Assembly: GCF_013294025.1 (NCBI RefSeq)
Contig: NZ_JABSNL010000003.1
Coordinates: 124,001-188,000, forward strand
Source of the DNA: Flavobacterium aeripolare
GTDB lineage: Bacteria; Bacteroidota; Bacteroidia; Flavobacteriales; Flavobacteriaceae
DNA: 64,000 nucleotides
Direction of reading: 5' to 3'
Made by a program: the position numbers and the translations under genes. The notes beneath the pieces were generated by a model. The model made no database searches, had not been told where the DNA came from, and was given only the letters and a program-made list of their open reading frames with translations. Below are positions 1 through 64,000 of the stretch, in pieces. How positions within the stretch are numbered: position 1 is the first letter of the stretch; each line of letters opens with the position of its first letter.

Positions 1-1
1 A

Positions 2-370
2 CTATTTAAGTTCAACTACAGCTCCAGCTTCTTCTAACGATTTTTTAAGACCTTCAGCCTCTTCTTTAGTAACACCTTCTTTAACAGTAGATGGTGCACT
101 ATCAACTACATCTTTAGCTTCTTTCAAACCTAAACCTGTAAGTTCTTTTACCATTTTCACAACAGCTAATTTAGAAGCACCAGCTTCTTTTAAGATAACT
201 GTGAATTCAGTTTGAGCTTCTTCAGCAGCTTCTCCACCACCTGCAGATACTACTACAGCTGCAGCAGCTGGTTCGATTCCGTACTCATCTTTTAATATTG
301 TTGCTAATTCATTAACTTCTTTAACAGTTAAGTTAACTAATTGTTCTGCGAATTGTTTCAAATCTGCCAT
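2..370 (-). CDS. rplL: 50S ribosomal protein L7/L12
   Basis: Stalk protein of the large ribosomal subunit; dimers bind L10 and recruit GTPase factors such as EF-Tu and EF-G. The 122-residue product has the usual layout: an N-terminal dimerisation helix region (about 1-35), an Ala/Glu-rich hinge (about 36-50), and the C-terminal domain with the conserved [16 protein letters not shown] segment (about 72-87). The start ATG follows an A-rich leader with no Shine-Dalgarno sequence, normal for this phylum. It is the last gene of the rplKAJL run visible here; rpoB is expected off the left edge. Complete, stop TAG at the second base of the window. Confidence 0.97.
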
Positions 371-456
371 TTTTTCTATCGTTTAAAATGATTTGTAAAA
401 TATATTTTGTTTATTGTGCGCGTTGTAAGTAATAATTGAGACAAGCTCGATTATTA

Positions 457-966
457 TTATGCTTCTTCAGTTTCAGCTTGCTCTTCTCCAGCAAACTTGT
501 TTTGAAGTGCAGCGATAATTCTTTGAGCAGGTGATTGAAGTAATCCAATAAGCTCTCCAAGAAGTTCTTCTTTAGATTTAATAGTAGATAACATATCTAA
601 TTGATCGTCACCAATATAAATCTCAGAATTAACATAAGCTCCTTTTAAAATAGGCAAAGCCGATTTTTTACGGAAATCTTTAATGATTTTTCCAGGTGCA
701 TTCGCAACATCAGCAATGAAGATTGCACTGTTTCCAGTTAAAACCTCTGGTAACTCACCATATTCATTTTCAGAAACTTCCATTGCTTTCACAAGTAAAG
801 TATTCTTAACAACTTCTAATTTAACTCCAGCTTTATAACAAGCTCTTCTTAATTTTGAAGTTGTATCTGCATTCAGTCCAGAAATATCTGCTACATAAAC
901 AATATTTGTACCAGCTAACTGTGCAGTTAAATTTTCAATCGCGATTGATTTTTCTTCTCTAGTCAT
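457..966 (-). CDS. rplJ: 50S ribosomal protein L10
   Basis: Base of the ribosomal stalk, binding 23S rRNA through its N-terminal domain and L7/L12 dimers through its C-terminal helix. The 169-residue length is typical. The N-terminal domain covers about residues 1-130; the C-terminal helix ends in an Ala/Glu-rich tail. It lies 22 bp after rplA and 86 bp before rplL, so it is co-transcribed. In other bacteria L10 represses its own operon by binding a leader; the short gap to rplA leaves little room for such a leader, so any control here would have to work differently. That last point is inference. Confidence 0.97.
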   Translation of the reverse strand: MTREEKSIAIENLTAQLAGTNIVYVADISGLNADTTSKLRRACYKAGVKLEVVKNTLLVKAMEVSENEYGELPEVLTGNSAIFIADVANAPGKIIKDFRKKSALPILKGAYVNSEIYIGDDQLDMLSTIKSKEELLGELIGLLQSPAQRIIAALQNKFAGEEQAETEEA

Positions 967-988
967 ACTAAAAATTATTAACTACCAA

Positions 989-1678
989 TTATACTGCTTT
1001 TGGGTCTAATGCAATAGCAGGACTCATTGTACTTGTAAGGTAGATACTTTTGATGTATACTCCTTTAGCAGCAGTTGGTTTAAGTTTGATTAATGTTTGA
1101 ATAATTTCGTGTGCATTGTCAAAAATTTGCTCAGCTCCAAAAGAAACTTTCCCAATTCCTGCATGAACGATACCAGTTTTATCAACTTTGAAATCGATTT
1201 TACCAGCTTTAACCTCTTGAACAGCTTTTGCAACATCCATAGTTACAGTACCTGTTTTAGGGTTAGGCATTAAACCTCTAGGTCCTAAAATACGACCTAA
1301 TGGACCTAATTTACCCATAACGCTTGGCATAGTGATGATCACATCAACATCTGTCCAACCATCTTTAATTTTTTGTAAATACTCGTCAAGACCTACATAG
1401 TCTGCACCAGCTTCTTTAGCTTCCGCCTCTTTATCTGGAGTAACTAATGCTAATACTTTAACATCTTTACCTGTTCCGTGAGGTAATGTAACAACACCTC
1501 TCACCATTTGATTCGCTTTTCTTGGATCTACACCCAAACGTACTGCGATATCAACAGACTCATCAAATTTTGCAGAAGAAACTTCTTTTATTAATGCCGC
1601 AGCATCTTTTAAAGAATATAGTTTGTTCTTATCAATTTTTGAAGCAGCCTCTTTTTGCTTTTTTGTCAATTTTGCCAT
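989..1678 (-). CDS. rplA: 50S ribosomal protein L1
   Basis: Large-subunit protein that forms the mobile L1 stalk beside the E site and binds 23S rRNA. The 229-residue product has the family layout, with the signature around [18 protein letters not shown] (about residues 128-145). It sits 14 bp after rplK, which is the usual rplK-rplA pair. In many bacteria L1 also represses translation of its own rplKA message; I did not identify a convincing L1 site in the short leader. Complete with normal ends. Confidence 0.97.
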
Positions 1679-1692
1679 TGTCTTTCTCTTAA

Positions 1693-2130
1693 TTAAAAAG
1701 GAGCGTCTCCTGATACAGTTATACCCATAGATCTAGCTGTTCCAGCAACCATACTCATTGCAGACTCCATAGTGAATGCATTTAAGTCAGGCATTTTGTC
1801 TTCAGCAATAGCTCTAATTTGTTCCCAAGTAACACTAGCTACTTTTTTACGATTAGGCTCACCAGAACCAGATTTAAGCTTCGCAGCTTCCAATAGCTGA
1901 ACGGCTGCAGGAGGAGTTTTAATAACAAAATCAAATGATTTGTCTTTATACACAGTAATTTGTACTGGGCATATTTTGCCGGGTTTATCTTGTGTTCTAG
2001 CATTGAACTGCTTACAGAACTCCATGATGTTTACCCCAGCAGCTCCTAAAGCAGGTCCAACCGGTGGCGACGGATTCGCAGCACCTCCCTTAACTTGTAG
2101 TTTAACTACTTTACTAATTTCTTTAGCCAT
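1693..2130 (-). CDS. rplK: 50S ribosomal protein L11
   Basis: Binds the GTPase-associated centre of 23S rRNA with L10. The 145-residue product shows the L11 N-terminal domain with the proline-rich [20 protein letters not shown] stretch (about residues 20-39) and the C-terminal RNA-binding domain ending in the helix that contains the GTARSMGI motif. It follows nusG by about 70 bp and precedes rplA by 14 bp, the standard secE-nusG-rplKAJL order. Complete. Confidence 0.97.
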
Positions 2131-2200
2131 TTTTTTAAAAATTTTATATTACAATCATTGGAAGCGATTGTAATAGATATTATAGGTAATGTAACAAAAA

Positions 2201-2752
2201 TTATACTTTTTCAACTTGCATAAAGCTCAGCTCTAATGGTGTTTTTCTTCCGAAAATCTTAACCATTACCTCTAACTTACGCTTTTCATCATTAATTTTT
2301 TCAACTGTACCATTGAAACCATTAAACGGTCCATCAATAACCTTAATCGTTTCACCTAAGTTGAAAGGAATAGTATGAGTATCTGTATTCACAGCCAACT
2401 CATCAACTTTACCTAACATTCTATTTACTTCTGAAAGTCTAAGAGGAACAGGTTCACCACCTTTAGTTTCACCTAAAAAACCTATAACACTTGTTATTGA
2501 TTTGATAATATGAGGAATTTCACCAACCAAGTTAGCTTCAATCATCACATAACCCGGAAAGTAAACTTTCTCTTTAACTAATTTCTTTCCATCTTTTACA
2601 GAAACTACTTTTTCAGTAGGAACTAAGACTTGAGAAACATAGTCTTCCATTCCTAAACGAGAAATTTCAGTTTCTATGTAAGCTTTCACTTTATTCTCTT
2701 GTCCGCTAACTGCACGAACAACATACCATTTTTTTACATTATTATCTGTCAT
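2201..2752 (-). CDS. nusG: transcription termination/antitermination factor NusG
   Basis: RNA polymerase-associated elongation factor that couples transcription to translation and Rho. The 183-residue product has an N-terminal NGN domain (KKWYVVRAVSGQENKVKAYI near the start) and a C-terminal KOW domain (about 125-183). I chose the ATG at 2752, which gives MTDNNVKKWYVV. A longer reading frame to 2776 would run into secE and starts at a non-ATG codon. The gap to secE is 8 bp, so the two are coupled. Spacing to rplK is about 70 bp. Confidence 0.96.
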   Translation of the reverse strand: MTDNNVKKWYVVRAVSGQENKVKAYIETEISRLGMEDYVSQVLVPTEKVVSVKDGKKLVKEKVYFPGYVMIEANLVGEIPHIIKSITSVIGFLGETKGGEPVPLRLSEVNRMLGKVDELAVNTDTHTIPFNLGETIKVIDGPFNGFNGTVEKINDEKRKLEVMVKIFGRKTPLELSFMQVEKV

Positions 2753-2760
2753 CACAAAAA

Positions 2761-2958
2761 TTAAGCTTTTATCCAATTAAAAAATCCAGCTAATGCTTTT
2801 GCAAAAAACTCATCTACTCCCCATGTTGCCAAAGCGAATAATACTGAAAAAATAGCAACAATAATCGTTAGACGTTGTACCTCAGCCCATTCAGGCCAAG
2901 TAACATTTGACTTTAACTCCTCAAATGATTCTGTTATATAATTAACTATGTTTGCCAT
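2761..2958 (-). CDS. secE: preprotein translocase subunit SecE
   Basis: Single-membrane-span subunit of the SecYEG channel in the inner membrane. The 65-residue protein is the short one-helix form common outside Gammaproteobacteria: an amphipathic segment with the family-typical ELKSNVTWPEW motif (about 15-25), then a hydrophobic helix (about 30-48) and a short tail. It sits between tRNA-Trp and nusG, which is the conserved position for secE. Complete. Confidence 0.95.
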   Translation of the reverse strand: MANIVNYITESFEELKSNVTWPEWAEVQRLTIIVAIFSVLFALATWGVDEFFAKALAGFFNWIKA

Positions 2959-2977
2959 TTTAGATATATTTTTTTTG

Positions 2978-3048
2978 CACGGGCGGAGGGATTCGAACCC
3001 CCATCAACGGTTTTGGAGACCGCTATTCTACCCTTGAACTACGCCCGT
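2978..3048 (-). tRNA. tRNA-Trp (anticodon CCA)
   Basis: Read on the minus strand, a 71-nt cloverleaf with acceptor stem ACGGGCG paired to CGCCCGT, anticodon loop CTCCAAA (CCA, Trp), and a TTCGAAT T-loop. The 3' CCA is not encoded. It lies between tuf and secE, a common position in bacteria. Confidence 0.95.
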
Positions 3049-3054
3049 AGAATT

Positions 3055-3084
3055 AACCAGCAACTCCATAAGAAGTTGCTGGTT
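3055..3084 (-). other. hairpin between tuf and tRNA-Trp
   Basis: Perfect 11-bp inverted repeat AACCAGCAACT / AGTTGCTGGTT with an 8-nt loop, 16 bp after the tuf stop. On the minus strand it is followed by AATTC rather than a U run, so it is a weak candidate for an intrinsic terminator. It could be an RNA-processing or stabilising stem that protects the tuf message upstream of the tRNA. The structure is seen; the role is inference. Confidence 0.6.
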
Positions 3085-3099
3085 ATATAATTATTTGAA

Positions 3100-4287
3100 T
3101 TATGCTACAATCTCAGTTACCTGACCTGCACCTACAGTTCTACCACCTTCACGGATAGCGAAACGTAATCCAACATTCATTGCGATTGGGCTTAACAAAG
3201 CAACATTGATTGTTAAGTTATCTCCTGGCATTACCATCTCTACTCCTTCTGGTAAAGTAATAACTCCTGTTACGTCAGTTGTACGTACGTAAAACTGTGG
3301 ACGGTAGTTGTTATGGAATGGAGTATGACGACCACCTTCTTCTTTTTTCAAGATATAAACCTCAGCTTTGAAAGTGTTGTGTGGTTTTACTGAACCTGGC
3401 TTAATAATAACCATACCTCTTTTGATATCAGCTTTATCAATACCTCTTAACAATAAACCTACGTTATCTCCAGCTTCACCTCTATCAAGGATTTTACGGA
3501 ACATCTCAACTCCAGTAATAGTAGAAGTTAATTTTTCAGCTCCCATACCAATGATTTCAACTGGGTCTCCTGTATTAGCAATACCTGTTTCGATACGACC
3601 TGTAGCAACAGTTCCACGACCAGTAATTGTAAATGAATCCTCAACTGGCATTAAGAAAGGCTTCTCAGTATCACGTACTGGCTCTTCAATCCATGCATCA
3701 ACTGCAGCCATTAATTCAAGAATTTTAGGAACCCATGCTGGATCGTTGTTCAATCCACCTAAAGCAGATCCTTGAACAACTGGACAGTTGTCACCATCGT
3801 ATTCATAGAAAGACAATAAGTCTCTAATTTCCATTTCAACAAGCTCTAACAATTCCTCATCATCAACCATATCCACTTTATTCATGAATACAACCATTCT
3901 AGGAATACCTACTTGACGACCTAATAGGATATGCTCACGTGTTTGTGGCATTGGACCATCAGTTGCAGCAACTACAAGGATAGCACCATCCATTTGAGCA
4001 GCACCAGTAACCATGTTCTTTACGTAATCCGCGTGACCTGGACAGTCAACGTGAGCGTAGTGACGATTAGCAGTTTCATACTCAACGTGAGATGTATTAA
4101 TTGTAATACCTCTTTCTTTTTCTTCAGGAGCATTATCAATTTGATCAAATGATTTTGCTTGACAGTAACCTGCATCAGATAACACTTTAGTTATTGCAGC
4201 AGTTAATGTAGTTTTTCCGTGATCTACGTGTCCGATCGTACCTATATTTAAGTGTGGTTTCGAACGGTTAAAGGTTTCTTTTGCCAT
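3100..4287 (-). CDS. tuf: elongation factor Tu
   Basis: GTPase that delivers aminoacyl-tRNA to the ribosome. The 395-residue length matches the family. GTPase motifs are intact: [10 protein letters not shown] (about 19-28), the switch region with RGITI, DCPGH (about 80-84), NKVD (about 135-138) and SAL (about 173-175). Domains II and III follow to the C-terminal VAPG-type tail region. The gene is embedded in a tRNA cluster (Thr-Tyr-Thr before it, Trp after it), the arrangement of tufB in E. coli. The leader is A-rich with no Shine-Dalgarno sequence. Confidence 0.98.
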
Positions 4288-4345
4288 TTTACTTCGTTTT
4301 TAATCTTTTATTAATATTTATTAGTGTTCAAAATATATTTTCTTG

Positions 4346-4417
4346 AGCCAATGTCGGGAATTGAACCCGAGACCTCTTCCTTACCAAGGAAGCACTCTAC
4401 CCCTGAGCTACACCGGC
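4346..4417 (-). tRNA. tRNA-Thr (anticodon GGT)
   Basis: Minus-strand cloverleaf of 72 nt. Acceptor stem GCCGGTG pairs with CATTGGC (two G-U pairs); anticodon stem CTTCC/GGAAG encloses TTGGTAA, giving GGT for Thr. The T-loop is TTCAATT. It is immediately upstream of tuf. No CCA is encoded. Confidence 0.95.
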
Positions 4418-4454
4418 AGAGTTCTTTTATTAGACTCAAAAATCTTCTATTTTG

Positions 4455-4535
4455 TGGGGAGAGCAGGATTCGAACCTGCGAAGTTTACACAGCAGATTTA
4501 CAGTCTGCCCTCGTTGGCCGCTTGAGTATCTCCCC
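4455..4535 (-). tRNA. tRNA-Tyr (anticodon GTA)
   Basis: Minus-strand cloverleaf of 81 nt with acceptor stem GGGGAGA/TCTCCCC, anticodon GTA in loop CTGTAAA, and the long variable arm expected for class II tRNA-Tyr. Only 37 bp separate it from the next tRNA-Thr, so there is no tRNA-Gly between them, unlike the E. coli thrU-tyrU-glyT-thrT-tufB order. Confidence 0.95.
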
Positions 4536-4593
4536 TCACTTTTTATCTTTTAAAATACTGCAATTAGCCTAATGCAATATTACCACTATTTAG

Positions 4594-4667
4594 AGCCGGC
4601 GGAGGGACTCGAACCCACGACCTGCTGATTACAAATCAGCTGCTCTAGCCAACTGAGCTACGCTGGC
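4594..4667 (-). tRNA. tRNA-Thr (anticodon TGT)
   Basis: Minus-strand cloverleaf of 74 nt. Acceptor stem GCCAGCG pairs with CGCCGGC; anticodon stem GCTGA/TCAGC encloses TTTGTAA (TGT, Thr). T-loop TTCGAGT. It is the first gene of the tRNA-tuf transcript. Confidence 0.95.
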
Positions 4668-4676
4668 AGTATTGAT

Positions 4677-4702
4677 AAAAAGTCCGCTATTTCTAACGGA
4701 CT
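4677..4702 (-). terminator. intrinsic terminator after hpf
   Basis: On the minus strand, AGTCCGTTA-GAAA-TAGCGGACT forms a 9-bp stem with one G-U pair and a GAAA tetraloop, followed by a run of five T. It ends the rpsU-side transcripts through hpf before the tRNA cluster. The initiation region of the next promoter lies within this hairpin. Confidence 0.75.
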
Positions 4703-4703
4703 G

Positions 4704-4733
4704 CAAATGTAGAAATTTTATCCATGAATCAAA
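4704..4733 (-). promoter_or_regulatory. promoter of the tRNA-Thr/tuf transcript
   Basis: Minus-strand TTTG (4733-4730), an 18-bp spacer, then TACATTTG (4711-4704), a full match to the Bacteroidota consensus TTTG / TAnnTTTG used by the primary sigma factor. Transcription would begin around 4697, inside the terminator hairpin of hpf, about 30 bp before the first tRNA. Confidence 0.65.
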
Positions 4734-4757
4734 ACATTTTTTTGAAAAAATTTCAAA

Positions 4758-5060
4758 TTAAATATGCAACCTGACCTTTTCTTTTCTTTTTAGTAACATT
4801 CGCTCTAAAGATTCAGCCGAAAGCTCTACTGCCTCTTCAAAAGTTTTACATTGTTTCTTGACTACAAAATCATCACCAGGAACATTTAATTTAATCTCAA
4901 CAAGCTTGTTTTCTTTATCACTTGTATTCTCTACTTTCAAATACACATCTGAACAAACAACCTTATCGTAATACTTCTCTAATCTATCTACTCTCGTTTG
5001 AACAAAATTTACCAATTTAGCATCAACAGCAAAGTTGACCGCATGAACACTTACTTTCAT
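4758..5060 (-). CDS. hpf: ribosome hibernation promoting factor (short HPF/RaiA family)
   Basis: Small protein that binds the 30S decoding and mRNA channel of idle ribosomes. The 100-residue product is the short form, with the beta-alpha-beta-beta-beta-alpha fold region and no long C-terminal dimerisation domain; the basic tail LKRKEKVRLHI fits rRNA binding. The ATG at 5060 is preferred; the frame extends two codons to a TTG. It follows xerC by about 40 bp and is followed by a clear terminator. Placing a hibernation factor beside rpsU and tuf is consistent with growth-linked translation control (inference). Confidence 0.9.
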   Translation of the reverse strand: MKVSVHAVNFAVDAKLVNFVQTRVDRLEKYYDKVVCSDVYLKVENTSDKENKLVEIKLNVPGDDFVVKKQCKTFEEAVELSAESLERMLLKRKEKVRLHI

Positions 5061-5098
5061 AATCAATATATTTAATAGTTATACTTATCGAAATTTTA

Positions 5099-5992
5099 TT
5101 ATTTATTCCTGGGATGCGCTTCTTTATACACTTTCTTCAATTGCAATAAACTACTATGTGTATAAATTTGAGTTGACGCTAAGCTGGCATGACCCAATAA
5201 TTCTTTTACCGAATTTAAATCAGCTCCATTATTTAACAAGTGAGTTGCAAACGTGTGTCTCAAAACATGAGGACTTGTCTTCACCTTTTCTGAAGCTGTA
5301 CTAAAGTAAGAATTTATTAATCGGTAGACAAAAGATTCACTCAACTTTATTCCTTTTTTTGACAAAAAGAAATACAGCTTATCTTTTTGCTCGCCTAGAT
5401 CACGACGCAATGCCTGATACTTTTTAATCTGAGTAATGATAACAGGCAAAACAGGGATTAACCGCTCCTTATTTCGCTTTCCTAAGACTTTAATAACATT
5501 AGATGAACAATCAACATCCATATCTTTTAATCCAATCAACTCCGCTCTTCTTATTCCCGTTGTATAAAGCAAATCCAAGATCAGCTTATTTCGCACAATC
5601 TCAAATTCATCAGCACCAATCACAACACTTAAGACAGCTGCTAATTCTTTTTCTGAAAAGGGTATTTGAATTTTTTTTGCCGTTTTTAATGACTTATGTT
5701 TCAGTAAGGGCGAAACATCAATTTGCTTGCATTTTAATAAAAAGACATAGAAAGCTTTTAACGAAGCTAACTTTCTATTAACCGAAGCGTTTGATAAACC
5801 TGAATCAACTAAAGCTATAATCCACGATCGAATCTCTCCATAACTCGTTTTTTCAAAATTTTCAGAATCAAAAGTTAAACGATAATATGCTTGAAAATCT
5901 ACAACGTCCTTGAAATAAGCATTGCAAGTGAGTTGAGAATATTTTTTCTCTTTGTGTAGATAATCATAGAAAGACGTAATTGTACTATTCAT
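5099..5992 (-). CDS. xerC: tyrosine recombinase, XerC/XerD type
   Basis: Site-specific recombinase of the kind that resolves chromosome dimers. From the ATG at 5992 the product has 297 residues: an N-terminal SAM-like core-binding domain (about 1-95) and a catalytic domain with R148 (TTGIRRAEL), K172, H242-x-x-R245, H268 and the nucleophile Y277. The longer frame to 6019 would place the start inside the rpsU terminator, which argues for 5992. There is no patch insertion of the integron-integrase type in the region before the HxxR box, so this is not an IntI. Neighbours are rpsU and hpf. Whether it is XerC or XerD cannot be settled by eye. Confidence 0.9.
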   Translation of the reverse strand: MNSTITSFYDYLHKEKKYSQLTCNAYFKDVVDFQAYYRLTFDSENFEKTSYGEIRSWIIALVDSGLSNASVNRKLASLKAFYVFLLKCKQIDVSPLLKHKSLKTAKKIQIPFSEKELAAVLSVVIGADEFEIVRNKLILDLLYTTGIRRAELIGLKDMDVDCSSNVIKVLGKRNKERLIPVLPVIITQIKKYQALRRDLGEQKDKLYFFLSKKGIKLSESFVYRLINSYFSTASEKVKTSPHVLRHTFATHLLNNGADLNSVKELLGHASLASTQIYTHSSLLQLKKVYKEAHPRNK

Positions 5993-6000
5993 AGCAATAA

Positions 6001-6047
6001 AAAAAACCGTTAGCATCAAAGTTAAAAAACTTTAATGACTAACGGTA
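6001..6047 (-). terminator. terminator after rpsU
   Basis: ACCGTTAG (6006-6013) pairs with CTAACGGT (6039-6046), with further pairing inside (AAAGT/ACTTT), and on the minus strand it is followed by a T-rich run. It isolates the rpsU message from xerC. Confidence 0.8.
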
Positions 6048-6069
6048 ATTATCATGTAAAAAGAACTAC

Positions 6070-6264
6070 TTAGTTTTCTAAGTTGTCTTTCATGTTTTGA
6101 ATATAAGCTGCTTTTTGAACTTTAATTCTATTTTTTACAGAAGGCTTAATAAAAGCAGTACGTGCTCTTAACTGACGAACAGTTCCTGTTTTATCAAATT
6201 TTCTTTTATAGCGCTTTAATGCTCTATCGATATTTTCTCCGTCTTTAATTGGTATAATTAACAT
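6070..6264 (-). CDS. rpsU: 30S ribosomal protein S21
   Basis: Small basic 30S protein near the 3' end of 16S rRNA. From the ATG at 6264 the product has 64 residues starting MLIIPIKDGENIDRALKRYK, the Bacteroidota form. In this phylum bS21, with bS6 and bS18, holds the anti-Shine-Dalgarno tail in a pocket, so most messages do not use it. This gene is the exception in the window: it carries a 10-nt Shine-Dalgarno match (6273-6282) and a short leader, which fits published work on Flavobacterium showing that ribosomes lacking bS21 can use such sites. The gene has its own promoter and terminator. Confidence 0.95.
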   Translation of the reverse strand: MLIIPIKDGENIDRALKRYKRKFDKTGTVRQLRARTAFIKPSVKNRIKVQKAAYIQNMKDNLEN

Positions 6265-6272
6265 AATTTTGA

Positions 6273-6282
6273 CACCCCCTTT
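6273..6282 (-). promoter_or_regulatory. strong Shine-Dalgarno sequence of rpsU
   Basis: Minus-strand AAAGGGGGTG lies 8 nt before the ATG. It pairs with the 16S tail CACCTCCTTT over 10 nt with one G-U pair. The other translation genes in this window have A-rich leaders without such a match, so this site is exceptional and probably serves autoregulation by S21 level. Confidence 0.8.
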
Positions 6283-6293
6283 CGTTAAGTCTG

Positions 6294-6301
6294 CAAAAGT
6301 A
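6294..6301 (-). promoter_or_regulatory. -7 box of the rpsU promoter
   Basis: Minus-strand TACTTTTG is an exact TAnnTTTG match. A start about 6-7 nt further on (near 6287) would give a leader of only about 23 nt that consists largely of the Shine-Dalgarno site. I see no clear TTTG at -33. Confidence 0.5.
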
Positions 6302-6465
6302 AACATTATTTTGACTTAATAGCCATAAATAAATAATTATTTTGGGTGTGCCGGCAAATCCACGTCTATCATTTACCAGAAGATCTCAATTGCCGTCAGG
6401 CTATTCGATACAATCTTTTATTCCGTTACACTTTATAAAAGGATTTCCACTACTATCCTTCACAC

Positions 6466-6497
6466 AAAAAAAGAGCCAACAATTACGCTGACTCTTT
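6466..6497 (-). terminator. terminator after acyl-CoA dehydrogenase
   Basis: Minus-strand AAAGAGTCA and TTGGCTCTTT form a stem with one G-U pair, followed by seven T in total, about 25 bp after the stop codon. Confidence 0.75.
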
Positions 6498-6520
6498 AGA
6501 TTATTATTTAACTCCTGTAA

Positions 6521-7687
6521 TTATACAGCAGGCTTATAATTTTTATTATCAATTATCATTTTTGACAAGATCTCCTTTAAGATCTCTGATGTACCGCCAC
6601 CAATAGGCCCTAAACGACTATCTCTTAACAATCGAGCTAATGGATACTCTTCCATATAACCATAACCACCTAGCATTTGCAAACAGCTATAAATAGTTTC
6701 ATCTGCAACTTTAGTAGATTTCAGTTTAGCCATTGTAGCTTCTTTCACCACATATTCTTGTTTATCTAGTCTCGCTACAGCAGCATAATTAAACACTTTA
6801 CAATGCTCAACATCTGTCGCATGCTCCACTAGCGTGTGTCTTAATACTTGAAATTTATCAATAGTTTTACCAAACGCTTCACGTTGCGACATGTACTCGA
6901 TAGTATAATCAATTGCATATTCAGCTCTTGCATGCGCATTAATCGCCATTATTAAACGCTCTAAAGCAAAATGCTGCATGATATAAGGAAATCCTTTACC
7001 CTCCTCACCCATTAAATTAGCAGCAGGAATTTCAACATTATCAAATGCAATTTCGGCAGTATCTGAAGCTCTCCATCCCAATTTATCTAATTTGGTCGCA
7101 GAAACACCAGCGGTGGCCGCATCAATTAGAAATATACTGATTCCCTTATTTCCTAATTCTGGACTCGTCTTAGCAGCTACAACATAATAATCAGCATAGA
7201 CACCATTAGTAATAAATGTCTTAGAACCATTAATTACATATTTATCACCTTGCTGCATTGCAGTTGTGCGCATTCCAGCAACATCACTACCTCCAAAAGG
7301 TTCTGTAATACACAAAGCCCCAATTTTCTCACCTAAGATACTAGGAGCAAGATACTCCTGTTTTATACGTTCGTCACCTTCAGCATTTAAATGCGTCATG
7401 GCAAGATAAGAATGAGCCCACATAGCAGCAGCAAAACCTGAAGATTTAATTTTTTGCAGTTCTTCTAGAAAAATTACCGTATAAAATAAATCTAAATTTA
7501 ATCCTCCGTATGCTTCAGGATAATTAATACCAAAGAAACCCATTTCACCAAACTTGCTCCATATAAAGCGTTCGATTGATCCTGTTCTCTCCCATTTTTC
7601 AATATGTGGAACCACTTCCTTTTGCAAAAATTCTTGCAAACTCTTTCTAAATAATTGGTGCTCCTCTGTGAAATAAATTGATTCCAT
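6521..7687 (-). CDS. acyl-CoA dehydrogenase family protein
   Basis: FAD-dependent enzyme that introduces a 2,3-double bond in acyl-CoA during fatty acid or branched-chain acid breakdown. The 388 residues cover the three family domains: N-terminal helical (about 1-115), middle beta with CITEPFGGSDVAGMRT (about 124-139) and the C-terminal helical domain with LQMLGGYGYMEEYPLARLLRDSR (PS00073-like, about 337-359). A Glu in the C-terminal domain is the expected base, but substrate cannot be told. It has its own terminator and no close operon partner. Confidence 0.92.
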   Translation of the reverse strand: MESIYFTEEHQLFRKSLQEFLQKEVVPHIEKWERTGSIERFIWSKFGEMGFFGINYPEAYGGLNLDLFYTVIFLEELQKIKSSGFAAAMWAHSYLAMTHLNAEGDERIKQEYLAPSILGEKIGALCITEPFGGSDVAGMRTTAMQQGDKYVINGSKTFITNGVYADYYVVAAKTSPELGNKGISIFLIDAATAGVSATKLDKLGWRASDTAEIAFDNVEIPAANLMGEEGKGFPYIMQHFALERLIMAINAHARAEYAIDYTIEYMSQREAFGKTIDKFQVLRHTLVEHATDVEHCKVFNYAAVARLDKQEYVVKEATMAKLKSTKVADETIYSCLQMLGGYGYMEEYPLARLLRDSRLGPIGGGTSEILKEILSKMIIDNKNYKPAV

Positions 7688-7862
7688 ATAAATGTTTTTT
7701 TAAACGACCTGAGTTTATTGCTATAAAAAGCATCAGCTTCTTATTTCTTTATAGTTAATTTCTTGGATAATTAATTGATTGCTAATTGAAAGATATAAGT
7801 GACAATAGAAATGAAAACACTTTTCGTTTACCTCCCACATTACACATCTCAATTGTAAACAT

Positions 7863-8747
7863 CTAATTAAAGTCCAAATATAAGGCAATTATTTTTGCTT
7901 TATCAACAGGAAATCCCTTAATTTCTAATAAATCCTCAATCTTTTTAAAATCACCGTTCATACTACGATAAATCACAATACTCCTAGATAGTTTGTAATT
8001 AAAGTAGGGAAATTTACTAATATCCTTTATTGAAGCATTATTAATAGCTAACTTATTAACGGCCGTTTGTTCACCCACCTTGAAGTGCTCTTTAATTCCT
8101 TGTACAGCATCATCAGACAATCCCCAAACCTCAGTTATTTGCTCCATTGAGACAAAAGCGCCTATTTTTGACCGATAATTTAAAATCCTTTTAGAAAAAG
8201 CACCTCCTACTCCATATACTTCAATCAGTTGTTCTGCAGTGGCATAATTAATATCGCGTTTTACAATAGCCTTTTTATTACGATTGTTTTCTTTATAATT
8301 AACATAAGTTGCTTTTGACTTTCTATTCTTAACCCAATCAGGAAATTTAAAAAATGTCACCATTGTACTTAATAGCGAGTCTGAAACTTTAGTAAGCTTT
8401 TGAAATTCCTCGGCAGAATTTACATATTTATTTTGTTTTCGATAGGCATGCAAGCGATCAATTTCCTTCACTGACATCCCTAGAGTGTACCCTTTATAAT
8501 CTGTTATGAAATTAGGATTAAAAGGGTATCGCTTATATTCAGCTTTTTCTTTTGCGTTTTTTAATGAGTCTATTTCTACCTGCAGAGACAACCACTGTTG
8601 TTTCTCCTCGCTATCTATGCCATCAGTATTAAAATCCATAAAAAACACGGCAGCTTGTGCACAAAAGATGAGAACTAACAATAAAATAAGCGCCTTGCGT
8701 TGCTCCTTAGAATAATTAAAGAATTTATAAAGAGCTTGAAAATTCAT
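7863..8747 (-). CDS. helix-hairpin-helix (ComEA-like) DNA-binding protein
   Basis: A membrane-anchored protein of 294 residues from the ATG at 8747. One N-terminal membrane segment (LILLLVLIFCAQAAVFF, about 18-34) is followed by a charged linker and several helix-hairpin-helix units: ITDYKGYTLGMSV, INYATAEQLIEVYGVGGAFSKRILNYRSKIG (about 168-198) and a further pair at the C terminus. The repeats resemble the ComEA HhH domain used for DNA uptake or, in many Bacteroidota, a conserved protein of unknown role. Isolated gene with no competence genes beside it, so DNA uptake is not shown. Confidence 0.8.
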   Translation of the reverse strand: MNFQALYKFFNYSKEQRKALILLLVLIFCAQAAVFFMDFNTDGIDSEEKQQWLSLQVEIDSLKNAKEKAEYKRYPFNPNFITDYKGYTLGMSVKEIDRLHAYRKQNKYVNSAEEFQKLTKVSDSLLSTMVTFFKFPDWVKNRKSKATYVNYKENNRNKKAIVKRDINYATAEQLIEVYGVGGAFSKRILNYRSKIGAFVSMEQITEVWGLSDDAVQGIKEHFKVGEQTAVNKLAINNASIKDISKFPYFNYKLSRSIVIYRSMNGDFKKIEDLLEIKGFPVDKAKIIALYLDFN

Positions 8748-9000
8748 AGACAAGTGATTTTATTGCAAAAAAATTATAATTCATTTACTGACAACAGTAT
8801 ACAGCGATACGATTGTAATACTAAGCGCAACAAGATACAAAATCATAATTAACAACAACGTATCTAAATACCCAATTAACAAACATATTCGCAAAGTTGA
8901 GTAGTAGAATTTTCTATATTCTAATATATCTATAATGAAGACTAGCAATATTATTTTAAAGTTATCTGATAATATTGTTTTTATATTTTGCAAAAAACAA

Positions 9001-9008
9001 TACATTTG
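9001..9008 (+). promoter_or_regulatory. -7 box of the permease promoter
   Basis: TACATTTG matches TAnnTTTG and lies 29 bp before the permease start, giving a short leader. The -33 element is poor (a TTG 23 bp upstream). The 290 bp before the permease otherwise hold AT-rich sequence with no convincing gene. Confidence 0.45.
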
Positions 9009-9037
9009 GGCACTAATAACAATAAACCTAAAAATAT

Positions 9038-10519
9038 ATGTCAATTTGGAAAACAAAACCACTTTCGGTTTTATTAAATGAAGCTTCTGACGATGAGAAA
9101 GGTCTAAAGAGGACGTTATCTGCACGTTCCCTAGTCGCACTTGGTGTTGGAGCTATTATTGGTGCAGGATTATTTTCGTTAACAGGTATAGCTGCCGCAG
9201 ATAATGCAGGACCAGCAGTAACCTTATCTTTCATATTAGCAGCTTTTGGCTGTGCCTTTGCGGGATTGTGTTATGCTGAGTTTGCATCGATGATTCCAGT
9301 TGCAGGAAGTGCTTACACCTACTCTTATGCTACCATGGGAGAATTTGTAGCATGGATTATTGGATGGGATTTAGTACTAGAATATGCACTTGGAGCAGCC
9401 ACCGTTGCGGTTAGCTGGTCGCAATATGTTGATAAATTCTTAGCCAATTATGGCCTCCATATTCCGCAAGAGATCCTCCATGGACCATGGGACAGTAGCC
9501 CTGGATATATAAATTTACCTGCAATACTTATAATATTTGCTCTATCCCTTTTATTAATTAGAGGTACAAAAGAGTCTGCCTTACTAAATAATATTTTAGT
9601 TATCTTAAAAGTAACTGTTGTTATTGTATTTATCGCATTAGGTTGGGGATTCATAGATGGAGCAAACCATACGCCGTTTATCCCCGTAAATGAAGGAGAA
9701 GCGCTTTTAAGCTCAGGCAAGATGACTTTTTTAAACTTCTTTAGCAGTGACTACTTTGGTCATTACGGATGGAGTGGAATCTTGAGAGGTGCTGGAGTTG
9801 TTTTCTTTGCATTTATTGGTTTTGACGCTGTATCTACGGCTGCACAAGAAGCAAAAGACCCACAAAAAGGAATGCCAATAGGTATTTTAGGTTCGTTAAT
9901 TATATGTACAATTCTATACGTTTTATTTGCTTTTGTATTAACAGGTTTAGAAAACTACTTAAACTTTAAAGGAGATGCTAGTCCAGTAACGACTGCATTT
10001 GCTAAGACAGGATACACCTTCTTAAACTCTGCACTTACAATTGCTATTATAGCAGGATATACTTCAGTGATGTTAGTAATGTTAATGGGACAAAGCAGGG
10101 TATTCTATAGCATGAGTGTTGACGGTTTATTACCTAAATTCTTCAGTACACTACATGCAAAAAATAGAACACCTTACAAAACAAACTTACTTTTTATGGT
10201 TTTTGTAAGTGTATTTGCAGGATTCGTTCCAGTGTCTGACTTGGGTCATATGGTTAGTATCGGTACCTTATTTGCTTTTGCTCTAGTATGTATTGGAGTT
10301 ATTGTAATGAGAAAAACAAACCCTGATGCCGAAAGAGGTTTTAGAGTTCCATTTGTACCTGTCTTCCCTATTATAGGTGTAATCATCTGCTTGATATTAA
10401 TGGCTGGATTACCTATCGTTAGCTGGGAGAGACTTGCAATTTGGATGGTAATTGGTGTAGTAATTTATTTCTTATACGGAAAGAAAAACAGTATACTAAA
10501 CAACCCAAATAAAAAGTAA
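9038..10519 (+). CDS. APC-family amino acid permease
   Basis: Inner-membrane secondary transporter of 493 residues with about 12 to 13 hydrophobic segments. The N terminus ends with SLVALGVGAIIGAGLF (about 29-44), the consensus first helix of the amino acid-polyamine-organocation family with its unwound GAIIGAG substrate loop. A later segment, VVFFAFIGFDAVSTAAQEAKDP, is the helix 6 signature of cationic amino acid transporters (CAT/YfnA type). Substrate is not determinable; cationic or branched amino acids are the likely range. Single-gene unit that faces a bidirectional terminator. Confidence 0.92.
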   Translation: MSIWKTKPLSVLLNEASDDEKGLKRTLSARSLVALGVGAIIGAGLFSLTGIAAADNAGPAVTLSFILAAFGCAFAGLCYAEFASMIPVAGSAYTYSYATMGEFVAWIIGWDLVLEYALGAATVAVSWSQYVDKFLANYGLHIPQEILHGPWDSSPGYINLPAILIIFALSLLLIRGTKESALLNNILVILKVTVVIVFIALGWGFIDGANHTPFIPVNEGEALLSSGKMTFLNFFSSDYFGHYGWSGILRGAGVVFFAFIGFDAVSTAAQEAKDPQKGMPIGILGSLIICTILYVLFAFVLTGLENYLNFKGDASPVTTAFAKTGYTFLNSALTIAIIAGYTSVMLVMLMGQSRVFYSMSVDGLLPKFFSTLHAKNRTPYKTNLLFMVFVSVFAGFVPVSDLGHMVSIGTLFAFALVCIGVIVMRKTNPDAERGFRVPFVPVFPIIGVIICLILMAGLPIVSWERLAIWMVIGVVIYFLYGKKNSILNNPNKK

Positions 10520-10536
10520 CAATTTTTACTTAACAT

Positions 10537-10579
10537 AAAAAAAGGGATTATAAAGTACCAACTTTATAATCCCTTTTTC
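10537..10579. terminator. bidirectional terminator
   Basis: Perfect 13-bp stem GGGATTATAAAGT / ACTTTATAATCCC with a 4-nt loop, A-rich before and T-rich after. It serves the permease (plus) and the PspC gene (minus). Confidence 0.9.
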
Positions 10580-10595
10580 TTTATGTATAACTGCG

Positions 10596-10835
10596 CTATA
10601 AATCAAATACAGAACTGCGTTTTGCACGAATCAAATCCTTCAATTTAAGCCAGAAGGCTATAGTTAAATATACTCCAAACCACAGTCCCACAGTAACGAA
10701 TGAGATGTAAATAAAAAACAATCGCACACTTGTTACTCGCATTCCTAGCTTATCAGCCATACGTGATGACACGTGAAAACCATATTTTTCAAAAAAATAT
10801 TTTATCTTAATTACATTTCTAATTTTCTCTGGCAT
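10596..10835 (-). CDS. PspC domain membrane protein
   Basis: A 79-residue inner-membrane protein. The N-terminal half carries KYGFHVSSRMADKLGMRVTSVRLFFIY, the PspC pattern that leads into a hydrophobic helix (about 39-65). PspC domains occur in the envelope-stress phage-shock response of other bacteria, but no PspA/PspB partner is here, so the stress role is inference. It is separated from the next minus-strand gene by about 70 bp. Confidence 0.82.
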   Translation of the reverse strand: MPEKIRNVIKIKYFFEKYGFHVSSRMADKLGMRVTSVRLFFIYISFVTVGLWFGVYLTIAFWLKLKDLIRAKRSSVFDL

Positions 10836-10905
10836 AGTACTACTTTTATCGTAACCGAATTCAAAATTAAACTATTCCATCAAATTATCTACTATATCAC
10901 AGTCA

Positions 10906-12177
10906 TCAATTCCCTTTCAACAACTGCATACCAATAGCACACTCTAGACATTTACCTTTGTTACAATATTCATTTTTTAACTGTAAAAGTGATTGCGAAT
11001 CAAATGCATTAGTAGCTTTTAAACCAAAAATCCCAAACTTTTGAATGATTGTATTCTTCTCACTAGCTATTTGATTCATAAGACCAACTAATTTATCTGT
11101 GTCACTTAAACCCATTGCTTTTCCGTAGGCGAATTGTAAAGGAATAATTGTGTTGATAATAATTAAATCTATAAATCCTTTAGCTAATTTCTTATTTTTA
11201 AATTCACTTTCTTTATCGAATAAAAAATGGGTTTTCCAGTAGGTCGAGACAGAAACATTAAAAACTTCATACACTGCCGCTACAGTAGAAGCATGAATTA
11301 TTTTCGAAAACAAATTATGCTGGTTCGAATATAAAGAACCTAACTGTGATAACCGTATGGTAGGAAAGTTATCTGGTCGGTGTTTAAAAAACTGCAACGG
11401 CTCAAACACTTGCGTTTGCAAATTATATTTATTGAGCAAATAAAAATACCTAAACTTAAGATCTTGAAAATAGCGATCTTCTTTTTCAACTTGCAGCAGC
11501 TGTGTTGAACCAAAAAAAAGTGCTTCTAAGTTTTCATTTTCAGTAGCCTCTTTTCTGATGATATGAAAAGGAATATGTTGCGCCATTTTAAATAAAATAG
11601 CTCCATTGGTGTTGAGTCCAAAATTTTTGGCTAATAAACAAAAAAGCACTGCTTCCCAATCATTATTAGTGCTTTGTAACAAATCATTTATAAGTAAAGA
11701 CTTTCGCTCTAAGCGTTCAAAAAACAATCGCTCTTGCCAGTTTTTAATAGTAAAGTCATCAATCGTTTTCAAATCCTTTTCGCAATTAATCCACGACTGA
11801 GGCGTCATTAACGACTTGTAATTATTTAAAGTTTCTGAAGCAATATAATTCTTCAACTCTAAAACAGGAATCTCGGAATTATCTTTTCTAAAAATTTCTG
11901 AATCATGATTCCATACAACGTGTAGAATGACGTTGTCATAATTAGCGTCTCTTTCATGATTGTGAACATACCAATCTGAAGAATTGATATGAATTTCGAC
12001 ATTACCAGCCCATCTTTGATTTCCTATAGCAATTTGTGCATTAAAAAAATCAGGCCCTGCTAATTCTAGATATTGACCTACACTAACAATTGAGAGTTTC
12101 TCGTTATTTACAGTCCTTAAGTTTTGTGTGTCGAATTTTTTAAATTTCCAGAGGTGATGTAAAAAAGCTTCTTTCAT
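10906..12177 (-). CDS. DUF2851 family protein
   Basis: Soluble protein of 423 residues from the ATG at 12177 (an in-frame ATG three codons earlier is possible). The N-terminal FLHHLWKFKKF and the GPDFFNAQIAIGNQRWAGNVEIH segment (about 42-62) are typical of DUF2851, a Bacteroidota family with no known activity. The C terminus has a cysteine cluster CNKGKCLECAIG that looks like a metal site. The neighbour upstream is a DEDDh exonuclease gene 53 bp away on the same strand, so the two may share a transcript. Function not known. Confidence 0.85.
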   Translation of the reverse strand: MKEAFLHHLWKFKKFDTQNLRTVNNEKLSIVSVGQYLELAGPDFFNAQIAIGNQRWAGNVEIHINSSDWYVHNHERDANYDNVILHVVWNHDSEIFRKDNSEIPVLELKNYIASETLNNYKSLMTPQSWINCEKDLKTIDDFTIKNWQERLFFERLERKSLLINDLLQSTNNDWEAVLFCLLAKNFGLNTNGAILFKMAQHIPFHIIRKEATENENLEALFFGSTQLLQVEKEDRYFQDLKFRYFYLLNKYNLQTQVFEPLQFFKHRPDNFPTIRLSQLGSLYSNQHNLFSKIIHASTVAAVYEVFNVSVSTYWKTHFLFDKESEFKNKKLAKGFIDLIIINTIIPLQFAYGKAMGLSDTDKLVGLMNQIASEKNTIIQKFGIFGLKATNAFDSQSLLQLKNEYCNKGKCLECAIGMQLLKGN

Positions 12178-12230
12178 AATACGCATTGGTTAAACCACTA
12201 ATATAATGAAAATAAACACTTTAACAAACC

Positions 12231-12719
12231 CTAAACCTCCCTCATTAAATATAATTGTGCACAAGCCCTAGCGTCAGATAACGCTTCATGGTGATTTAAC
12301 TCAACATTCATAACACGGCAACAGTCGCTTAATTTTGTTGGTTTTAAACCTTTTGCCTTGTATATTTTAACCGTACACTCCCACTTTAGTGCAATATTTA
12401 AGTCGTCATAATTTAAGTTGTAAAGCGCCATAGATTTACTTAGTACATTTCGATCAAAACTCTCATTATGAGCTACAACAATTTTCCCTTGCAATCTCTT
12501 TTTAATCTCTGGAAATACCTGAGAAAACGTTTTTGCATTCACTGTATCTCTAGGATATATCCCATGGACCTGAATAGTGTATGGAGAATACACATTATTG
12601 GGCGGCTTAATCAAACTAACATATTCATCTACAATTATTCCATTCTCTACGGTAACAATACCCACTGAACAAGGGTGATGCCCTACAGCGGTTTCAAAAT
12701 CAATAGCAGTAAAAGTCAT
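12231..12719 (-). CDS. 3'-5' exonuclease, DEDDh (DnaQ-like) family
   Basis: A compact 162-residue exonuclease domain. Motif ExoI is TAIDFET (D7 and E9), ExoII is AHNESFDRNVL (D about 105) and ExoIII is HEALSDARACAQLYL (H and D near 143 and 148), so all four acidic residues and the His are present. Length and single-domain layout resemble the free-standing DnaQ-like or RNase T type proteins rather than a polymerase subunit. Substrate, DNA or RNA, is not clear. Confidence 0.88.
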   Translation of the reverse strand: MTFTAIDFETAVGHHPCSVGIVTVENGIIVDEYVSLIKPPNNVYSPYTIQVHGIYPRDTVNAKTFSQVFPEIKKRLQGKIVVAHNESFDRNVLSKSMALYNLNYDDLNIALKWECTVKIYKAKGLKPTKLSDCCRVMNVELNHHEALSDARACAQLYLMREV

Positions 12720-12761
12720 TTATATTTATTTTAAAATTTTAAAAACCTCAAGGCATAAAAA

Positions 12762-12809
12762 ACCACGAATTTTTATTCGAAATAAAGATTTAGAATAAAA
12801 ATTCGTGGT
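12762..12809 (-). terminator. terminator after the cystathionine beta-synthase-like gene
   Basis: Perfect 17-bp inverted repeat (12762-12778 against 12793-12809), followed on the minus strand by a T run at 12761-12756. It lies 19 bp beyond the stop codon. Confidence 0.9.
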
Positions 12810-12827
12810 CATTAAAAGGGCATGCTA

Positions 12828-14189
12828 TTATTTTATAGAACCAATAATATCATATTTTGTAATAATGTGGTGTCTACCGTTTCCTAAATCAACTAACACA
12901 GCTTGATTTTCTTTACTAAACAATTTAGAAACCTCTTCAATAGTAGTTCCTAATTGTACAATAGGATATGCTTTCCCCATGACCTCACGTATGGGTCTTT
13001 CGGCAGTATTTTTATCAGAAACGTAGCTTTGAAATAGATCAGACTCATCTAATGATCCTACAAAACCGGTAATATCCATTACTGGAATTTGAGAGATTTT
13101 ATATTTACGCATTCTTTCGATTGCGTGCGAAACTAACTCTTCAGTCCTTGCTACTATTAATTGCTTATCTATATGATCTTTGATTACATCTTCAGCCTTA
13201 GTCACTGTCTCATCTAGGAAACCTCTTTCGCGCATCCAATCATCATTAAACATCTTCCCTACATAACGACTTCCTGAATCATGAAACAATACCACCACAA
13301 CATCTTCTGGTTTGAAGTGTTCTTTCAATTGTAAAAGTCCCTTTATTGCAGCCCCAGCTGAATTACCCACAAATATACCCTCTTCAAGAGCAATTCTACG
13401 AGTATAAACGGCTGCATCCTTATCTGTTACCTTTGTAAATCCATCAATAATAGAGAAATCTACATTTTCTGGCAAGATATCTTCACCAATACCTTCGGTG
13501 ATATAAGAGTAGATTTCGTTCTCATCAAAAATACCGGTTTCGTGGTACTTTTTAAAAACAGAACCATAGGTATCAATTCCCCAGATCTTAACGTTTGGGT
13601 TTTGTTCTTTCAAATATTTACCTACACCAGAAATAGTACCACCTGTACCCACTCCTGAAATAAAGTGTGTAATTTTACCTTCTGTTTGTTTCCAAATTTC
13701 CGGACCAGTTTGCTCATAATGTGCTAACGCATTTGAAGGATTATCGTACTGATTTACATACCAAGAATTAGGAGTTTCAGTTGCCAATCTTTTAGAAACT
13801 GAATAATAAGAACGTGGATCTGTAGGTTCAACATCTGTAGGGCAAACAACAACTTTGGCACCTACAGCCCTTAAAATATCCATTTTTTCTTTGGATTGCT
13901 TATCAGAGATTACGCAAATAAGTTTGTATCCACGTATAATTGCAACAAGAGCCAAGCCCATTCCTGTATTACCAGAAGTCCCTTCGATAATCGTACCTCC
14001 CGGTTGTAAACGACCGTCAGCTTCAGCATCATCAATCATTTTCAAGGCCATACGATCCTTAACCGAATTTCCAGGATTGAATGTTTCCACTTTTGCTAAA
14101 ACTAAAGCATCAACACCTTTAGTCACTCTATTTAACTTAACTAATGGCGTATCACCAATAGTCCCTAATATATTTTCTGCGTATTGCAT
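12828..14189 (-). CDS. PLP-dependent cystathionine beta-synthase / cysteine synthase with CBS pair
   Basis: Fold-type II PLP enzyme that makes cystathionine or cysteine from serine-type substrates. Residues 1-320 are the catalytic domain: the Schiff-base lysine in FNPGNSVKDRMALK (about K44), the phosphate-binding loop GTSGNTG (about 69-75) and the glycine-rich ISGVGTGGTISG loop. Residues about 335-453 hold a pair of CBS domains, which usually bind adenosyl ligands and set activity. This 450-residue layout is that of eukaryote-like and Bacteroidota cystathionine beta-synthases. No haem-binding N-terminal domain is present. Which reaction dominates is unresolved. Confidence 0.9.
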   Translation of the reverse strand: MQYAENILGTIGDTPLVKLNRVTKGVDALVLAKVETFNPGNSVKDRMALKMIDDAEADGRLQPGGTIIEGTSGNTGMGLALVAIIRGYKLICVISDKQSKEKMDILRAVGAKVVVCPTDVEPTDPRSYYSVSKRLATETPNSWYVNQYDNPSNALAHYEQTGPEIWKQTEGKITHFISGVGTGGTISGVGKYLKEQNPNVKIWGIDTYGSVFKKYHETGIFDENEIYSYITEGIGEDILPENVDFSIIDGFTKVTDKDAAVYTRRIALEEGIFVGNSAGAAIKGLLQLKEHFKPEDVVVVLFHDSGSRYVGKMFNDDWMRERGFLDETVTKAEDVIKDHIDKQLIVARTEELVSHAIERMRKYKISQIPVMDITGFVGSLDESDLFQSYVSDKNTAERPIREVMGKAYPIVQLGTTIEEVSKLFSKENQAVLVDLGNGRHHIITKYDIIGSIK

Positions 14190-14388
14190 TTAGTTTTACG
14201 TTTAAGATTGTAATTTAATTATAAATACCAGTGCAAAGATAGTATTTTGTATTAAATATACATAGGCAATGCCATTTGCATTAAACTAAACAAATAGAAA
14301 ATTATGGATTATACGAGTCTAAAACAGAGAATAAATCACTTACACCTACAAATAGAGGTGAAAAATTATTCGAAACATAATGAAACTA

Positions 14389-16329
14389 TTAATTAAAGAA
14401 ATTCCATATTAACCCAAAACGCAACATAAAATCACGGTACGGATTATTAGGTGATGCATAAAAATTGTTGCCCGTCAACGAAGAGTTGAAATGCTCTGCT
14501 TTAAAATAAATGCGTGTACGTTGAATCTTAGCGTTGATAAAGAAATCTAGATTGGGATAACCACCTATCTCTTTTTTATCCTGCACAAAAAATTCTCCAA
14601 TGACTGGATTGTATTCATTTGCATAATACTTAGTGAAATAATTTAAAGTAATTCCTGTTTGTAAAAATAATGCCTTCTTAAATAAAAAATCAGTAAAGTA
14701 AAGCGTATTTCGTGTCACAAATTTTGGTACGTTTAAGACAGCATCATCTTGACTTACATTCTGAAACAATAAAGTATTGTCTAAGGCAAATTTACCGTAT
14801 TTGAATTCGCGACCTAACTTAAGAGAAACATAATTAATAGTTTTCTCATATTGCTGAGGAGATACTATTTGCTGTACCTCATTTGTTGCAATGTCATTAA
14901 AATAAAGATGATCATTCAAGGTAGAGAATTTAGCAGAAGCTGTTAACCAAGGCGTGACAGCCTCAGCAGATAGTTCATTAATCTTTTCATTCTTAAAGTT
15001 ATTAGACCAATTGTAAGCCACGTAACTACTTTGATACAAATTATAATTATCGTTTGGCAATTTATTCAGATTCTGATATTCAAAATTAAATTGAAAATCA
15101 TCATTCAAATCATATTTCATTTTTGCATCTAGATTTGACAACGATTGGTTTGTGATCGATCTCGAATACAAGAATTTACCCGTCCATTTATTCTTTTGAT
15201 AATCATACTGTCCACCTGCACTATTAATATTGCGGGATAAGGAAGCAGGAATAGTACCATCTGTTCTAATTAGTATTTGATCATAATAAAAATTACTTTG
15301 ATAATCATCTACAAAAAATTGAAATTTACCTAAAGTGCTATTTTCATAAGTAAGGCCCACTTTATTGTACATTTTATTATAATGTGTTTGATCATTGATT
15401 CCACTATTCTTGTATGCATCACCAAATCTGACAATAGAACTCGTACCAATTGTAGAAGTAACTGTGGGCTGGTTAAATTCAAAAAATTTATTCTCATAAT
15501 TAAATTGATGGTTCACATATAAATTATTATTTCCTTTTTTAGAATTAACTCTAAAATAGTGGTCTGCAAACAACCTTCTACCTTTTAAAAATGATTGTGC
15601 ATCTGTGAAATAAACTTCTAAACGTTCTCGGTTATCATAATCAGGATTCTCACTCTCAAAGTCAGAGACTGTCGTGATACCACCATTTTCCTCATTTAAA
15701 ATATCTTGATACGTATAATGAGCATTTAAAACGTAGCGATCATCTTTTGCGCTATAACTAGAGGTAAACCTAAAATTACCAGTACTTGTTAATTGATTTA
15801 TGTAATGTCCTTCAGATCTCAAACCTTTATAAGCTATTGAAAAATTCAATCTTGGATTGATATTTAAAGTAAAAAAAGCATCAAGATTTTGCCCTTTCTG
15901 CATTACAGATCTAAAATATAATTCGGTTACAGGAGTTGCAACAGAACTGTATTTAATATCATTTGCCTCAAGAAAGTTAAAGTGCTTAGCTTTAAAACCC
16001 ATCTCTGGATAAGGGCTGTACTTATCAAGTCCGTATTGTAAGGTATTGTAAGTTTGACCTTCATTAGGAAATGCTAGTAACCCAAAGTTGTCTTTATGCA
16101 AATAATTAAATGAGTACTCTCTTTGAATCGTTAAAGATGTATCTAGATAGGTAGTATCTCTATCAATGTTGATAAAACGATATTGATCAATGTTAGCTAT
16201 TTTTTCTGGTTTGATAGAGTCAGAAGACACTCTATTGTCTCCATTTCCACTTGATGGTTGAACGGGACGAGCTTGAGAGTGCGTTAAAAATGGCAGCAAT
16301 AGTATAAATATGTAACTAAGAATTCTCAT
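14389..16329 (-). CDS. putative outer-membrane porin (Porin_10-like)
   Basis: A 646-residue exported protein. It starts with a signal peptide (MRILSYIFILLLPFLTHSQA), followed by a proline/serine-rich linker and a long run of alternating aromatic beta strands to a C-terminal strand ending FGLIWNFFN, with a terminal aromatic residue as in outer-membrane barrels. The YSFNYLHKDNFGLLAFPNEGQ block near residue 75 is characteristic of the putative porin family found in Bacteroidota. Role in diffusion of small solutes is inferred. No operon partner; it is 200 bp from the cysteine gene and 160 bp from the SusD gene. Confidence 0.82.
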   Translation of the reverse strand: MRILSYIFILLLPFLTHSQARPVQPSSGNGDNRVSSDSIKPEKIANIDQYRFINIDRDTTYLDTSLTIQREYSFNYLHKDNFGLLAFPNEGQTYNTLQYGLDKYSPYPEMGFKAKHFNFLEANDIKYSSVATPVTELYFRSVMQKGQNLDAFFTLNINPRLNFSIAYKGLRSEGHYINQLTSTGNFRFTSSYSAKDDRYVLNAHYTYQDILNEENGGITTVSDFESENPDYDNRERLEVYFTDAQSFLKGRRLFADHYFRVNSKKGNNNLYVNHQFNYENKFFEFNQPTVTSTIGTSSIVRFGDAYKNSGINDQTHYNKMYNKVGLTYENSTLGKFQFFVDDYQSNFYYDQILIRTDGTIPASLSRNINSAGGQYDYQKNKWTGKFLYSRSITNQSLSNLDAKMKYDLNDDFQFNFEYQNLNKLPNDNYNLYQSSYVAYNWSNNFKNEKINELSAEAVTPWLTASAKFSTLNDHLYFNDIATNEVQQIVSPQQYEKTINYVSLKLGREFKYGKFALDNTLLFQNVSQDDAVLNVPKFVTRNTLYFTDFLFKKALFLQTGITLNYFTKYYANEYNPVIGEFFVQDKKEIGGYPNLDFFINAKIQRTRIYFKAEHFNSSLTGNNFYASPNNPYRDFMLRFGLIWNFFN

Positions 16330-16436
16330 TTATAAATAAGATTAGATAAGCAATTACGAAACAGGATATAAAACGACAAAGGTAAATGATAATAAGCTAT
16401 AAAAAAACAGTGTTATGAGTAGAATCAATATTAAAT

Positions 16437-16468
16437 AAAAACCCCCTCACTATTAAATAATGAGGGGG
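16437..16468 (-). terminator. terminator of the SusC/SusD transcript
   Basis: CCCCCTCA (16442-16449) pairs with TGAGGGGG (16461-16468); on the minus strand it is followed by TTTTTATTT. It lies about 25 bp after the SusD stop codon. Confidence 0.85.
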
Positions 16469-16491
16469 CTTAAATTAGTATAGATTAAAAA

Positions 16492-17922
16492 TTATCTATT
16501 TTCATTCACAGAATCATCTATTAAAAGATTGGCATCAATTTCAGGCTGTGGAACTTTAAGGTAGAATTTTTTGTCATTTGCAAGCAAACTAGCAGATGCA
16601 CCAACGCGGTGATTACCTGTTCTAGTAATAGCTCTTTGCAAACGCTTAGCATCAAACCACTCAACTCCAATTTCAGCATATAATTCTTTTCTTCTTTCTA
16701 GTAAGATTTCTTCGATTAATGCTGTACCAGTATTAGTAGATTTTACAGCATTTACGTCTCTTTGACTTTGTAAATAATATAATAAAGTATGCGCTTCTGC
16801 TTCCTTACCAGGAATTCTCGCTTTTGCTTCAGCTTCGATTAGAATCATCTCTGCTGTTCTCATAATAGCATTATCTCCTGCAAAAGTAAAAGTGAATTTA
16901 CGAGTGATCCAGTATCTGTAATCATTTAAGTCAGTAATCGCTGCACTTTTCTTAACGAAAACTCTTCTAATATCTGTTGCTGAAAACAAATCAACAAAAT
17001 TTCTATTTATGAAAGTTGCAGAATATGATGTAGTAAAGTGATCCGCCATTGATGCAGGAGCATTCCAATAATAATTAGATTGGTCAGTACTTTGAGCACT
17101 ACCCCAGATCCATTCAGAATTGGAAATATCGTCAAACCCTTTTGCATAGTCAAGATTTAATGTTGTAGCAATATTTCCACCGTATGCCGCTTTTGCAGCA
17201 TCTGCAGCTCCCTGCCAGTTACCCATTACCTGATAAACTTGAGCTAAAATACCTTGTGCAACATTCTTGTTAATGTAAGATTTACCTAAGCGATCAGCTG
17301 TTAAACCATCAACGGCCAATGTTAAGTCTGATACGATTTGCTTGTATACCTCATCTACTGTTGTCATTGCCTTACCTTCTGCAACAGACTCTGTATAAAT
17401 AGGTGGAGCTGGGAAGTTTTTATCCAAAGAATAAGCAGTAGAAAACTCTAATACTAATTGGTGATAAAAGAAACCACGCAATGCATATCCATAAGCACTA
17501 AATTCTTTTTTATCAGCATCACTTAATTCACTAGTTTCAACACCTGCGATTAATGAATTAGCTTGGTTGATCATGTAATAGCAATAATTCCAAGTAAACC
17601 TAGTTCTTCTATAAGAAGGCTCACGGTTTGAATTTGCATAATCATCTCTAAACCAAGTGCTTGACTGGATTATATCGTTACCTTTCAAAGTTCTAGCATA
17701 GAAGATTGAGTTTAAACCAGCTGAGTCAGTAGAGTCATATTGTCCTCTAAATCTTCTCATAATTCCAGATATAAATGCTTCGACACCCGCTCTAGATCCA
17801 AAAACAACCTCTGGAGAAACAGTATCTGTAGGGGTAGGTTCATCAAGAAACTCTTCGCTACAGCTTACAGTCATAAACAAAGCCATAAAAGCTATGAATA
17901 TTTTTATAAATATATTTTTCAT
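16492..17922 (-). CDS. SusD/RagB-type nutrient-binding lipoprotein
   Basis: Outer-membrane lipoprotein that closes over its SusC partner and captures ligand at the cell surface. The 476 residues begin with a lipoprotein signal (FMALFMTVSC, Cys about 21) and contain the tetratricopeptide-like helices typical of SusD, including AYGYALRGFFYHQLV and the C-terminal LLERRKELYAEIGVEWFDAKRL. It is 10 bp after the SusC gene, so the pair is translated from one message. There are no glycoside hydrolase, peptidase or regulator genes beside it, so the ligand cannot be assigned. Confidence 0.95.
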   Translation of the reverse strand: MKNIFIKIFIAFMALFMTVSCSEEFLDEPTPTDTVSPEVVFGSRAGVEAFISGIMRRFRGQYDSTDSAGLNSIFYARTLKGNDIIQSSTWFRDDYANSNREPSYRRTRFTWNYCYYMINQANSLIAGVETSELSDADKKEFSAYGYALRGFFYHQLVLEFSTAYSLDKNFPAPPIYTESVAEGKAMTTVDEVYKQIVSDLTLAVDGLTADRLGKSYINKNVAQGILAQVYQVMGNWQGAADAAKAAYGGNIATTLNLDYAKGFDDISNSEWIWGSAQSTDQSNYYWNAPASMADHFTTSYSATFINRNFVDLFSATDIRRVFVKKSAAITDLNDYRYWITRKFTFTFAGDNAIMRTAEMILIEAEAKARIPGKEAEAHTLLYYLQSQRDVNAVKSTNTGTALIEEILLERRKELYAEIGVEWFDAKRLQRAITRTGNHRVGASASLLANDKKFYLKVPQPEIDANLLIDDSVNENR

Positions 17923-17932
17923 ATTTTTTTTT

Positions 17933-20900
17933 TTAAAATTCTAAATTAACACCAAAAGATACAACTCTTTGATTGTATGATCTACTATCAGTAGTTCCTG
18001 CAAAACTTTGCTCAGGATCGATTCCTTTGTGAGATTGGTAAGTCCATAAGTTATCTGCTTGGAAATACAATCTTAATTTGCTCAAATTCATTTTCTCAAC
18101 CAAATCAGTTGGGAAATTATAACCAATGTTCAATGCTTTCAATCTCACATAATTATTCTTGAACAAGAATCTACTAGATGTACTGTTAAAGTCATTATTT
18201 GAAGCTAACAATAATGGCGTATCTGTGATATCACCAGGATTTTGCCAACGATTTTCAACATCTTGATGAGCAGCTCTACCAGCAGTTTCAAATCCTTCCA
18301 TTAAACTCGCGTAAGTACTATCGTATACATAGGCACCATAGCTAAAGTTAAAAAGAATGTTCATATCAAGATTATTGTATCTAAAGTAATTTGTTAATCC
18401 TCCTACAGCTTTAGGTAGAGATGATTTGTTTACATAGTTTCTAGTAGCGTCTGTATATACTTTTGTTGTAACTTTTTCACCTGTAGCATTACCATCAACA
18501 TCTAAAACGTCTTTGTACCACATTCCGTAACCATCTTCTGGATCAACTCCTGCCCATTCTTGCATAAAGAATTCGTACAATGATTTTCCTACTTCCCATC
18601 TTTTAGTTCCATTTACAAAACTACCTTGAGTCAACTCAGTAACTTCATTTTTATCAATAGAAAAATTAACTCCTGTAGTCCAAGTAAACGATGGAGTTTC
18701 GATATTTGTAGAGTTTAAAGTGAACTCATATCCGTAGTTTCTAAGACCACCTACATTTGTAAGTATTCCAGTGTTCCCTGTAGAACCAGCAATTGGCTGA
18801 TTGTAAAGTAAATCGATAGATTTTTTATTGTAATAATCAACCGAACCAGTAATTCTATTATTAAACAATCCAAAATCTAATCCTATATCTGTAGAAGCAG
18901 TTTTCTCCCATGTTAAATTTCTGTCAACAAGACCTCCTAAAACTACTCCAGTATTTGTAAGTTCGTTAAAACCTGTTTCAAAAGACTGGATGTAAGGGAA
19001 ATAAGAATTAGCTCCAGAAGAACTTTGTGCTTGATTATTTCCAAGCTCTCCGTATGAACCTCTAATTTTTAAATTCGATAAAAATTCACTATCCTTTAAG
19101 AAATTTTCTTCTGAGATTATCCAAGACCCTCCTACAGCATAGAAGCTTCCCCATCTAACATCAGTGTTAAATCTAGAAGATCCGTCTCTACGAAATGATC
19201 CTTCTAAGAAATACTTTTCTTTGTAGTCATAACTCAAACGACCTAAATAACTAGAAATTCTATCCTTTGCAGTATAACCTGAAACAGATGATGGTGTAGT
19301 ACTACCATTTAACACTGTAACACCTGGTAAAAATCCTTCTCCTTGCGCTCCTAAAGCGTCAATTTTAAATTGATAAGCTTCTTGAATTAAATCCACTCCA
19401 AAAGTATGATCACCAAATGTCTTTTTATAATTTAAAGCATTGGTAATATTTACTCCTGTAGTAATATTTCTATCTTGTGAAACTCTACCATTCACATTAG
19501 AAGCATACCCTACTTCACTACTTGCGTAAGTGAATGAATCGTAAATGTACTTTTCAAAAGCTATAGTAGTTTTGAATGACAACCCTTCTGCAAGTGCTGC
19601 TTCAATATACGTGTTTGCTGTAAAGTTATCTCTCTTATACCCTATATCATACTTGTATAATGAACCAAATGCATTTTCATTTTCAAAAGTAGGACGACTA
19701 GCATTCACTAATTGACCTGTGTTTGCACCGTAGTCAAATTGTTTTTGACCTTTACCATCTAATAACAAATCACCATTTCCATCTCTTCTGTAAACTGGAT
19801 AAATTGAAGGTACATTATAAATAAACTGTACAGCACTCTGATAACTAGTACCACTTTGAGAAGGAAAGTTTTGATCTGAAGTCGAATAAAACATTGTCAC
19901 TCCACTTTTTAACCACTCATTTACTTTAGTATCAATACTTAATCTAGTATTTAATCTATCAAATTTTGATGTTGTAACATTTCCTTCTTGTGAAAGGTAA
20001 TTTGTAGTAAAATAGTATTTTGTATTCTCGCTACCTGCTGACAACGCTAAAGTATGTTCTGTTCTAACAGCTGAGTTATCTAATATTAAATTAGCCCAGT
20101 TAGTATCCCATTTTTTCTCAGTCGTAACTAAGTTTCCATTTGCATCAACAGGCGTTGCAGCAGTATATGGGTTATACCCTAATCTTGTAACCAATGCATT
20201 TGAAGCATTTGTCCCAGCAAGAGCTGGAGCTTGACCGTTGATGTACTGATTAGTATTTCTCATAGCCTCCCAGTTTAACTGCATGTATCTATCAGAACCA
20301 ACCATCTTGTGCAATGGCACTGCATTGTTAGCAAAACCTGTAGTTGACGTAATTGCAATTTTTGGTGCGCTATTAAAGTTACCTCTTTTAGTTGTAATAA
20401 GAATTACTCCATTAGCTCCTCTTGAACCGTATAAAGCCGTTGAAGATGCATCTTTTAATACACTCATAGATTCAATTTGATCAGAACTAATAGCATTTAA
20501 ATTACCGTTGAATGGAGCTCCATCTAAGATAATTAAAGGATCAGCTGACGCATTGATTGAACCAGTACCACGAATACGTATAGTAGGACTCTCTCCTGGC
20601 ATACCACCCGCTGCAATTATGTTTACCCCAGAAACACTTCCTTGTAACGCAGTCATTACGTTAGTAGCTTGTTGCTTAAGCAATACATTACTATCGATGG
20701 TTGCAACTGAACCAACAATTGATTTAGCAGTTTGCTTACCATAAGCCACAACAACTACTTCATTTAATGATTTAGCTGAAGACTCTAAGGAAATATTAAT
20801 TTTATTTGAAGCACCAACTGTTGCCGACTTGTCTTGAGTCCCAATAAAAGAAAATACTAAAACATCGCCAGTATTTGCTTTTATAGAGTACTTACCATCA

Positions 20901-21067
20901 AAGTCTGTTTGTACTCCCCTTGTTGTTCCTTTAATAACTACATTCGCACCTGGAAGTGGTCCTGAGTTATCTGTTACAATTCCTGAAATTGTTTTCTCTT
21001 GTGCAAAAGAAAACTGGATACTTAACACTGTTAAAAGTGTCAAAATCCATTTGAATTTTAATCTCAT
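17933..21067 (-). CDS. SusC/RagA-type TonB-dependent outer-membrane transporter
   Basis: Energy-coupled importer of oligomers across the outer membrane. From the ATG at 21067 the product has 1044 residues: a signal peptide (ILTLLTVLSIQFSFAQ), a carboxypeptidase-like domain (about 25-100; ISGIVTDNSGPLPGANVVIKG), a plug domain with RIRGTGSINASADPLIILDG (about 165-184) and a long barrel to VVSFGVNLEF with a C-terminal Phe. A TonB-box-like LNEVVVVAYGK lies near 110. The frame extends upstream to 21100 but the signal peptide supports 21067. It heads the transcript with SusD. Divergent to rnhB. Confidence 0.95.
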   Translation of the reverse strand: MRLKFKWILTLLTVLSIQFSFAQEKTISGIVTDNSGPLPGANVVIKGTTRGVQTDFDGKYSIKANTGDVLVFSFIGTQDKSATVGASNKINISLESSAKSLNEVVVVAYGKQTAKSIVGSVATIDSNVLLKQQATNVMTALQGSVSGVNIIAAGGMPGESPTIRIRGTGSINASADPLIILDGAPFNGNLNAISSDQIESMSVLKDASSTALYGSRGANGVILITTKRGNFNSAPKIAITSTTGFANNAVPLHKMVGSDRYMQLNWEAMRNTNQYINGQAPALAGTNASNALVTRLGYNPYTAATPVDANGNLVTTEKKWDTNWANLILDNSAVRTEHTLALSAGSENTKYYFTTNYLSQEGNVTTSKFDRLNTRLSIDTKVNEWLKSGVTMFYSTSDQNFPSQSGTSYQSAVQFIYNVPSIYPVYRRDGNGDLLLDGKGQKQFDYGANTGQLVNASRPTFENENAFGSLYKYDIGYKRDNFTANTYIEAALAEGLSFKTTIAFEKYIYDSFTYASSEVGYASNVNGRVSQDRNITTGVNITNALNYKKTFGDHTFGVDLIQEAYQFKIDALGAQGEGFLPGVTVLNGSTTPSSVSGYTAKDRISSYLGRLSYDYKEKYFLEGSFRRDGSSRFNTDVRWGSFYAVGGSWIISEENFLKDSEFLSNLKIRGSYGELGNNQAQSSSGANSYFPYIQSFETGFNELTNTGVVLGGLVDRNLTWEKTASTDIGLDFGLFNNRITGSVDYYNKKSIDLLYNQPIAGSTGNTGILTNVGGLRNYGYEFTLNSTNIETPSFTWTTGVNFSIDKNEVTELTQGSFVNGTKRWEVGKSLYEFFMQEWAGVDPEDGYGMWYKDVLDVDGNATGEKVTTKVYTDATRNYVNKSSLPKAVGGLTNYFRYNNLDMNILFNFSYGAYVYDSTYASLMEGFETAGRAAHQDVENRWQNPGDITDTPLLLASNNDFNSTSSRFLFKNNYVRLKALNIGYNFPTDLVEKMNLSKLRLYFQADNLWTYQSHKGIDPEQSFAGTTDSRSYNQRVVSFGVNLEF

Positions 21068-21270
21068 ATTTAATGAATTTGAATTAGTTCTTACAAACAT
21101 CTTAAAATTATCTTAAAAACGAAATTAAAAAGTCATAAAATTTACCTTTTGACCATAAACATTTAACATATTATGCACATAAACGCCCATTTCATCTTCA
21201 ATCATCACCACATTTTCTGAAAATTCGTACTTTTACAATTAATTAATATCAATTTTAACTTTAATTAACA

Positions 21271-21936
21271 ATGCTACAAAACACCTTTTCTGAGTTTATT
21301 ATTGAAGCAGGTGCAGACGAGGCCGGTAGAGGCTGTTTAGCAGGTCCTGTGACTGCGGCTGCAGTGATTTTACCTGACGGTTTTGTTAATGATATCTTAA
21401 CAGATAGCAAGCAGCTTTCAGAAAAAGCTCGGGACTTGTTAAGACCAATTATTGAGGAATATGCAGTCGCATTTTCGGTGACGCACCTTGAACCTCTAGA
21501 AATCGACGAAATCAATATTTTAAATGCCTCTATAAAGGGAATGCAAGAATGTGTCTTGAAATTAAATCCAGCGCCACAATATGTAATTGTGGATGGTAAT
21601 AGTGCTTTCATCCAGAAAAAGTGGAGAGAAAATAAAAACGGCAAAATTTTGACGGATCAAGAAAAAGAAATACTCGCCGCAATACCTAACAAGGCTATCG
21701 TAAAAGGGGATTCAAAATATTTAAATATTGCAGCTGCCTCAATTTTAGCAAAAACATATCGCGATGAATACATGAATCGCATTCACGAGGAATACCCTAT
21801 GTACAATTGGAAAAAGAATAAAGGCTACCCTACTAAAGAACATCGGGCAGCAATTGCAAAATACGGTGTAACAAAATACCACCGCTTATCCTTTAAACTA
21901 TTACCAGACCAGCTAAAATTAGATCTAGACCAATAA
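21271..21936 (+). CDS. rnhB: ribonuclease HII
   Basis: Cuts the RNA strand of RNA-DNA hybrids and single ribonucleotides in DNA. The 221-residue product starts [16 protein letters not shown], with the metal-binding Asp-Glu pair at about 15-16, and has the further catalytic Asp in VDGNSAF and [18 protein letters not shown] with Asp near the end. Its length is normal. It is transcribed away from the SusC gene; a TACTTTTA box at 21228 is a candidate -7 element. It has its own terminator. Confidence 0.95.
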
Positions 21937-21941
21937 AACAA

Positions 21942-21972
21942 AACCCCTAAGAGCATGTAGCTTTTAGGGGTT
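21942..21972. terminator. bidirectional terminator after rnhB
   Basis: AACCCCTAA pairs with TTAGGGGTT around a 13-nt centre that can pair further. It is shared with the converging minus-strand gene that ends at 21996. Confidence 0.8.
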
Positions 21973-21995
21973 CCTTCTTTCTTGGCGTGTTTATT

Positions 21996-22967
21996 TTACA
22001 AACTGTAGTTTAAATTAACGCTCCATCTATAATTAGCTTCAATTTTACCATTTGATAAATGCTGGTTAATTGGCAGCATAGCATTAACACCTAACGAAAA
22101 CCTATCCTTCCCTAGTTCGAAACCAAATTTACTAAACAATATATCTCCCGCAGTATTCAATACATTTTCCCCATACTGCTTATTCCTCTCATAAACTTCT
22201 CCTGCGATTCCAACTTGTGGAACAAACTGAACTGTATTGAAATCTAATAGGTAAAATAAAGTCGAACCGTAGTTCAATTGATTCCCGAATTGGTACTTTT
22301 TATCATTTTCGGTTTTGATGGTGTAATTAAGCATGTTGTTTAAACCGAGGTTTTTTCTTTTAATAACGTATTCAGTTAATAATAGGTAATCCCAACTACC
22401 CGTACCCAACTGAAAACTTTGATTTACAGTACCAGCATTGTTCGCTTCCTTGAACTGTCCTGTAGGCAGCTTCACTCCTCCTCCTAATTGTACGTCATGC
22501 ACAAACGTTGCACTGTCTTTTACCGTTTTGAAAATAGAATAAGTAGCCATAACCGTGATATCCCCTAATCCATTGATGTTTTCAATTCCTGTGCTTAATT
22601 CGCGGTTATGAAAATGGTAAGGAATTAATGCAGTCACTTGAATTTTGTCTGTAACAGGAATTTTTGCCCAAACTTGAGTAGTGTTGAAATTTTCATCAAC
22701 CCATGGTGAATTGTTAAATATTCCATCTTTACTCGAGTAACTCTGATGAAAGTAGCGTACTCCCACAAAATTTGAATTCAGCATCGAACTAAAACCCATA
22801 CTTCCTCCACTTGCAGAACAGCCACAAGCATCGCAGTCAAAATCCATGGCTGCGTCTAATTGTAATTTTTGAAAAGTAAAACTTGAAATACTGTCTTTAA
22901 TAGGTGCCGCGATCGAAAATTGAATCGAACACAAGCTAGCCAAAAATATTATTAATGTATTTTTCAT
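21996..22967 (-). CDS. predicted outer-membrane beta-barrel protein of the copper/peroxidase cluster
   Basis: Exported protein of 323 residues from the ATG at 22967: a signal peptide (TLIIFLASLCSIQFSIAAP), then a cysteine motif DCDACGCSASGG (about 44-55) and a series of beta strands with a final strand ending RWSVNLNYSL. This pattern fits a small barrel or transporter-type protein in Bacteroidota. The cysteine motif might bind a metal; this is inference. It starts 4 bp after the di-haem peroxidase stop codon and is the last gene of that transcript, so it probably acts in the same metal-related process. Confidence 0.7.
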   Translation of the reverse strand: MKNTLIIFLASLCSIQFSIAAPIKDSISSFTFQKLQLDAAMDFDCDACGCSASGGSMGFSSMLNSNFVGVRYFHQSYSSKDGIFNNSPWVDENFNTTQVWAKIPVTDKIQVTALIPYHFHNRELSTGIENINGLGDITVMATYSIFKTVKDSATFVHDVQLGGGVKLPTGQFKEANNAGTVNQSFQLGTGSWDYLLLTEYVIKRKNLGLNNMLNYTIKTENDKKYQFGNQLNYGSTLFYLLDFNTVQFVPQVGIAGEVYERNKQYGENVLNTAGDILFSKFGFELGKDRFSLGVNAMLPINQHLSNGKIEANYRWSVNLNYSL

Positions 22968-22971
22968 GGTA

Positions 22972-24009
22972 TTAATATTCTGAGAATCGTTTATCACTGA
23001 GATATTGATTGTCTGTTAGTGTTTTTAAAAAGGCAATTAACTGCAATTTTTCTGCTGCAGAAATTGCAATTCCAATCTTTCCGTCTTTTTGTAAAACAGG
23101 ATCTAATGTTGGTGACGCATTTACTCCAGTTGCATAATGCTCTAAAACTGCTTCAAGAGTTCCAAATCTTCCATCATGCATATAAGGTGCTGATTTCTCA
23201 ACATTACGCAAACTAGGTACTTTGAATTTGTAATAGTCTTGAACAAGTTCAGTAACTCTATAGCGTCCTACATCATTTATTAAAGGATTAATCGCTAAGC
23301 CGTTGTTCCTGAAAGAATCGTCTGTTTGTAAATCAGCAGCATGACATGAGGCACATTTTGTTTGAAATAATGCATAGCCTGCGCGCTCCTCTACAGTCAG
23401 TTCTCCACCCGCTTCATTGCGCCTGTAGTGGTCAAATTTGGAATTAGATGATGTTAGCATTACCATAAACTGCGATAGTGCTTTAAGCATGTTCTCTATA
23501 GAAACGGTGCCGTCAGTAAAAGAAGCTTTAAATAAGTTTTGATATTCTTTGTCTGATTTCATCATGGCAAGAATAGCAGTCAAATCACCGTTCATTTCGA
23601 TTTCGCTTGTCAACGGAATTATAGGTTGCAGATCTAAGTGGCCCGCCGCACCATCATACATAAATATAGATTGGTAGGCTAGGTTTTGAATCGAAGGAGC
23701 GTTTCTCGTGCCCAGGGCATTATCAACTCCATGACTGACTGTATGCCCATGATGTGTAAACGCGTCGGCTTGAATATGGCAAAACCCACAAGAGACTAAT
23801 CCATCTGAAGCTAATCGCCCATCATAGAACAATTTTTTCCCTAGTTCGAAACCTTTCTCTGTAGGTGGATTTGCAGCAATATCATATTGCAGATTGGGAA
23901 AATTTGACGGAACCGCAAAGTCTAATGGCAGGTTCACATACTCCTCTTCCTCACTAGAGCAACTCAGCAAAAGCGGAATTAGTAGCCAAAGAAAATAGTT
24001 GATTTTCAT
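22972..24009 (-). CDS. di-haem cytochrome c peroxidase, MauG/MbnH type
   Basis: Periplasmic or outer-membrane-anchored di-haem protein of 345 residues from the ATG at 24009. A lipoprotein signal (WLLIPLLLSC) is followed by two c-type haem motifs, C74-G-F-C-H78 and C219-A-S-C-H223, at the spacing of bacterial di-haem peroxidases and MauG. The second domain has YMHDGRFGTLEAVLEHY with candidate haem ligands. Adjacent MbnP-like gene suggests the MbnH role, in which the haem protein oxidises a tryptophan of MbnP. Generic peroxide detoxification is the alternative. The frame reaches 24033 but that start lies in a hairpin arm. Confidence 0.87.
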   Translation of the reverse strand: MKINYFLWLLIPLLLSCSSEEEEYVNLPLDFAVPSNFPNLQYDIAANPPTEKGFELGKKLFYDGRLASDGLVSCGFCHIQADAFTHHGHTVSHGVDNALGTRNAPSIQNLAYQSIFMYDGAAGHLDLQPIIPLTSEIEMNGDLTAILAMMKSDKEYQNLFKASFTDGTVSIENMLKALSQFMVMLTSSNSKFDHYRRNEAGGELTVEERAGYALFQTKCASCHAADLQTDDSFRNNGLAINPLINDVGRYRVTELVQDYYKFKVPSLRNVEKSAPYMHDGRFGTLEAVLEHYATGVNASPTLDPVLQKDGKIGIAISAAEKLQLIAFLKTLTDNQYLSDKRFSEY

Positions 24010-24030
24010 GGTTGTAAATTTTAAAAGAAC

Positions 24031-24137
24031 CACAAGAGTTGTCGCCTAGCCCCGGTTGCAGCGGCATCCTTTTTTTTATTTCAAAAAAAGATACAGCGGA
24101 AGACGGGACTAATGTGCTTGATAAACCAACTCTTGTG
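24031..24137 (-). repeat. nested palindrome between the MbnP and peroxidase genes (dispersed repeat, copy A)
   Basis: An 11-bp perfect inverted repeat CACAAGAGTTG / CAACTCTTGTG (24031-24041, 24127-24137) encloses a second imperfect hairpin with arms CTAGCCCCGGTTGCAGCGG and AGATACAGCGGAAGACGGGA around poly-T/poly-A. It is inside the transcribed gap of a minus-strand operon. The inner part matches the dispersed element also seen at 44953, 52564 and 58711. Confidence 0.75.
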
Positions 24138-24152
24138 CTCCTAAAAATGAAA

Positions 24153-24950
24153 TTAATCGTTGTGTACGTGGTCTACAGTAAACATTGTAGCAATATTTGC
24201 TGTGATCAACGATAGATTAACTCCTCCCATGATGTTTGCACCTGTTTCATTAGGATTATTATCAGATAACTTGATAGCATTTGTACTGTTTAAAATCTTC
24301 GCGAGGTCGGCTTTAATATGAACCTGAGGCGTAATCGTCTCTCTCACTAGTGCTTTGCTATTTAAATCAAGAGAAACAGTGGTGTAATTGTAAGCAGTAG
24401 CTGTTTGCCCCGTGTGCACTCTAAACGCAACTGGAGTTGTGAATTCAGAAGATGTAAAAGTACCTTCAAATGCTAAAAATTTGTAGCCTGCAGACCATCC
24501 CCACAACATATCAGCAGCATCAGCTGTAGCAAGAAAATCACCTTGACCATTTGCACCTGTTTTGTACTGCTCCTCGTCTACTCCTATCCCAAAAGTCACT
24601 TTAGTATAATTAGCCGCCGGTATGTCTTTTAAGTTTAATACATGTGTTGACGCATCTGCTTCATCTACGATAAAATAACTACTACTTTTAGGGTAGGTGA
24701 ACACCGTGCCATCCTCTGTGGTTAAAACAATATTGCTAACGATGTATTTTATTGAACTTATTTTTAAGACTTCGTTACTCGCAGTAGTATTTGCTTGCGT
24801 GTCTAATATTAAATCATTTCCTGCAAATGAGTTATCAAATTCTAACCCTAAATTTCCTGTTCCTGCAATAGCCTCATCATCACTTGAACATGCTGTAAAT
24901 GCTGCGCTCAAAGCTAAAACAGCTAAGGCTTTGTATACTAAATTTTTCAT
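24153..24950 (-). CDS. MbnP family copper-binding lipoprotein
   Basis: Lipoprotein of 265 residues (signal ALAVLALSAAFTAC, Cys about 21). The region from about 30 to 260 has the MbnP pattern: a beta-rich domain with the hallmark MLWGWSAGYKFLAFEG (about 131-146), and a C-terminal HVHND. In methanobactin-producing bacteria MbnP binds copper through a tryptophan converted to kynurenine by its di-haem partner MbnH. The next gene is exactly such a di-haem protein. No methanobactin genes are visible, so a general copper-handling role in the envelope is the better inference. The hallmark Trp residues are present. Confidence 0.83.
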   Translation of the reverse strand: MKNLVYKALAVLALSAAFTACSSDDEAIAGTGNLGLEFDNSFAGNDLILDTQANTTASNEVLKISSIKYIVSNIVLTTEDGTVFTYPKSSSYFIVDEADASTHVLNLKDIPAANYTKVTFGIGVDEEQYKTGANGQGDFLATADAADMLWGWSAGYKFLAFEGTFTSSEFTTPVAFRVHTGQTATAYNYTTVSLDLNSKALVRETITPQVHIKADLAKILNSTNAIKLSDNNPNETGANIMGGVNLSLITANIATMFTVDHVHND

Positions 24951-25061
24951 TCTTTATGTTTATTTTTCTTTATATAATTTTTTAAAAACAGATCACATCG
25001 CTGCTTGTTCTTTTGGCTTTCGCCAAAGAATACAGGGATACAACAATTTGCTTGTATGTAA

Positions 25062-25436
25062 TTAAGAAAGAAAAATTGGGGGATGAAAAATAGCGTCGCA
25101 ATCTAAATGAGAATAGAGATTAGCATACCTACTTATACTGCTTTTTGAAGGAGTAAAGTCTAAAATTGCAAAGTGACAAGAAATCACCTCGGCAACAATA
25201 ACATCGACTAATTGGTTTGCATTTTGCTTCTTATCTGATGTAAGTGGTTTGTCATCGTCAGCTGCTTTTGCAAGCTCTTTCATCAGGTGACATTTTCCAT
25301 TACAATGCAGTTCTGGTTTGGCTTTATTAATACAAAGCACCTCTGTGATATAGTCGTAATTAACAGCATAGTCTATAACCGGAAAAATCGGTTTTAGAAA
25401 CAAGACTAATAGGATTATGACTGCAATTTTTTTCAC
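25062..25436 (-). CDS. small membrane-anchored cysteine-containing protein
   Basis: Product of about 124 residues if it starts at the GTG at 25436 (VKKIAVIILLVLFLKPIFP), which makes a clean signal or anchor helix; the frame runs up to 25469 without a better ATG. The mature part contains LCINKAKPELHCNGKCHLMKEL (three Cys and two His in about 20 residues) and a final LDCDAIFHPP, both good metal-ligand candidates. Its position ahead of the MbnP and di-haem peroxidase genes suggests a copper or haem role. No known family recognised; function is inference. Confidence 0.6.
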   Translation of the reverse strand: MKKIAVIILLVLFLKPIFPVIDYAVNYDYITEVLCINKAKPELHCNGKCHLMKELAKAADDDKPLTSDKKQNANQLVDVIVAEVISCHFAILDFTPSKSSISRYANLYSHLDCDAIFHPPIFLS

Positions 25437-25562
25437 AGCGCAAATATAATACTGAAATCTAAAATACACATCATAAAAATCGCACTATTATTAAAGTTTT
25501 GTTAAGCATTAAACCTTTATGAGTTATCGCTGTCTTATCATTATAACTTTAAAACAACAAAA

Positions 25563-26051
25563 ATGAAAAAATTATTTATTGCTGCCTTATTAGCAGTTAG
25601 TATAGCCAACTTTGCGCAGGATAAAAAAGACCAGCCAAAGAGAGAGAGAATGGAAAAATTTACTCCAGCACAACAAAATGATTTGATGTTAAAAAAGATG
25701 ACCTTAGAACTAGATCTAACGTCAAAACAGCAAGATCAAATGAAAAGTGTCATTGCAGAAAAAAGAGCTAAAAGAGAAGCAATGATGCAAGAGCACAAAA
25801 TGAAAAAAGAGGCTAAAACAAAACCATCAGCAGACGAACGCTTTGCAATGAAGTCTAAAATGCTAGACGAGCAAATCGCTATGAAAGGGAAGATGAAATC
25901 AATCTTAAATGCAGAGCAGTTTTCAAAGTGGGAAACTATGAATGCTAAGCACCACAAACGTGGCAGAAGAATGCATAAAAAAGGTACAGAGGTAGCTTCT
26001 CATGACAAGTCTACTCGTGGTAAGTCTACTCAAAGACAAATGCAGAAATAA
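25563..26051 (+). CDS. Spy/CpxP-like periplasmic protein (LTxxQ type)
   Basis: Exported 162-residue protein: signal peptide (MKKLFIAALLAVSIANFAQ), then a long, highly charged helical region rich in Lys, Glu, Met and Gln, with LDLTSKQQDQMKSV (about 50-63) matching the LTxxQ pattern of Spy and CpxP, and LNAEQFSKW near the end. Spy-like proteins are periplasmic chaperones; CpxP is a stress regulator. The abundance of Met may also suggest copper contact, in keeping with the divergent metal cluster next to it. That link is inference. Confidence 0.75.
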   Translation: MKKLFIAALLAVSIANFAQDKKDQPKRERMEKFTPAQQNDLMLKKMTLELDLTSKQQDQMKSVIAEKRAKREAMMQEHKMKKEAKTKPSADERFAMKSKMLDEQIAMKGKMKSILNAEQFSKWETMNAKHHKRGRRMHKKGTEVASHDKSTRGKSTQRQMQK

Positions 26052-26086
26052 AAAAAAACTTCCGGTGAGAGCCGGAAGTTTTTTCG
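26052..26086. terminator. bidirectional terminator
   Basis: AACTTCCGG pairs with CCGGAAGTT (26057-26065, 26072-26080), with A before and T after. It serves the Spy-like gene and hemL. Confidence 0.9.
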
Positions 26087-26087
26087 T

Positions 26088-27374
26088 TTAAAATGTTTTA
26101 CTCACTTTATCTACTGCTTTAATTGTAAAGTCTAAGTCTTCATAAGTAAGCGCATCTGTTATAAACCAGGTTTCGTATGCCGAAGGCGCGATATAAATTC
26201 CCTCTTGCAACAACCCATGGAAGAACTTTTTAAAGGTTTCGTTATCCCCCTTTGCAGCTGATTTAAAATCAACCACTGGAGCGGCATCAAAATGCACTGA
26301 TATCATAGAACCTATTCTATTAATGGTATGCACCACATTGTTTGCTTTTAATACTTTCTCGATACCTTCATGTAAGTAGGCCGTTTTAGCATCTAATCTT
26401 TCAAAAATAGCCTTATCATTGTGTAATGTTTGTAGCATTGCTAAACCTGCAGCCATTGCTAGTGGGTTTCCTGATAAAGTTCCTGCTTGATAAACGGGTC
26501 CTAATGGCGCAAGGTAATTCATGATTTCGTTACGAGCTGCAAAGGCACCTACTGGCAAACCACCACCTATTACTTTCCCAAAACAAACAATATCTGCGTT
26601 AACACTGAACAGTTCTTGAACACCACCTGCTGCAAGTCTAAATCCGGTCATCACTTCATCAAAGATCAACTGGATACCGTTTTCTGTACAAAGCGCACGC
26701 AAACCTTCAAGAAATCCTTCTACTGGAGGAATACATCCCATATTTCCAGCAACAGGCTCTACAATAATGGCAGCGACCTCTCCTTGATTTGCCGCGATAA
26801 TATCTTTTACATTCTCTAAATCATTGTACGTTGCAAGCAAGGTATCTTTTGCTGTTCCTGCTGTAACTCCAGGACTGTTAGGCGAACCAAAAGTTACCGC
26901 ACCACTTCCTGCTTGAATTAAAAACGAGTCAGAATGACCGTGGTAGCAACCTGCAAATTTTATAATTTTATCTCTCTTTGTAAAACCGCGAGCTAGACGC
27001 ACTGCACTCATACAAGCTTCTGTCCCCGAGTTAACAAATCGTATTTTATCAATATTAGGAACCATCTCAACAGCTAATGCCGCAATTTGAGTCTCTAATT
27101 CTGTAGGCATCCCAAAAGAAGTACCTAATTTTGCCTTCTCTATTACAGCTTGCACAACAGGCTCAAATGCATGTCCTAGAATCATAGGACCCCAAGAGTT
27201 GATATAATCAATCAAGCGGTTACCATCTGCATCATACAAATAAGCTCCACTTGCACGTTCTACAAAAATAGGCGTTCCTCCTACTGCTTTAAAAGCTCTT
27301 ACAGGTGAATTTACACCGCCTGGAATTACTTTTTCTGCTTCAGCAAATAGCTGACTACTTCTTTTATATAACAT
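26088..27374 (-). CDS. hemL: glutamate-1-semialdehyde 2,1-aminomutase
   Basis: PLP enzyme of haem biosynthesis that converts glutamate-1-semialdehyde to 5-aminolevulinate (C5 pathway). The 428 residues have the family N terminus [27 protein letters not shown], the GTEA segment (about 117-120), and the PLP lysine in [17 protein letters not shown] (about K263-266). Length and order match the family. It opens close to a LysM gene (about 35 bp) on the same strand. Complete. Confidence 0.96.
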
Positions 27375-27410
27375 CGTAATAATTGTTTTTTATTTTTTGT
27401 TCGAATGGTA

Positions 27411-28304
27411 TTACTTTACAATCAATCGTTGCCCTATCGAAATGATATTCTCCGAAAGATTATTTTTCTGCTTTAAATCAGCTACTAAGAGATTGTATTT
27501 TTTTGAGATCGAATACAAAGTATCTCCTTTTTGAACTTCGTGGTAAGTATAATTAGAATTGTAAGCAATAGAAGTACTCACTGTTCTTATAACCGAATTA
27601 TTGTCCATCGGAATGTATTTATTCCCTAGAACCATCGCATCGTACTGTCCTAAATCGTAGCGTTCAATATACGAAATCAATTTGTCTGGATAACGAGGAT
27701 CTGTAGCGTATCCTGCTTTTCTTAAACCTTTGGCCCAAGCCTTATAATCGTCTTTGTCTAGAGTAAACAAATTAGAATACCTGCTTCTACCGGTTAAAAA
27801 AGTGGCGTGATCTTTAAATGATTCTTCTGCTGCATCGTATTTTCTAAAACACTCTTGACTCGCGTCATCATCATGTTTTACACTGTCCCCAGTCCATCCT
27901 GCATGGCATTTAATCCCAAAATGATTATTAGCTGATTGTGCTAAGTCGCCTCTTCCTGCACCTGACTCTAGAATTGCCTGCGCTAGAATAATACTTGCTG
28001 GAATTCCGTAGGCTTTCATATTACTCATTGCAATATTTCTATAACGCAAAATGTAGTCTCCTATCACATCGTTAGAAACTACCGTTCTTGACGTAGACTC
28101 AATAACCTCATCACTACTGCTTGCTCGCGTTGTCGTAGTATTTCTAGTATTTACAACTGGCTTATACACCTTTGTTGACTTCCCTTTTACTGTTGGTTTT
28201 CTAGTGGTCGTAGTTGTGGATTTTGAGGTCTTAACAGGCGCTTTTGTCGCGTTGCAACTTGCTAGGGTAACCAATATGATAACAAGAAATATTTTTTTAA
28301 ACAT
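27411..28304 (-). CDS. glucosaminidase / LysM lipoprotein
   Basis: Cell-wall-acting lipoprotein of about 297 residues. A lipoprotein signal (FLVIILVTLASC, Cys about 17) leads to a Thr/Lys-rich linker, a mannosyl-glycoprotein endo-beta-N-acetylglucosaminidase domain (about 85-235; YGIPASIILAQAILESGAGRG, with Glu as probable catalytic acid, and NNHFGIKCHAGW), and a C-terminal LysM module (HEVQKGDTLYSISKKYN). It cleaves peptidoglycan glycan chains. The start overlaps the stop of the upstream D-cysteine desulfhydrase-like gene (8 to 14 bp depending on start), so translation may be coupled. Confidence 0.9.
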   Translation of the reverse strand: MFKKIFLVIILVTLASCNATKAPVKTSKSTTTTTRKPTVKGKSTKVYKPVVNTRNTTTTRASSSDEVIESTSRTVVSNDVIGDYILRYRNIAMSNMKAYGIPASIILAQAILESGAGRGDLAQSANNHFGIKCHAGWTGDSVKHDDDASQECFRKYDAAEESFKDHATFLTGRSRYSNLFTLDKDDYKAWAKGLRKAGYATDPRYPDKLISYIERYDLGQYDAMVLGNKYIPMDNNSVIRTVSTSIAYNSNYTYHEVQKGDTLYSISKKYNLLVADLKQKNNLSENIISIGQRLIVK

Positions 28305-29193
28305 AGCCATTTATTAAAGGTAATTGCTTTTTTTTCAATAGGGTATTCATTCCATGGATTCCTTGAAGTCCTCCTGTATGAATCAACAAAATTTTAGACT
28401 GTGGTTTAAAATAATTGTTGGTAATCAGGTCAATAACGCCAAAAAACATTTTTCCAGTATAAATTGGGTCTAAAAGAACGCCAGTATCTTCAAAAAACTG
28501 ATTTATAAAGACAATTAATTCGGCTGTAACTTTCCCATAACCCCCAAAATGATAGTTGGTTATGAGTTCCCAATTTTTATTTTCGACAAAAATACGAATT
28601 TCATCTTGTAAAAAGTCTCCTTTTAAAGCGGGAAAACCTAAAACTTTTTGATGTGGCAAAGCACTATTGATAATTCCCGAAATTGTACCCGCTGTTCCCA
28701 CCGCACAACATACGTAATCAAACTGTGCATCTTCAGGAGTCAAAATCTCCTCACAGCCTTTTATAGCAAGTGCATTTGTACCTCCTTCAGGAATGATATA
28801 GCAGTCGTCATAACGGTTTTGCAATTGCTCTAAGTAGGCTTTTTCGTTTTTATTGCGATACGCTTCTCTAGATACAAATTCAAATTCCATACCGCATTCT
28901 TGCGCAAATTTAAGTGTGGGATTATCATGAATTTTATCTGCTAGTTCGTCTCCCCTTATCACCCCTATGCTTCTCATACCAGCTTCACTAGCAGCATAAG
29001 CAACAGCGGCAATATGGTTAGAATAAGCCCCTCCAAAGGTGAGTAAACCATTCTTTTTTACGCTTTTTGCCTCGAGCAAATTATACTTTAATTTCCTGAA
29101 TTTATTTCCAGAAACAAACGGATGAAGCAAATCTTCCCTTTTAACGGTAAGCGTAATAGCATGTGGTAATTGTATGGTGAGATCCTGATTCAA
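28297..29193 (-). CDS. PLP-dependent D-cysteine desulfhydrase / ACC deaminase family protein
   Basis: Fold-type II PLP enzyme of 298 residues. The PLP lysine lies in VSGNKFRKLKYNL (about residues 28-40), followed by the GLLTFGGAYSNHIAAVAYAA segment (about 50-69). The family cleaves D-cysteine to pyruvate, sulfide and ammonia or opens aminocyclopropane carboxylate; active-site residues cannot be assigned with confidence to one of these. Its length is a little short, with conserved ends. It overlaps the LysM gene start. Confidence 0.88.
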   Translation of the reverse strand: MNQDLTIQLPHAITLTVKREDLLHPFVSGNKFRKLKYNLLEAKSVKKNGLLTFGGAYSNHIAAVAYAASEAGMRSIGVIRGDELADKIHDNPTLKFAQECGMEFEFVSREAYRNKNEKAYLEQLQNRYDDCYIIPEGGTNALAIKGCEEILTPEDAQFDYVCCAVGTAGTISGIINSALPHQKVLGFPALKGDFLQDEIRIFVENKNWELITNYHFGGYGKVTAELIVFINQFFEDTGVLLDPIYTGKMFFGVIDLITNNYFKPQSKILLIHTGGLQGIHGMNTLLKKKQLPLINGYV

Positions 29194-29327
29194 CTTTTTT
29201 TTTCAAAGGTAAAGACTTATGTATAAATAGCGGTCAATTCCACTAGGATAATGCACTTGCAAGCAGTTAGTTTTTTTTTTCGAAAATAAAAAAGAAAGTC
29301 TCACTTTATACCCGAATAAAGAGCGAA

Positions 29328-29657
29328 TTATAAAAGGTATTTGGTAAAGGAGTACCACTTTCTACCGTTTAGATAGCGTAGGTTTTTTTCATTCGAATAA
29401 GCCTCTCTCTCAAAACTAATGTTGCGGTAGGCGGTGTTAAAATTTTTATATTCGAATAAACGAATGACAAACTCTAGTCCGTAAAATATAAAAAAAGGAA
29501 GAATTAACAGCTCCAGTTGCTGCCTTAAATGAATGCGCTCGTGGTTTAGCAGCACCTCATTTTTACGATCTTCTTTGTACCTGATAAACACAAACGGAAA
29601 AATGGTAAGACCGCGATACCCTCTAGGAATAAGAATTTTTGTAACTATTAACACCAT
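29328..29657 (-). CDS. small membrane protein with an HExxH motif
   Basis: About 109 residues from the ATG at 29657. It contains LLNHERIHLRQQLELLILPFFIFYGLEF: an HERIH zinc-metalloprotease-type motif (about 42-46) at the start of a hydrophobic helix, then a downstream FEREAYSNE that could provide a third Glu ligand, as in M48/M56 enzymes. The protein is a compact version of such proteases and lies alone. I do not recognise a named family; protease activity is inference from motif alone. Confidence 0.6.
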   Translation of the reverse strand: MVLIVTKILIPRGYRGLTIFPFVFIRYKEDRKNEVLLNHERIHLRQQLELLILPFFIFYGLEFVIRLFEYKNFNTAYRNISFEREAYSNEKNLRYLNGRKWYSFTKYLL

Positions 29658-29809
29658 TTGCAATTGTATAATTGGGATTAAAAGTACTAAAAATTATGTG
29701 GGAATCTAAAAAGACAATCGTTTTAAAAATCTTAAATTTGCAGTAGTGAAATGATTTTTATCGAAAGTCAGTTTCACCAGTACTACAAAATTAAATAAGA
29801 GATTAAAAA

Positions 29810-29986
29810 ATGCTTGAATCAGAAAGTCCGAACAAACTAGTAGAAGGAGAAGATTTCTATTACACTCCTGAAGGTTACAAATGCTTTACTGAAAAGCACC
29901 ACTTAAAAAGAGGCTATTGTTGTAAAAGCGGCTGCCGTCACTGCCCCTATGGCTATGATAAAAAAACAGGAACAATCAAGAAATAA
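29810..29986 (+). CDS. DUF5522-like cysteine-rich small protein
   Basis: A 58-residue protein starting MLESESPNKLVEGEDFYYTPEG and ending in CCKSGCRHCPYGYDKKTGTI. Four cysteines and a histidine in CCxSGCRHC suggest a metal-binding knuckle. The pattern matches DUF5522, a small Bacteroidota/proteobacterial family of unknown role. A TAAATTTG box at 29733-29740 is an exact -7 match about 70 bp upstream. Reading frame is clean and its codon use matches neighbours. Confidence 0.8.
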   Translation: MLESESPNKLVEGEDFYYTPEGYKCFTEKHHLKRGYCCKSGCRHCPYGYDKKTGTIKK

Positions 29987-30380
29987 ATACTGCTGCTGCT
30001 TTCATTGAAACTCGCTTTGTCATCTGCTTGCAATAAAAGCACTTTTTGAGTTATAGCAATACAAGAGTTGTTAAAGACGGTTTACAGTAGATGGAAACTG
30101 AATAGTAGTATTAATAAAAGCTGATTTTTGATTCCTTATTCGCAGTTTTTTTGGTACGATTCTTGATAATTATAAAAAAGCAGCAAATCACTTAGCATCA
30201 GTGCTTTTACAGCGATTTAACTGTTAGATTATCATATACTTTAAACAGTATTGTGGCGTTGAATTTAGATAGAAAAAAAGCTGTATTATTACTGTTTTCT
30301 AACTAAGGAACACGACAGATTTAGTCGCTTATAGCTTGCCCAATTATTAAAAGTACCCATAAATATTAAAACACATCACT
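29987..30380. other. 394-bp intergenic region, nothing recognised
   Basis: AT-rich with no long reading frame, tRNA or strong hairpin that I can find. Several short CTGCTGCTG-type runs at the left end. Confidence 0.5.
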
Positions 30381-30911
30381 ATGAAATCATTAAAATTTAT
30401 CCCCGTTATACTCCTCTTAGTGCTATCAGCATGTAGCGCAGTACGTGTAAATGCCGACTATGACAAAGGCACTAATTTTACCGAATACAAAACCTATGCC
30501 TTCCATAAAAGCGGAATTGACAAGGTCGAAATCTCTGAATTTGACAAGAAAAGAATTCTTCGTGCTATTGACACCCAATTAAGCAGCATGGGAATGACTA
30601 AAAGCGAAACTCCAGATTTACTAGTTAACATTTTCACTAAAGAAAGAGAAAAGGTAGAAGTAAGCCAGTTCAATGCTGGTTGGGGTTATGGATGGGGCTT
30701 TGGTTGGAATCCTTATCTATGGGGCGGTCGCAATTTTGTAAGCAGCTCAACAGAAGGAACTTTATACATCGATTTAATCGACGCTAAGAAAAAAGAACTA
30801 ATCTGGGAAGGAAAAGGGGTTGGAAACCTTACCGAAAACAGAGCAGATAAAGAGCAACGCATCAACGAATTTGTCGCTAAAATATTGGCGCAATTTCCTC
30901 CACAGGAATAA
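30381..30911 (+). CDS. DUF4136 lipoprotein
   Basis: Exported lipoprotein of 176 residues: signal (FIPVILLLVLSAC, Cys about 18), then VNADYDKGTNFTEYKTYAFHKS, the DUF4136 start, and a tail with LYIDLIDAKKKELIWEGKG that matches the conserved end of the family. A glycine/tryptophan-rich stretch WGYGWGFGWNPYLWGG (about 100-115) is typical. Location is the periplasm or outer membrane; no activity is known. Confidence 0.88.
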   Translation: MKSLKFIPVILLLVLSACSAVRVNADYDKGTNFTEYKTYAFHKSGIDKVEISEFDKKRILRAIDTQLSSMGMTKSETPDLLVNIFTKEREKVEVSQFNAGWGYGWGFGWNPYLWGGRNFVSSSTEGTLYIDLIDAKKKELIWEGKGVGNLTENRADKEQRINEFVAKILAQFPPQE

Positions 30912-30972
30912 AAAACAAGCACTTTTTATATTAAATGGCCTACCTTTGTGTAGGCTATTTTTATTTTAAATT

Positions 30973-31380
30973 ATGACAGCATTACAAGACATATCAAGCT
31001 TTGAAGACATTAAACTTCTCGTGGATACTTTTTACGATAAGGTGCAAAAAGACGATTTCATCGGACCCATATTTAATGAGAAAATTGGGCATCGTTGGCC
31101 TGACCATTTAGAAAAAATGTACCGCTTTTGGCAGACTGTTTTACTGGAGGTGCATTCCTACTCCGGCAGTCCGTTTCCTCCGCACAAACACCTCCCTATT
31201 GACAAAGAACATTTTGATCGCTGGATGCAACTTTTTATCGAAACCAACGACACTTTGTTCCAAGGTCCAATCGCTGAAGAAGCTAAAATGCGCGCTAAAA
31301 ACATGGCCGAAATGTTCCATTATAAAATCAACTATTTCAGAGATCAAAATCAAAAAGGCGATCTCCTAAATTTAAAATAA
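30973..31380 (+). CDS. group III truncated haemoglobin
   Basis: Haem-binding globin of 135 residues. The segment VDTFYDKVQKDDFIGPIF (about 16-33), the tryptophan-rich WPDHLEKMYRFWQTVLL (about 42-58) and the proximal-His region PFPPHKHLPI (about 68-77) fit truncated haemoglobin group III, which binds oxygen, NO or peroxide in cells. It lies 62 bp after the DUF4136 gene and 6 bp before the phytase-type gene, so it may be cotranscribed with the latter. Confidence 0.88.
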   Translation: MTALQDISSFEDIKLLVDTFYDKVQKDDFIGPIFNEKIGHRWPDHLEKMYRFWQTVLLEVHSYSGSPFPPHKHLPIDKEHFDRWMQLFIETNDTLFQGPIAEEAKMRAKNMAEMFHYKINYFRDQNQKGDLLNLK

Positions 31381-31386
31381 TATTCC

Positions 31387-32514
31387 ATGCGCAAATTCAT
31401 CCTTGCATTACTTCCCTTAGCAGTGGCATCTTGTTCTTCAGTGCAATCTACTGTAAGCAACAATCCAAATCCAACATTCAAATACATCAACACTATCGAA
31501 GTACCTTTTAACCAAGAGTTTAAAAATACGGTTGTAGGTGGTTTATCGAGTATTGATTATGATAAAAAAAACGATCTCTATTATTTGATTTGCGACGATA
31601 GAGCAGTATACAATGACGCCCGCTTTTATACCGCAAAAATTAAAATAGCAGCCGATAGTTTGCATACGATTACATTTCAAGATGTGGTATCGCTAAAAGA
31701 TAAGGCAGGAAATAAATATGCCAACTGGGAGAAATACCCAAACAGCTCAATAGACCCTGAAGAAATGCGTTATAATGATAAAACAAAATCAGTGGTATGG
31801 AGCAGCGAAGGCGCAAGAGTAGTTGCCAAAGATTTTGCTGTGATCCAAAACCCATCTTTGCAAAATGCCTCTCTACAAGGAAAATTCATCAGTGAATTTA
31901 ACTTACCTGCAAACCTCAACATGCAAAAAGAGGAAAAAGGACCACGTAGCAATGGTGTGCTAGAAGGCATTACTTTCAACAAAGATTTCAGTACCCTATA
32001 TACTAATGTCGAAGAGCCATTGTATGAAGACGACAACCAAGCGACTACTGCCAAAGGGGGTATGATTCGCCTATTTGAATTTGATACTAAAAGCAACACC
32101 AACACAGCACAATACGGTTATTTACTAGACCCTATCGCCATAGCACCAAATCCTCATACTGGTTTTGCAGTAAACGGAATTTCGTCAATTCAATACTACG
32201 AACCCAACAGATTATTGGTTGTAGAGCGTTCGTACTCTGTAGGGAAACAAGCCTGCACAATCAAAGTTTATTTATGTGATTTTACCGAAGCTACAAATGT
32301 GAAAGACGTTGTCTCATTACAAAACCAAGGTGTGAAACTAGCCACAAAAAAGCTCATTTTAAACATGGATGATCTGGGTATCTTTACTGATAATATCGAA
32401 GGAATAACTTTTGGTCCCAAATTAGCCAATGGCAAACAATCAATCCTTTTCGTCTCAGACAACAACTTCTCCGACAAACAGAAAACGCAAGTATTACTAT
32501 TCGAAATAGAGTAA
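31387..32514 (+). CDS. esterase-like protein of the phytase-like family
   Basis: Lipoprotein of 375 residues (signal ILALLPLAVASC, Cys about 16). The mature part is a beta-propeller-like fold with GGLSSIDYDKKNDLYYLICDD (about 50-70), DPEEMRY, and a tail with NIEGITFGPKLANGKQSILFVSDNNFS, which matches the esterase-like activity of phytase family (PF13449). Usually an envelope protein with unknown substrate. It ends in a clear terminator. Confidence 0.85.
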   Translation: MRKFILALLPLAVASCSSVQSTVSNNPNPTFKYINTIEVPFNQEFKNTVVGGLSSIDYDKKNDLYYLICDDRAVYNDARFYTAKIKIAADSLHTITFQDVVSLKDKAGNKYANWEKYPNSSIDPEEMRYNDKTKSVVWSSEGARVVAKDFAVIQNPSLQNASLQGKFISEFNLPANLNMQKEEKGPRSNGVLEGITFNKDFSTLYTNVEEPLYEDDNQATTAKGGMIRLFEFDTKSNTNTAQYGYLLDPIAIAPNPHTGFAVNGISSIQYYEPNRLLVVERSYSVGKQACTIKVYLCDFTEATNVKDVVSLQNQGVKLATKKLILNMDDLGIFTDNIEGITFGPKLANGKQSILFVSDNNFSDKQKTQVLLFEIE

Positions 32515-32536
32515 TGTAACTTTCAGATACAATACT

Positions 32537-32570
32537 AAAAATCCGCAGCAGTTTGTTGCGGATTTTTTTT
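32537..32570 (+). terminator. terminator after the phytase-like gene
   Basis: AAAAATCCGCA pairs with TGCGGATTTTT (32537-32547, 32557-32567) and is followed by T. It marks the left boundary of the core genes before the cassette array. Confidence 0.88.
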
Positions 32571-32771
32571 GTTTCTTTATTGAGAATGGTTGTTTTGTAC
32601 CTTGTATTTCAAACAAACAGTACTCTTGAATTTTAAAAAAAATGTTTTTTTTTTATAGGATTTATAGTTCGAATTAATATACTTTTATGATTAGTTATAC
32701 TACAAGATAAAACTTCGTTAATACGGCGATTATTGAGTGGGTTTGCGAAGGTTTGTTTCGTGTATACGATA

Positions 32772-32781
32772 GTTAGCAGAC
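32772..32781 (+). repeat. left boundary of the cassette array (core-site half)
   Basis: GTTAGCAGAC is the exact reverse complement of GTCTGCTAAC at 34056-34065 (matching continues to 14 of 15 bases). It stands where the end of a preceding repeat would be, but the body of that repeat is degenerate or absent. The 250 bp between the phytase terminator and this site hold AT-rich sequence and no recognised gene. Confidence 0.65.
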
Positions 32782-32816
32782 ATATTAGAAAAACGAAACA
32801 TTAATCAACAAGAAAT

Positions 32817-33788
32817 ATGAAAAAAATAATCTTAACATTACTATTTTTAAGTAATTTATCCTATTCACAAAATAGATATTCACAATCATCAACTTCAACA
32901 TATACACCTATGACATTAAGTGAAATGATGGTTGTTCCTCAAAATTTAAGTAATAAATATAATGAAAATCAAAAATATTTATATTCTTTAAAAAACTGGA
33001 TTTTAGAATTAAAACCACAAGTAACAGAACAATCATTTATTATCAGATTTAATAAAGAATATAATGACCTTGTGAAAATTGAAGATAAAGATTTATCTAA
33101 AGCAACCCAATATTTACAACAAACAGAAAATGCAATAAGAGAAATAATTTCAGATTATAACATTTATGTTGCAAAACTAAATAAAGAAAATCAAACTAAA
33201 CAAAATCAAACTTCAACAAATAATTCATCACAAAACTTAATCCAAGTTGCCTTTAAGTATTATGAAGAAAAAGATTTTGCTAAATCTGTAGCTACTTTTT
33301 CTAAATATTTAGAAAATGACAAAAATAACACAGATGTGATTTTTTATCGTGCTTTAGCAAAAACAGAATTAAATGATTTCTATGGTGCTATATCTGACTA
33401 TGAAAAAATCATTGAGTTAAACTCTAACTATCCTTTACAATATAATAAATATGCAACAGTTTATAATAACAAAGCATATACTTTAGTTAGACTTAAAAAA
33501 TTCCAAGAAGCTTTGCCTTTTGTTGAAAAAGCATTAGCACTTGATAAAACAGAATGGTTTATTTGGGATACAAGAGGAGAAATTTATTACAATTTAGCTA
33601 TTTATGATAAAAGTTTAAAAGATTTAAACAAAGCAATTGAATTAAAAGAAAATGACAACTCGTATTTTTTAAGAGGTTTAGTTTACATCAAACTAGGTCA
33701 AAAAGAAAAAGGATGTAAAGATTTATCAAAATCGGGAGAACTTGGAAATTCAGAAGCATATGAAAAAATTAAAATTAATTGCAAATAA
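32817..33788 (+). CDS. exported TPR-repeat protein (cassette 1)
   Basis: A 323-residue protein with a signal peptide (IILTLLFLSNLSYSQ), an N-terminal coiled-coil-like region (about 40-125) and at least four tetratricopeptide units in the second half (YYEEKDFAKSVATFSKYLE; RALAKTELNDFYGAISDYEKIIELN; KALALDKTEWFIWDTRGEIYYNLAIYDKSLKDLNKAIEL). TPR regions bind proteins. AT content is visibly higher than in the core genes. It is followed 2 bp later by a small gene. Both share one cassette. Confidence 0.85.
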   Translation: MKKIILTLLFLSNLSYSQNRYSQSSTSTYTPMTLSEMMVVPQNLSNKYNENQKYLYSLKNWILELKPQVTEQSFIIRFNKEYNDLVKIEDKDLSKATQYLQQTENAIREIISDYNIYVAKLNKENQTKQNQTSTNNSSQNLIQVAFKYYEEKDFAKSVATFSKYLENDKNNTDVIFYRALAKTELNDFYGAISDYEKIIELNSNYPLQYNKYATVYNNKAYTLVRLKKFQEALPFVEKALALDKTEWFIWDTRGEIYYNLAIYDKSLKDLNKAIELKENDNSYFLRGLVYIKLGQKEKGCKDLSKSGELGNSEAYEKIKINCK

Positions 33789-33790
33789 AT

Positions 33791-34051
33791 ATGATTAATA
33801 GCCAAACTATAGAAAATTATAGAACAAGTGATTTTGAGGAATTAATGAATTCTAAAATAAAAATTACTTTAAAAAAACCATTTAAAATTAAATCAACAGA
33901 AGAAGAAGGAAACGTATTTACTGGACAAATTGTTAGTTTAGGTTTATCAGCTAATTCACCTCATTTACCTGTAAGTATTGATTTTTTAATTGAAAATACC
34001 GATGATAAAATATCCCCAAATATTTTCCAAATTGATAGTATAGAATTATAA
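33791..34051 (+). CDS. small hypothetical protein (cassette 1)
   Basis: An 86-residue soluble protein from the ATG at 33791 (INSQTIENYRTSDFEELMN...), starting 2 bp after the TPR stop codon. The C-terminal part (TGQIVSLGLSANSPHLPVSIDF) has a beta-rich, possibly single-stranded binding-like look, but no family can be named. Its stop codon is 4 bp before the inverted arm of the first repeat, typical of cassette genes that end close to the recombination site. Confidence 0.7.
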   Translation: MINSQTIENYRTSDFEELMNSKIKITLKKPFKIKSTEEEGNVFTGQIVSLGLSANSPHLPVSIDFLIENTDDKISPNIFQIDSIEL

Positions 34052-34055
34052 ATAC

Positions 34056-34194
34056 GTCTGCTAACACACGTTTGGCGCAATTGCGAATTTTGTGCTAAAT
34101 TCACATTCACGTTTCGCAAGAAATATTATCTTAGTTGAAAATAATCAGTTCCGGAGTTCGCAACTGACGCCAAGCGCGGGAACGTTGTGCGACA
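34056..34194 (+). repeat. attC-like imperfect palindrome 1
   Basis: A 132-bp core from TGCTAAC (34059) to GTTGTGC (34190). Arms CGTTTGGCG-CA-ATTGCGAA pair with TTCGCAACTGACGCCAAGCG with a few unpaired bases. Between the arms lies a conserved centre with AATTCAC, TTTCGCAAG and TATCTTAG shared with repeats 2 to 5. The left end matches the start of cassette 1, the right end GTTGTGCGA matches the end of cassette 2. Confidence 0.75.
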
Positions 34195-34220
34195 TTATAA
34201 AAAAAACGAGATGAAAAATT

Positions 34221-35939
34221 ATGTCTGAAATTCGAATTAAAACTATTTCAATTAAAAATTACAGATCGTTTAAAGATCGTCAAGTATTTAGATTTCCTGA
34301 TAATGAATATTTAAAACCAATATCAATTATTGGTTATAATAATTCAGGAAAAACTAATTTAATGAATTCAATACTTTACAGTATAGGAAATAAATTCACT
34401 TCAAAAGAAACATTTTCTATAAATGATTTTTATAATCGTGACATTATAAATATTCCAGAAATTATTTCCTTAACAGAAAGTACAACAGTACCCAAATATG
34501 ATGGTAAATTAGCTAACTTAAATGGATATAATAGATTAGAAATCCAAACCGATGGTTTTGAAATTGAAGGCGCAAAAATTGCATCATTAAAGCCAAATTA
34601 TACTGATAAAAATTGGGAAGCATTTGGAGCAAATAAATACTTTAATATTTTTTTCATTAATTTTCATAACATAAAAGAAGAAATTTCAACAAAAAAAACA
34701 AGTTGGGGAAATTTAACTTCATTTTTAGCCAAACATATAAAAAAATTAGTTGACGGAGATTTAGAAATGTCAAGTAAAAAAGAAGCTTTTAATACTGAAA
34801 CTAAAAAAGCTACTGAATCTGTTTTAGAAAACTCTGATTTAAAAAAATTTATTTCTAATATTAAATTAAACTATACAAACAACTTAAGAAATAATAACTG
34901 TCACGTTGAATTTGGCTTGCCAAATTATGAAGATATATTTCTTCAAATGATATTTAAAATTGGACTAAACGGAAATAATGAAAAACAAATTCCCATTGAT
35001 CAATTTGGAGATGGTTACATCTCAATGTTTGTTATGGCCGTAATTCAAGCAATTGCCGAAACTAATACTGAAGATAAATGTCTTTTCTTGTTTGAAGAAC
35101 CAGAAAGTTTTTTACACGAAAATCATCAAGAATATTTCTATAAAATGGTTTTATGCCCTTTAGCCTCTAAAGGTCATCAAGTAATTTATACAACACATTC
35201 TGACAAAATGATAGACATCTTTGATACAAAAAGTATTATTCGAGTAGAATTTGATGAAAATGAAAAACGAACTATAAATAAATATAACAATCTTGAAGAT
35301 TTTATACCAACCATTAAACCGATCATATCATTAGAAAATTATAATAGTTTTATAAAATCGGTTGAACCAAATTTGAATAAAATACTTTTTAGTAGAAAAG
35401 TAATTTTAGTAGAAGGACCTAATGATTTACTTGCATATAATTTCGCAATTGAAAAAACAGTTATGACTTTAATAAATGACATAAATTATGCAAAATCATA
35501 TTTAAATTTTAGAAATATTAGCATAATTCCACATCACGGTAAAGCAACTGCTTTATTATTGATTGACTTATGTAAACATTTTGGTCTAGAATATTTTGTT
35601 ATCAATGATTTAGATTTTGAAGACAATTTCATAACTCAATTAGATAATTTTGAAAATTTGACAGAATTAAAAGAAAGCAATTTATATCTTGATAAAAACA
35701 GTGCTAATAGAGGAATGATAACGACAAATTGGAACTTAATAAAAAGTGCTAACTTGAATAATTTACACTTTAATATTCCGAAACTTGAAAGTGTTTTAGG
35801 ATATGAAAGTAACGATAAAAATAGCTTAGGAATTTGGAATAAGTTAAATGAAATTGAAAACTTTGAAGAGAATTTTTTACCCAATAAATTAGCTTCATTT
35901 TTGGAATTTGATAGTTTAGAGGAGCTATTAAAAGAATAA
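34221..35939 (+). CDS. OLD-family ATPase / TOPRIM nuclease (cassette 2)
   Basis: A 572-residue protein. Residues 1-340 are an ABC/SMC-like ATPase: Walker A G38YNNSGKTN46, Walker B LFEEPES (about 289-295) and the following TTHSDKMID switch region. Residues about 390-560 are a TOPRIM domain, with VILVEGPND (about 394-402, catalytic Glu) and NDLDFED (about 463-469, DxD). This is the layout of class 1 OLD nucleases and of GajA from the Gabija anti-phage system. No GajB helicase gene follows: the next cassette is unrelated, so it is a stand-alone OLD protein or an incomplete system. Anti-phage activity is inference. Confidence 0.87.
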   Translation: MSEIRIKTISIKNYRSFKDRQVFRFPDNEYLKPISIIGYNNSGKTNLMNSILYSIGNKFTSKETFSINDFYNRDIINIPEIISLTESTTVPKYDGKLANLNGYNRLEIQTDGFEIEGAKIASLKPNYTDKNWEAFGANKYFNIFFINFHNIKEEISTKKTSWGNLTSFLAKHIKKLVDGDLEMSSKKEAFNTETKKATESVLENSDLKKFISNIKLNYTNNLRNNNCHVEFGLPNYEDIFLQMIFKIGLNGNNEKQIPIDQFGDGYISMFVMAVIQAIAETNTEDKCLFLFEEPESFLHENHQEYFYKMVLCPLASKGHQVIYTTHSDKMIDIFDTKSIIRVEFDENEKRTINKYNNLEDFIPTIKPIISLENYNSFIKSVEPNLNKILFSRKVILVEGPNDLLAYNFAIEKTVMTLINDINYAKSYLNFRNISIIPHHGKATALLLIDLCKHFGLEYFVINDLDFEDNFITQLDNFENLTELKESNLYLDKNSANRGMITTNWNLIKSANLNNLHFNIPKLESVLGYESNDKNSLGIWNKLNEIENFEENFLPNKLASFLEFDSLEELLKE

Positions 35940-35940
35940 C

Positions 35941-36078
35941 GATCGCACAACAGCGGTTTGCAAAAATGACGAGATATGTGGTGAATTCACGATTATCTTT
36001 CGCAACAGATTTTATCTTAGTCGAAAATCTCGGTCACGAAGTTCGCCACTTCCGCAAGCCGCGACACGTTGTGCGTCA
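35941..36078 (+). repeat. attC-like imperfect palindrome 2
   Basis: A 130-bp core from GCACAAC (35945-35951) to GTTGTGC (36068-36074), outer arms exactly complementary over 7 bp. Next inner arms GCGGTTTGC and GCAAGCCGC pair over 8 of 9 bp after an asymmetric bulge. The centre holds a GTGAATTCAC palindrome and TTTCGCAAC. The left end complements the start of cassette 2 (GTTGTGCGA). Confidence 0.8.
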
Positions 36079-36129
36079 GTTTAGAGAAAGTACATTCTAG
36101 ACAAGATATTCATTTAAAAAAATAATTTC

Positions 36130-36606
36130 ATGAAAAATTGGACAGAAAAACTAAAAGAAGTTTTAGAAATTAAAACTAAAAACTATTCAAGTCAGGAAAA
36201 GGAAAATATAAGTTACAAATACTTAAACAATTTAATTTTAAAAATTGAAAACGGAATTATTTCAGCAAATGAAGAACTAAAGTCCAAAGTAGAATATGTA
36301 ATTAATGAAATACCGTACAAAACACCCGAAAATAATATAATTTATAATACTAAACATTTAAATGAAATATCAAATTTACAAACTTTTATAGAAGAAAATT
36401 TCAAACTTGTTAAAACAAAAACATTTCAGAAACGTTATATGTTGTTAGGAATTCCTCTTGGATTGCCATTTGGATTGCCACTTGGAGTAGCCCTTGGTAA
36501 CATCGGTCTAGGTGTGATTATCGGTATGCCAATCGGAATGATTGCAGGACTTTTAATCGGTAATTATTTAGATAAAAAAGCAGAAAAGGAAAATAGAACA
36601 ATATAA
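36130..36606 (+). CDS. hypothetical protein with glycine-zipper membrane hairpin (cassette 3)
   Basis: A 158-residue protein. Residues 1-100 are charged and helical (EKLKEVLEIKTKNYSS...). Residues about 103-145 contain repeated Gly/Pro spaced as in GIPLGLPFGLPLGVALG and GMPIGMIAGLLIGNYL, a glycine-zipper type double membrane helix, then a basic-acidic tail. This looks like a membrane-inserting or pore-type protein, possibly an effector of a defence or toxin system; no family recognised. Preceded and followed by attC-like repeats and alone in its cassette. Confidence 0.65.
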   Translation: MKNWTEKLKEVLEIKTKNYSSQEKENISYKYLNNLILKIENGIISANEELKSKVEYVINEIPYKTPENNIIYNTKHLNEISNLQTFIEENFKLVKTKTFQKRYMLLGIPLGLPFGLPLGVALGNIGLGVIIGMPIGMIAGLLIGNYLDKKAEKENRTI

Positions 36607-36610
36607 AACC

Positions 36611-36748
36611 GATCGCACAATAGCGGTTTGCAAAAACGGCTAAATATGTGGTAAATTCACGATTCTCTTTCGCAAAAAATTTTATCTTAGTCGAAAATCT
36701 CGGCTACGAAGTTTGCAACCTCACAAAGCGGCAAAACCTTATGCATCA
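36611..36748 (+). repeat. attC-like imperfect palindrome 3
   Basis: From GCACAAT (36615-36621) to CTTATGC (36738-36744). Centre nearly identical to repeat 2 (AATTCACGATT, TCTTAGTCGAAAATCTCGG). The outer ends are less perfect (T for C on the left, C for G on the right), suggesting decay of this site. Confidence 0.75.
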
Positions 36749-36791
36749 GATAAATACAAAAATTAAGAAAAACAATTAAAATTACAATTAA

Positions 36792-37196
36792 ATGAAAAAA
36801 TATATAATTTTAGTAATCATATTGACATTGAATATTAATTTGTATGCGCAAGCTCAAATTGAAAAAAAACAAAATGATTTACAACAAATAAATGAAAATT
36901 ATATTAAAACATATAGAATGTTTCCAACTGCAAATGTATGGCATTTTATAAAATTGAACACTCAAACTGGACAAATGTGGCAAGTTGAACTTAATCAAAA
37001 AAAATCTAATCAATTGGAAACTCCTATAAATAGTTCATCGTTAGTAGAAAAACAAAATGAAGTAGATAATAGGTTTACACTATATTCTACTAATAATAGT
37101 TGGAATTTCTTTCTTCTAGATCAAATAGATGGTAGAGTATGGCAATTAAATTGGTCAACTAAATCTGGGAAAAGTGAAATTATACCTATCCAGTAA
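36792..37196 (+). CDS. small exported protein with duplicated WxF/GxxWQ motif (cassette 4)
   Basis: A 134-residue protein with a signal peptide (IILVIILTLNINLYAQ). Two related units follow: TYRMFPTANVWHFIKLNTQTGQMWQV and RFTLYSTNNSWNFFLLDQIDGRVWQL, each of about 28 residues with matching W, L, D/N, G and WQ positions. The duplicated unit resembles a motif found in many Bacteroidota proteins. Function is unknown; the exported location suggests an envelope or extracellular role. Alone in its cassette. Confidence 0.7.
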   Translation: MKKYIILVIILTLNINLYAQAQIEKKQNDLQQINENYIKTYRMFPTANVWHFIKLNTQTGQMWQVELNQKKSNQLETPINSSSLVEKQNEVDNRFTLYSTNNSWNFFLLDQIDGRVWQLNWSTKSGKSEIIPIQ

Positions 37197-37225
37197 TTAA
37201 TTAATAATTACGAGAAAGAATGGTC

Positions 37226-37362
37226 GATCGCACAACAGCGGTTTGCAAAAATAGCGAAGTATATGGAAAATTCACAATTCTACTTCGCAAGAAATTTTAT
37301 CTTAACCAAAAATAATCGGTCACGAGCTTCGCCGCTTCTGCAAGCCGCGACATGTTAGCAGA
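37226..37362 (+). repeat. attC-like imperfect palindrome 4
   Basis: From GCACAAC (37230-37236) to GTTAGCA (37354-37360), with arms GCGGTTTGCAaAA and TTcTGCAAGCCGC pairing over most positions. The centre TTCGCAAGAAATTTTATCTTA matches the other copies. The left arm and the right end belong to different end types (CACAAC and TTAGCA), as expected where two cassettes of different end sequence meet. Confidence 0.78.
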
Positions 37363-37397
37363 AATTATATTACAAAAACTAGAAAGAGTCTATTTAT

Positions 37398-38093
37398 ATG
37401 GGGAAAATTGAGGGTTTTGAGGAAAATAAAAAATTGAAACGGATCGATTCGTTATATATTATTCATGAAATAAAACATCTTTTACATCTTGAGAGTGGTT
37501 TTTTGTTTACCGTAAAACAACTTTTTATAAGTCCAGGGAAATTAGTAAGGAATTTTATTTTTGAAGACAGAAGCAAAGTTACCAAACCTCTAATTTTTTT
37601 AATATTTTCCACTACGATATTTACTCTAGTACTTCACTCTTTACATATTGAATATCAATACTTCAATATTGGAAACGGAAGTATAGACTCATATTTATCA
37701 AAAGAAGCTCTTAATAATTGGTTAAATAATCATGTTGGTTATGCTTCACTCTTTTTTGGATTTTTAATCGCATTATGGACAATGTTGTTTTTTAAAAAAC
37801 ATAAATACAACATTTATGAAATTACAATTTTGCTGTGTTATTCTTTTGGACAATTATTTTTAATATTATTGAGTTTCTCATTAATAGGTTTTTTATTTAA
37901 AAACAATTCCATTGCCTTTGTAGGTGTTGTTATTGGATATTTATATGTTGCTTGGTCTATTGGACAATTTTTTGGAGAGAAAAAAATTACAAATTATGTT
38001 AAATCAATATTCTGTTGTATTTTCGGATTTGTTTCTTTCACTCTTATTATGTTGATACTCGCACTTATTTTTAAACAATTGGGATTGAAATAA
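37398..38093 (+). CDS. DUF3667-like membrane protein (cassette 5)
   Basis: A 231-residue inner-membrane protein. The N-terminal domain (about 1-70) has HEIKHLLHLESGFLFTVKQLFISPGKLVRNFI, which fits the DUF3667 pattern (a conserved SPGKxxRxFI-type segment), then five hydrophobic helices. DUF3667 proteins in Bacteroidota are of unknown role. The stop codon abuts the next repeat, as expected for a cassette. Confidence 0.75.
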   Translation: MGKIEGFEENKKLKRIDSLYIIHEIKHLLHLESGFLFTVKQLFISPGKLVRNFIFEDRSKVTKPLIFLIFSTTIFTLVLHSLHIEYQYFNIGNGSIDSYLSKEALNNWLNNHVGYASLFFGFLIALWTMLFFKKHKYNIYEITILLCYSFGQLFLILLSFSLIGFLFKNNSIAFVGVVIGYLYVAWSIGQFFGEKKITNYVKSIFCCIFGFVSFTLIMLILALIFKQLGLK

Positions 38094-38228
38094 CTGCTGT
38101 TAACAGCCAATTGCAAAAATGGCGAAATATGAGGTAAATTCACGTTTATCTTTCGCAGGAAATTTTATCTTTAGCGGAAAATAATCGATTACGTAGTTCG
38201 CAACATCGCTAAATGCCAAAACGCTACC
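38094..38228 (+). repeat. attC-like imperfect palindrome 5
   Basis: From CTGCTGTTAAC (38094-38104) to GCTACC (38223-38228). It has the conserved centre TTTCGCAGG, AAATTTTATC and TCGCAACAT. The left arm CTGCT-GT-TAAC would match GTTAGCAG at the start of cassette 5 if GT is an insertion. The right end ACCAATAATTG is of a third end type. Confidence 0.72.
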
Positions 38229-38244
38229 AATAATTGAATAAAAA

Positions 38245-39057
38245 ATGAGCAAATTAAGCAGAAGAGAATTTATTAAAACAGGGATATTTGCCTCAATTGG
38301 ATTAGTTCTTTTGGATGCTTTTTGGTTTGAGAAATATGTTATTGATTGGAATTATTTTGACATTTCAAAGTCGGAAAAAAATAAAATAAAAATTGTTCAA
38401 ATTTCAGATTTGCATTTCGACCAATTAAGATATTTTCATAAATCAATCGCAAAAAAAATCAATTCAATTAACCCTGATTTAATTTTCATCACTGGAGATT
38501 CTGTTGACAAAACTGAAAAAATAGATTCATTAAACGAGTTCCTCTTGTTAATTGATCATTCGATTAAAAAGTATGCGATAACTGGAAATTGGGAATATTG
38601 GGGAAATGTGGATCTGACAGAGCTTAAGCGTATTTTTTCTATAAATAATTGTGAATTATTGATAAACGAAAATAGGACACTTTCGATTAAAAATCGTAAA
38701 ATCTCAATAATCGGAATTGATGATTTTGTTGCTGGAAGCGCTGATTTTGTAAAAGCAGTTGAAAATCTAAAAGAATCTGAAACCAATATTGTGTTATCAC
38801 ATTGTCCAGAACACAGAGATATAATCACAAAACAAAAGGGAAATTTAAATATTGATTTAGTCCTCTCTGGTCATACGCACGGGGGACAGATAACATTTTT
38901 AGGTATTGTTCCTTTCAAACCTAAAGGAAGTGGAAGATATTTAAAAGGCTGGTATAAAGAATCTGAGCCAAAAATGTATATTTCAAAAGGAATAGGAACA
39001 AGCATTTTACCAATCCGATTTGGAGCAAGGGCTGAAATGGTTGAAATGGACCTATAA
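38245..39057 (+). CDS. metallophosphoesterase with twin-arginine signal (cassette 6)
   Basis: Calcineurin-like phosphoesterase of 270 residues. N terminus LSRREFIKTGIFASIGLVLL is a twin-arginine type signal or anchor. The catalytic motifs are in order: ISDLHFD (about 54-60), GDSVD (about 81-85), GNWEYWG (GNHE equivalent with W in place of H, about 114-120), LSHCPEH, and SGHTHGG (about 213-219). This matches the YkuE/YaeI family of phosphodiesterases that act on lipid or nucleotide substrates. The GNWE substitution is family-typical or a mild change. Cargo of the last recognised cassette. Confidence 0.86.
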   Translation: MSKLSRREFIKTGIFASIGLVLLDAFWFEKYVIDWNYFDISKSEKNKIKIVQISDLHFDQLRYFHKSIAKKINSINPDLIFITGDSVDKTEKIDSLNEFLLLIDHSIKKYAITGNWEYWGNVDLTELKRIFSINNCELLINENRTLSIKNRKISIIGIDDFVAGSADFVKAVENLKESETNIVLSHCPEHRDIITKQKGNLNIDLVLSGHTHGGQITFLGIVPFKPKGSGRYLKGWYKESEPKMYISKGIGTSILPIRFGARAEMVEMDL

Positions 39058-39097
39058 AACTTATGGAGAATAGCCATTTTAAGCTAGCTAAAATTCA

Positions 39098-39262
39098 TTG
39101 GAATTAGCATTTTTAATCCTTAATTTTCACTCTCAATACCAAGGTGGTAATTGGGATAGATCCAGAAACTGCTCAAGCTTTGCATTAGCTACAAGCGGTC
39201 TAAGATCACTATAAACAAATGCTCTGGCTCTAGGAGTTGTTGAAACAATGAAAGGGCTATAA
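39098..39262 (+). pseudogene. coding-like remnant with in-frame stop
   Basis: Frame from 39098 reads GGNWDRSRNCSSFALAT (from 39143) and continues after one in-frame stop at 39212-39214 with ALALGVVETMKGL to a stop at 39260. The amino acid pattern looks like real protein, broken by the stop. I cannot name the family. It may be the tail of a decayed second gene in cassette 6. Confidence 0.45.
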
Positions 39263-39267
39263 CGTTA

Positions 39268-39340
39268 ATTGGTAAACGATATCTTGGATATGTTGATATT
39301 GTATTAATGATGTATGATTTTAAAAACTGTGTTACCAAAC
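39268..39340 (+). repeat. possible decayed attC-like site 6
   Basis: TTGGTAA (39269-39275) and TTACCAA (39332-39338) are a 7-bp inverted pair about 56 bp apart. They fit the GCTACCAATA end type of cassette 6 (38223-38233) in sequence, but the conserved centre of repeats 1 to 5 is missing. Only weakly supported. Confidence 0.25.
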
Positions 39341-39364
39341 TAACCGAATATTAAGAACCTATTT

Positions 39365-39670
39365 ATGGACAACCAGATTAAATTGAATCACCGTTTATCA
39401 GAAATTGTAAATGTTTTGTATATGATTGGTTATATCTTAGATTTTGTTGAGAGAAATGCAAACTTACAATTATCAATCAAGTATATCTCGACCATACCTT
39501 TTATAATAAACTTCATCATACTTTTTTATTTACTATTTCATAAACTGAAGATTAAAAAAATGGAAGGAAATCATAATGTAAAAATAGCATCAGTGATATT
39601 CAGGTTAGTACTTAATTTATTATTTTTATTATTGATATTATTTTTTGATACTTTATGGAAATCAATATGA
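39365..39670 (+). CDS. small hypothetical membrane protein
   Basis: A 101-residue protein with two to three hydrophobic helices (FIINFIILFYLLFHKL; LVLNLLFLLLILFFD) and a charged N-terminal region. No family recognised. It lies in the accessory run downstream of the cassette array; AT-rich codon use is similar to the cassettes. Confidence 0.55.
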   Translation: MDNQIKLNHRLSEIVNVLYMIGYILDFVERNANLQLSIKYISTIPFIINFIILFYLLFHKLKIKKMEGNHNVKIASVIFRLVLNLLFLLLILFFDTLWKSI

Positions 39671-39856
39671 TTCGTTGTAGCTCAATACTTCGTACAAAAA
39701 AACATAAACCTTTAATCTAAACTATCGTAAAGTAAAAGCAGTTTTATCTTTACCAAAATTGATTTTATAGCTCATGGAATTTTTAAAAAATGTTTTAAAA
39801 AAGATAACTAGTAGTGTCAAAATAACAAAAGATTCTAACGATATTTAAAAACGATT

Positions 39857-40078
39857 ATGATGATAAAATTTTGGATGATTGCTGTTTTTATTTTTATTAT
39901 GTCAACATATATCTTGTCGAAATTAACTTTGAAATCAAACAGAGAAGAAGCTGGTGAAAGAATTTGGAGATTTGGAAACGGACGCTCTGTCTATTGGCGT
40001 ATTCTTACTTTGTGTAGTTTTGGAGCAACTGCTGTAATAATGCTTATCATGCACTGGATTGGGATTTCTATTATTTAA
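39857..40078 (+). CDS. small two-helix membrane protein
   Basis: A 73-residue protein: hydrophobic helix (FWMIAVFIFIMSTYILSKL), a charged middle (KSNREEAGERIWRFGNGR) and a second helix (TLCSFGATAVIMLIMHWIGISI). No family recognised. Isolated with about 190 to 240 bp of AT-rich sequence either side, which hold no other feature I can see. Confidence 0.5.
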   Translation: MMIKFWMIAVFIFIMSTYILSKLTLKSNREEAGERIWRFGNGRSVYWRILTLCSFGATAVIMLIMHWIGISII

Positions 40079-40314
40079 AAGTTGACCTATTGTAAAAGAT
40101 CGCTTTAATTGCAAATTGGTTTCAGTACTAGAACCAACATGTACAATAGAAAGGTGCTAGTTAATACAAACGGTTACACAAGGCAAAATAACAAGCTATA
40201 GTTTCCACTGCACATCAAGTGCTATGACGTAGAAAATGGCTCGGTTATCTATTTCCAGCCATGTTATAATGGAGAACTTAAAAGAAAACAACACACGTTA
40301 CAACTGATTATATT

Positions 40315-41025
40315 ATGGGATTTTTAGAAAAACTTTTTGGAAAGAAACAAGCAGAGGATCGCTCACAAAACATAGTGAAAAATGAAACTATTGCAGTAGA
40401 AAAAGGAGAAACTTTTATTGCTACAGCTGAAAATCAAGGGTATAAAGTTATTAGACAATTGACCGCAAAGCAGCGCGAAAGCATTGACAAATCGACGATT
40501 TTACTACGAGCAAGCCAACTCTACATGCATTATTACACAGACAACCTAGTTTGTACCGATAAAAACGATCCAGAATGGCTTAACAAGGTAATGTTCTTCT
40601 GGAAAGCCGAAGAGCCATTTCCTAAAAAATCGCTTCCTCCTGTATTTGAAACTTTCAAAATCAAAAACTTCTTGTTTGTGGGCGATGTTCCAAACGTTAC
40701 CCTACAAGTTGCGCAGGCCATGCCGTGGTTTGGAATGCCAGGACTTGGGGATAAATGTGTATGCGAACTAAACGGAGAACAAATTACAATACCCGAGTTA
40801 AACAAACTAGGAGTGGTTGACTATGTGGAGCCAGTTACCCTGACAAATTTTAACTTGGAGATGCTATTTAACAAGGGGGAGTACTTCTGGCTAATCGATG
40901 ATAGAATGACCCCTTTTAAAAATGGCTCTTTCCACCTCAATGATAAACCAATCCCAATCGATGTAGCCTATAGCATTGGTGGTATTCATCTAGTAAAGAA
41001 AACGACTTTAGAACAAACGGCATAG
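40315..41025 (+). CDS. hypothetical protein, accessory region
   Basis: A 236-residue soluble protein with a short basic N terminus (MGFLEKLFGKKQAEDR) and a mixed alpha/beta body (residues about 40-230). Notable segments are YTDNLVCTDKNDPEWLNKVMFFWK and AQAMPWFGMPGLGDKCVCEL with paired cysteines. No family recognised. Gene order gives no clear hint; it sits alone between small membrane genes and a CPBP gene. Confidence 0.55.
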   Translation: MGFLEKLFGKKQAEDRSQNIVKNETIAVEKGETFIATAENQGYKVIRQLTAKQRESIDKSTILLRASQLYMHYYTDNLVCTDKNDPEWLNKVMFFWKAEEPFPKKSLPPVFETFKIKNFLFVGDVPNVTLQVAQAMPWFGMPGLGDKCVCELNGEQITIPELNKLGVVDYVEPVTLTNFNLEMLFNKGEYFWLIDDRMTPFKNGSFHLNDKPIPIDVAYSIGGIHLVKKTTLEQTA

Positions 41026-41144
41026 TGGCCACTTAGTACTTTGAGGCTGCTTTTTGCAAGCTAAATTGTAGTGGGTTTTCTGTTTCAAATTGCTTTTAAT
41101 ATTAAAGAAATAGCAACCAAACAAAACTAAAATTTCACTAACGA

Positions 41145-41843
41145 ATGCGCCCTAAAGCGTTAAAATACAATACATTGCCATACAATTTAATAAAAGTTGA
41201 TTTTTTGAATTTCTTTAAAAACCCCAATCAAAAGTTTATGGGGCCATTTAAACGAGATTTCTTTATATTTCTTATTCTTACGCTACTGAATTTTTTAAGT
41301 GTATATGTAAAATCACTATTTACCCACAATCCGTTTATCGATGAAGGAGATTTGGCAAAATTTAATTCTGCAAAACTTTTTTCCTTTGTACTTCTAATAC
41401 CATTAATCGAAGAATTAGTCTTTAGGGGATTCTTACAGTATAAATCGCGACTAATTTTTATGTTAAGCGCTATAGCAGTACTCTTTTTTACGAGTTCTTT
41501 TATTAAACTAGAAACAGCTAGTACAGCTATTTTAGTAATGGTATCGATTTTAAGTTTAATAGTTCTCTTCAACAAAAGAGCATATCATGCTATGTTGCGT
41601 TTTATAGCAAGAAACACCATAGCAATCACTTTAATTTCAGCAATTTTGTTCGGCTTTGTCCATTTATTCAATTACGATACTTTTATCTGGTTGAACTTAA
41701 TTCCAATAGCCGATAAAATAATCTCCGGACTATTTCTATGTTATATAGCAAAAAAATACAGTATTTGGCATTCTTATTTCTTCCATGCACTAAATAATTT
41801 GATTCCTTTTCTACTCATTTTACTGTATCAGTTAATTCAATAA
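41145..41843 (+). CDS. CPBP family intramembrane metalloprotease (Abi/Rce1-like)
   Basis: Integral membrane protein of 232 residues with about seven hydrophobic helices. The three hallmarks are present: EELVFRG (about 88-94; motif EExxxR), GFVHLFN (about 170-176; motif FxxxH) and FFHALNN (about 212-218; motif HxxxN). CPBP proteins cleave prenylated or other substrates in membranes and often protect against bacteriocins. Role here is unknown. It lies in the accessory region before a protease with a duplicated remnant. Confidence 0.86.
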   Translation: MRPKALKYNTLPYNLIKVDFLNFFKNPNQKFMGPFKRDFFIFLILTLLNFLSVYVKSLFTHNPFIDEGDLAKFNSAKLFSFVLLIPLIEELVFRGFLQYKSRLIFMLSAIAVLFFTSSFIKLETASTAILVMVSILSLIVLFNKRAYHAMLRFIARNTIAITLISAILFGFVHLFNYDTFIWLNLIPIADKIISGLFLCYIAKKYSIWHSYFFHALNNLIPFLLILLYQLIQ

Positions 41844-41874
41844 TCAGCTGCTATTAATCACAATTTAAATAAAT

Positions 41875-41949
41875 AGTTAGAAGAGGTCGAAGGAGTTGGG
41901 GATAATGAGAATATAGGAAATAGTATTTTAAAACGATTTAATACAATAA
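41875..41949 (+). pseudogene. 75-bp remnant of a paralogue of the aspartic protease gene
   Basis: The sequence is 73 of 75 bases identical to 43031-43105 near the 3' end of the following gene, and its frame (LEEVEGVGDNENIGNSILKR) runs directly into the ATG of that gene. It is preceded by an in-frame TAG at 41874-41876, so there is no complete upstream gene. It looks like the tail of a former tandem copy left after deletion. Confidence 0.7.
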
Positions 41950-41957
41950 ACGAAACA

Positions 41958-43166
41958 ATGAAACATATTTTACTAGCATTTTTTTTATTTGTGATAATAG
42001 GTCAAAATGTGTATTCACAAGTCAAATTGCCCATTCTAAAATCAAATATTAAGGAATTAGATATAAAAGAAGGCACATCTCTTTACAAAAAAACTTGGAA
42101 TGTATCACCAAAAATAAAGCCTGATGTATTTGTTACAAATGCATTTAAAGGATCTAAGCAAATTGTTTTTTATTCAGATATTGATTCAATCAAGTTTACA
42201 GTTAAGCCAAACAAAAAATATGATTTTATTGTATTATTAGATGGAAAAGAAAAAGCTTACAGTCAAATAAACACCTATTCGAACGAGGAGCCTTCCCTAG
42301 ACCCAAAACTTTTCTACACTAGATTGAATGCTAATGCAGGAGCAATTGACACTATTCCATTCAAACTAGGAGAAGACAACCGCATTCATTTTGAAGGTCG
42401 AATAAACCAATCAACCATATTAAACTTTCTGTTTGACACTGGAGCGAGTTCTTGCATAATTACCAGCTCGATAATTAATAAAAAAGTACTTTTAAATATA
42501 GATTCCAATCGAGAGAATGTAGGTACTGATGGTGTGTCAACGGTAGGTGTCAGTAGAAAAAATACAGTTGAGATTAATAATTTAATTTGGAGCGATGTAA
42601 CCTTATTATCCATTGATTACAAAAAACCTTCTTTTGACGCAGTTATAGGTTGGGTGGCATTCGAAAATAAAATAGTGGAAATTGATTATGAAAATAATAT
42701 ACTGGCTATTCATCAGTCATTACCAGAACTATCAAATGAATACACAAAAATTGATTTAAAACTAATAGGCGGTATTCCATATATAAAATGTCAACTAATT
42801 GTAAATGGAAAAGAGACGGAAGGTTGGTTTGATTTTGATACCGGTTCAGATGGAGAATTAAGCATAGGCCAGTTTTTTGCCAAAGAGCATTCATTAATAA
42901 ACGTCATGAAGGAAACAGGAACCAGTGAATCAATTGGTACTGCTGGAAATAGAATTAAAAGTAAAGAAGTTATACTTCCAATATTAAAATTGGGAAAATA
43001 TGAAATGTATAAAATTCCACTGTCAATTGAGTTAGAAGAGGTCGAAGGAGTTGGGGATAATGAAAATATAGGAAATAGTATTTTGAAACGATTTAATACA
43101 ATAATGGATTTTAGAAATAACTATATTTATTTGAAACCAAATAGCTTATTCCATAGTCCATTTTGA
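41958..43166 (+). CDS. exported double-domain aspartic protease
   Basis: A 402-residue protein with a signal peptide (ILLAFFLFVIIGQNVYSQ). Two retropepsin-like units follow: LFDTGASSCII (catalytic D about 160) and FDFDTGSDGELS (catalytic D about 294), each about 130 residues, like the two lobes of pepsin-type enzymes. Bacteroidota carry many such proteins with a hydrophobic-hydrophobic-DTG motif. Both motifs are intact, so activity is likely; substrate unknown. The 75-bp remnant before the start points to a former tandem duplicate. Confidence 0.83.
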   Translation: MKHILLAFFLFVIIGQNVYSQVKLPILKSNIKELDIKEGTSLYKKTWNVSPKIKPDVFVTNAFKGSKQIVFYSDIDSIKFTVKPNKKYDFIVLLDGKEKAYSQINTYSNEEPSLDPKLFYTRLNANAGAIDTIPFKLGEDNRIHFEGRINQSTILNFLFDTGASSCIITSSIINKKVLLNIDSNRENVGTDGVSTVGVSRKNTVEINNLIWSDVTLLSIDYKKPSFDAVIGWVAFENKIVEIDYENNILAIHQSLPELSNEYTKIDLKLIGGIPYIKCQLIVNGKETEGWFDFDTGSDGELSIGQFFAKEHSLINVMKETGTSESIGTAGNRIKSKEVILPILKLGKYEMYKIPLSIELEEVEGVGDNENIGNSILKRFNTIMDFRNNYIYLKPNSLFHSPF

Positions 43167-43247
43167 ACAATGGGAAAAACCAGCTTTTTAACTTGTGGGA
43201 GTCGCGAGGAAGTGCGTTCTTGAAACAGATTCCAACCTACTTAAATA

Positions 43248-44165
43248 ATGAAAGAATATTTCACTTTACAATATAAAATGGGAAACAGACATCTAACCGA
43301 ATGGGGAATCGAACCTCTAATTGGGTATGTTGCTAGTAGTGTATTGTTTGTTTTTATTTCTGTTCGTTTGTTTGATAAAATGCAATACGCCGAATACCTC
43401 TATGTTGCCGCGGCTTTGACTATTATAATAAAATTGAGCGAAGGAAATCGAACAACCTTTTTGAAGTTTTGCTTCTCTAAAGTGCAATACATGAAAATAA
43501 GACTAATTGAAAATGGTTTGTTTGCAGCTCCCTTCCTTATTTTTTTGGCATATCAACAACTGTACTTGACTGCTAGTGTATTAGCACTATTCTCTGGCCT
43601 TTTATCACTAATGGATTTAAAATATAAATCGACATTTACATTACCCACTCCTTTCTATAAACGCCCTTTTGAATTTGCTGTGGGCTTTCGGTCAAATTAT
43701 TTCGTTTTCCCTTTTGCCTATTTTTTGACGTTTATGTCAATCTATGCTGATAATTTTAATTTGGGAATTTTTTCATTACTTCTTACGTTCCTTTGCTACC
43801 TCGCTTATTATACAAAACCAGAAGAAGAATTTTACGTTTGGGTATTTTCTTTGAAACCAAAAGAGTTTTTAAGATATAAGCTAACAAATATTATCCAGTA
43901 CGCTAGCATATTATCCCTGCCTATAGTCGTTATTTTATGTTGGTACTTTAGTGAAAACATAGAGATAATAATAGCATTTCAGTGTTTGGGTTATCTCTTT
44001 GTATCTACAGTAATGTTAGCGACATACGCTATGTTTTCTGAAAAATTGAATATTAAGTTTGGAGTGATTTTAGTTTTGACATTTTGGTTTCCCCCATTGT
44101 TGGTGCTGATTATCCCTTATCTCTATTTTCAATCAATAAAAACGCTAAAAAAAACATTACAATGA
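43248..44165 (+). CDS. membrane subunit of an ABC-type exporter
   Basis: Integral membrane protein of 305 residues with about seven to eight hydrophobic segments and charged loops, with no recognised domain. Its stop codon overlaps the ATG of an ABC ATPase (ATGA), which implies coupled translation and a permease role. This is inference from position; the substrate is unknown. Typical of a small two-gene ABC-2-like unit in accessory regions, often linked to peptide export or immunity. Confidence 0.65.
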   Translation: MKEYFTLQYKMGNRHLTEWGIEPLIGYVASSVLFVFISVRLFDKMQYAEYLYVAAALTIIIKLSEGNRTTFLKFCFSKVQYMKIRLIENGLFAAPFLIFLAYQQLYLTASVLALFSGLLSLMDLKYKSTFTLPTPFYKRPFEFAVGFRSNYFVFPFAYFLTFMSIYADNFNLGIFSLLLTFLCYLAYYTKPEEEFYVWVFSLKPKEFLRYKLTNIIQYASILSLPIVVILCWYFSENIEIIIAFQCLGYLFVSTVMLATYAMFSEKLNIKFGVILVLTFWFPPLLVLIIPYLYFQSIKTLKKTLQ

Positions 44166-44842
44166 TTACTATTGAAAACGTATCTAAATCATTTGGTAGC
44201 AAAGTAGTCTTAGAAAACATAAACCTGAAACTGGAGAAAGGAAAGGTTTACGGAATTGTAGGCGAAAATGGCTCGGGTAAGACTACCTTATTCAAATGCA
44301 TCGCTGGTTTAGAAAGCTACCAAGGGATTCTAAATTGCGATTATGGAAACAGTAAAGATTTTCTTGGTTATTTACAAACAGAGCCGTTCTTCTTTCCAAA
44401 GATAACAGGAGCAGAATACATCCGATTACTTTGTAATGCCAGGAATGTTGCTTGTGACAATTTAATCGAGAAGAATGTATTTGATTTGCCGCTGAATGAA
44501 TATGCTGTTAATTATTCTACCGGGATGAAGAAAAAACTGGCTTTTACTGCAATATTATTACAAGAAAACAAGCTGTTTATTTTAGACGAACCTTTTAACG
44601 GTGTGGATATTCATAGCAACATGATCATCACTGAAATAATTAGTAAATTAAAAGAAATGGGGAAATCAGTTCTAATCTCTTCGCATATTTTCTCAACCCT
44701 AAACGACACTTGTGACGAGATCTTTTTATTAAAGAATGGCACAATAATTAAAAGTGTTACGAAAGGCGAATTTCATGATTTAGAGAGCGAAATGAAAGCG
44801 TTTACATTGGGAAATAAAATTGAAAAATTAAATCTAAAGTAA
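44162..44842 (+). CDS. ABC transporter ATP-binding protein
   Basis: ATPase of 226 residues from the ATG at 44162, inside the stop of the upstream gene. It has Walker A GENGSGKTT (about 35-43), signature YSTGMKKKLAF (about 119-129; a degenerate LSGGQ with STGM as in many ABC-2 drug/peptide exporters), Walker B LFILDEPFNGVD (about 138-149) and the switch histidine in ISSHIF. Type: CcmA/NatA-like. Substrate unknown; permease is the preceding gene. Confidence 0.9.
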   Translation: MITIENVSKSFGSKVVLENINLKLEKGKVYGIVGENGSGKTTLFKCIAGLESYQGILNCDYGNSKDFLGYLQTEPFFFPKITGAEYIRLLCNARNVACDNLIEKNVFDLPLNEYAVNYSTGMKKKLAFTAILLQENKLFILDEPFNGVDIHSNMIITEIISKLKEMGKSVLISSHIFSTLNDTCDEIFLLKNGTIIKSVTKGEFHDLESEMKAFTLGNKIEKLNLK

Positions 44843-44952
44843 AAGAATTTAGTTTACATGATTGCTTCGTTTCTAGCAATGACTGTAATTGCACTTAATT
44901 CGTTTTTGTCACTACTTATATTATTTGGTTCCTTCATATACTATCGTACCAC

Positions 44953-45109
44953 AGCTCCCCTAGCCGCGATTGCAATGAAAAGCTTTTTATGCAAGCCGTT
45001 TTTTGGTTTTTCTAGTTTATAAAAAGCGACCGCAGGAAGCTCTTTTAGAAACTTTAGAAAAACAAACGGCTCAATAAAAACTTGTAATGAAAAGCGGGAA
45101 ATAGCTTCT
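44953..45109 (+). repeat. dispersed intergenic element (copy B)
   Basis: Begins AGCTCCCCTAGCCGCGATTG, includes GCTTTTTAT paired with ATAAAAAGC, and ends CTTGTAATGAAAAGCGGG with ATAGCT. It lies between the ABC ATPase and the hydroxylase gene and shares left and right motifs with copies at 24031, 52564 and 58711. A 54-codon hydrophobic frame at 44858-45022 runs through it but is not convincing as a gene. Role unknown. Confidence 0.6.
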
Positions 45110-45117
45110 ATAATTCG

Positions 45118-45125
45118 TACTTTTG
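45118..45125 (+). promoter_or_regulatory. -7 box of the hydroxylase promoter
   Basis: TACTTTTG is an exact TAnnTTTG match, 26 bp before the start codon. A clear -33 TTTG is missing. Confidence 0.45.
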
Positions 45126-45151
45126 TAGCTCACCACTACAACGTTTTAGAT

Positions 45152-46909
45152 ATGAATGCAACTATTGAAAGTAATCCCTTATTAGACCGATTACCCAAAC
45201 ATTTAAAGCAATTTATTAAAGCTCAGGATTATAGCGATTACACGCCTATTAATCAGGCAGTTTGGCGCTATGTGATGCGTAAAAATGTAGATTATCTTTC
45301 GCGAGTAGCACATAATTCGTATTTAGAGGGTTTGAAAAAAACCGGAATTCAGATTGATAATATCCCTAGTATGTATGGTATGAACCGTATTTTGACCGAA
45401 ATAGGTTGGGCTGCTGTTGCTGTGGATGGATTTATTCCTCCTAATGCGTTCATGGAGTTTCAGGCGTATAACGTTTTAGTGATTGCATCAGATATTCGTC
45501 AACTCGAACATATAGAATACACGCCTGCTCCAGATATTATTCACGAGGGTGCTGGGCACGCGCCTATTATTGCCAATCCTGAATATGCGGAATATCTTCG
45601 CCGTTTTGGAGAGATAGGTTGCAAGGCGATTTCGTCAAGCAAAGATTACGAGATGTACGAGGCAATCCGACTTTTATCGATTGTAAAAGAGGCTGAAGGA
45701 ACGCCACAAGCGACGATCGACGCTGCTGAAAAAGCAGTGGAGGACTTGCAAAACAACATGGGAGAATTATCTGAAATGGCTCAAATACGTAACCTGCACT
45801 GGTGGACCGTAGAATACGGTTTGATTGGAACTGTTGAAGATCCTAAAATTTATGGTGCTGGATTACTTTCATCTATAGGAGAAAGTGCGCACTGCATGAC
45901 GCAAGAAGTAAAAAAAATACCTTATGATATATCAGCAGCTTACCAAAGTTTTGATATTACAAAACTACAGCCACAACTGTATGTAACCCCTACTTTTGCC
46001 TATTTAAATTTGGTTTTAGAGGAATTTGCTAATAAAATGGCGTTGCGTACTGGTGGTCTATCTGGAATTGAGAAGTTAATTAATTCAGCTGCTCTTGGAA
46101 CGATTGAATTGAGTACTGGATTGCAAATTTCGGGTGTTTTCACTAATGTGATTGCACATGAAGGTAAACCAATTTACATACAGTCAACAGGAAAAACAGC
46201 GCTCGCTTCACGGGAAAAAGAATTGGTAGGACACGGAACTTTGACGCATCCTGACGGTTTTGGTAGTCCGATTGGGAAACTAAAAGGCATCAACTTAGCT
46301 ATAGAAGACATGAGTCCGAAAGACTTGCTTGCTTACGACATTCTAGAATCTAAAACGGTAAGATTAGAGTTTGAAGGAGGAGTTGTTGTTGAGGGCGAAA
46401 TCGTAACGGGTTCTAGAAACTTACAGGGTGAAATTATTTTGATTCGTTTTAAAAATTGTACCGTTACGCATGGAGAAACTATTTTGTTCCAACCGGAATG
46501 GGGCGTTTATGATATGGCGGTAGGAAAGAAAGTAGTTTCGGCTTTCTCTGGACCCGCTGATGTGAATAGTTTCGACTTAATCACACACATGCCTTCTAGC
46601 ACAACAATAAAAGCGCAACAAAGCGCAGAACGTGATGATCTGGAGGTTCTGTATCAATCTGTTCGAATGATTAGAGAGAGCAAAGACACTACCTCTTCGT
46701 TGGTTGTGATTTTTGGGGATGTACAGCAAAACCATCCTAAAGATTGGTTGCTTTCTGTAGAAATCGCCGAACTGTTGCAAGAACGCAACGATATGTTTTT
46801 AATGGAAGAGGTAATCGCCTATCTTGAAACACAAAAACAAAGAAGACCAGAAGTAGCACACTTAATTTGTGGTGGACTGGATTTAATTTTCGAAAAAGCC
46901 AACGCCTAG
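45152..46909 (+). CDS. phhA: aromatic amino acid hydroxylase (phenylalanine 4-monooxygenase type)
   Basis: Iron- and pterin-dependent hydroxylase of 585 residues. The catalytic core has the iron ligands in HEGAGHAPI (His about 131 and 136) and the third ligand in HWWTVEYGLIG (Glu about 219), and the GIGESAHCM-type segment after it. The spacing between His pair and Glu is longer than in the short bacterial PhhA because of an insert. A long C-terminal extension (about 330-585) is typical of the Bacteroidota form and has no assigned domain that I can name. Phe to Tyr conversion is likely; Trp or other substrate not excluded. Confidence 0.87.
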   Translation: MNATIESNPLLDRLPKHLKQFIKAQDYSDYTPINQAVWRYVMRKNVDYLSRVAHNSYLEGLKKTGIQIDNIPSMYGMNRILTEIGWAAVAVDGFIPPNAFMEFQAYNVLVIASDIRQLEHIEYTPAPDIIHEGAGHAPIIANPEYAEYLRRFGEIGCKAISSSKDYEMYEAIRLLSIVKEAEGTPQATIDAAEKAVEDLQNNMGELSEMAQIRNLHWWTVEYGLIGTVEDPKIYGAGLLSSIGESAHCMTQEVKKIPYDISAAYQSFDITKLQPQLYVTPTFAYLNLVLEEFANKMALRTGGLSGIEKLINSAALGTIELSTGLQISGVFTNVIAHEGKPIYIQSTGKTALASREKELVGHGTLTHPDGFGSPIGKLKGINLAIEDMSPKDLLAYDILESKTVRLEFEGGVVVEGEIVTGSRNLQGEIILIRFKNCTVTHGETILFQPEWGVYDMAVGKKVVSAFSGPADVNSFDLITHMPSSTTIKAQQSAERDDLEVLYQSVRMIRESKDTTSSLVVIFGDVQQNHPKDWLLSVEIAELLQERNDMFLMEEVIAYLETQKQRRPEVAHLICGGLDLIFEKANA

Positions 46910-46954
46910 TTAAAGCAAATAGATTCACTGATAGATGTGAATGCAACAAATATA

Positions 46955-47000
46955 AAAACCGCAAATTCGCTGATCATCATAGCGGACTTGCGGTTTTGTT
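46955..47000 (+). terminator. terminator after the hydroxylase gene
   Basis: AAAACCGCAA pairs with TTGCGGTTTT (46955-46964 and 46988-46997). It is one member of the CCGCAAATTCGC repeat family. Confidence 0.8.
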
Positions 47001-47057
47001 TTGAGACGAATTAAACCTCAACTAATAATTACACATTACTATGCTAAAAAAAATCAA

Positions 47058-47290
47058 CCGCTAATTCGCAAATTATTGTAGCGCACTTGTGGTTGTATTT
47101 TAAAATTAAAAAGCCTTACTATGCTCAAAAAAATTAACCGCAAATTCGCAAATTATTTTAGCGCACTTGTGGTTTTGTTTTAAAGTAATACAATACTGAA
47201 TTGAGCTATTTTTAATCTGCGAATTTGCGGTATTATTGTAAAGCATTATAAAGCATAGTGGAGCTCTTTTTAATCTGCGAATTTGCGGTA
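47058..47290. repeat. cluster of CCGCAAATTCGC hairpin repeats
   Basis: Four further copies of the terminator-type unit: CCGCTAATTCGCAAATTATT (47058), CCGCAAATTCGCAAATTATT (47138), each ending GCGCACTTGTGGT, and two inverted copies TCTGCGAATTTGCGGT (47216 and 47274). Most can fold into hairpins with each other or alone. A short direct repeat of GGTAAATAAAAAC follows at 47287. The whole 400-bp gap has no gene. Confidence 0.75.
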
Positions 47291-47312
47291 AATAAAAACG
47301 GTAAATAAAAAT

Positions 47313-47933
47313 TTAAAGCTTTATTTGTTGATTCAAAGCTTCATTATTTTCAATAACTTTTCCGTCGTATTTTAAGGTCCATCCTAAAGTACTGGTCGTA
47401 ATCAACAACTGCGACAATTCACTAATTAAGCGGTTTTGTGCATTTGATTTCAAGGTAGATTTTTCGATCTTCTTAGCCAAATTCGCTTTAACCGATTTGT
47501 TGATTTTGTTATAGTCGTCAGCCGTAAAAGGATTCAGCTTACTTTGTTCTACATCATAGAATTTAATATCTGGATTGATTTTTATTTCCTCTTTAGGTAT
47601 GTAAACAATTGAAATCACCTTATTTGCTTCGTCGATTTCGTATTTCATCTTATGCAAGTCGTAAGCCACCGAAACATCTGCATTGACTATCACTAAAGCT
47701 TTCTTGTCAAAGTGTACCATTCCCATTAAATACTTCTCTTGGTTTTTGTACGTGATCACTTCTGAGAAATGCCCTTCGGTAACGATAAGCTTTCCTACGT
47801 TCAAAATTTGCTGCTGGATTAGACCCGCACTATCTATTGTCGTTGCATCATCGGATTTTTTAAAATCACAAAACTTGAACAGCAGTAATACAGTCCCTAT
47901 TAATCCTATAAAAATGAAGAATCTCTTTAACAT
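47313..47933 (-). CDS. DUF4230 family protein
   Basis: Membrane-anchored protein of 206 residues with an N-terminal helix (FFIFIGLIGTVLLLFKF), then a beta-rich domain of about 130 residues (GKLIVTEGHFSEVITYKNQEKYL...) typical of DUF4230, and a C-terminal helical part. The family is widespread and of unknown role. It directly follows GSCFA (2 bp), and both follow a lipoprotein gene, forming one minus-strand transcript. Confidence 0.85.
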   Translation of the reverse strand: MLKRFFIFIGLIGTVLLLFKFCDFKKSDDATTIDSAGLIQQQILNVGKLIVTEGHFSEVITYKNQEKYLMGMVHFDKKALVIVNADVSVAYDLHKMKYEIDEANKVISIVYIPKEEIKINPDIKFYDVEQSKLNPFTADDYNKINKSVKANLAKKIEKSTLKSNAQNRLISELSQLLITTSTLGWTLKYDGKVIENNEALNQQIKL

Positions 47934-47935
47934 AA

Positions 47936-48898
47936 TTAAAATTTCATGAATGAATATTTAGCCACTACTTTAGCAATCTTAGCCTTTAAGTTGGCTTCAA
48001 ATTTTTGATGACTCTCAGAATCTGGATTGAAAGACCGATGCTGTAATGATTTTTGGATTGTCTCTATCGCATCCATAGTTTCAAAGGCAGCACTAGCAAT
48101 ATAGGTTTCTTTAAAACGATCCCAAATATACTGTATAGCAACCGCTGATGGGTGCAACATATCATCAGTATAAAAACGATAATCTCTTAACTCGTCCATC
48201 ATGATTTCGTAACTAGGAAAATAACTCGTAGCTGCATTTTTAAAATCGCAAGAGGAATGAAGTGCACTTATTAAATGCGCTTTACTCAATTGATTTTCGA
48301 CATAACCGTCTTTGATATGACGTACTGGTGAAACGCTAAAAATAAAGTGAATTTCAGGATTAATCGATTGAATTAGTTTCAGGGTGTTTTCGATACTCTG
48401 TTGGATCGCTATAATTGAAAGCAACTCTTTGCTAAACTGCTTTTGAGGTACTTTATGACAATTAGCCACAAGCTCACCAGTTTCATTAAAACGATACACC
48501 CATGAGGTCCCATACGTAATAATTACAGTGGTTGCAGCAACTAATTGGCTTCTAGTTGCCACTATAATAGCATTTAAATCTCTAAGTAATTCTTCTTTAT
48601 TACTATTGCTCAAATCTGAATGTGCATCAAAACAATGCCAACGCTCATTGTGAAAAAACAAGTCAGTTGCGGTAAACTGTTTATTCAAGACTGCGTGACT
48701 AACCAGTTTTTCAATTGCCACAGGATGGAATAAGATACCAAAAGGATTGCAGCTATTTTGAAACTTAAAATAGTCTAGTTTTTCAGCCATATTTACTGCA
48801 AAGCAAGAACCCAAAGACACCACCTTTGCATCGTAATCAATTTCATGACCACTTTTAAGAATGGGTATTTGGGTTCTAAATTGCATGTCTTTACTCAT
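47936..48898 (-). CDS. GSCFA domain protein
   Basis: A 320-residue protein. KVVSLGSCFAVNMAEKL (about 26-42) contains the GSCFA motif that gives the family its name. The fold is related to the SGNH/GDSL hydrolases: GSC for the first block, a later ITYGTSWVY and the end region DDMLHPSAVAIQYIWDRF with Asp-x-x-His. Substrate unknown. An ATG four codons later (48886) is an alternative start. The ATG at 48898 overlaps the stop of the upstream lipoprotein gene (ATGAGTAA), suggesting coupling. Confidence 0.88.
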   Translation of the reverse strand: MSKDMQFRTQIPILKSGHEIDYDAKVVSLGSCFAVNMAEKLDYFKFQNSCNPFGILFHPVAIEKLVSHAVLNKQFTATDLFFHNERWHCFDAHSDLSNSNKEELLRDLNAIIVATRSQLVAATTVIITYGTSWVYRFNETGELVANCHKVPQKQFSKELLSIIAIQQSIENTLKLIQSINPEIHFIFSVSPVRHIKDGYVENQLSKAHLISALHSSCDFKNAATSYFPSYEIMMDELRDYRFYTDDMLHPSAVAIQYIWDRFKETYIASAAFETMDAIETIQKSLQHRSFNPDSESHQKFEANLKAKIAKVVAKYSFMKF

Positions 48899-49676
48899 TG
48901 TAGAAATAAGTGGTTTTTAACGCTCCTGATTTTCCGTTTTGCGGTCTCACATCAGAAGTGATTTGCTCCGTAGGACGCTTTCCTTTTTCATCATAGGTAT
49001 AGCTATACATATATAAATTTGCAGCAGAAATCTCTTGATCTCCCTCTTTTTTGCTATTTGTAACCGCAATAATAGTAACATTATTTGCCGAAGCTATTTC
49101 CTTATAATCTAATAAATTTACAAATCCTTTTGCTGCTGCTAATGGATTAACCTTATCATCATATTCATAGTCTACCGTTTCTTTCTCAACTGTTTTACCA
49201 TCATTAGAAACCGTTGTGCGTTCCTCCTTTGCAAGATTGCCTTTTTCAAAAATCAACAATCCGGTAAACAGCACTTTTTGTTTGTTATCTGCATCAAGAT
49301 CATAGTGCTCAAAACTAATAGTGTCTTTACCCTTTTGCGTATATATTACCCCATTAGATGCTGTTTTAGCCTCTAATAATTGGTCTTTATCATACGTATA
49401 GGTCGTAATTACAGTTTTTTTGCTTTTTTTATCTAGAACTGATTTTTTTGTAATTAAATCCTGTGTATAAGTAAAAGTAGTCAAAGTGGCTACCGCATCT
49501 ATCGTTTTGATAAGGTCGCCCTCATAAGTGTAAACAGTAGCTGTTTCTTTCCCGTCTTCAGTAGTTTCTACCACTTTTTTAACCAAGCTAGCTTCAGATT
49601 GATTCTCTCCAGAGCAGGCAAAAATTAAACTTATGAACACGATAAACAAACCAATAACTCCTTTACTTTTCTTCAT
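48891..49676 (-). CDS. lipoprotein of unknown function
   Basis: A 261-residue lipoprotein (signal VIGLFIVFISLIFAC, Cys about 21) with many short beta-strand motifs (TVYTYEGDLIKTI; TTFTYTQDLITKKS; TTYTYDKDQLLEAK; DYEYDDKVNPLAA; YSYTYDEKGKRP). The TYxYDxxG-like spacing resembles Rhs/YD-type or related repeat proteins of Bacteroidota surface. Role unknown. First gene of a transcript with GSCFA and DUF4230. Confidence 0.7.
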   Translation of the reverse strand: MKKSKGVIGLFIVFISLIFACSGENQSEASLVKKVVETTEDGKETATVYTYEGDLIKTIDAVATLTTFTYTQDLITKKSVLDKKSKKTVITTYTYDKDQLLEAKTASNGVIYTQKGKDTISFEHYDLDADNKQKVLFTGLLIFEKGNLAKEERTTVSNDGKTVEKETVDYEYDDKVNPLAAAKGFVNLLDYKEIASANNVTIIAVTNSKKEGDQEISAANLYMYSYTYDEKGKRPTEQITSDVRPQNGKSGALKTTYFYNE

Positions 49677-49791
49677 CTTTTTTTTAAATTTTTTTCATGC
49701 TTTATACCTTTATAATGCAACAACCATGCTACGCTACGCAGGCAAATTTACTTTAACTACTAAAACTATAGTGACGCAATACATTAAATTA

Positions 49792-52428
49792 TTAGTCCAA
49801 AAAATCTTTGGCCTTAGCTAATGCTTCTGGAATCCCCTCTGCTTTTTTACCACCAGCAGTTGCAAAGAACGGTTGTCCTCCTCCTCCACCTTGAATGAAT
49901 TTACCTAATTCACGAACGACAAGTCCGGCGTTTAAGTTTTTATCAGCCACTAATTCTTTAGAAATATAACAACTCAACATTGGTTTTCCTTCTTCGGCTG
50001 TAGCCAAAACTAAAAACATATTGGTTCCTAATGTTCCTAATTCGTACGCCAAATCTTTAGCCCCTTCAGGATTTAAGTCTACTTGTTTTGCTAAAAATTG
50101 CACGCCGTTGATTTCTTGGATTTCTTTAGCTAAGTCGCCTTTCATATTTTTAGCCTTGTCTTTCAACAAACTTTCTAATTGCTTTTTCAATTTTGCATTA
50201 TCGTCTTGCAAAGCCACAACTGCTTTTAAAGCGTCTTGTGGATTTTTAAGCGACAATTTAATTTCGTTTAACAATACCTCTTGGTTGGCATAATGCTTTT
50301 TCACAGCATCAGAAGTTATCGCTTCAATACGACGAATTCCTGCTGCAACTGCACCTTCAGATACAATCTTGAAAGACCAAATTTCAGCGGTATTGTTTAC
50401 GTGAATTCCTCCACACAATTCCATGCTGTCTCCAAATTTGATGGCACGAACAGAATCTCCATATTTTTCACCAAATAAAGCCATAGCACCTTCTGCTACC
50501 GCTTGCGCAAAAGGAATGTCTCTGCGTTCAATTAACGGTAATTGCTCTTGGATTCTTGCGTTTACAAAATCTTCGACTTGCTTTAATTCTTCATCAGTTA
50601 CTTTAGCAAAATGCGAAAAGTCAAAACGCAAGTTATTTGGCGTTACCAATGATCCTTTTTGCTCAACATGCGTTCCTAAAACGGTACGTAAAGCCAAATG
50701 CATCAAGTGTGTTGCTGAGTGATTCTTAGCAGATGCTGCTCTTAAATCAGTATTTACTTTTGCTACAAAACTTGCATTTACATTTTCAGGTAACTGCTTC
50801 GCCAGTAATAATATTAAGTTATTCTCTTTTTTAGTATCTATAATTTGGATGGTCTCATTTGCCGAAACCAATGTTCCTTTATCTCCTACTTGCCCTCCTC
50901 CTTCTGGATAGAACGGACTATTATCAACAACGATTTGGTACAAAACACCATCTTTCTTAGAATCTACTTTTCTAATACGAGTAATTTTTACATCAGCTTC
51001 GGTTTGATCGTACCCTACAAATGTTTCTACATTACCAGGAACTAATACAGACCAATCTTCAGTTGAAACCTCAGATGCTGCGCGAGAACGTGCTTTTTGT
51101 TCTTGCATTGCTACATCAAATCCAGCTTCGTCTAACGCTAATCCTCTTTCTCTTAAAATTAAGGCTGTTAAATCTTTTGGAAAACCAAAAGTATCATAAA
51201 GTTCAAAAGCTTTCGCTCCGGCTACCTCTTCAGATTTTGTTTCGCTAATTACATTTTCAAGCAATTGCAATCCTTGATCTAATGTTCTTAAGAAAGAAGC
51301 TTCTTCCTCACGAATTACATTAGTCACTAAGTTTTGCTGCGATTTGATTTCTGGGAAAAATTCGCCCATTTGATCTGCTAGAACAGCAACCAACTTATAA
51401 ATAAAAGGTTCTTTAGTATCTAAAAATGTGAATCCGTAACGGATGGCACGACGCAATATACGACGAATCACATAACCCGCACCAGTATTAGATGGCAATT
51501 GACCATCGGCAATGGCAAAAGCCACCGCACGTACGTGATCTACAATGACACGAATTGCAATATTGGTTTTATCTTGCTCTTCCGAAATGTTCTTAATCTC
51601 GTTTGAAGTATATTTCAGCCCTGTAATCTCCTCTACTTTAGCGATAAGCGGTGTAAAAACATCGGTATCGTAATTTGAAGTTACGTTTTGAATGGCCATA
51701 CACAAACGCTCAAATCCCATTCCAGTATCTACGTGTTGTGCTGGTAATTTCTCAAGTGATCCATCTGCTTTACGGTTGAATTCCATAAATACGTTATTCC
51801 ATATCTCTACAACTTGAGGATGATCAGCATTGACTAAACTGCGTCCTGAAACGGCAGCTCTTTCAGCATCTGTACGTAAATCAATATGTATTTCAGAACA
51901 AGGTCCGCATGGTCCTTGATCTCCCATTTCCCAAAAGTTGTCTTTTTTGTTTCCAAGGATAATGCGATCTTCAGGAACAAATTGTTTCCAAATATCAAAT
52001 GCTTCTTGGTCAAAAGGGACATTCTCTGCTTCGTTTCCTTCGAAAACAGAAACATACAAACGGTCTTTATCTAATTTCAAAACCTCTGTTAGAAATTCCC
52101 ATGCAAATGGTAGTGCTTCTTTCTTGAAATAATCTCCAAAAGACCAATTCCCCAACATTTCAAACATGGTATGGTGATAGGTATCAAAACCTACATCCTC
52201 TAGATCGTTATGTTTTCCTGAAACACGAAGACATTTTTGCGTATCGGCAATTCTATTACTTTTTGGCGTGGCATTTCCTAAAAAATACTCTTTAAACTGT
52301 GCCATTCCTGAATTGTTAAACATCAATGTAGGATCGTCTTTAAGGACAATTGGCGCAGACGGTACTATTAAATGCCCTTTGCTTTGAAAAAAATCTAGAA
52401 ATTGTTTACGTACGTCTTGTGATTTCAT
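49792..52428 (-). CDS. alaS: alanine--tRNA ligase
   Basis: Charges tRNA-Ala. The 878 residues have the class II catalytic domain (motif 1 near [16 protein letters not shown], motif 2 region [28 protein letters not shown]), the central tRNA-binding domain, the editing domain with [11 protein letters not shown] (zinc ligands H and H) and CGGIH, and the C-terminal oligomerisation domain ([20 protein letters not shown]). Length matches the family. Divergent to the M23 peptidase gene. Confidence 0.97.
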
Positions 52429-52563
52429 TATTTATTTTAGTTTAAAGTTTGAGGTGTAAAGTCAATTAGACCTGAAACTATCTCATTTTACTATTACATT
52501 TCTTGCCCCAGATAGTAGTGAAAAGCTTTAAAGTTTTAAAATCTATTTTTTCTAGGGAAAGTA

Positions 52564-52658
52564 GCACATGTCCCGAACCTTCGGGAGAAGCTCCTACTAG
52601 CGCAGTAGAAAAAATGATTTCAAGACGAGAACTTGAAACGGATAGCTGGAATAGGCAC
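52564..52658. repeat. dispersed intergenic element (copy C)
   Basis: Within the 330-bp gap between alaS and the M23 gene. TCCCGAACCTTCGGGA is a near-perfect hairpin (52571-52586); CTACTAGCGCAGTAG and CTTGAAACGGATAGCTGGAA follow. Motifs match copies at 24031, 44953 and 58711 on either strand. No gene convincing here. Confidence 0.55.
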
Positions 52659-52760
52659 TTTATTAATTTATTCTTAAAAAAGGACGTCCCCAAATGAAAC
52701 ATTTATTAAATTTGTTGTCCTAACCTTTTTATAAGGTGCAAAAATAGGGTATTTTAAAGT

Positions 52761-53738
52761 ATGGCGAAAGTAAAATATTATTACGATTCTGAAAATCTAG
52801 CATATCGAAAAATTAAGGTAAAAAAAAGGAGGAAATTTGGCTACATCGTTTTGTTTCTGGTTGCTTCTGCCTTATTTGGTTTCTTGAGTTTTGTAGTTTT
52901 ATTAAACACACCGTACTTCAAGACCCCAAAAGACCTAATTCAAGAACGAGAGATTGGGAATTTAAAATTAAATTATGCCGTTTTAAATAAAAAGATGGAC
53001 CAGTTTGATAATGTCTTGAGTGCTATTGAAGATCGTGACAATAATTTATACCGTACCTATTTTAATACCGCTGCAATAACAACGGAAGCTCGCAAATCTG
53101 GTTTTGGAAAATTAGAAAGCTACGCAGCATTAGAGGGATACAACAACTCACAGTTGGTTTTAAACACAACAAAACGTGTTGATGGTTTATCAAAGGAATT
53201 GGCGATACAATCAAAATCATTAGATTACATTTTGAAATTAGCCAAAGAGAAAAACAAACTATTGGCAGCTATTCCTGCCATTCAGCCAGTAAAGAATGAA
53301 AATTTAAAACGTATGGCTTCTGGTTTTGGATACCGAACAGATCCCTTTACCAAGGCTCGTAAAATGCATGAGGGAATGGACTTTACAGCAAATACTGGCT
53401 CTCCCATTTATGCAACCGGTGATGGCGTAGTGGCACGAGCAGACAATACGGCATCGGGTTACGGAAATCATGTTGTAATTAGGCATGGTTATGGATACGA
53501 AACATTGTATGCACACATGAGCAAATACAATTGCAGAGCAGGACAAAGAGTGAAACGAGGTGACATAATAGGTTATGTAGGAAGTACAGGGAGATCTGAA
53601 GGGCCGCATTGCCATTACGAAGTACATAAAGATGGAAAAGTAGTGAATCCTTTGAATTTTTATTACGGTAATATTTCGGCTGTTGAATATGTAGCGATAG
53701 CGCAAATTGCAAATCAAGAGAATCAGTCTTTGGATTAA
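52761..53738 (+). CDS. M23 family metallopeptidase (peptidoglycan endopeptidase-type)
   Basis: A 325-residue membrane-anchored zinc peptidase. N-terminal basic segment KVKKRRKFG then one hydrophobic helix (YIVLFLVASALFGFLSFVVLL, about 29-50), a coiled-coil-like linker (about 70-165) and the M23 domain: MHEGMDF (HxxxD zinc site, His about 203), HVVIRHGYGYETLYAHMS and SEGPHCHYEVH (HxH). This is the usual layout of NlpD/EnvC-like or division-type M23 proteins in Bacteroidota. Cuts peptidoglycan cross-links or activates an amidase. Confidence 0.92.
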   Translation: MAKVKYYYDSENLAYRKIKVKKRRKFGYIVLFLVASALFGFLSFVVLLNTPYFKTPKDLIQEREIGNLKLNYAVLNKKMDQFDNVLSAIEDRDNNLYRTYFNTAAITTEARKSGFGKLESYAALEGYNNSQLVLNTTKRVDGLSKELAIQSKSLDYILKLAKEKNKLLAAIPAIQPVKNENLKRMASGFGYRTDPFTKARKMHEGMDFTANTGSPIYATGDGVVARADNTASGYGNHVVIRHGYGYETLYAHMSKYNCRAGQRVKRGDIIGYVGSTGRSEGPHCHYEVHKDGKVVNPLNFYYGNISAVEYVAIAQIANQENQSLD

Positions 53739-53756
53739 TTTAAAGCGGGGTTTGAG

Positions 53757-54015
53757 TGGGCGGTCTCGGGGTGCGTTGATAGTAGGCAGTCTCTGTTTGC
53801 AGTTTTCAGGCTTTGATTGCGGGGTTTAAGTTCGCAGTCTCGGTTTGCAGTTTTCAGGGTTTGATTGCGTTGATAGTCTCAGTTGGCAGTCTCAGTTTGC
53901 GGGGTTTAAGTTTGCAGTCTCGGTTTGCAGTCTCAGTTTGCAGTTTTCAGGCTTTGATTGCGTTGATAGTCTCAGTTTGCAGTCTCAGTTTTCAGTTTGC
54001 AGGCTTTGATTGCGG
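53757..54015. repeat. G/T-rich tandem repeat region
   Basis: Repeats of TTTGCAGTTTTCAGGCTTTGATTGCG at about 53797, 53843, 53938 and partly at 53995, interspersed with CAGTCTCAGTTTGCAG and CGTTGATAGTCTCAG. G/T bias is strong and unlike the surrounding DNA. A frame across it is an artefact of the repeat. Nothing else between the M23 and MerR genes. Confidence 0.8.
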
Positions 54016-54121
54016 GTGTTTCTCAGCAAAATATATCTTTGAATGCTAACGAATGCCAAAATTAAAAGAAGATAAAATTGGTTTTCAAAATCAGTTTTTA
54101 ATATAAATTATAATAAATCAT

Positions 54122-54454
54122 ATGCATATAGAGCTTTCTAAAGATAAAAGGTATTACAGTATAGGAGAGATTGCGAAGGCTTTTAATGTGAATGCATCAT
54201 TGATTCGGTTTTGGGATAGTGAATTTGATATTCTTAAACCTAAGAAGAATGCTAAGGGAAATCGTATGTTCACTCCTGAAGATGTAACCAACTTACAATT
54301 AATCTATCACTTAGTGAAAGAAAGAGGCTTTACTCTTGAGGGTGCAAAAACTCATCTCAAGGAGGGTCAGAAAAAAACTTTAGATAAGTTTGAAATTATT
54401 CGAAAATTAGAAACTATTCGAACACAATTAACTAATATAAAAAACGAACTGTAA
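54122..54454 (+). CDS. MerR family transcriptional regulator
   Basis: A 110-residue regulator. The winged-helix domain occupies about 8-75: YYSIGEIAKAFNVNASLIRFWDSEFDILKPKKNAKGNRMFTPEDV, with the turn and wing typical of MerR. It lacks a large effector domain; the coiled-coil tail (FEIIRKLETIRTQLTNI) is short, as in the small MerR-type proteins common in Bacteroidota. Ligand is not evident. It precedes LemA by 63 bp on the same strand. Confidence 0.9.
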   Translation: MHIELSKDKRYYSIGEIAKAFNVNASLIRFWDSEFDILKPKKNAKGNRMFTPEDVTNLQLIYHLVKERGFTLEGAKTHLKEGQKKTLDKFEIIRKLETIRTQLTNIKNEL

Positions 54455-54517
54455 TCGTAATGGCAGTTTAAAACATTACAAACAATCAAATAACAAATCA
54501 ATTTAAAAAGCACACAC

Positions 54518-55105
54518 ATGAAAAAGTTTTTACCATGGATTATTTTAGCCGTAGTTGTCATAGGAATGTACAGCTGGGTGAAAGGAATTAACAATACAGC
54601 TGTAGAATTAAATCAAAACGTAGAGCAATCTTGGGGAGATGTACAAACGGCTTATCAAAGACGTAATGACTTAATAGGAAACTTGGTTAACACTGTGAAA
54701 GGTGCAGCTGAGTTTGAAAAAAGCACTTTAACGGCAGTTATTGAGGCACGTGCAAAAGCAACTCAAGTTACTATCGATCCTACAAATATTACTCCTGAGC
54801 AATTGGCTGCCTTTAATTCAGCACAATCTGGTGTTAGTAGCTCTTTATCTCGTTTACTTGTTTCTGTAGAAAGATATCCTGAGTTGAAGGCAAATCAGAA
54901 CTTCTTGAAATTACAAGATGAGCTGGCTAGTACTGAAAACCAAATTTTAACATCAAGAACTCGTTTTAACGAGTCGGTTAAACCATATAACACGCACATT
55001 AAGACTTTCCCTAATAGCCTTTTTGCAGGAATGTTTGGTTTCCAAGAAAAAGCGTATTTCAATGCAGTTGAAGGTGCCGACAAACCGGTTGAAGTAAAAT
55101 TCTAA
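54518..55105 (+). CDS. LemA family protein
   Basis: A 195-residue membrane protein: N-terminal helix (FLPWIILAVVVIGMYSWV) then the LemA four-helix region with VELNQNVEQSWGDVQTAYQRRNDLIGNLVNTV (about 28-60) and ELKANQNFLKLQDELASTENQI. Family function is not established; the domain is exported or membrane-anchored. Followed by two TPM genes, a linkage seen in many bacteria. Confidence 0.93.
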   Translation: MKKFLPWIILAVVVIGMYSWVKGINNTAVELNQNVEQSWGDVQTAYQRRNDLIGNLVNTVKGAAEFEKSTLTAVIEARAKATQVTIDPTNITPEQLAAFNSAQSGVSSSLSRLLVSVERYPELKANQNFLKLQDELASTENQILTSRTRFNESVKPYNTHIKTFPNSLFAGMFGFQEKAYFNAVEGADKPVEVKF

Positions 55106-55226
55106 AACAATTCAACAAAAAAGGATTTAAAATAAACCATTAAGAAATTTAGATTATTAAGAAATAATGAATCTTGTTTCTTAATGGTTTATTGTTTTAA
55201 ATTAATTGTAACATAAAAAGTAACTC

Positions 55227-55664
55227 ATGTCTAAAGTAGAAGATTTTTTAACGCAAGCAGAAGAACAGGAAATTGTTGAAGCGATACGTATCGCCGAGAC
55301 AAATACTTCTGGAGAAATAAGAGTCCATCTTGAACAAACAACACAGTTAGATCCTTATGATCGCGCATTAGAAGTTTTTAACGAATTGAAAATGGATGAA
55401 ACACAGTTAAAAAATGGTGTTTTAATCTATCTGGCTGTAGCCGATAAGACATTTGTTATTTGTGGAGATCAAGGAATCAACGATATTGTTACCAGTGATT
55501 TCTGGGATAGCACGAGAGACATAATGGTTGCTCATTTTAAAAACGGGAATTTCAAGCAAGGTTTAATAGATGGGATTTTAAGAGCTGGAGAAGAGTTAAA
55601 AAAACATTTTCCCTGGTCTGAAGATGATACAAATGAATTATCAAATGAAATATCTAAAGGATAA
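55227..55664 (+). CDS. TPM domain protein (cytosolic or anchored)
   Basis: A 145-residue protein with a TPM (TLP18.3/Psb32/MOLO-1) domain across most of it (SGEIRVHLEQT; LKNGVLIYLAVADKTFVICGDQGIN; HFKNGNFKQGLIDGILRAGEELKKHFP). There is no signal peptide. TPM domains often have phosphatase or membrane-quality roles. It is the second gene of the LemA-TPM-TPM unit, 1 bp before the next gene. Confidence 0.88.
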   Translation: MSKVEDFLTQAEEQEIVEAIRIAETNTSGEIRVHLEQTTQLDPYDRALEVFNELKMDETQLKNGVLIYLAVADKTFVICGDQGINDIVTSDFWDSTRDIMVAHFKNGNFKQGLIDGILRAGEELKKHFPWSEDDTNELSNEISKG

Positions 55665-55665
55665 T

Positions 55666-56475
55666 ATGATTTTACAAAAAAAGAATACAACGTACTTTTT
55701 GCACATACTAATTTGTCTTTTTATTACAAATTTAGGATTTGCACAATTTACAATTCCTCCCAAACCGGAATTCCAAACGAGCGTATATGATTATGCTAAG
55801 GTACTTAGTGCGTCAGAAAAGGCACAACTAGAGCAAAAATTAATTCAGTATGCTGATACTACGACGACTCAAATTGTAATTATTACTATCGAAAGTTTAA
55901 AAGGTGAAGACATAGGAATTCTAACTCCAAAATGGGGACATGAATGGGGAGTTGGTGGCACACAAAAGGACGATAATGGTGTGCTTATATTATTAGCAAA
56001 AGCGGAAAGAAAAATATGGATTTCAGCTGGGTACGGACTCGAAGATCGTTTAACAGCAGGAATTGGTGGGGAAATAACTAGAAATATAATCTTGCCCGAA
56101 TTTAGAGCTGGTAGTTATTACAACGGTTTAGACAAAGGCACCGATGCGCTTTTTGATGTTTTTAAAGGAAAATACAAAGGCAAAAGAAAGGCTGCAGAAG
56201 GCAACGATTTCCCGCTCCTACCTCTTATAATTATTATCGTAATCATAATAGCACTAGCATCAAGAAATAAAGGCGGAGGAAACTCAGGCAATCGCGGTGG
56301 CGGCGGCCCTAGCTTACTTGACGTTATTATTTTAAGTAGTCTTGGCCGTGGCGGCGGAGGTGGCGGTTTCGGCGGAGGTTCATCAGGTGGTGGATTTGGC
56401 GGCGGAGGCGGTGGTTTTGGTGGCGGATTCGGTGGAGGTGGATTCTCTGGTGGAGGATCTGGCGGAGGCTGGTAA
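55666..56475 (+). CDS. exported TPM domain protein with Gly-rich tail
   Basis: From the ATG at 55666, a 269-residue protein: signal peptide (TYFLHILICLFITNLGFAQ), TPM domain (about 30-165; DYAKVLSASEKAQLEQKL... GVLILLAKAERKIWISAGYGLEDRLT), one membrane helix (LLPLIIIIVIIIALA), then a long glycine-rich tail (GRGGGGGGFGGGSSGG...) to GGGW. The upstream part of the frame (55624-55665) is shared with the stop of the previous gene and is unlikely. A strong terminator follows. Confidence 0.9.
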   Translation: MILQKKNTTYFLHILICLFITNLGFAQFTIPPKPEFQTSVYDYAKVLSASEKAQLEQKLIQYADTTTTQIVIITIESLKGEDIGILTPKWGHEWGVGGTQKDDNGVLILLAKAERKIWISAGYGLEDRLTAGIGGEITRNIILPEFRAGSYYNGLDKGTDALFDVFKGKYKGKRKAAEGNDFPLLPLIIIIVIIIALASRNKGGGNSGNRGGGGPSLLDVIILSSLGRGGGGGGFGGGSSGGGFGGGGGGFGGGFGGGGFSGGGSGGGW

Positions 56476-56490
56476 GCAAATTGAAACTTT

Positions 56491-56520
56491 AAAAAAAGCT
56501 GCTGTATAGCAGCTTTTTTT
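56491..56520 (+). terminator. terminator after the TPM genes
   Basis: AAGCTGCT-GTAT-AGCAGCTT is an 8-bp stem extended by A/T pairs, followed by eight T. Confidence 0.9.
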
Positions 56521-56738
56521 TAAGCACCACAAGTATCAAAATAAATTCGCTTATCTCATATAGGGAATCTTGCGAAAAGCTAAAGACAACACGCACCATA
56601 GAAGCATAACAAGCTTATTTATCTTACATGAAATAAAATGTGATAATAGAAATAGTTTTCGACTTCGCTCTAATTGAAATAAGAACTATTTTATAAAAGC
56701 TAGTAACACATTATTTTAAAAACAGCTTTAACTAAAAA

Positions 56739-56763
56739 AATCCCGATTCACATCGGGATTTTT
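56739..56763 (-). terminator. terminator after der
   Basis: AATCCCGAT pairs with ATCGGGATT (56739-56747, 56752-56760), with T following on the minus strand. The 220 bp between this and the previous terminator hold no gene. Confidence 0.85.
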
Positions 56764-56768
56764 CACTT

Positions 56769-58076
56769 TTATTTTTCTCTAATATAAATATCTATCGGAA
56801 CTCCTGAGAAATCCCAGTTGTCTCTAATTTTATTTTCAAGGTAACGCTTGTACGGTTCTTTTACATATTGTGGCATGTTAGCAAAAAACACAAACTGAGG
56901 TGTTGGCGTAGGCAACTGCATACAATATTTAATTTTCACATACTTCCCTTTAGTAGCTGGCGGCGGGTAGGCTTCAATCACTTTCAACATGTATTCGTTG
57001 AATTTTGAAGTTGCAATACGTTGTTGTCTACTTTCGTATACTTTTACCGTAGCTTCTAGAGCTTTTAACAAACGTTGTTTTGTCAAAGCAGATACAAAAA
57101 GAATAGGCACATCAGTAAATGGCATTAATTCTTGTCTAATTTTCTCTTCGTAATCTCTAGTAGACATCGTCTCTTTTTCGACTAAATCCCATTTGTTTAC
57201 TAAGATTACAACTCCTTTACGGTTTTTTTCAGCTAACCAAAATATACTTTGATCTTGCCCTTCAAATCCACGAGTTGCATCAATAATCAAGATACAAATA
57301 TCAGCATGTTCAATAGCACGCACAGAACGCATTACCGAGTAAAACTCTAAATCTTCCTTTACCTTAGCTTTACGACGAATTCCCGCAGTATCCACTAAGT
57401 TAAATTCGAAACCAAAACGGTCAAATTTTGTATCGATAGAATCACGAGTAGTACCCGCAATATCAGTTACTATATAACGATCTTTACCAATTAATGCATT
57501 GATAAAACTTGATTTTCCAGCATTAGGACGCCCTACAACTGCAAAACGTGGCAAATCAGAAACTTCTTCTACAACTGGTTTCTCTGGGAAAGCAGTAATT
57601 AAAGCGTCTAATAAATCTCCCGTTCCACTTCCTGAAATACTTGCAAAAGTATAGTACTCCCCTAAACCAAGGTTGTAAAACTCCACTGCATCTTTCTCAC
57701 GCATAGCGTTATCTACTTTATTCACAGCAAGAAGTACTGGCTTAGTTACCTTACGTAACAACTTAGCCACAGTATCATCCATAGGGGTAATTCCTTCTTC
57801 TACATCAACGACAAAAATGATTACATCAGCCTCATCAATCGCAAGTTCGACTTGCTTACGGATCTCTCCTTCAAAAACGTCATCAGATCCACGGATGTAT
57901 CCACCGGTATCAATCACAGAAAACTCTTTTCCGTTCCACTCGCTTTTACCGTAGTTTCTATCTCTGGTAACTCCAGAAACCGAATCAACGATCGCTTCTC
58001 TTCTTTGTATCAGCCTATTGAAAAGGGTTGATTTCCCCACATTAGGTCTTCCTACTATCGCAACAATGTTATTCAT
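56769..58076 (-). CDS. der: ribosome biogenesis GTPase Der (EngA)
   Basis: Essential assembly GTPase of the large ribosomal subunit. From the ATG at 58076 it has 435 residues: GTPase domain 1 with [11 protein letters not shown] (about 8-18), DTGG (about 55-58) and NKVD; GTPase domain 2 with [18 protein letters not shown] and NKWD; and a C-terminal KH-like domain ([29 protein letters not shown]). The frame extends 12 codons upstream without support. Complete. Confidence 0.96.
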
Positions 58077-58098
58077 AATTCTAATTTGAAATATTTGG

Positions 58099-58106
58099 CA
58101 AAGGTA
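58099..58106 (-). promoter_or_regulatory. -7 box of the der promoter
   Basis: Minus-strand TACCTTTG matches TAnnTTTG, about 22 bp before the start codon. No clear -33 element. Confidence 0.45.
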
Positions 58107-58173
58107 GTGCAAAAAGCATGAATATCAATATTTTTGATATATTAGCACTTTCACTCATATTTAACTCTAAAAA

Positions 58174-58680
58174 ATGGTACTTATGGAAGTCGATAATGAA
58201 ATAAGATTACTGCTTCGTTTTTATAAAGACGTACCCGAAAAAACGGATTTATTATTGGCTAAATTCAAGCATTTTGCACAAATTAAAGACGATAACTACC
58301 ACATTAAAGTTAGCGGAAATCATGTGTGGTTACATATTATAGGAGTACAAAAAAAATATCATTCTCCTCACCTTCACTTAGAATTACAAACCCCTACTAA
58401 AAACCAGACCCATATTCGAGGTTTGTTTGGCCCTGATCCTGTGTTGTGGAGTTTTTTTATGTTTCTACATTTTATAGTAGCAGGTGTTTTTTTAATCTTC
58501 CTAGGAATACTTTATTCTGATTACGTGTTGAAAAACGCACTCACCACAGATTTACTAGTGCTTTCATTAATGTTTGTTGCTTGGTTTTTATTATATTTTG
58601 TCGCTCGCCAAATAAGACATAACGGGAACAATCAAATGAAAGAGTTGGAAGTTTTATTCGAAAAAATCATCGCTTCATGA
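58174..58680 (+). CDS. conserved membrane protein of unknown function
   Basis: A 168-residue protein with a soluble N-terminal part (about 1-85; ISPHLHLELQ region with His-rich PHLHLEL) and two hydrophobic helices (SFFMFLHFIVAGVFLIFLGIL and LLVLSLMFVAWFLLYFVA). An ATG three codons downstream (58183) is an alternative start. No family recognised. Position between two GTPase genes on the opposite strand gives little hint. Confidence 0.6.
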   Translation: MVLMEVDNEIRLLLRFYKDVPEKTDLLLAKFKHFAQIKDDNYHIKVSGNHVWLHIIGVQKKYHSPHLHLELQTPTKNQTHIRGLFGPDPVLWSFFMFLHFIVAGVFLIFLGILYSDYVLKNALTTDLLVLSLMFVAWFLLYFVARQIRHNGNNQMKELEVLFEKIIAS

Positions 58681-58710
58681 TTCCTAAAATTAAAATCTAT
58701 TGCGGTTTTG

Positions 58711-58815
58711 TGTAAGGGATAGCAGTGAAAATCCTTTTTTAAGGCTGTTTTTTAAGCTTTAAAAAGATTGAAACGAATAGCCCGACCCCGATAGCTATCG
58801 GTGCGGGTTACGTCC
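58711..58815 (+). repeat. dispersed intergenic element (copy D)
   Basis: GGGATAGCAGTGAAAATCC and AGATTGAAACGAATAGCCC flank a T/A-rich stretch; CCGATAGCTATCGG (58788-58801) is a perfect 14-bp palindrome. It follows the membrane protein gene and matches copies at 24031, 44953 and 52564. Confidence 0.65.
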
Positions 58816-58883
58816 AAATACTTTTTTGCACAATCATTACTTCCTTGGCACAACACCCTATTACTATAATAGTTCAGACCATA

Positions 58884-58923
58884 AAAAAACAGCATTCAAT
58901 TTAAGCTTGAATGCTGTTTTATT
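58884..58923 (-). terminator. terminator after era
   Basis: AAAACAGCATTCAA pairs with TTGAATGCTGTTTT over 14 bp (58886-58899, 58907-58920), with T on the minus-strand side. Confidence 0.9.
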
Positions 58924-58951
58924 AAGATAACTAAATAGTTAACAGAAGATG

Positions 58952-59833
58952 TTATTGATTGTAGCCAAAACGTTTTAACATGTTGGCGTTGCTTCTCCAG
59001 TTTTTATTTACTTTCACAACTAGTTCTATGTGAATTTGTTTACCAAAGAATTTCTCTAAATCCTCACGAGCCTCAGTACCTACTTTTTTAAGAGCAGCTC
59101 CCTTATGACCTATGATAATTCCTTTTTGAGTTTCGCGTTCAACCATTATTAGGGAACGAATACGAATTATTTTTTCATCCTCAAAAAACTCCTCAGTAAC
59201 GATTTCAACTGCATATGGAATTTCTTTACTGTAATTCAATAGGATTTTTTCACGAATAGTCTCATTAACAAAGAAACGCTCTGGCTTGTCTGTTAATTGA
59301 TCCTTTGGGTAATATGCGGGTGATTCAGGCAAAAGCGAAATGATACGCTGAAAAACCTCAGGCACATTAAAGTTCTTCAACGCTGATATTGGGTAGATCT
59401 CTGCATTAGGCACTTTTTCTGCCCAGAAAGCCACTTGCTGCTCTAATTGTTCTTGATTAGAGTTATCGATTTTATTCAATAATAATAGAACCGGAATTTT
59501 AGAATGGATAATCTTATTAAAAAAAGCTTCATCTTTTAAATCCTGCTCCCCTATTTCGACCATGTAAATCAGAATATCAGCATCTTCAAAAGCTGACTTT
59601 ACGAAATTCATCATCGATTCTTGCATTTCATACGCCGGTTTTATAATACCTGGAGTATCTGATAAGATCATTTGGAAATCCTCACCATTTACAATTCCAA
59701 GAATTCTGTGACGTGTTGTTTGTGCTTTGGACGTAATGATTGATAATCGTTCTCCAACAAAGGCATTCATTAATGTTGATTTCCCAACATTAGGATTCCC
59801 TATAATATTTACAAAACCTGCTTTATGTGACAT
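58952..59833 (-). CDS. era: GTPase Era
   Basis: Assembly GTPase for the small ribosomal subunit. The 293 residues contain [17 protein letters not shown] (about 11-27), DTPG (about 58-61), NKID (about 121-124) and a C-terminal KH domain with GHKGAALKKVG (about 251-261) that binds the 3' end of 16S rRNA. Length matches. A TACCTTTG box (59854-59861) is a candidate promoter. Confidence 0.96.
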   Translation of the reverse strand: MSHKAGFVNIIGNPNVGKSTLMNAFVGERLSIITSKAQTTRHRILGIVNGEDFQMILSDTPGIIKPAYEMQESMMNFVKSAFEDADILIYMVEIGEQDLKDEAFFNKIIHSKIPVLLLLNKIDNSNQEQLEQQVAFWAEKVPNAEIYPISALKNFNVPEVFQRIISLLPESPAYYPKDQLTDKPERFFVNETIREKILLNYSKEIPYAVEIVTEEFFEDEKIIRIRSLIMVERETQKGIIIGHKGAALKKVGTEAREDLEKFFGKQIHIELVVKVNKNWRSNANMLKRFGYNQ

Positions 59834-59853
59834 TTAATATACTATTTATTTTG

Positions 59854-59861
59854 CAAAGGTA
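59854..59861 (-). promoter_or_regulatory. -7 box of the era promoter
   Basis: Minus-strand TACCTTTG, about 21 bp before the start codon. Weak support at -33. Confidence 0.45.
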
Positions 59862-59908
59862 GTTATATCAACTCAATAGATAAAATAAAACATTTTTTTA
59901 AATTTTTG

Positions 59909-59938
59909 TTGCAAATGCCGAATTTCGTTGTATCTTTG
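59909..59938 (+). promoter_or_regulatory. promoter of the initiator tRNA pair
   Basis: TTG (59909-59911), a 19-bp spacer, then TATCTTTG (59931-59938), an exact TAnnTTTG box. Transcription would start near 59945, a few bases before the first tRNA. Confidence 0.7.
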
Positions 59939-59950
59939 CACCCGAAACAA

Positions 59951-60023
59951 CGCGGGATAGAGCAGTAGGCAGCTCGTCGGGCTCATAACCCGAAGGTCAC
60001 AGGTTCGAGTCCTGTTCCCGCTA
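59951..60023 (+). tRNA. tRNA-fMet (anticodon CAT), copy 1
   Basis: A 73-nt cloverleaf. The C1 base is unpaired (opposite U72), and the anticodon stem has GGG/CCC pairs around CTCATAA, both marks of the initiator tRNA. T-stem ACAGG/CCTGT with loop TTCGAGT. The 3' CCA is not encoded. Confidence 0.93.
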
Positions 60024-60057
60024 CTAAGTAGCCTTATTGAGATTACAAAACGCACAT

Positions 60058-60130
60058 CGCGGGATAGAGCAGTAGGCAGCTCGTCGGGCTCATAACCCGA
60101 AGGTCACAGGTTCGAGTCCTGTTCCCGCTA
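60058..60130 (+). tRNA. tRNA-fMet (anticodon CAT), copy 2
   Basis: A 73-nt copy identical to the first, starting 34 bp after it. Both probably come from one precursor, with a strong terminator following. Confidence 0.93.
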
Positions 60131-60134
60131 CTAG

Positions 60135-60168
60135 AAAAGCTTCAGAGAAATCTGAGGCTTTTTTTTTG
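60135..60168 (+). terminator. terminator after the initiator tRNAs
   Basis: AAGCTTCAGA-GAAA-TCTGAGGCTT (one T-G pair) with a GAAA loop, followed by a run of T. Confidence 0.88.
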
Positions 60169-60217
60169 TGCTATAAATGTAAATTATAAACCTTATCAAA
60201 AGTTACAATTTATAGCA

Positions 60218-60262
60218 AACAAAAACTGCGCAACGTATATAATTACATTTGCGCAGCGTTTA
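60218..60262 (-). terminator. terminator after the M13 peptidase
   Basis: CTGCGCAA (60226-60233) pairs with TTGCGCAG (60249-60256), followed on the minus strand by TTTTTGTTT. It is about 30 bp beyond the stop codon. Confidence 0.8.
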
Positions 60263-60287
60263 ATTAAAACGTACTAATGTGTATAAA

Positions 60288-62303
60288 TTACCAAATCGTT
60301 ATTCTATCTTTTTGGGGTAAAAACATTTTATCGCCTTCCTTAACATTAAAAGCATTGTAAAAAGGAGTTGTATTCATTAGCGGCCCATTAACACGCCAGT
60401 TTGGTGGAGAATGTGGGTTATTATTTATCCATAAACGTAGGTATTCGTCTTTCATTTTTACTCTCCATATTTTTGCAAGAGAGATAAAGAAACGCTGATC
60501 TGGCGTAAAGCCATCAATTTTAGTATTTCCTTTTCCTTCCTCCGTCATCTTGAAGGCATCATAAGCAACTGCAATACCAGCAATATCAGCGGTATTTTCT
60601 CCTACGGTTAACGCACCATTAACGTGCACATCTCCTAGAACAGTAAACGTACTATATTCATCAGTAACTTGCTGTATTCTCGCTTTAAACTGTGCATAAT
60701 CTTCTTTTGTCCACCAGTTTTTCAAATTACCATATTTGTCATATTGAGCGCCTTGATCATCAAACGTATGGGTTATTTCGTGACCTATAACCATTCCGAT
60801 ACCTCCATAGTTCAAAGCATCATCTGCATTATTATCAAAGTAAGGCGGTTGTAAAATACCTGCTGGAAAAACGATTTCGTTTGCAGTAGGATTATTATAC
60901 GCAGTAACTGTTGGAGTTGTAGTATACCACTCTGATTTATCGACTCTTTTACCTAATTTATTCAATTGAAATTGATAAGCAGCTGTGGCAGCAGAAACCA
61001 TATTTTCAAAATAAGTATCTCTAGCCACGCTCACATTACTGTAGTCTCTCCATTTATCAGGATAACCAATTTTTTTAGTGATAGCAAATAGCTTTTCTTT
61101 AGCTTTTTGTTTTGTTACTGGACTCATCCATTCTAAATTGTCAATTCTCTTAGCGTAGGCCTTTTGTACATTATTAACCAAAGTTAACATGCGATTTTTA
61201 GCCTCCCTTGAAAAGTATTTCTTTACATATAATTCCCCCAATGCTTCACCTAAATAACCATCGACGACGTTTGCCATTTTTTCGCCACGCGTTTTTTGAA
61301 CTGCTTGACCCGACAGCACTTTGGTGTACTCAAAGGAAGCATCCACAAAAGCTTTGCTCAAATCATCAGCATATCTTTCTAAAGAATTTGCTTTTAAATA
61401 AGTTTTCCAATTAGTAATTGATGTTTTCTTCAACAATTTATCTAAAGCATCATAATATTGAGGTTGACCAACGTTGATTGAATCTGTTTTTGCTCCTACA
61501 TTATTTAAGAATGCGGTCCAATCTATGTTTGGATGTCTTTTAACTAAATCCACTACAGCTATTTTATTATAATTAGCCTGTACATCCCGAAGAGCAACTT
61601 TTGTTTTATGTGCAGTAGCAAGTTGTTTATCGATGCTAAATACTACCTCTGCATTTTGTTTCGCTTCTTGAGAGCTACTGCCCGTTAGTTCAAACAATGT
61701 AGATAGATACTTTTTATAAGCTTGTTGTATAGCAATTGTTGACGCATCTGATTTGAAATAATAATCTCTATCTGGTAATCCTAGTCCCGTTTGATAAAGT
61801 TGTGCACTATTCATAGTACTATTTTTCTCGTCAGAGGAAACACCAAAACCTATCATTGTAGGGTTATCCACCGTTACCTGCTTACCAACAAAATTCATCA
61901 ATGAGGGCAAATCTTTTATAGCATCAATTTGAACAAGTAATGGCTTAATAGGTGTAAATCCGCGTTTTTCTATTGTCACAGTATCCATACCTGCAGCATA
62001 AAAGTTACCCACCTTTTCTGCCACACTCCCCGACGAATTCTCACTTCGAGAAATACTATCTAAAATCCCTTGCAAGCGCATTCTCTGGGGGTAATTCATA
62101 AACATATAAGCACCAACTCCAAATTGTGAAGCAGGAATTGCTACAGAATCGTACCATTTCCCGTTTACATATTTAAAAAAATCGTTACCAGGCCTTAAAG
62201 TAGAATCAATTCCTGTTATTGCAACTGATTTTTGTTCATGGTTTTTTTTTGAGCATGCCGTGATAGCTAAAATAGCAACTACAAGTGTCAAAGATTTTTT
62301 CAT
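60288..62303 (-). CDS. M13 family metallopeptidase (neprilysin-like, PepO type)
   Basis: Lipoprotein zinc endopeptidase of 671 residues. Signal LTLVVAILAITAC (Cys about 17), an N-terminal helical domain with RPGNDFFKYVNGKWYDSVAIPAS (about 36-58), and the catalytic domain with VIGHEITHTFDDQGAQYD (HExxH, about 505-522) and ENTADIAG (ExxxD, about 565-572), then a C terminus with NPHSPPNWRVNGPLMN. These are the M13 hallmarks. It degrades short peptides in the periplasm or outside. Complete. Confidence 0.95.
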   Translation of the reverse strand: MKKSLTLVVAILAITACSKKNHEQKSVAITGIDSTLRPGNDFFKYVNGKWYDSVAIPASQFGVGAYMFMNYPQRMRLQGILDSISRSENSSGSVAEKVGNFYAAGMDTVTIEKRGFTPIKPLLVQIDAIKDLPSLMNFVGKQVTVDNPTMIGFGVSSDEKNSTMNSAQLYQTGLGLPDRDYYFKSDASTIAIQQAYKKYLSTLFELTGSSSQEAKQNAEVVFSIDKQLATAHKTKVALRDVQANYNKIAVVDLVKRHPNIDWTAFLNNVGAKTDSINVGQPQYYDALDKLLKKTSITNWKTYLKANSLERYADDLSKAFVDASFEYTKVLSGQAVQKTRGEKMANVVDGYLGEALGELYVKKYFSREAKNRMLTLVNNVQKAYAKRIDNLEWMSPVTKQKAKEKLFAITKKIGYPDKWRDYSNVSVARDTYFENMVSAATAAYQFQLNKLGKRVDKSEWYTTTPTVTAYNNPTANEIVFPAGILQPPYFDNNADDALNYGGIGMVIGHEITHTFDDQGAQYDKYGNLKNWWTKEDYAQFKARIQQVTDEYSTFTVLGDVHVNGALTVGENTADIAGIAVAYDAFKMTEEGKGNTKIDGFTPDQRFFISLAKIWRVKMKDEYLRLWINNNPHSPPNWRVNGPLMNTTPFYNAFNVKEGDKMFLPQKDRITIW

Positions 62304-62686
62304 AATAAATTTTTTTTCTAATAATATGGATACGGGATTATGTAAGGTTAGCGCGCAGAATACGCAAATAATTGCGCTACCCTATTTTAATAGAACAAGA
62401 TACAAATATGATTTAATATCCTTGAAATTAATACTAAATAATTATAGGCAAGCTATTTAAAAGTAACAAAGAATCATTAACGACAAAATTGCATCCTACT
62501 AATAGCTAATAGCCACCACAAAATGATTAAGAAAACATCTTGTTATATTACCATTAAATCACAAAGAATTTGCTTTTAAAAAGGAATTACCCCGTAGTAA
62601 TTGTGAAAAAACAACAAATAGAATTTAAAAATATAGTTTTAAAACAGCAGCGTACTAGATGCAATACTATTTTAATTTTTAAGCAT
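62304..62686. other. 383-bp intergenic region, nothing recognised
   Basis: AT-rich sequence before the M13 start. No reading frame of note, RNA gene or repeat recognised beyond scattered A/T runs. Confidence 0.5.
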
Positions 62687-62717
62687 AAAAAAACCCATGA
62701 AACGAAAACATGGGTTT
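62687..62717 (-). terminator. terminator after the leucine-rich-repeat gene
   Basis: AAACCCATG pairs with CATGGGTTT (62691-62699, 62709-62717) and T-rich sequence follows on the minus strand, about 65 bp beyond the stop. Confidence 0.75.
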
Positions 62718-62782
62718 GATTAAAAAAATTAATTTAAAACAACTACTTAAATAATTAAAAAACCAAAAAAAGTTAACCAAAA

Positions 62783-63637
62783 CTAATCTTCAGAAACCAA
62801 AGGTCTCTCTACTTCCATTGCAACATTTAAAGTCATTGCAACGCCTTTATCGTTAATCATTGTCATGTGTAGCGTATCTAAAACCGCTAACCTACTTGAT
62901 GTCAATCCGCTAAATTGATTAAAAGAGATGTTCATTTCTTTCAAGTTATTTAGTTTCTCAATGTCAAATGGAACTTGACCTTGTAATTTATTTTCGAAAA
63001 GACTTAAATTTTCTAATTTAGTTAAGTTGGCGATATCCATACTTAATCTCCCTGAAAGCTTGTTACTATTTAATAGTAATTTTTTTAAAGAAGCTAGTCT
63101 GTACAGTGATGTTGGTAATTGACCTTCTAACTGATTATTAAACGCTACAAATACTTCCAATCTAGTTAAATTTCCAATTTGCGACGGTAATTCACCAGAT
63201 AAATTATTCATGTATAATTGTAAATTTCTTAAATTTTCCATTTCGCAAATGGCTGCTGGAATTGCACCTACTAATTTATTAAATGATAAATCTAATGTTC
63301 TTAAATTTTTTAAATTCCCAACAGTAGTTGGAATACTACCTTTAAGACCGTTTCTATGCAAGTTCAAAATTTGAAGATCTGTTAAAGAGGCTAAATCTGC
63401 TGGAAGTTCGCCCACAAGATTATTTGAAGACAAATTCAATGAAACAACTTTATCGCCTATTAGCTTAACACCATACCAAGTAGCTACTGGAGCATTAAGA
63501 TCCCATTTGTTTGTCCAGTTTTCTCCATTTGTAGCCGAATATAAATTCAACAAAACCGTTTTATCTGATGGAGACACCTCTGCTACCATTGAAAATGTAG
63601 CAAAAACCGTTAGTAAAAGTGTGATTATATTTTTCAT
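62783..63637 (-). CDS. exported leucine-rich-repeat protein
   Basis: From the ATG at 63637 the product has 284 residues: signal peptide (ITLLLTVFATFSMVAEV), a short LRR-type N-terminal cap (LLNLYSATNGENWTNKWDL, about 27-45), then about eight plant-type repeats of 23-24 residues (LDLSFNKLVGAIPAAICEMENL pattern) to about 240 and a short C-terminal strand. The repeats form a binding surface for proteins or glycans. No secretion-system sorting domain is visible at the C terminus. Surface location is inferred. Confidence 0.88.
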   Translation of the reverse strand: MKNIITLLLTVFATFSMVAEVSPSDKTVLLNLYSATNGENWTNKWDLNAPVATWYGVKLIGDKVVSLNLSSNNLVGELPADLASLTDLQILNLHRNGLKGSIPTTVGNLKNLRTLDLSFNKLVGAIPAAICEMENLRNLQLYMNNLSGELPSQIGNLTRLEVFVAFNNQLEGQLPTSLYRLASLKKLLLNSNKLSGRLSMDIANLTKLENLSLFENKLQGQVPFDIEKLNNLKEMNISFNQFSGLTSSRLAVLDTLHMTMINDKGVAMTLNVAMEVERPLVSED

Positions 63638-63666
63638 AGCAGAAGTATTTGATCTTAATATTAACA

Positions 63667-63698
63667 TAAAAGTACAGCAGATTTAGTTTATCGACAAA
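63667..63698 (-). promoter_or_regulatory. promoter of the leucine-rich-repeat gene
   Basis: Minus-strand TTTG (63698-63695), a 20-bp spacer, then TACTTTTA (63674-63667), one base from TAnnTTTG. Start near 63660, about 23 bp before the ATG. Confidence 0.5.
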
Positions 63699-64000
63699 AA
63701 TAATCGACGAACTACACTATTTAATAATTTAAATGAGTATATTTCCTACGAAATATTAAGAAGCAATTAACAACTCTGATTGCAGTTAGTGAATAGTTAA
63801 CTAAAAAACGATTGATTTTAAAAAGTAGAAGATATTATTAACCTGTTTTAAACTGTTTCATAATAAGACTATATTCCTACTGCTTGAATATCGCTGCAAA
63901 TTTTGACCGATTTTTCACGAATGAATCGCTTATAATCTCTGGATTGCTGTATATAAAATCGTAACGCTTAATTGCTATTCTGAGTTTATATAGTATTTTT
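63699..64000. other. right end of window, no gene recognised
   Basis: AT-rich sequence with no reading frame, RNA or strong hairpin that I can support. Confidence 0.5.

Follow-up and report, generated by a model that had tools for sequence, protein, structure and literature searches.

An integron-like system of gene capture in Flavobacterium and its relatives, probably served by a different kind of recombinase

The window analysed here, a 64,000-nucleotide stretch of the Flavobacterium aeripolare genome, contains a cluster of five codirectional gene cassettes (all + strand), which is a small, partly decayed side array of an integron-like gene-capture system. Cassette 1 is preceded by an attI-like site (32700..32771, left limit approximate), with a decayed left arm and a conserved right arm, GCGAAGGTTTGTTTCGTGTATACGATAG, immediately 5' of GTT. 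Cassette 1 (32772..34183) starts with GTTAGCAGAC and carries a TPR protein (32817-33788, Pfam TPR), a second ORF (33779-34051) and attC-like site 1 (34056..34186, core 34063-34186, R'' GTCTGCTAAC; 111.6 bits with model R1), the R' of which is common to cassette 2. Cassette 2 (34184..36067) encodes an OLD/GajA-like AAA-TOPRIM protein (34221-35939; Pfam AAA_15 and OLD-like_TOPRIM; PADLOC Old at E 6e-35, and GajA), for which a role in phage defence is likely, as inferred from its family, and ends in attC-like site 2 (35941..36070; 128.5 bits). Cassettes 3 (36068..36737) and 4 (36738..37353) encode proteins of 158 aa (36130-36606) and 134 aa (36792-37196), both without a Pfam match; their attC-like sites are at 36611..36740 (decayed, AAT for AAC and CTT for GTT; 104.6 bits) and 37226..37356 (121.5 bits). 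Cassette 5 (37354..38221) encodes a DUF3667 protein (37398-38093, Pfam), followed by a decayed attC-like site (38096..38225, GCT for GTT; 105.7 bits).

The main array, some 47 repeats about 90% alike, lies on other contigs of the same genome. No close integrase match was found in the 1.5 kb upstream of the window attI-like site, and its pattern recurs beside the integrase on G000:C1 and on G000:C19 of this genome. Only four others among 40 relatives have the gene that precedes the window array, and in none of them does an attI follow within 420 bases. Rfam gave no match across 32600-38400, even at E 5, and no match in a search of a phage collection reached 60% identity. The longest ORF runs in the array direction in 41 of 43 cassettes; Pfam was run on 40 of the 43 cassette proteins and PADLOC on 8 of the 43 cassette ORFs, picked by eye.

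The original prediction, made on the window, held that these cassettes obey the integron rule, in which the start and end of the same cassette are complementary. Its coordinates and letters for the cassette ends were correct, as were the 14 of 15 complementary bases of cassette 1 and the lack of fit in cassette 4 (unpaired, 7/15); the 2-bp insertion that it invoked for cassette 5 was not needed, 12 of 15 bases matching without any gap. Over the first 10 bases, cassettes 1–5 show 10, 9, 7, 5 and 8 matches, and by themselves they are merely suggestive, 6 of 120 permutations equalling the real pairing (n = 5). The larger sample is decisive. When the comparison with shuffled pairings that the prediction had proposed was run, a strong same-cassette excess was found, with a mean own-end pairing of 9.0 complementary bases versus 3.8 in shuffles for 43 cassettes of this genome (0/10,000 shuffles) and of 7.6 versus 3.8 for 70 cassettes of relatives (0/20,000). 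Among testable main-array cassettes, 38/38 have an unbroken complementary run of at least 7 and 36/38 of at least 9 (three more were left out, one boundary each being unlocated); in relatives, runs of at least 9 occur in 47 of 70 unique cassettes versus 104 of 4830 crossed pairings. The pairing partners stand on either side of a gene, mostly 0.5 to 2 kb from each other, and their sequence differs per cassette, with 30 distinct first-9-mers among 43 cassettes. A canonical Vibrio superintegron, taken as positive control, showed a like excess (own 8.4 versus shuffled 5.1; 27 cassettes, 0/5000). The integron rule is confirmed.

The paired positions are 1–10 and 12–15, position 11 being a near-invariant unpaired A (118 of 120 unique cassette starts) that faces C or G in 89 of 93 well-paired cassettes; position 10 is paired in just 60 of these 93. 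The notion that own-cassette pairing beyond 7 bp is unique to this system was rejected, as most Vibrio cassettes show runs of 8–14 bp, and therefore only the position-11 rule and the 12–15 helix, four further pairs that the Vibrio array lacks together with the unpaired A, count as differences. Eighteen of 111 start/end pairs fail to fit, in part because a degenerate attC lying between the two ends had been overlooked.

Covariation of the attC stem is likewise shown. Across 190 unique sites (all those starting AAC, ending GTT and 112–132 in length), 10 pairs are paired in 86.8% of cases versus 57.5% in shuffles, with a maximum of 60.8% among 500; these sites were located with a model holding part of the structure. 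L-arm covariation was also seen in an earlier set of 40 sites, chosen by hand among the first 45 of a diverse 139, five being skipped, and the R arms covary across each cassette. Folded as a circle, the attC is more stable than the in-array site in 40/41 cases, and the bottom strand more stable than the top in 39/41; recombination as a folded single strand, with the bottom strand predicted, remains an inference. The window sites, folded as they stand in the array, gave no signal at sites 3 and 5 and moderate z values, to -2.8, at the others. In this in-array folding the R arms come from different cassettes, and two of the sites are decayed. The criterion of canonical cores was not met, with GTTRRRY in 7 of 120 unique starts and RYYYAAC in 7 of 114 unique ends.

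The candidate recombinase, unseen by the original prediction, as was the status of the window array as a side cluster, is a tyrosine recombinase of 347 aa (G000:C1:201-1241) with close relatives across Bacteroidota. It is not IntI, as shown by the absence of the roughly 41-residue IntI insertion and by its separation in the tree. Against TIGR02249 (IntI) it scores 199.6 bits, below the cut-off of 265, with profile positions 182–237 unmatched, and no IntI above this cut-off was found in its genome. Of 104 Bacteroidota-type sequences, 103 have a spacing of 91–92 aa from Arg to HxxR (both sequence sets include some of the same genomes); in all 12 IntI measured it is 133–134 aa. A branch with support 100/99 splits the Bacteroidota-type clade from IntI, five ungrouped rows being left out of this split; the clade adjoins IntI (support 90/80), with branches so long that a sister relation is unsafe, and we therefore make no claim of shared ancestry. 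NCBIfam NF040815 (XerA_Arch), the description of which already reads 'site-specific tyrosine recombinase/integron integrase', is passed narrowly (223.6 bits, cut-off 220). A fold comparison restricted to model residues 67–329 returned archaeal Xer 4a8e (Z 23.3, rmsd 7.8 over 258 residues), XerA 5hxy (Z 19.7, rmsd 13.8 over 249) and IntI4 2a3v (Z 18.3, rmsd 4.9 over 251). The protein shares its fold and lack of the IntI insertion with XerA and XerC-XerD, and differs from them in about 60 extra N-terminal residues, predicted to form an alpha/beta domain, and in its linkage to attI and a cassette array. Because its contig stops 200 bp past the gene, its adjacency to the main array was read from a cassette start and from relatives.

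In many genomes the position of attI beside the integrase is shown by sequence, homologous attI sites following the integrase stop in relatives. A permissive pattern, with a few errors either way, placed an attI core 3' of the integrase in 76 of 80 loci (by eye, L183 and L205 have none, the pattern was misplaced in L184 and L220, and a site in L168 was missed), and in most of the 80 a non-IntI recombinase is immediately 5' of attI. In 38 of 54 usable loci the reverse complement of the first cassette's start 9-mer occurs downstream, compared with 53 of 2834 (1.9%) for foreign start 9-mers; it was not found in the remaining 16. Folding of the region 5' of the attI core gives z below -2 in 50/72 loci, and direct inverted repeats of at least 8 between the attI arms are present in just 26/72, fewer than the folding suggests. 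Where the attI pattern carries a window-type arm, 15 of 17 matches have no close integrase upstream. A promoter motif, TAnnTT(T/A)G, lies within 60 nt of the integrase stop in 52 of 79 loci (5.7% in shuffles), expression from it being inferred.

Evidence of movement comes from a complete genome (G045), in which the integrase adjoins the array in the same direction and cassettes of 715, 732 and 754 bp are each present in three copies, 99.7–100% identical, with different neighbours. The shared blocks end at, or a few bases from, CGTT; to the left the flanks are different as far as about CGTT, and to the right they diverge once GTT is passed. These triplications and their boundaries are shown, and together with the shuffles they support the original prediction that end complementarity implies site-specific exchange at GTT. 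They fit excision and insertion at G^TT, for which dependence on the integrase is inferred without a recombination assay.

The distribution of the two components is less telling. Repeats occur in 31 of 36 integrase-positive and 33 of 84 integrase-negative genomes among 120 relatives (p 2e-6). Within the genus the figures are 30/34 versus 30/39 (p 0.24), a test that took away most of the weight of this co-occurrence, which is mostly a genus effect. The 33 genomes with repeats and no close integrase would be drafts, decayed arrays or cases with other recombinases. Canonical IntI exceeds the TIGR02249 cut-off in 105 of 395 genomes of the phylum, in other classes; of 107 matching genomes listed among the 395, one (G153) is of the same class and none of the same genus, the class share among those 395 not being given.

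Taken together, we consider an integron-like gene-capture system of Flavobacterium and relatives, working with a different kind of recombinase, to be likely (probability about 0.85), the activity of that recombinase being inferred and not shown. In common with canonical integrons, there is a codirectional array with one folded site per cassette, R''/L''/L'/R' arms supported by covariation, own-cassette R''/R' complementarity, an attI beside the recombinase gene and, as inferred from sequence, exchange at G^TT. The machinery differs in that the recombinase lacks the additional domain of IntI, its gene runs in the direction of the cassettes, the palindromic arms of attI vary between species, and the R core is GTTR, not GTTRRRY. 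The class 1 integron integrase gene is divergent from its cassettes. In the mechanism that we propose, the cassette unit, G^TT...gene...attC, would move as a circle, in which its first 15 bases, facing the R'' arm of the same cassette, would complete the long hairpin into which the attC folds. The Bacteroidota-type recombinase would then recombine this folded attC with an attI placed between the integrase stop codon and the first cassette, with strand exchange at (C/A)G^TT, and the promoter motif past the integrase stop (TAnnTTTG) would drive the cassettes.

The most serious alternative is a canonical integron or CALIN with its IntI elsewhere or lost, the Bacteroidota recombinase being a bystander. 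In its favour are the own-cassette rule and folded attC shared with Vibrio, the IntI of other classes of the phylum and the lack of a significant integrase-repeat association within the genus. Against it stand the absence of an IntI over the cut-off in the genome itself, the near absence of listed IntI genomes from the class and their absence from the genus, the rarity of canonical R cores and the non-IntI recombinase next to attI in most loci, and we regard it as unlikely.

Two further explanations appear more remote. If composite repeats had spread by transposition, each gene would be a small transposon with 15-base terminal inverted repeats; unit ends are indeed inverted repeats, and dispersed copies exist. 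However, the end sequences vary among cassettes, no transposase was seen in 25 of the 33 Pfam families matched by 40 cassette proteins, the units are head-to-tail with a single shared GTT, and the array begins with an attI-like site, which makes this reading very improbable. Equally hard to sustain is homologous recombination that shuffles genes between repeats, with complementarity arising only as a side effect of terminator or RNA structure. The similarity of the main-array repeats would permit it, but junctions would then fall anywhere in the repeat, not at about CGTT/GTT as in G045, and the pairing partners are cassette-specific and separated by a gene.

The gene-capture reading may extend to resistance genes. 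On two plasmids, one record of each context, more distant relatives of the recombinase lie immediately 5' of blaVEB-3 and tet(X3), with cassette-like junctions. In NZ_CP104735.1 the recombinase 5' of tet(X3) shares 52.9% identity with the Flavobacterium recombinase over 64% of the query, and a cassette-like start separates it from tet(X3). An arrangement ISCR2-xerD-tet(X)-res-ISCR2 is known (PMC7530245), and from its place we infer that this recombinase is the 'xerD' of the literature, which has been described as a recombinase flanking tet(X) and not as an integron integrase (PMC7530245). No report of the present system was found in the open-access literature searched, subscription journals and preprints being outside its scope. 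Surveys of integrons identify IntI through a domain specific to it (PMC9024848, PMC9668308). For Bacteroidetes, IntegronFinder 2.0 gives Salinibacter ruber as the species with a complete integron, and a Flavobacterium-type recombinase would therefore go uncounted.

A bolder reading, which we favour by a narrow margin, is that of a second integron lineage, found widely in Bacteroidota and able to capture folded cassettes in the absence of the additional domain (I2 helix) of IntI; it would instead read an extended R arm in which the A at position 11 is unpaired. It would be a relic from before the IntI domain or an independent invention, and the platform from which blaVEB and tet(X) entered Gammaproteobacteria. 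Such a platform would explain the positions of these genes behind 'xerD'-like genes. By conjecture alone, it may also account for a homology-free insertion in Riemerella anatipestifer, that of aph(3')-IVb with an attC-like tail of 140 bp, whose mechanism is not yet fully understood according to the authors who describe it (PMC13148043). The view that integrases shifted to folded single-strand recombination by acquiring the I2 helix (PMC7790495) could be put to the test with a natural enzyme that lacks this helix. Were the system confirmed, a large environmental phylum would possess a cassette-capture platform of its own, loaded with phage-defence-like genes and many of unknown function.

The first ten bases of window cassettes 1-5 (32772-38221, forward strand) match the reverse complement of each cassette's own end at 10, 9, 7, 5 and 8 positions. 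The original prediction, that the start and end of the same cassette are reverse-complementary as in integrons, was correct in its sequence letters and coordinates; since 6 of the 120 possible re-pairings of the five cassettes score equally well, the window evidence is only suggestive. We ran the shuffled-pairing comparison that the prediction had called for on 43 cassettes of the same genome (five from the window and 38 elsewhere; three others were excluded, each with one boundary unlocated). Here the mean unbroken pairing run was 9.0 bases versus 3.84 when shuffled, a value reached by 0 of 10,000 shuffles, while pairing between both arms of a single site in its arrayed state gave a run of 3.88 (49 sites). 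Cassettes from relatives (76, of which 70 unique, assembled from 189 model matches by taking the 150 best) showed an own-cassette run averaging 7.6 versus 3.83 shuffled (0/20,000 shuffles, 70 unique cassettes), with runs of at least 9 in 47/70 cassettes compared to 104/4830 crossed pairs. This strong same-cassette excess in both sets confirms the observation and supports its interpretation as an integron rule involving site-specific exchange.

A further test, independent of the repeat model and drawn from 80 integrase loci of named genomes, took the first cassette start after each integrase and found its 9-base reverse complement farther downstream in 38 of 54 usable loci, versus 53/2834 for foreign cassette starts. 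Pairing partners usually lie 0.5 to 2 kb apart, with a gene in between. As a positive control, a canonical superintegron, that of Vibrio sp. HDW18, was analysed identically and showed the same kind of excess (own run 8.44 versus 5.05 shuffled, 0/5000 shuffles, 27 cassettes), so such complementarity is the picture expected for an integron array.

Along the R arm, pairing spans positions 1-10 and 12-15 and ends at position 16. Position 11 is an unpaired A (118 of 120 unique starts), opposed by C or G in 89 of 93 well-paired cassettes; position 10 pairs less (60/93), positions 12-15 pair in 73-80/93, and all four Watson-Crick types are common at positions 6, 7, 9 and 13. These 93 were selected from 111 start/end pairs by their match at positions 5-9, leaving positions 4, 10 and 12-15 unbiased. 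This pairing pattern is the one feature differing from the Vibrio superintegron, where pairing declines steadily (11/27 at position 11, 3-8/27 at 12-15), whereas the arm studied here resumes pairing at 12-15 after the unpaired A.

BLAST returned 40 repeat matches in the genome, and a profile search, omitting four matches on the opposite strand, located 47 repeats on contigs C20, C21, C23, C24 and C25 and at the beginning of C9, in addition to the five in the window. The core of the attC-like site approximates AAC-A-GCxGTTTGGC...GCCAAGCxGC-nnnAC-GTT. Ten L-arm pairs were formed in 86.8% of cells across 190 unique sites from relatives, versus 57.5% shuffled (maximum 60.8% in 500 shuffles); in 40 diverse sites chosen by hand, 18 named pairs were formed in 88.8%, versus 65.5% shuffled and 36-42% when slid by one column, with both-sided changes in 17 of the 18. 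The bottom strand is predicted to fold more stably than the top in 39/41 sites, and in 40/41 its predicted fold is more stable when completed by the start of the same cassette than by that of the next one. The more stable predicted fold of the circle's site suggests that insertion of a circle may be easier than excision of a cassette from the array, a possibility resting on folding predictions.

In the complete genome of a relative (G045), three cassettes (715, 732 and 754 bp) are each present in three copies, 99.7-100% identical, with different neighbours. Their left flanks remain different until CGTT, or until a few bases short of it where agreement looks like chance, and their right flanks diverge after GTT, save where similar next cassettes share more bases. 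Homologous recombination between the 120-bp repeats could be proposed instead; however, it would not concentrate junctions at CGTT/GTT. Movement of the cassettes, inferred from these triplicates, is thus very likely. An 849-bp cassette is also present twice in the window's own genome (98.2% identity).

A tyrosine recombinase of 347 aa is encoded at the end of contig C1 (201-1241), with a cassette start, GAG^TTAGCAGTAATTTT, about 105 bases past its stop. The motif before this start recurs ahead of the first window cassette and at a third location, on C19. The order 3' of the integrase stop is a TAnnTTTG promoter motif, palindromic arms that vary between species, TATATACnAG^TT and the cassette. 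This attI order follows the integrase in 76/80 loci, by a permissive pattern with a few errors in both directions, the promoter motif occurs in 52/79 (5.7% shuffled), and sequence preceding the attI core has a fold z < -2 in 50/72. The 80 loci, the best of 581 confirmed integrase relatives in named genomes, come from Flavobacterium, Kaistella, Pedobacter, Pelobium, Algoriphagus, Galbibacter and uncultured Bacteroidota, plus single MAGs labelled Ignavibacteria and Azoarcus. In G045 the array begins immediately after the integrase (242,428-243,468, minus strand) and runs on the same strand down to a position of about 204 kb. Among 120 relatives, repeats occurred in 31/36 integrase-positive versus 33/84 negative genomes (p 2e-6); this co-occurrence is weak support, because within the genus it was 30/34 versus 30/39 (p 0.24).

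Most attI pattern hits lacked a close integrase in up to 1.5 kb upstream (15 of 17, L110-L126, including the window's at 32700-32771); a single genome (G031) has four hits. The third attI of the window's genome (L049 9876-12040, on C19) precedes a cassette-like gene and decayed sites, and its region adjoins a gene resembling a DNA cytosine methyltransferase. In three genomes (L113, L114, L126), the sequence behind an orphan attI is similar and leads, after about 1 kb, to a distant tyrosine recombinase (~26% identity), possibly an element targeting attI. In three loci (L085, L089, L101), the place of the GTT cassette directly at the integrase attI is taken by short units that contain no gene and begin G^ATG; they carry a hairpin, GATGTGAAAAATCGCCC..., then an attC-like stem, and might represent empty cassettes with another type of site.

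The longest ORF runs in the array direction in 41/43 of the genome's cassettes. Window cassette 2 encodes an OLD/GajA-like AAA-TOPRIM protein, and other cassette proteins match AbiU/AIPR, TIR (ThsB-like), HepT, DarG-like, Mrr and DpnII nuclease families or a beta-lactamase-fold hydrolase; many were left without a family assignment. A metallophosphoesterase gene after the last window attC (38222-39057) is conceivably another cassette, the sixth, whose site was not recognised, and a metallophosphoesterase is also annotated in a Chryseobacterium plasmid array (L239 15435-16247). Separately, a 75-bp piece of the window gene at 41958-43166 (43030-43104) is repeated just upstream of it (41875-41949, 97% identity).

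Relatives of the recombinase adjoin resistance genes on plasmids, a link resting on one record each for blaVEB-3 and tet(X3). On Klebsiella michiganensis plasmid NZ_CP084417.1 (L243 2642-3364), a 5'-truncated relative lies directly before blaVEB-3; after it come attI-like palindromes and a cassette-type start, GTTAGCGGTAATTT, with 36 bases to the blaVEB-3 start codon. On Acinetobacter baylyi plasmid NZ_CP104735.1 (L244 2967-5117), a relative lies 190 bp ahead of tet(X3). The interval contains GTTATGTGCCATTTT, and the gene is followed by an attC-like left half; the unit's two ends agree at positions 1-4, 8-10 and 12-15 and disagree at 5-7. Two Chryseobacterium plasmids carry full-length members, one with five attC-like sites that share the strand of the array and the other with attI and a cassette start and no attC model match. 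A 'xerD' adjoining tet(X) has been described (PMC7530245), as has XerD beside tetX-catB11 in Chryseobacterium (PMC11194056). In R. anatipestifer, aph(3')-IVb was inserted homology-free with a 27-bp leader and a 140-bp attC-like tail, by a mechanism that the authors regard as not fully resolved (PMC13148043).

The integrase scored 199.6 against the integron-integrase model TIGR02249, below its cut-off of 265, and its match has a gap between model positions 181 and 238, the segment in which the IntI insertion lies. Its catalytic spacing is 91-92 residues in 103/104 members of the new type, versus 133-134 in 12/12 IntI measured. Residues 1-60 form an extra N-terminal part of predicted strands and helices ahead of the core-binding domain. 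A 42-row tree places the new group and IntI on opposite sides of a 100/99 branch, a split leaving out five ungrouped rows (two Xer, XerA, and the tet(X3) and VEB recombinases, the last two falling beside the new group). Canonical IntI is common in other classes of the phylum: within 395 genomes it exceeded the cut-off in 105, one listed genome belonging to the window genome's class, and the new type occurred in 37 of the same set (E <= 1e-90; 18 in the class, 19 outside), some genomes carrying both. By the membership criteria the system is not classed as a canonical integron, though it would work like one; the enzyme's activity is inferred, and recombination has not been shown. We consider it very likely (probability about 0.85) that this is an integron-like platform of Bacteroidota, in which recombination would be carried out by a recombinase without the IntI domain.
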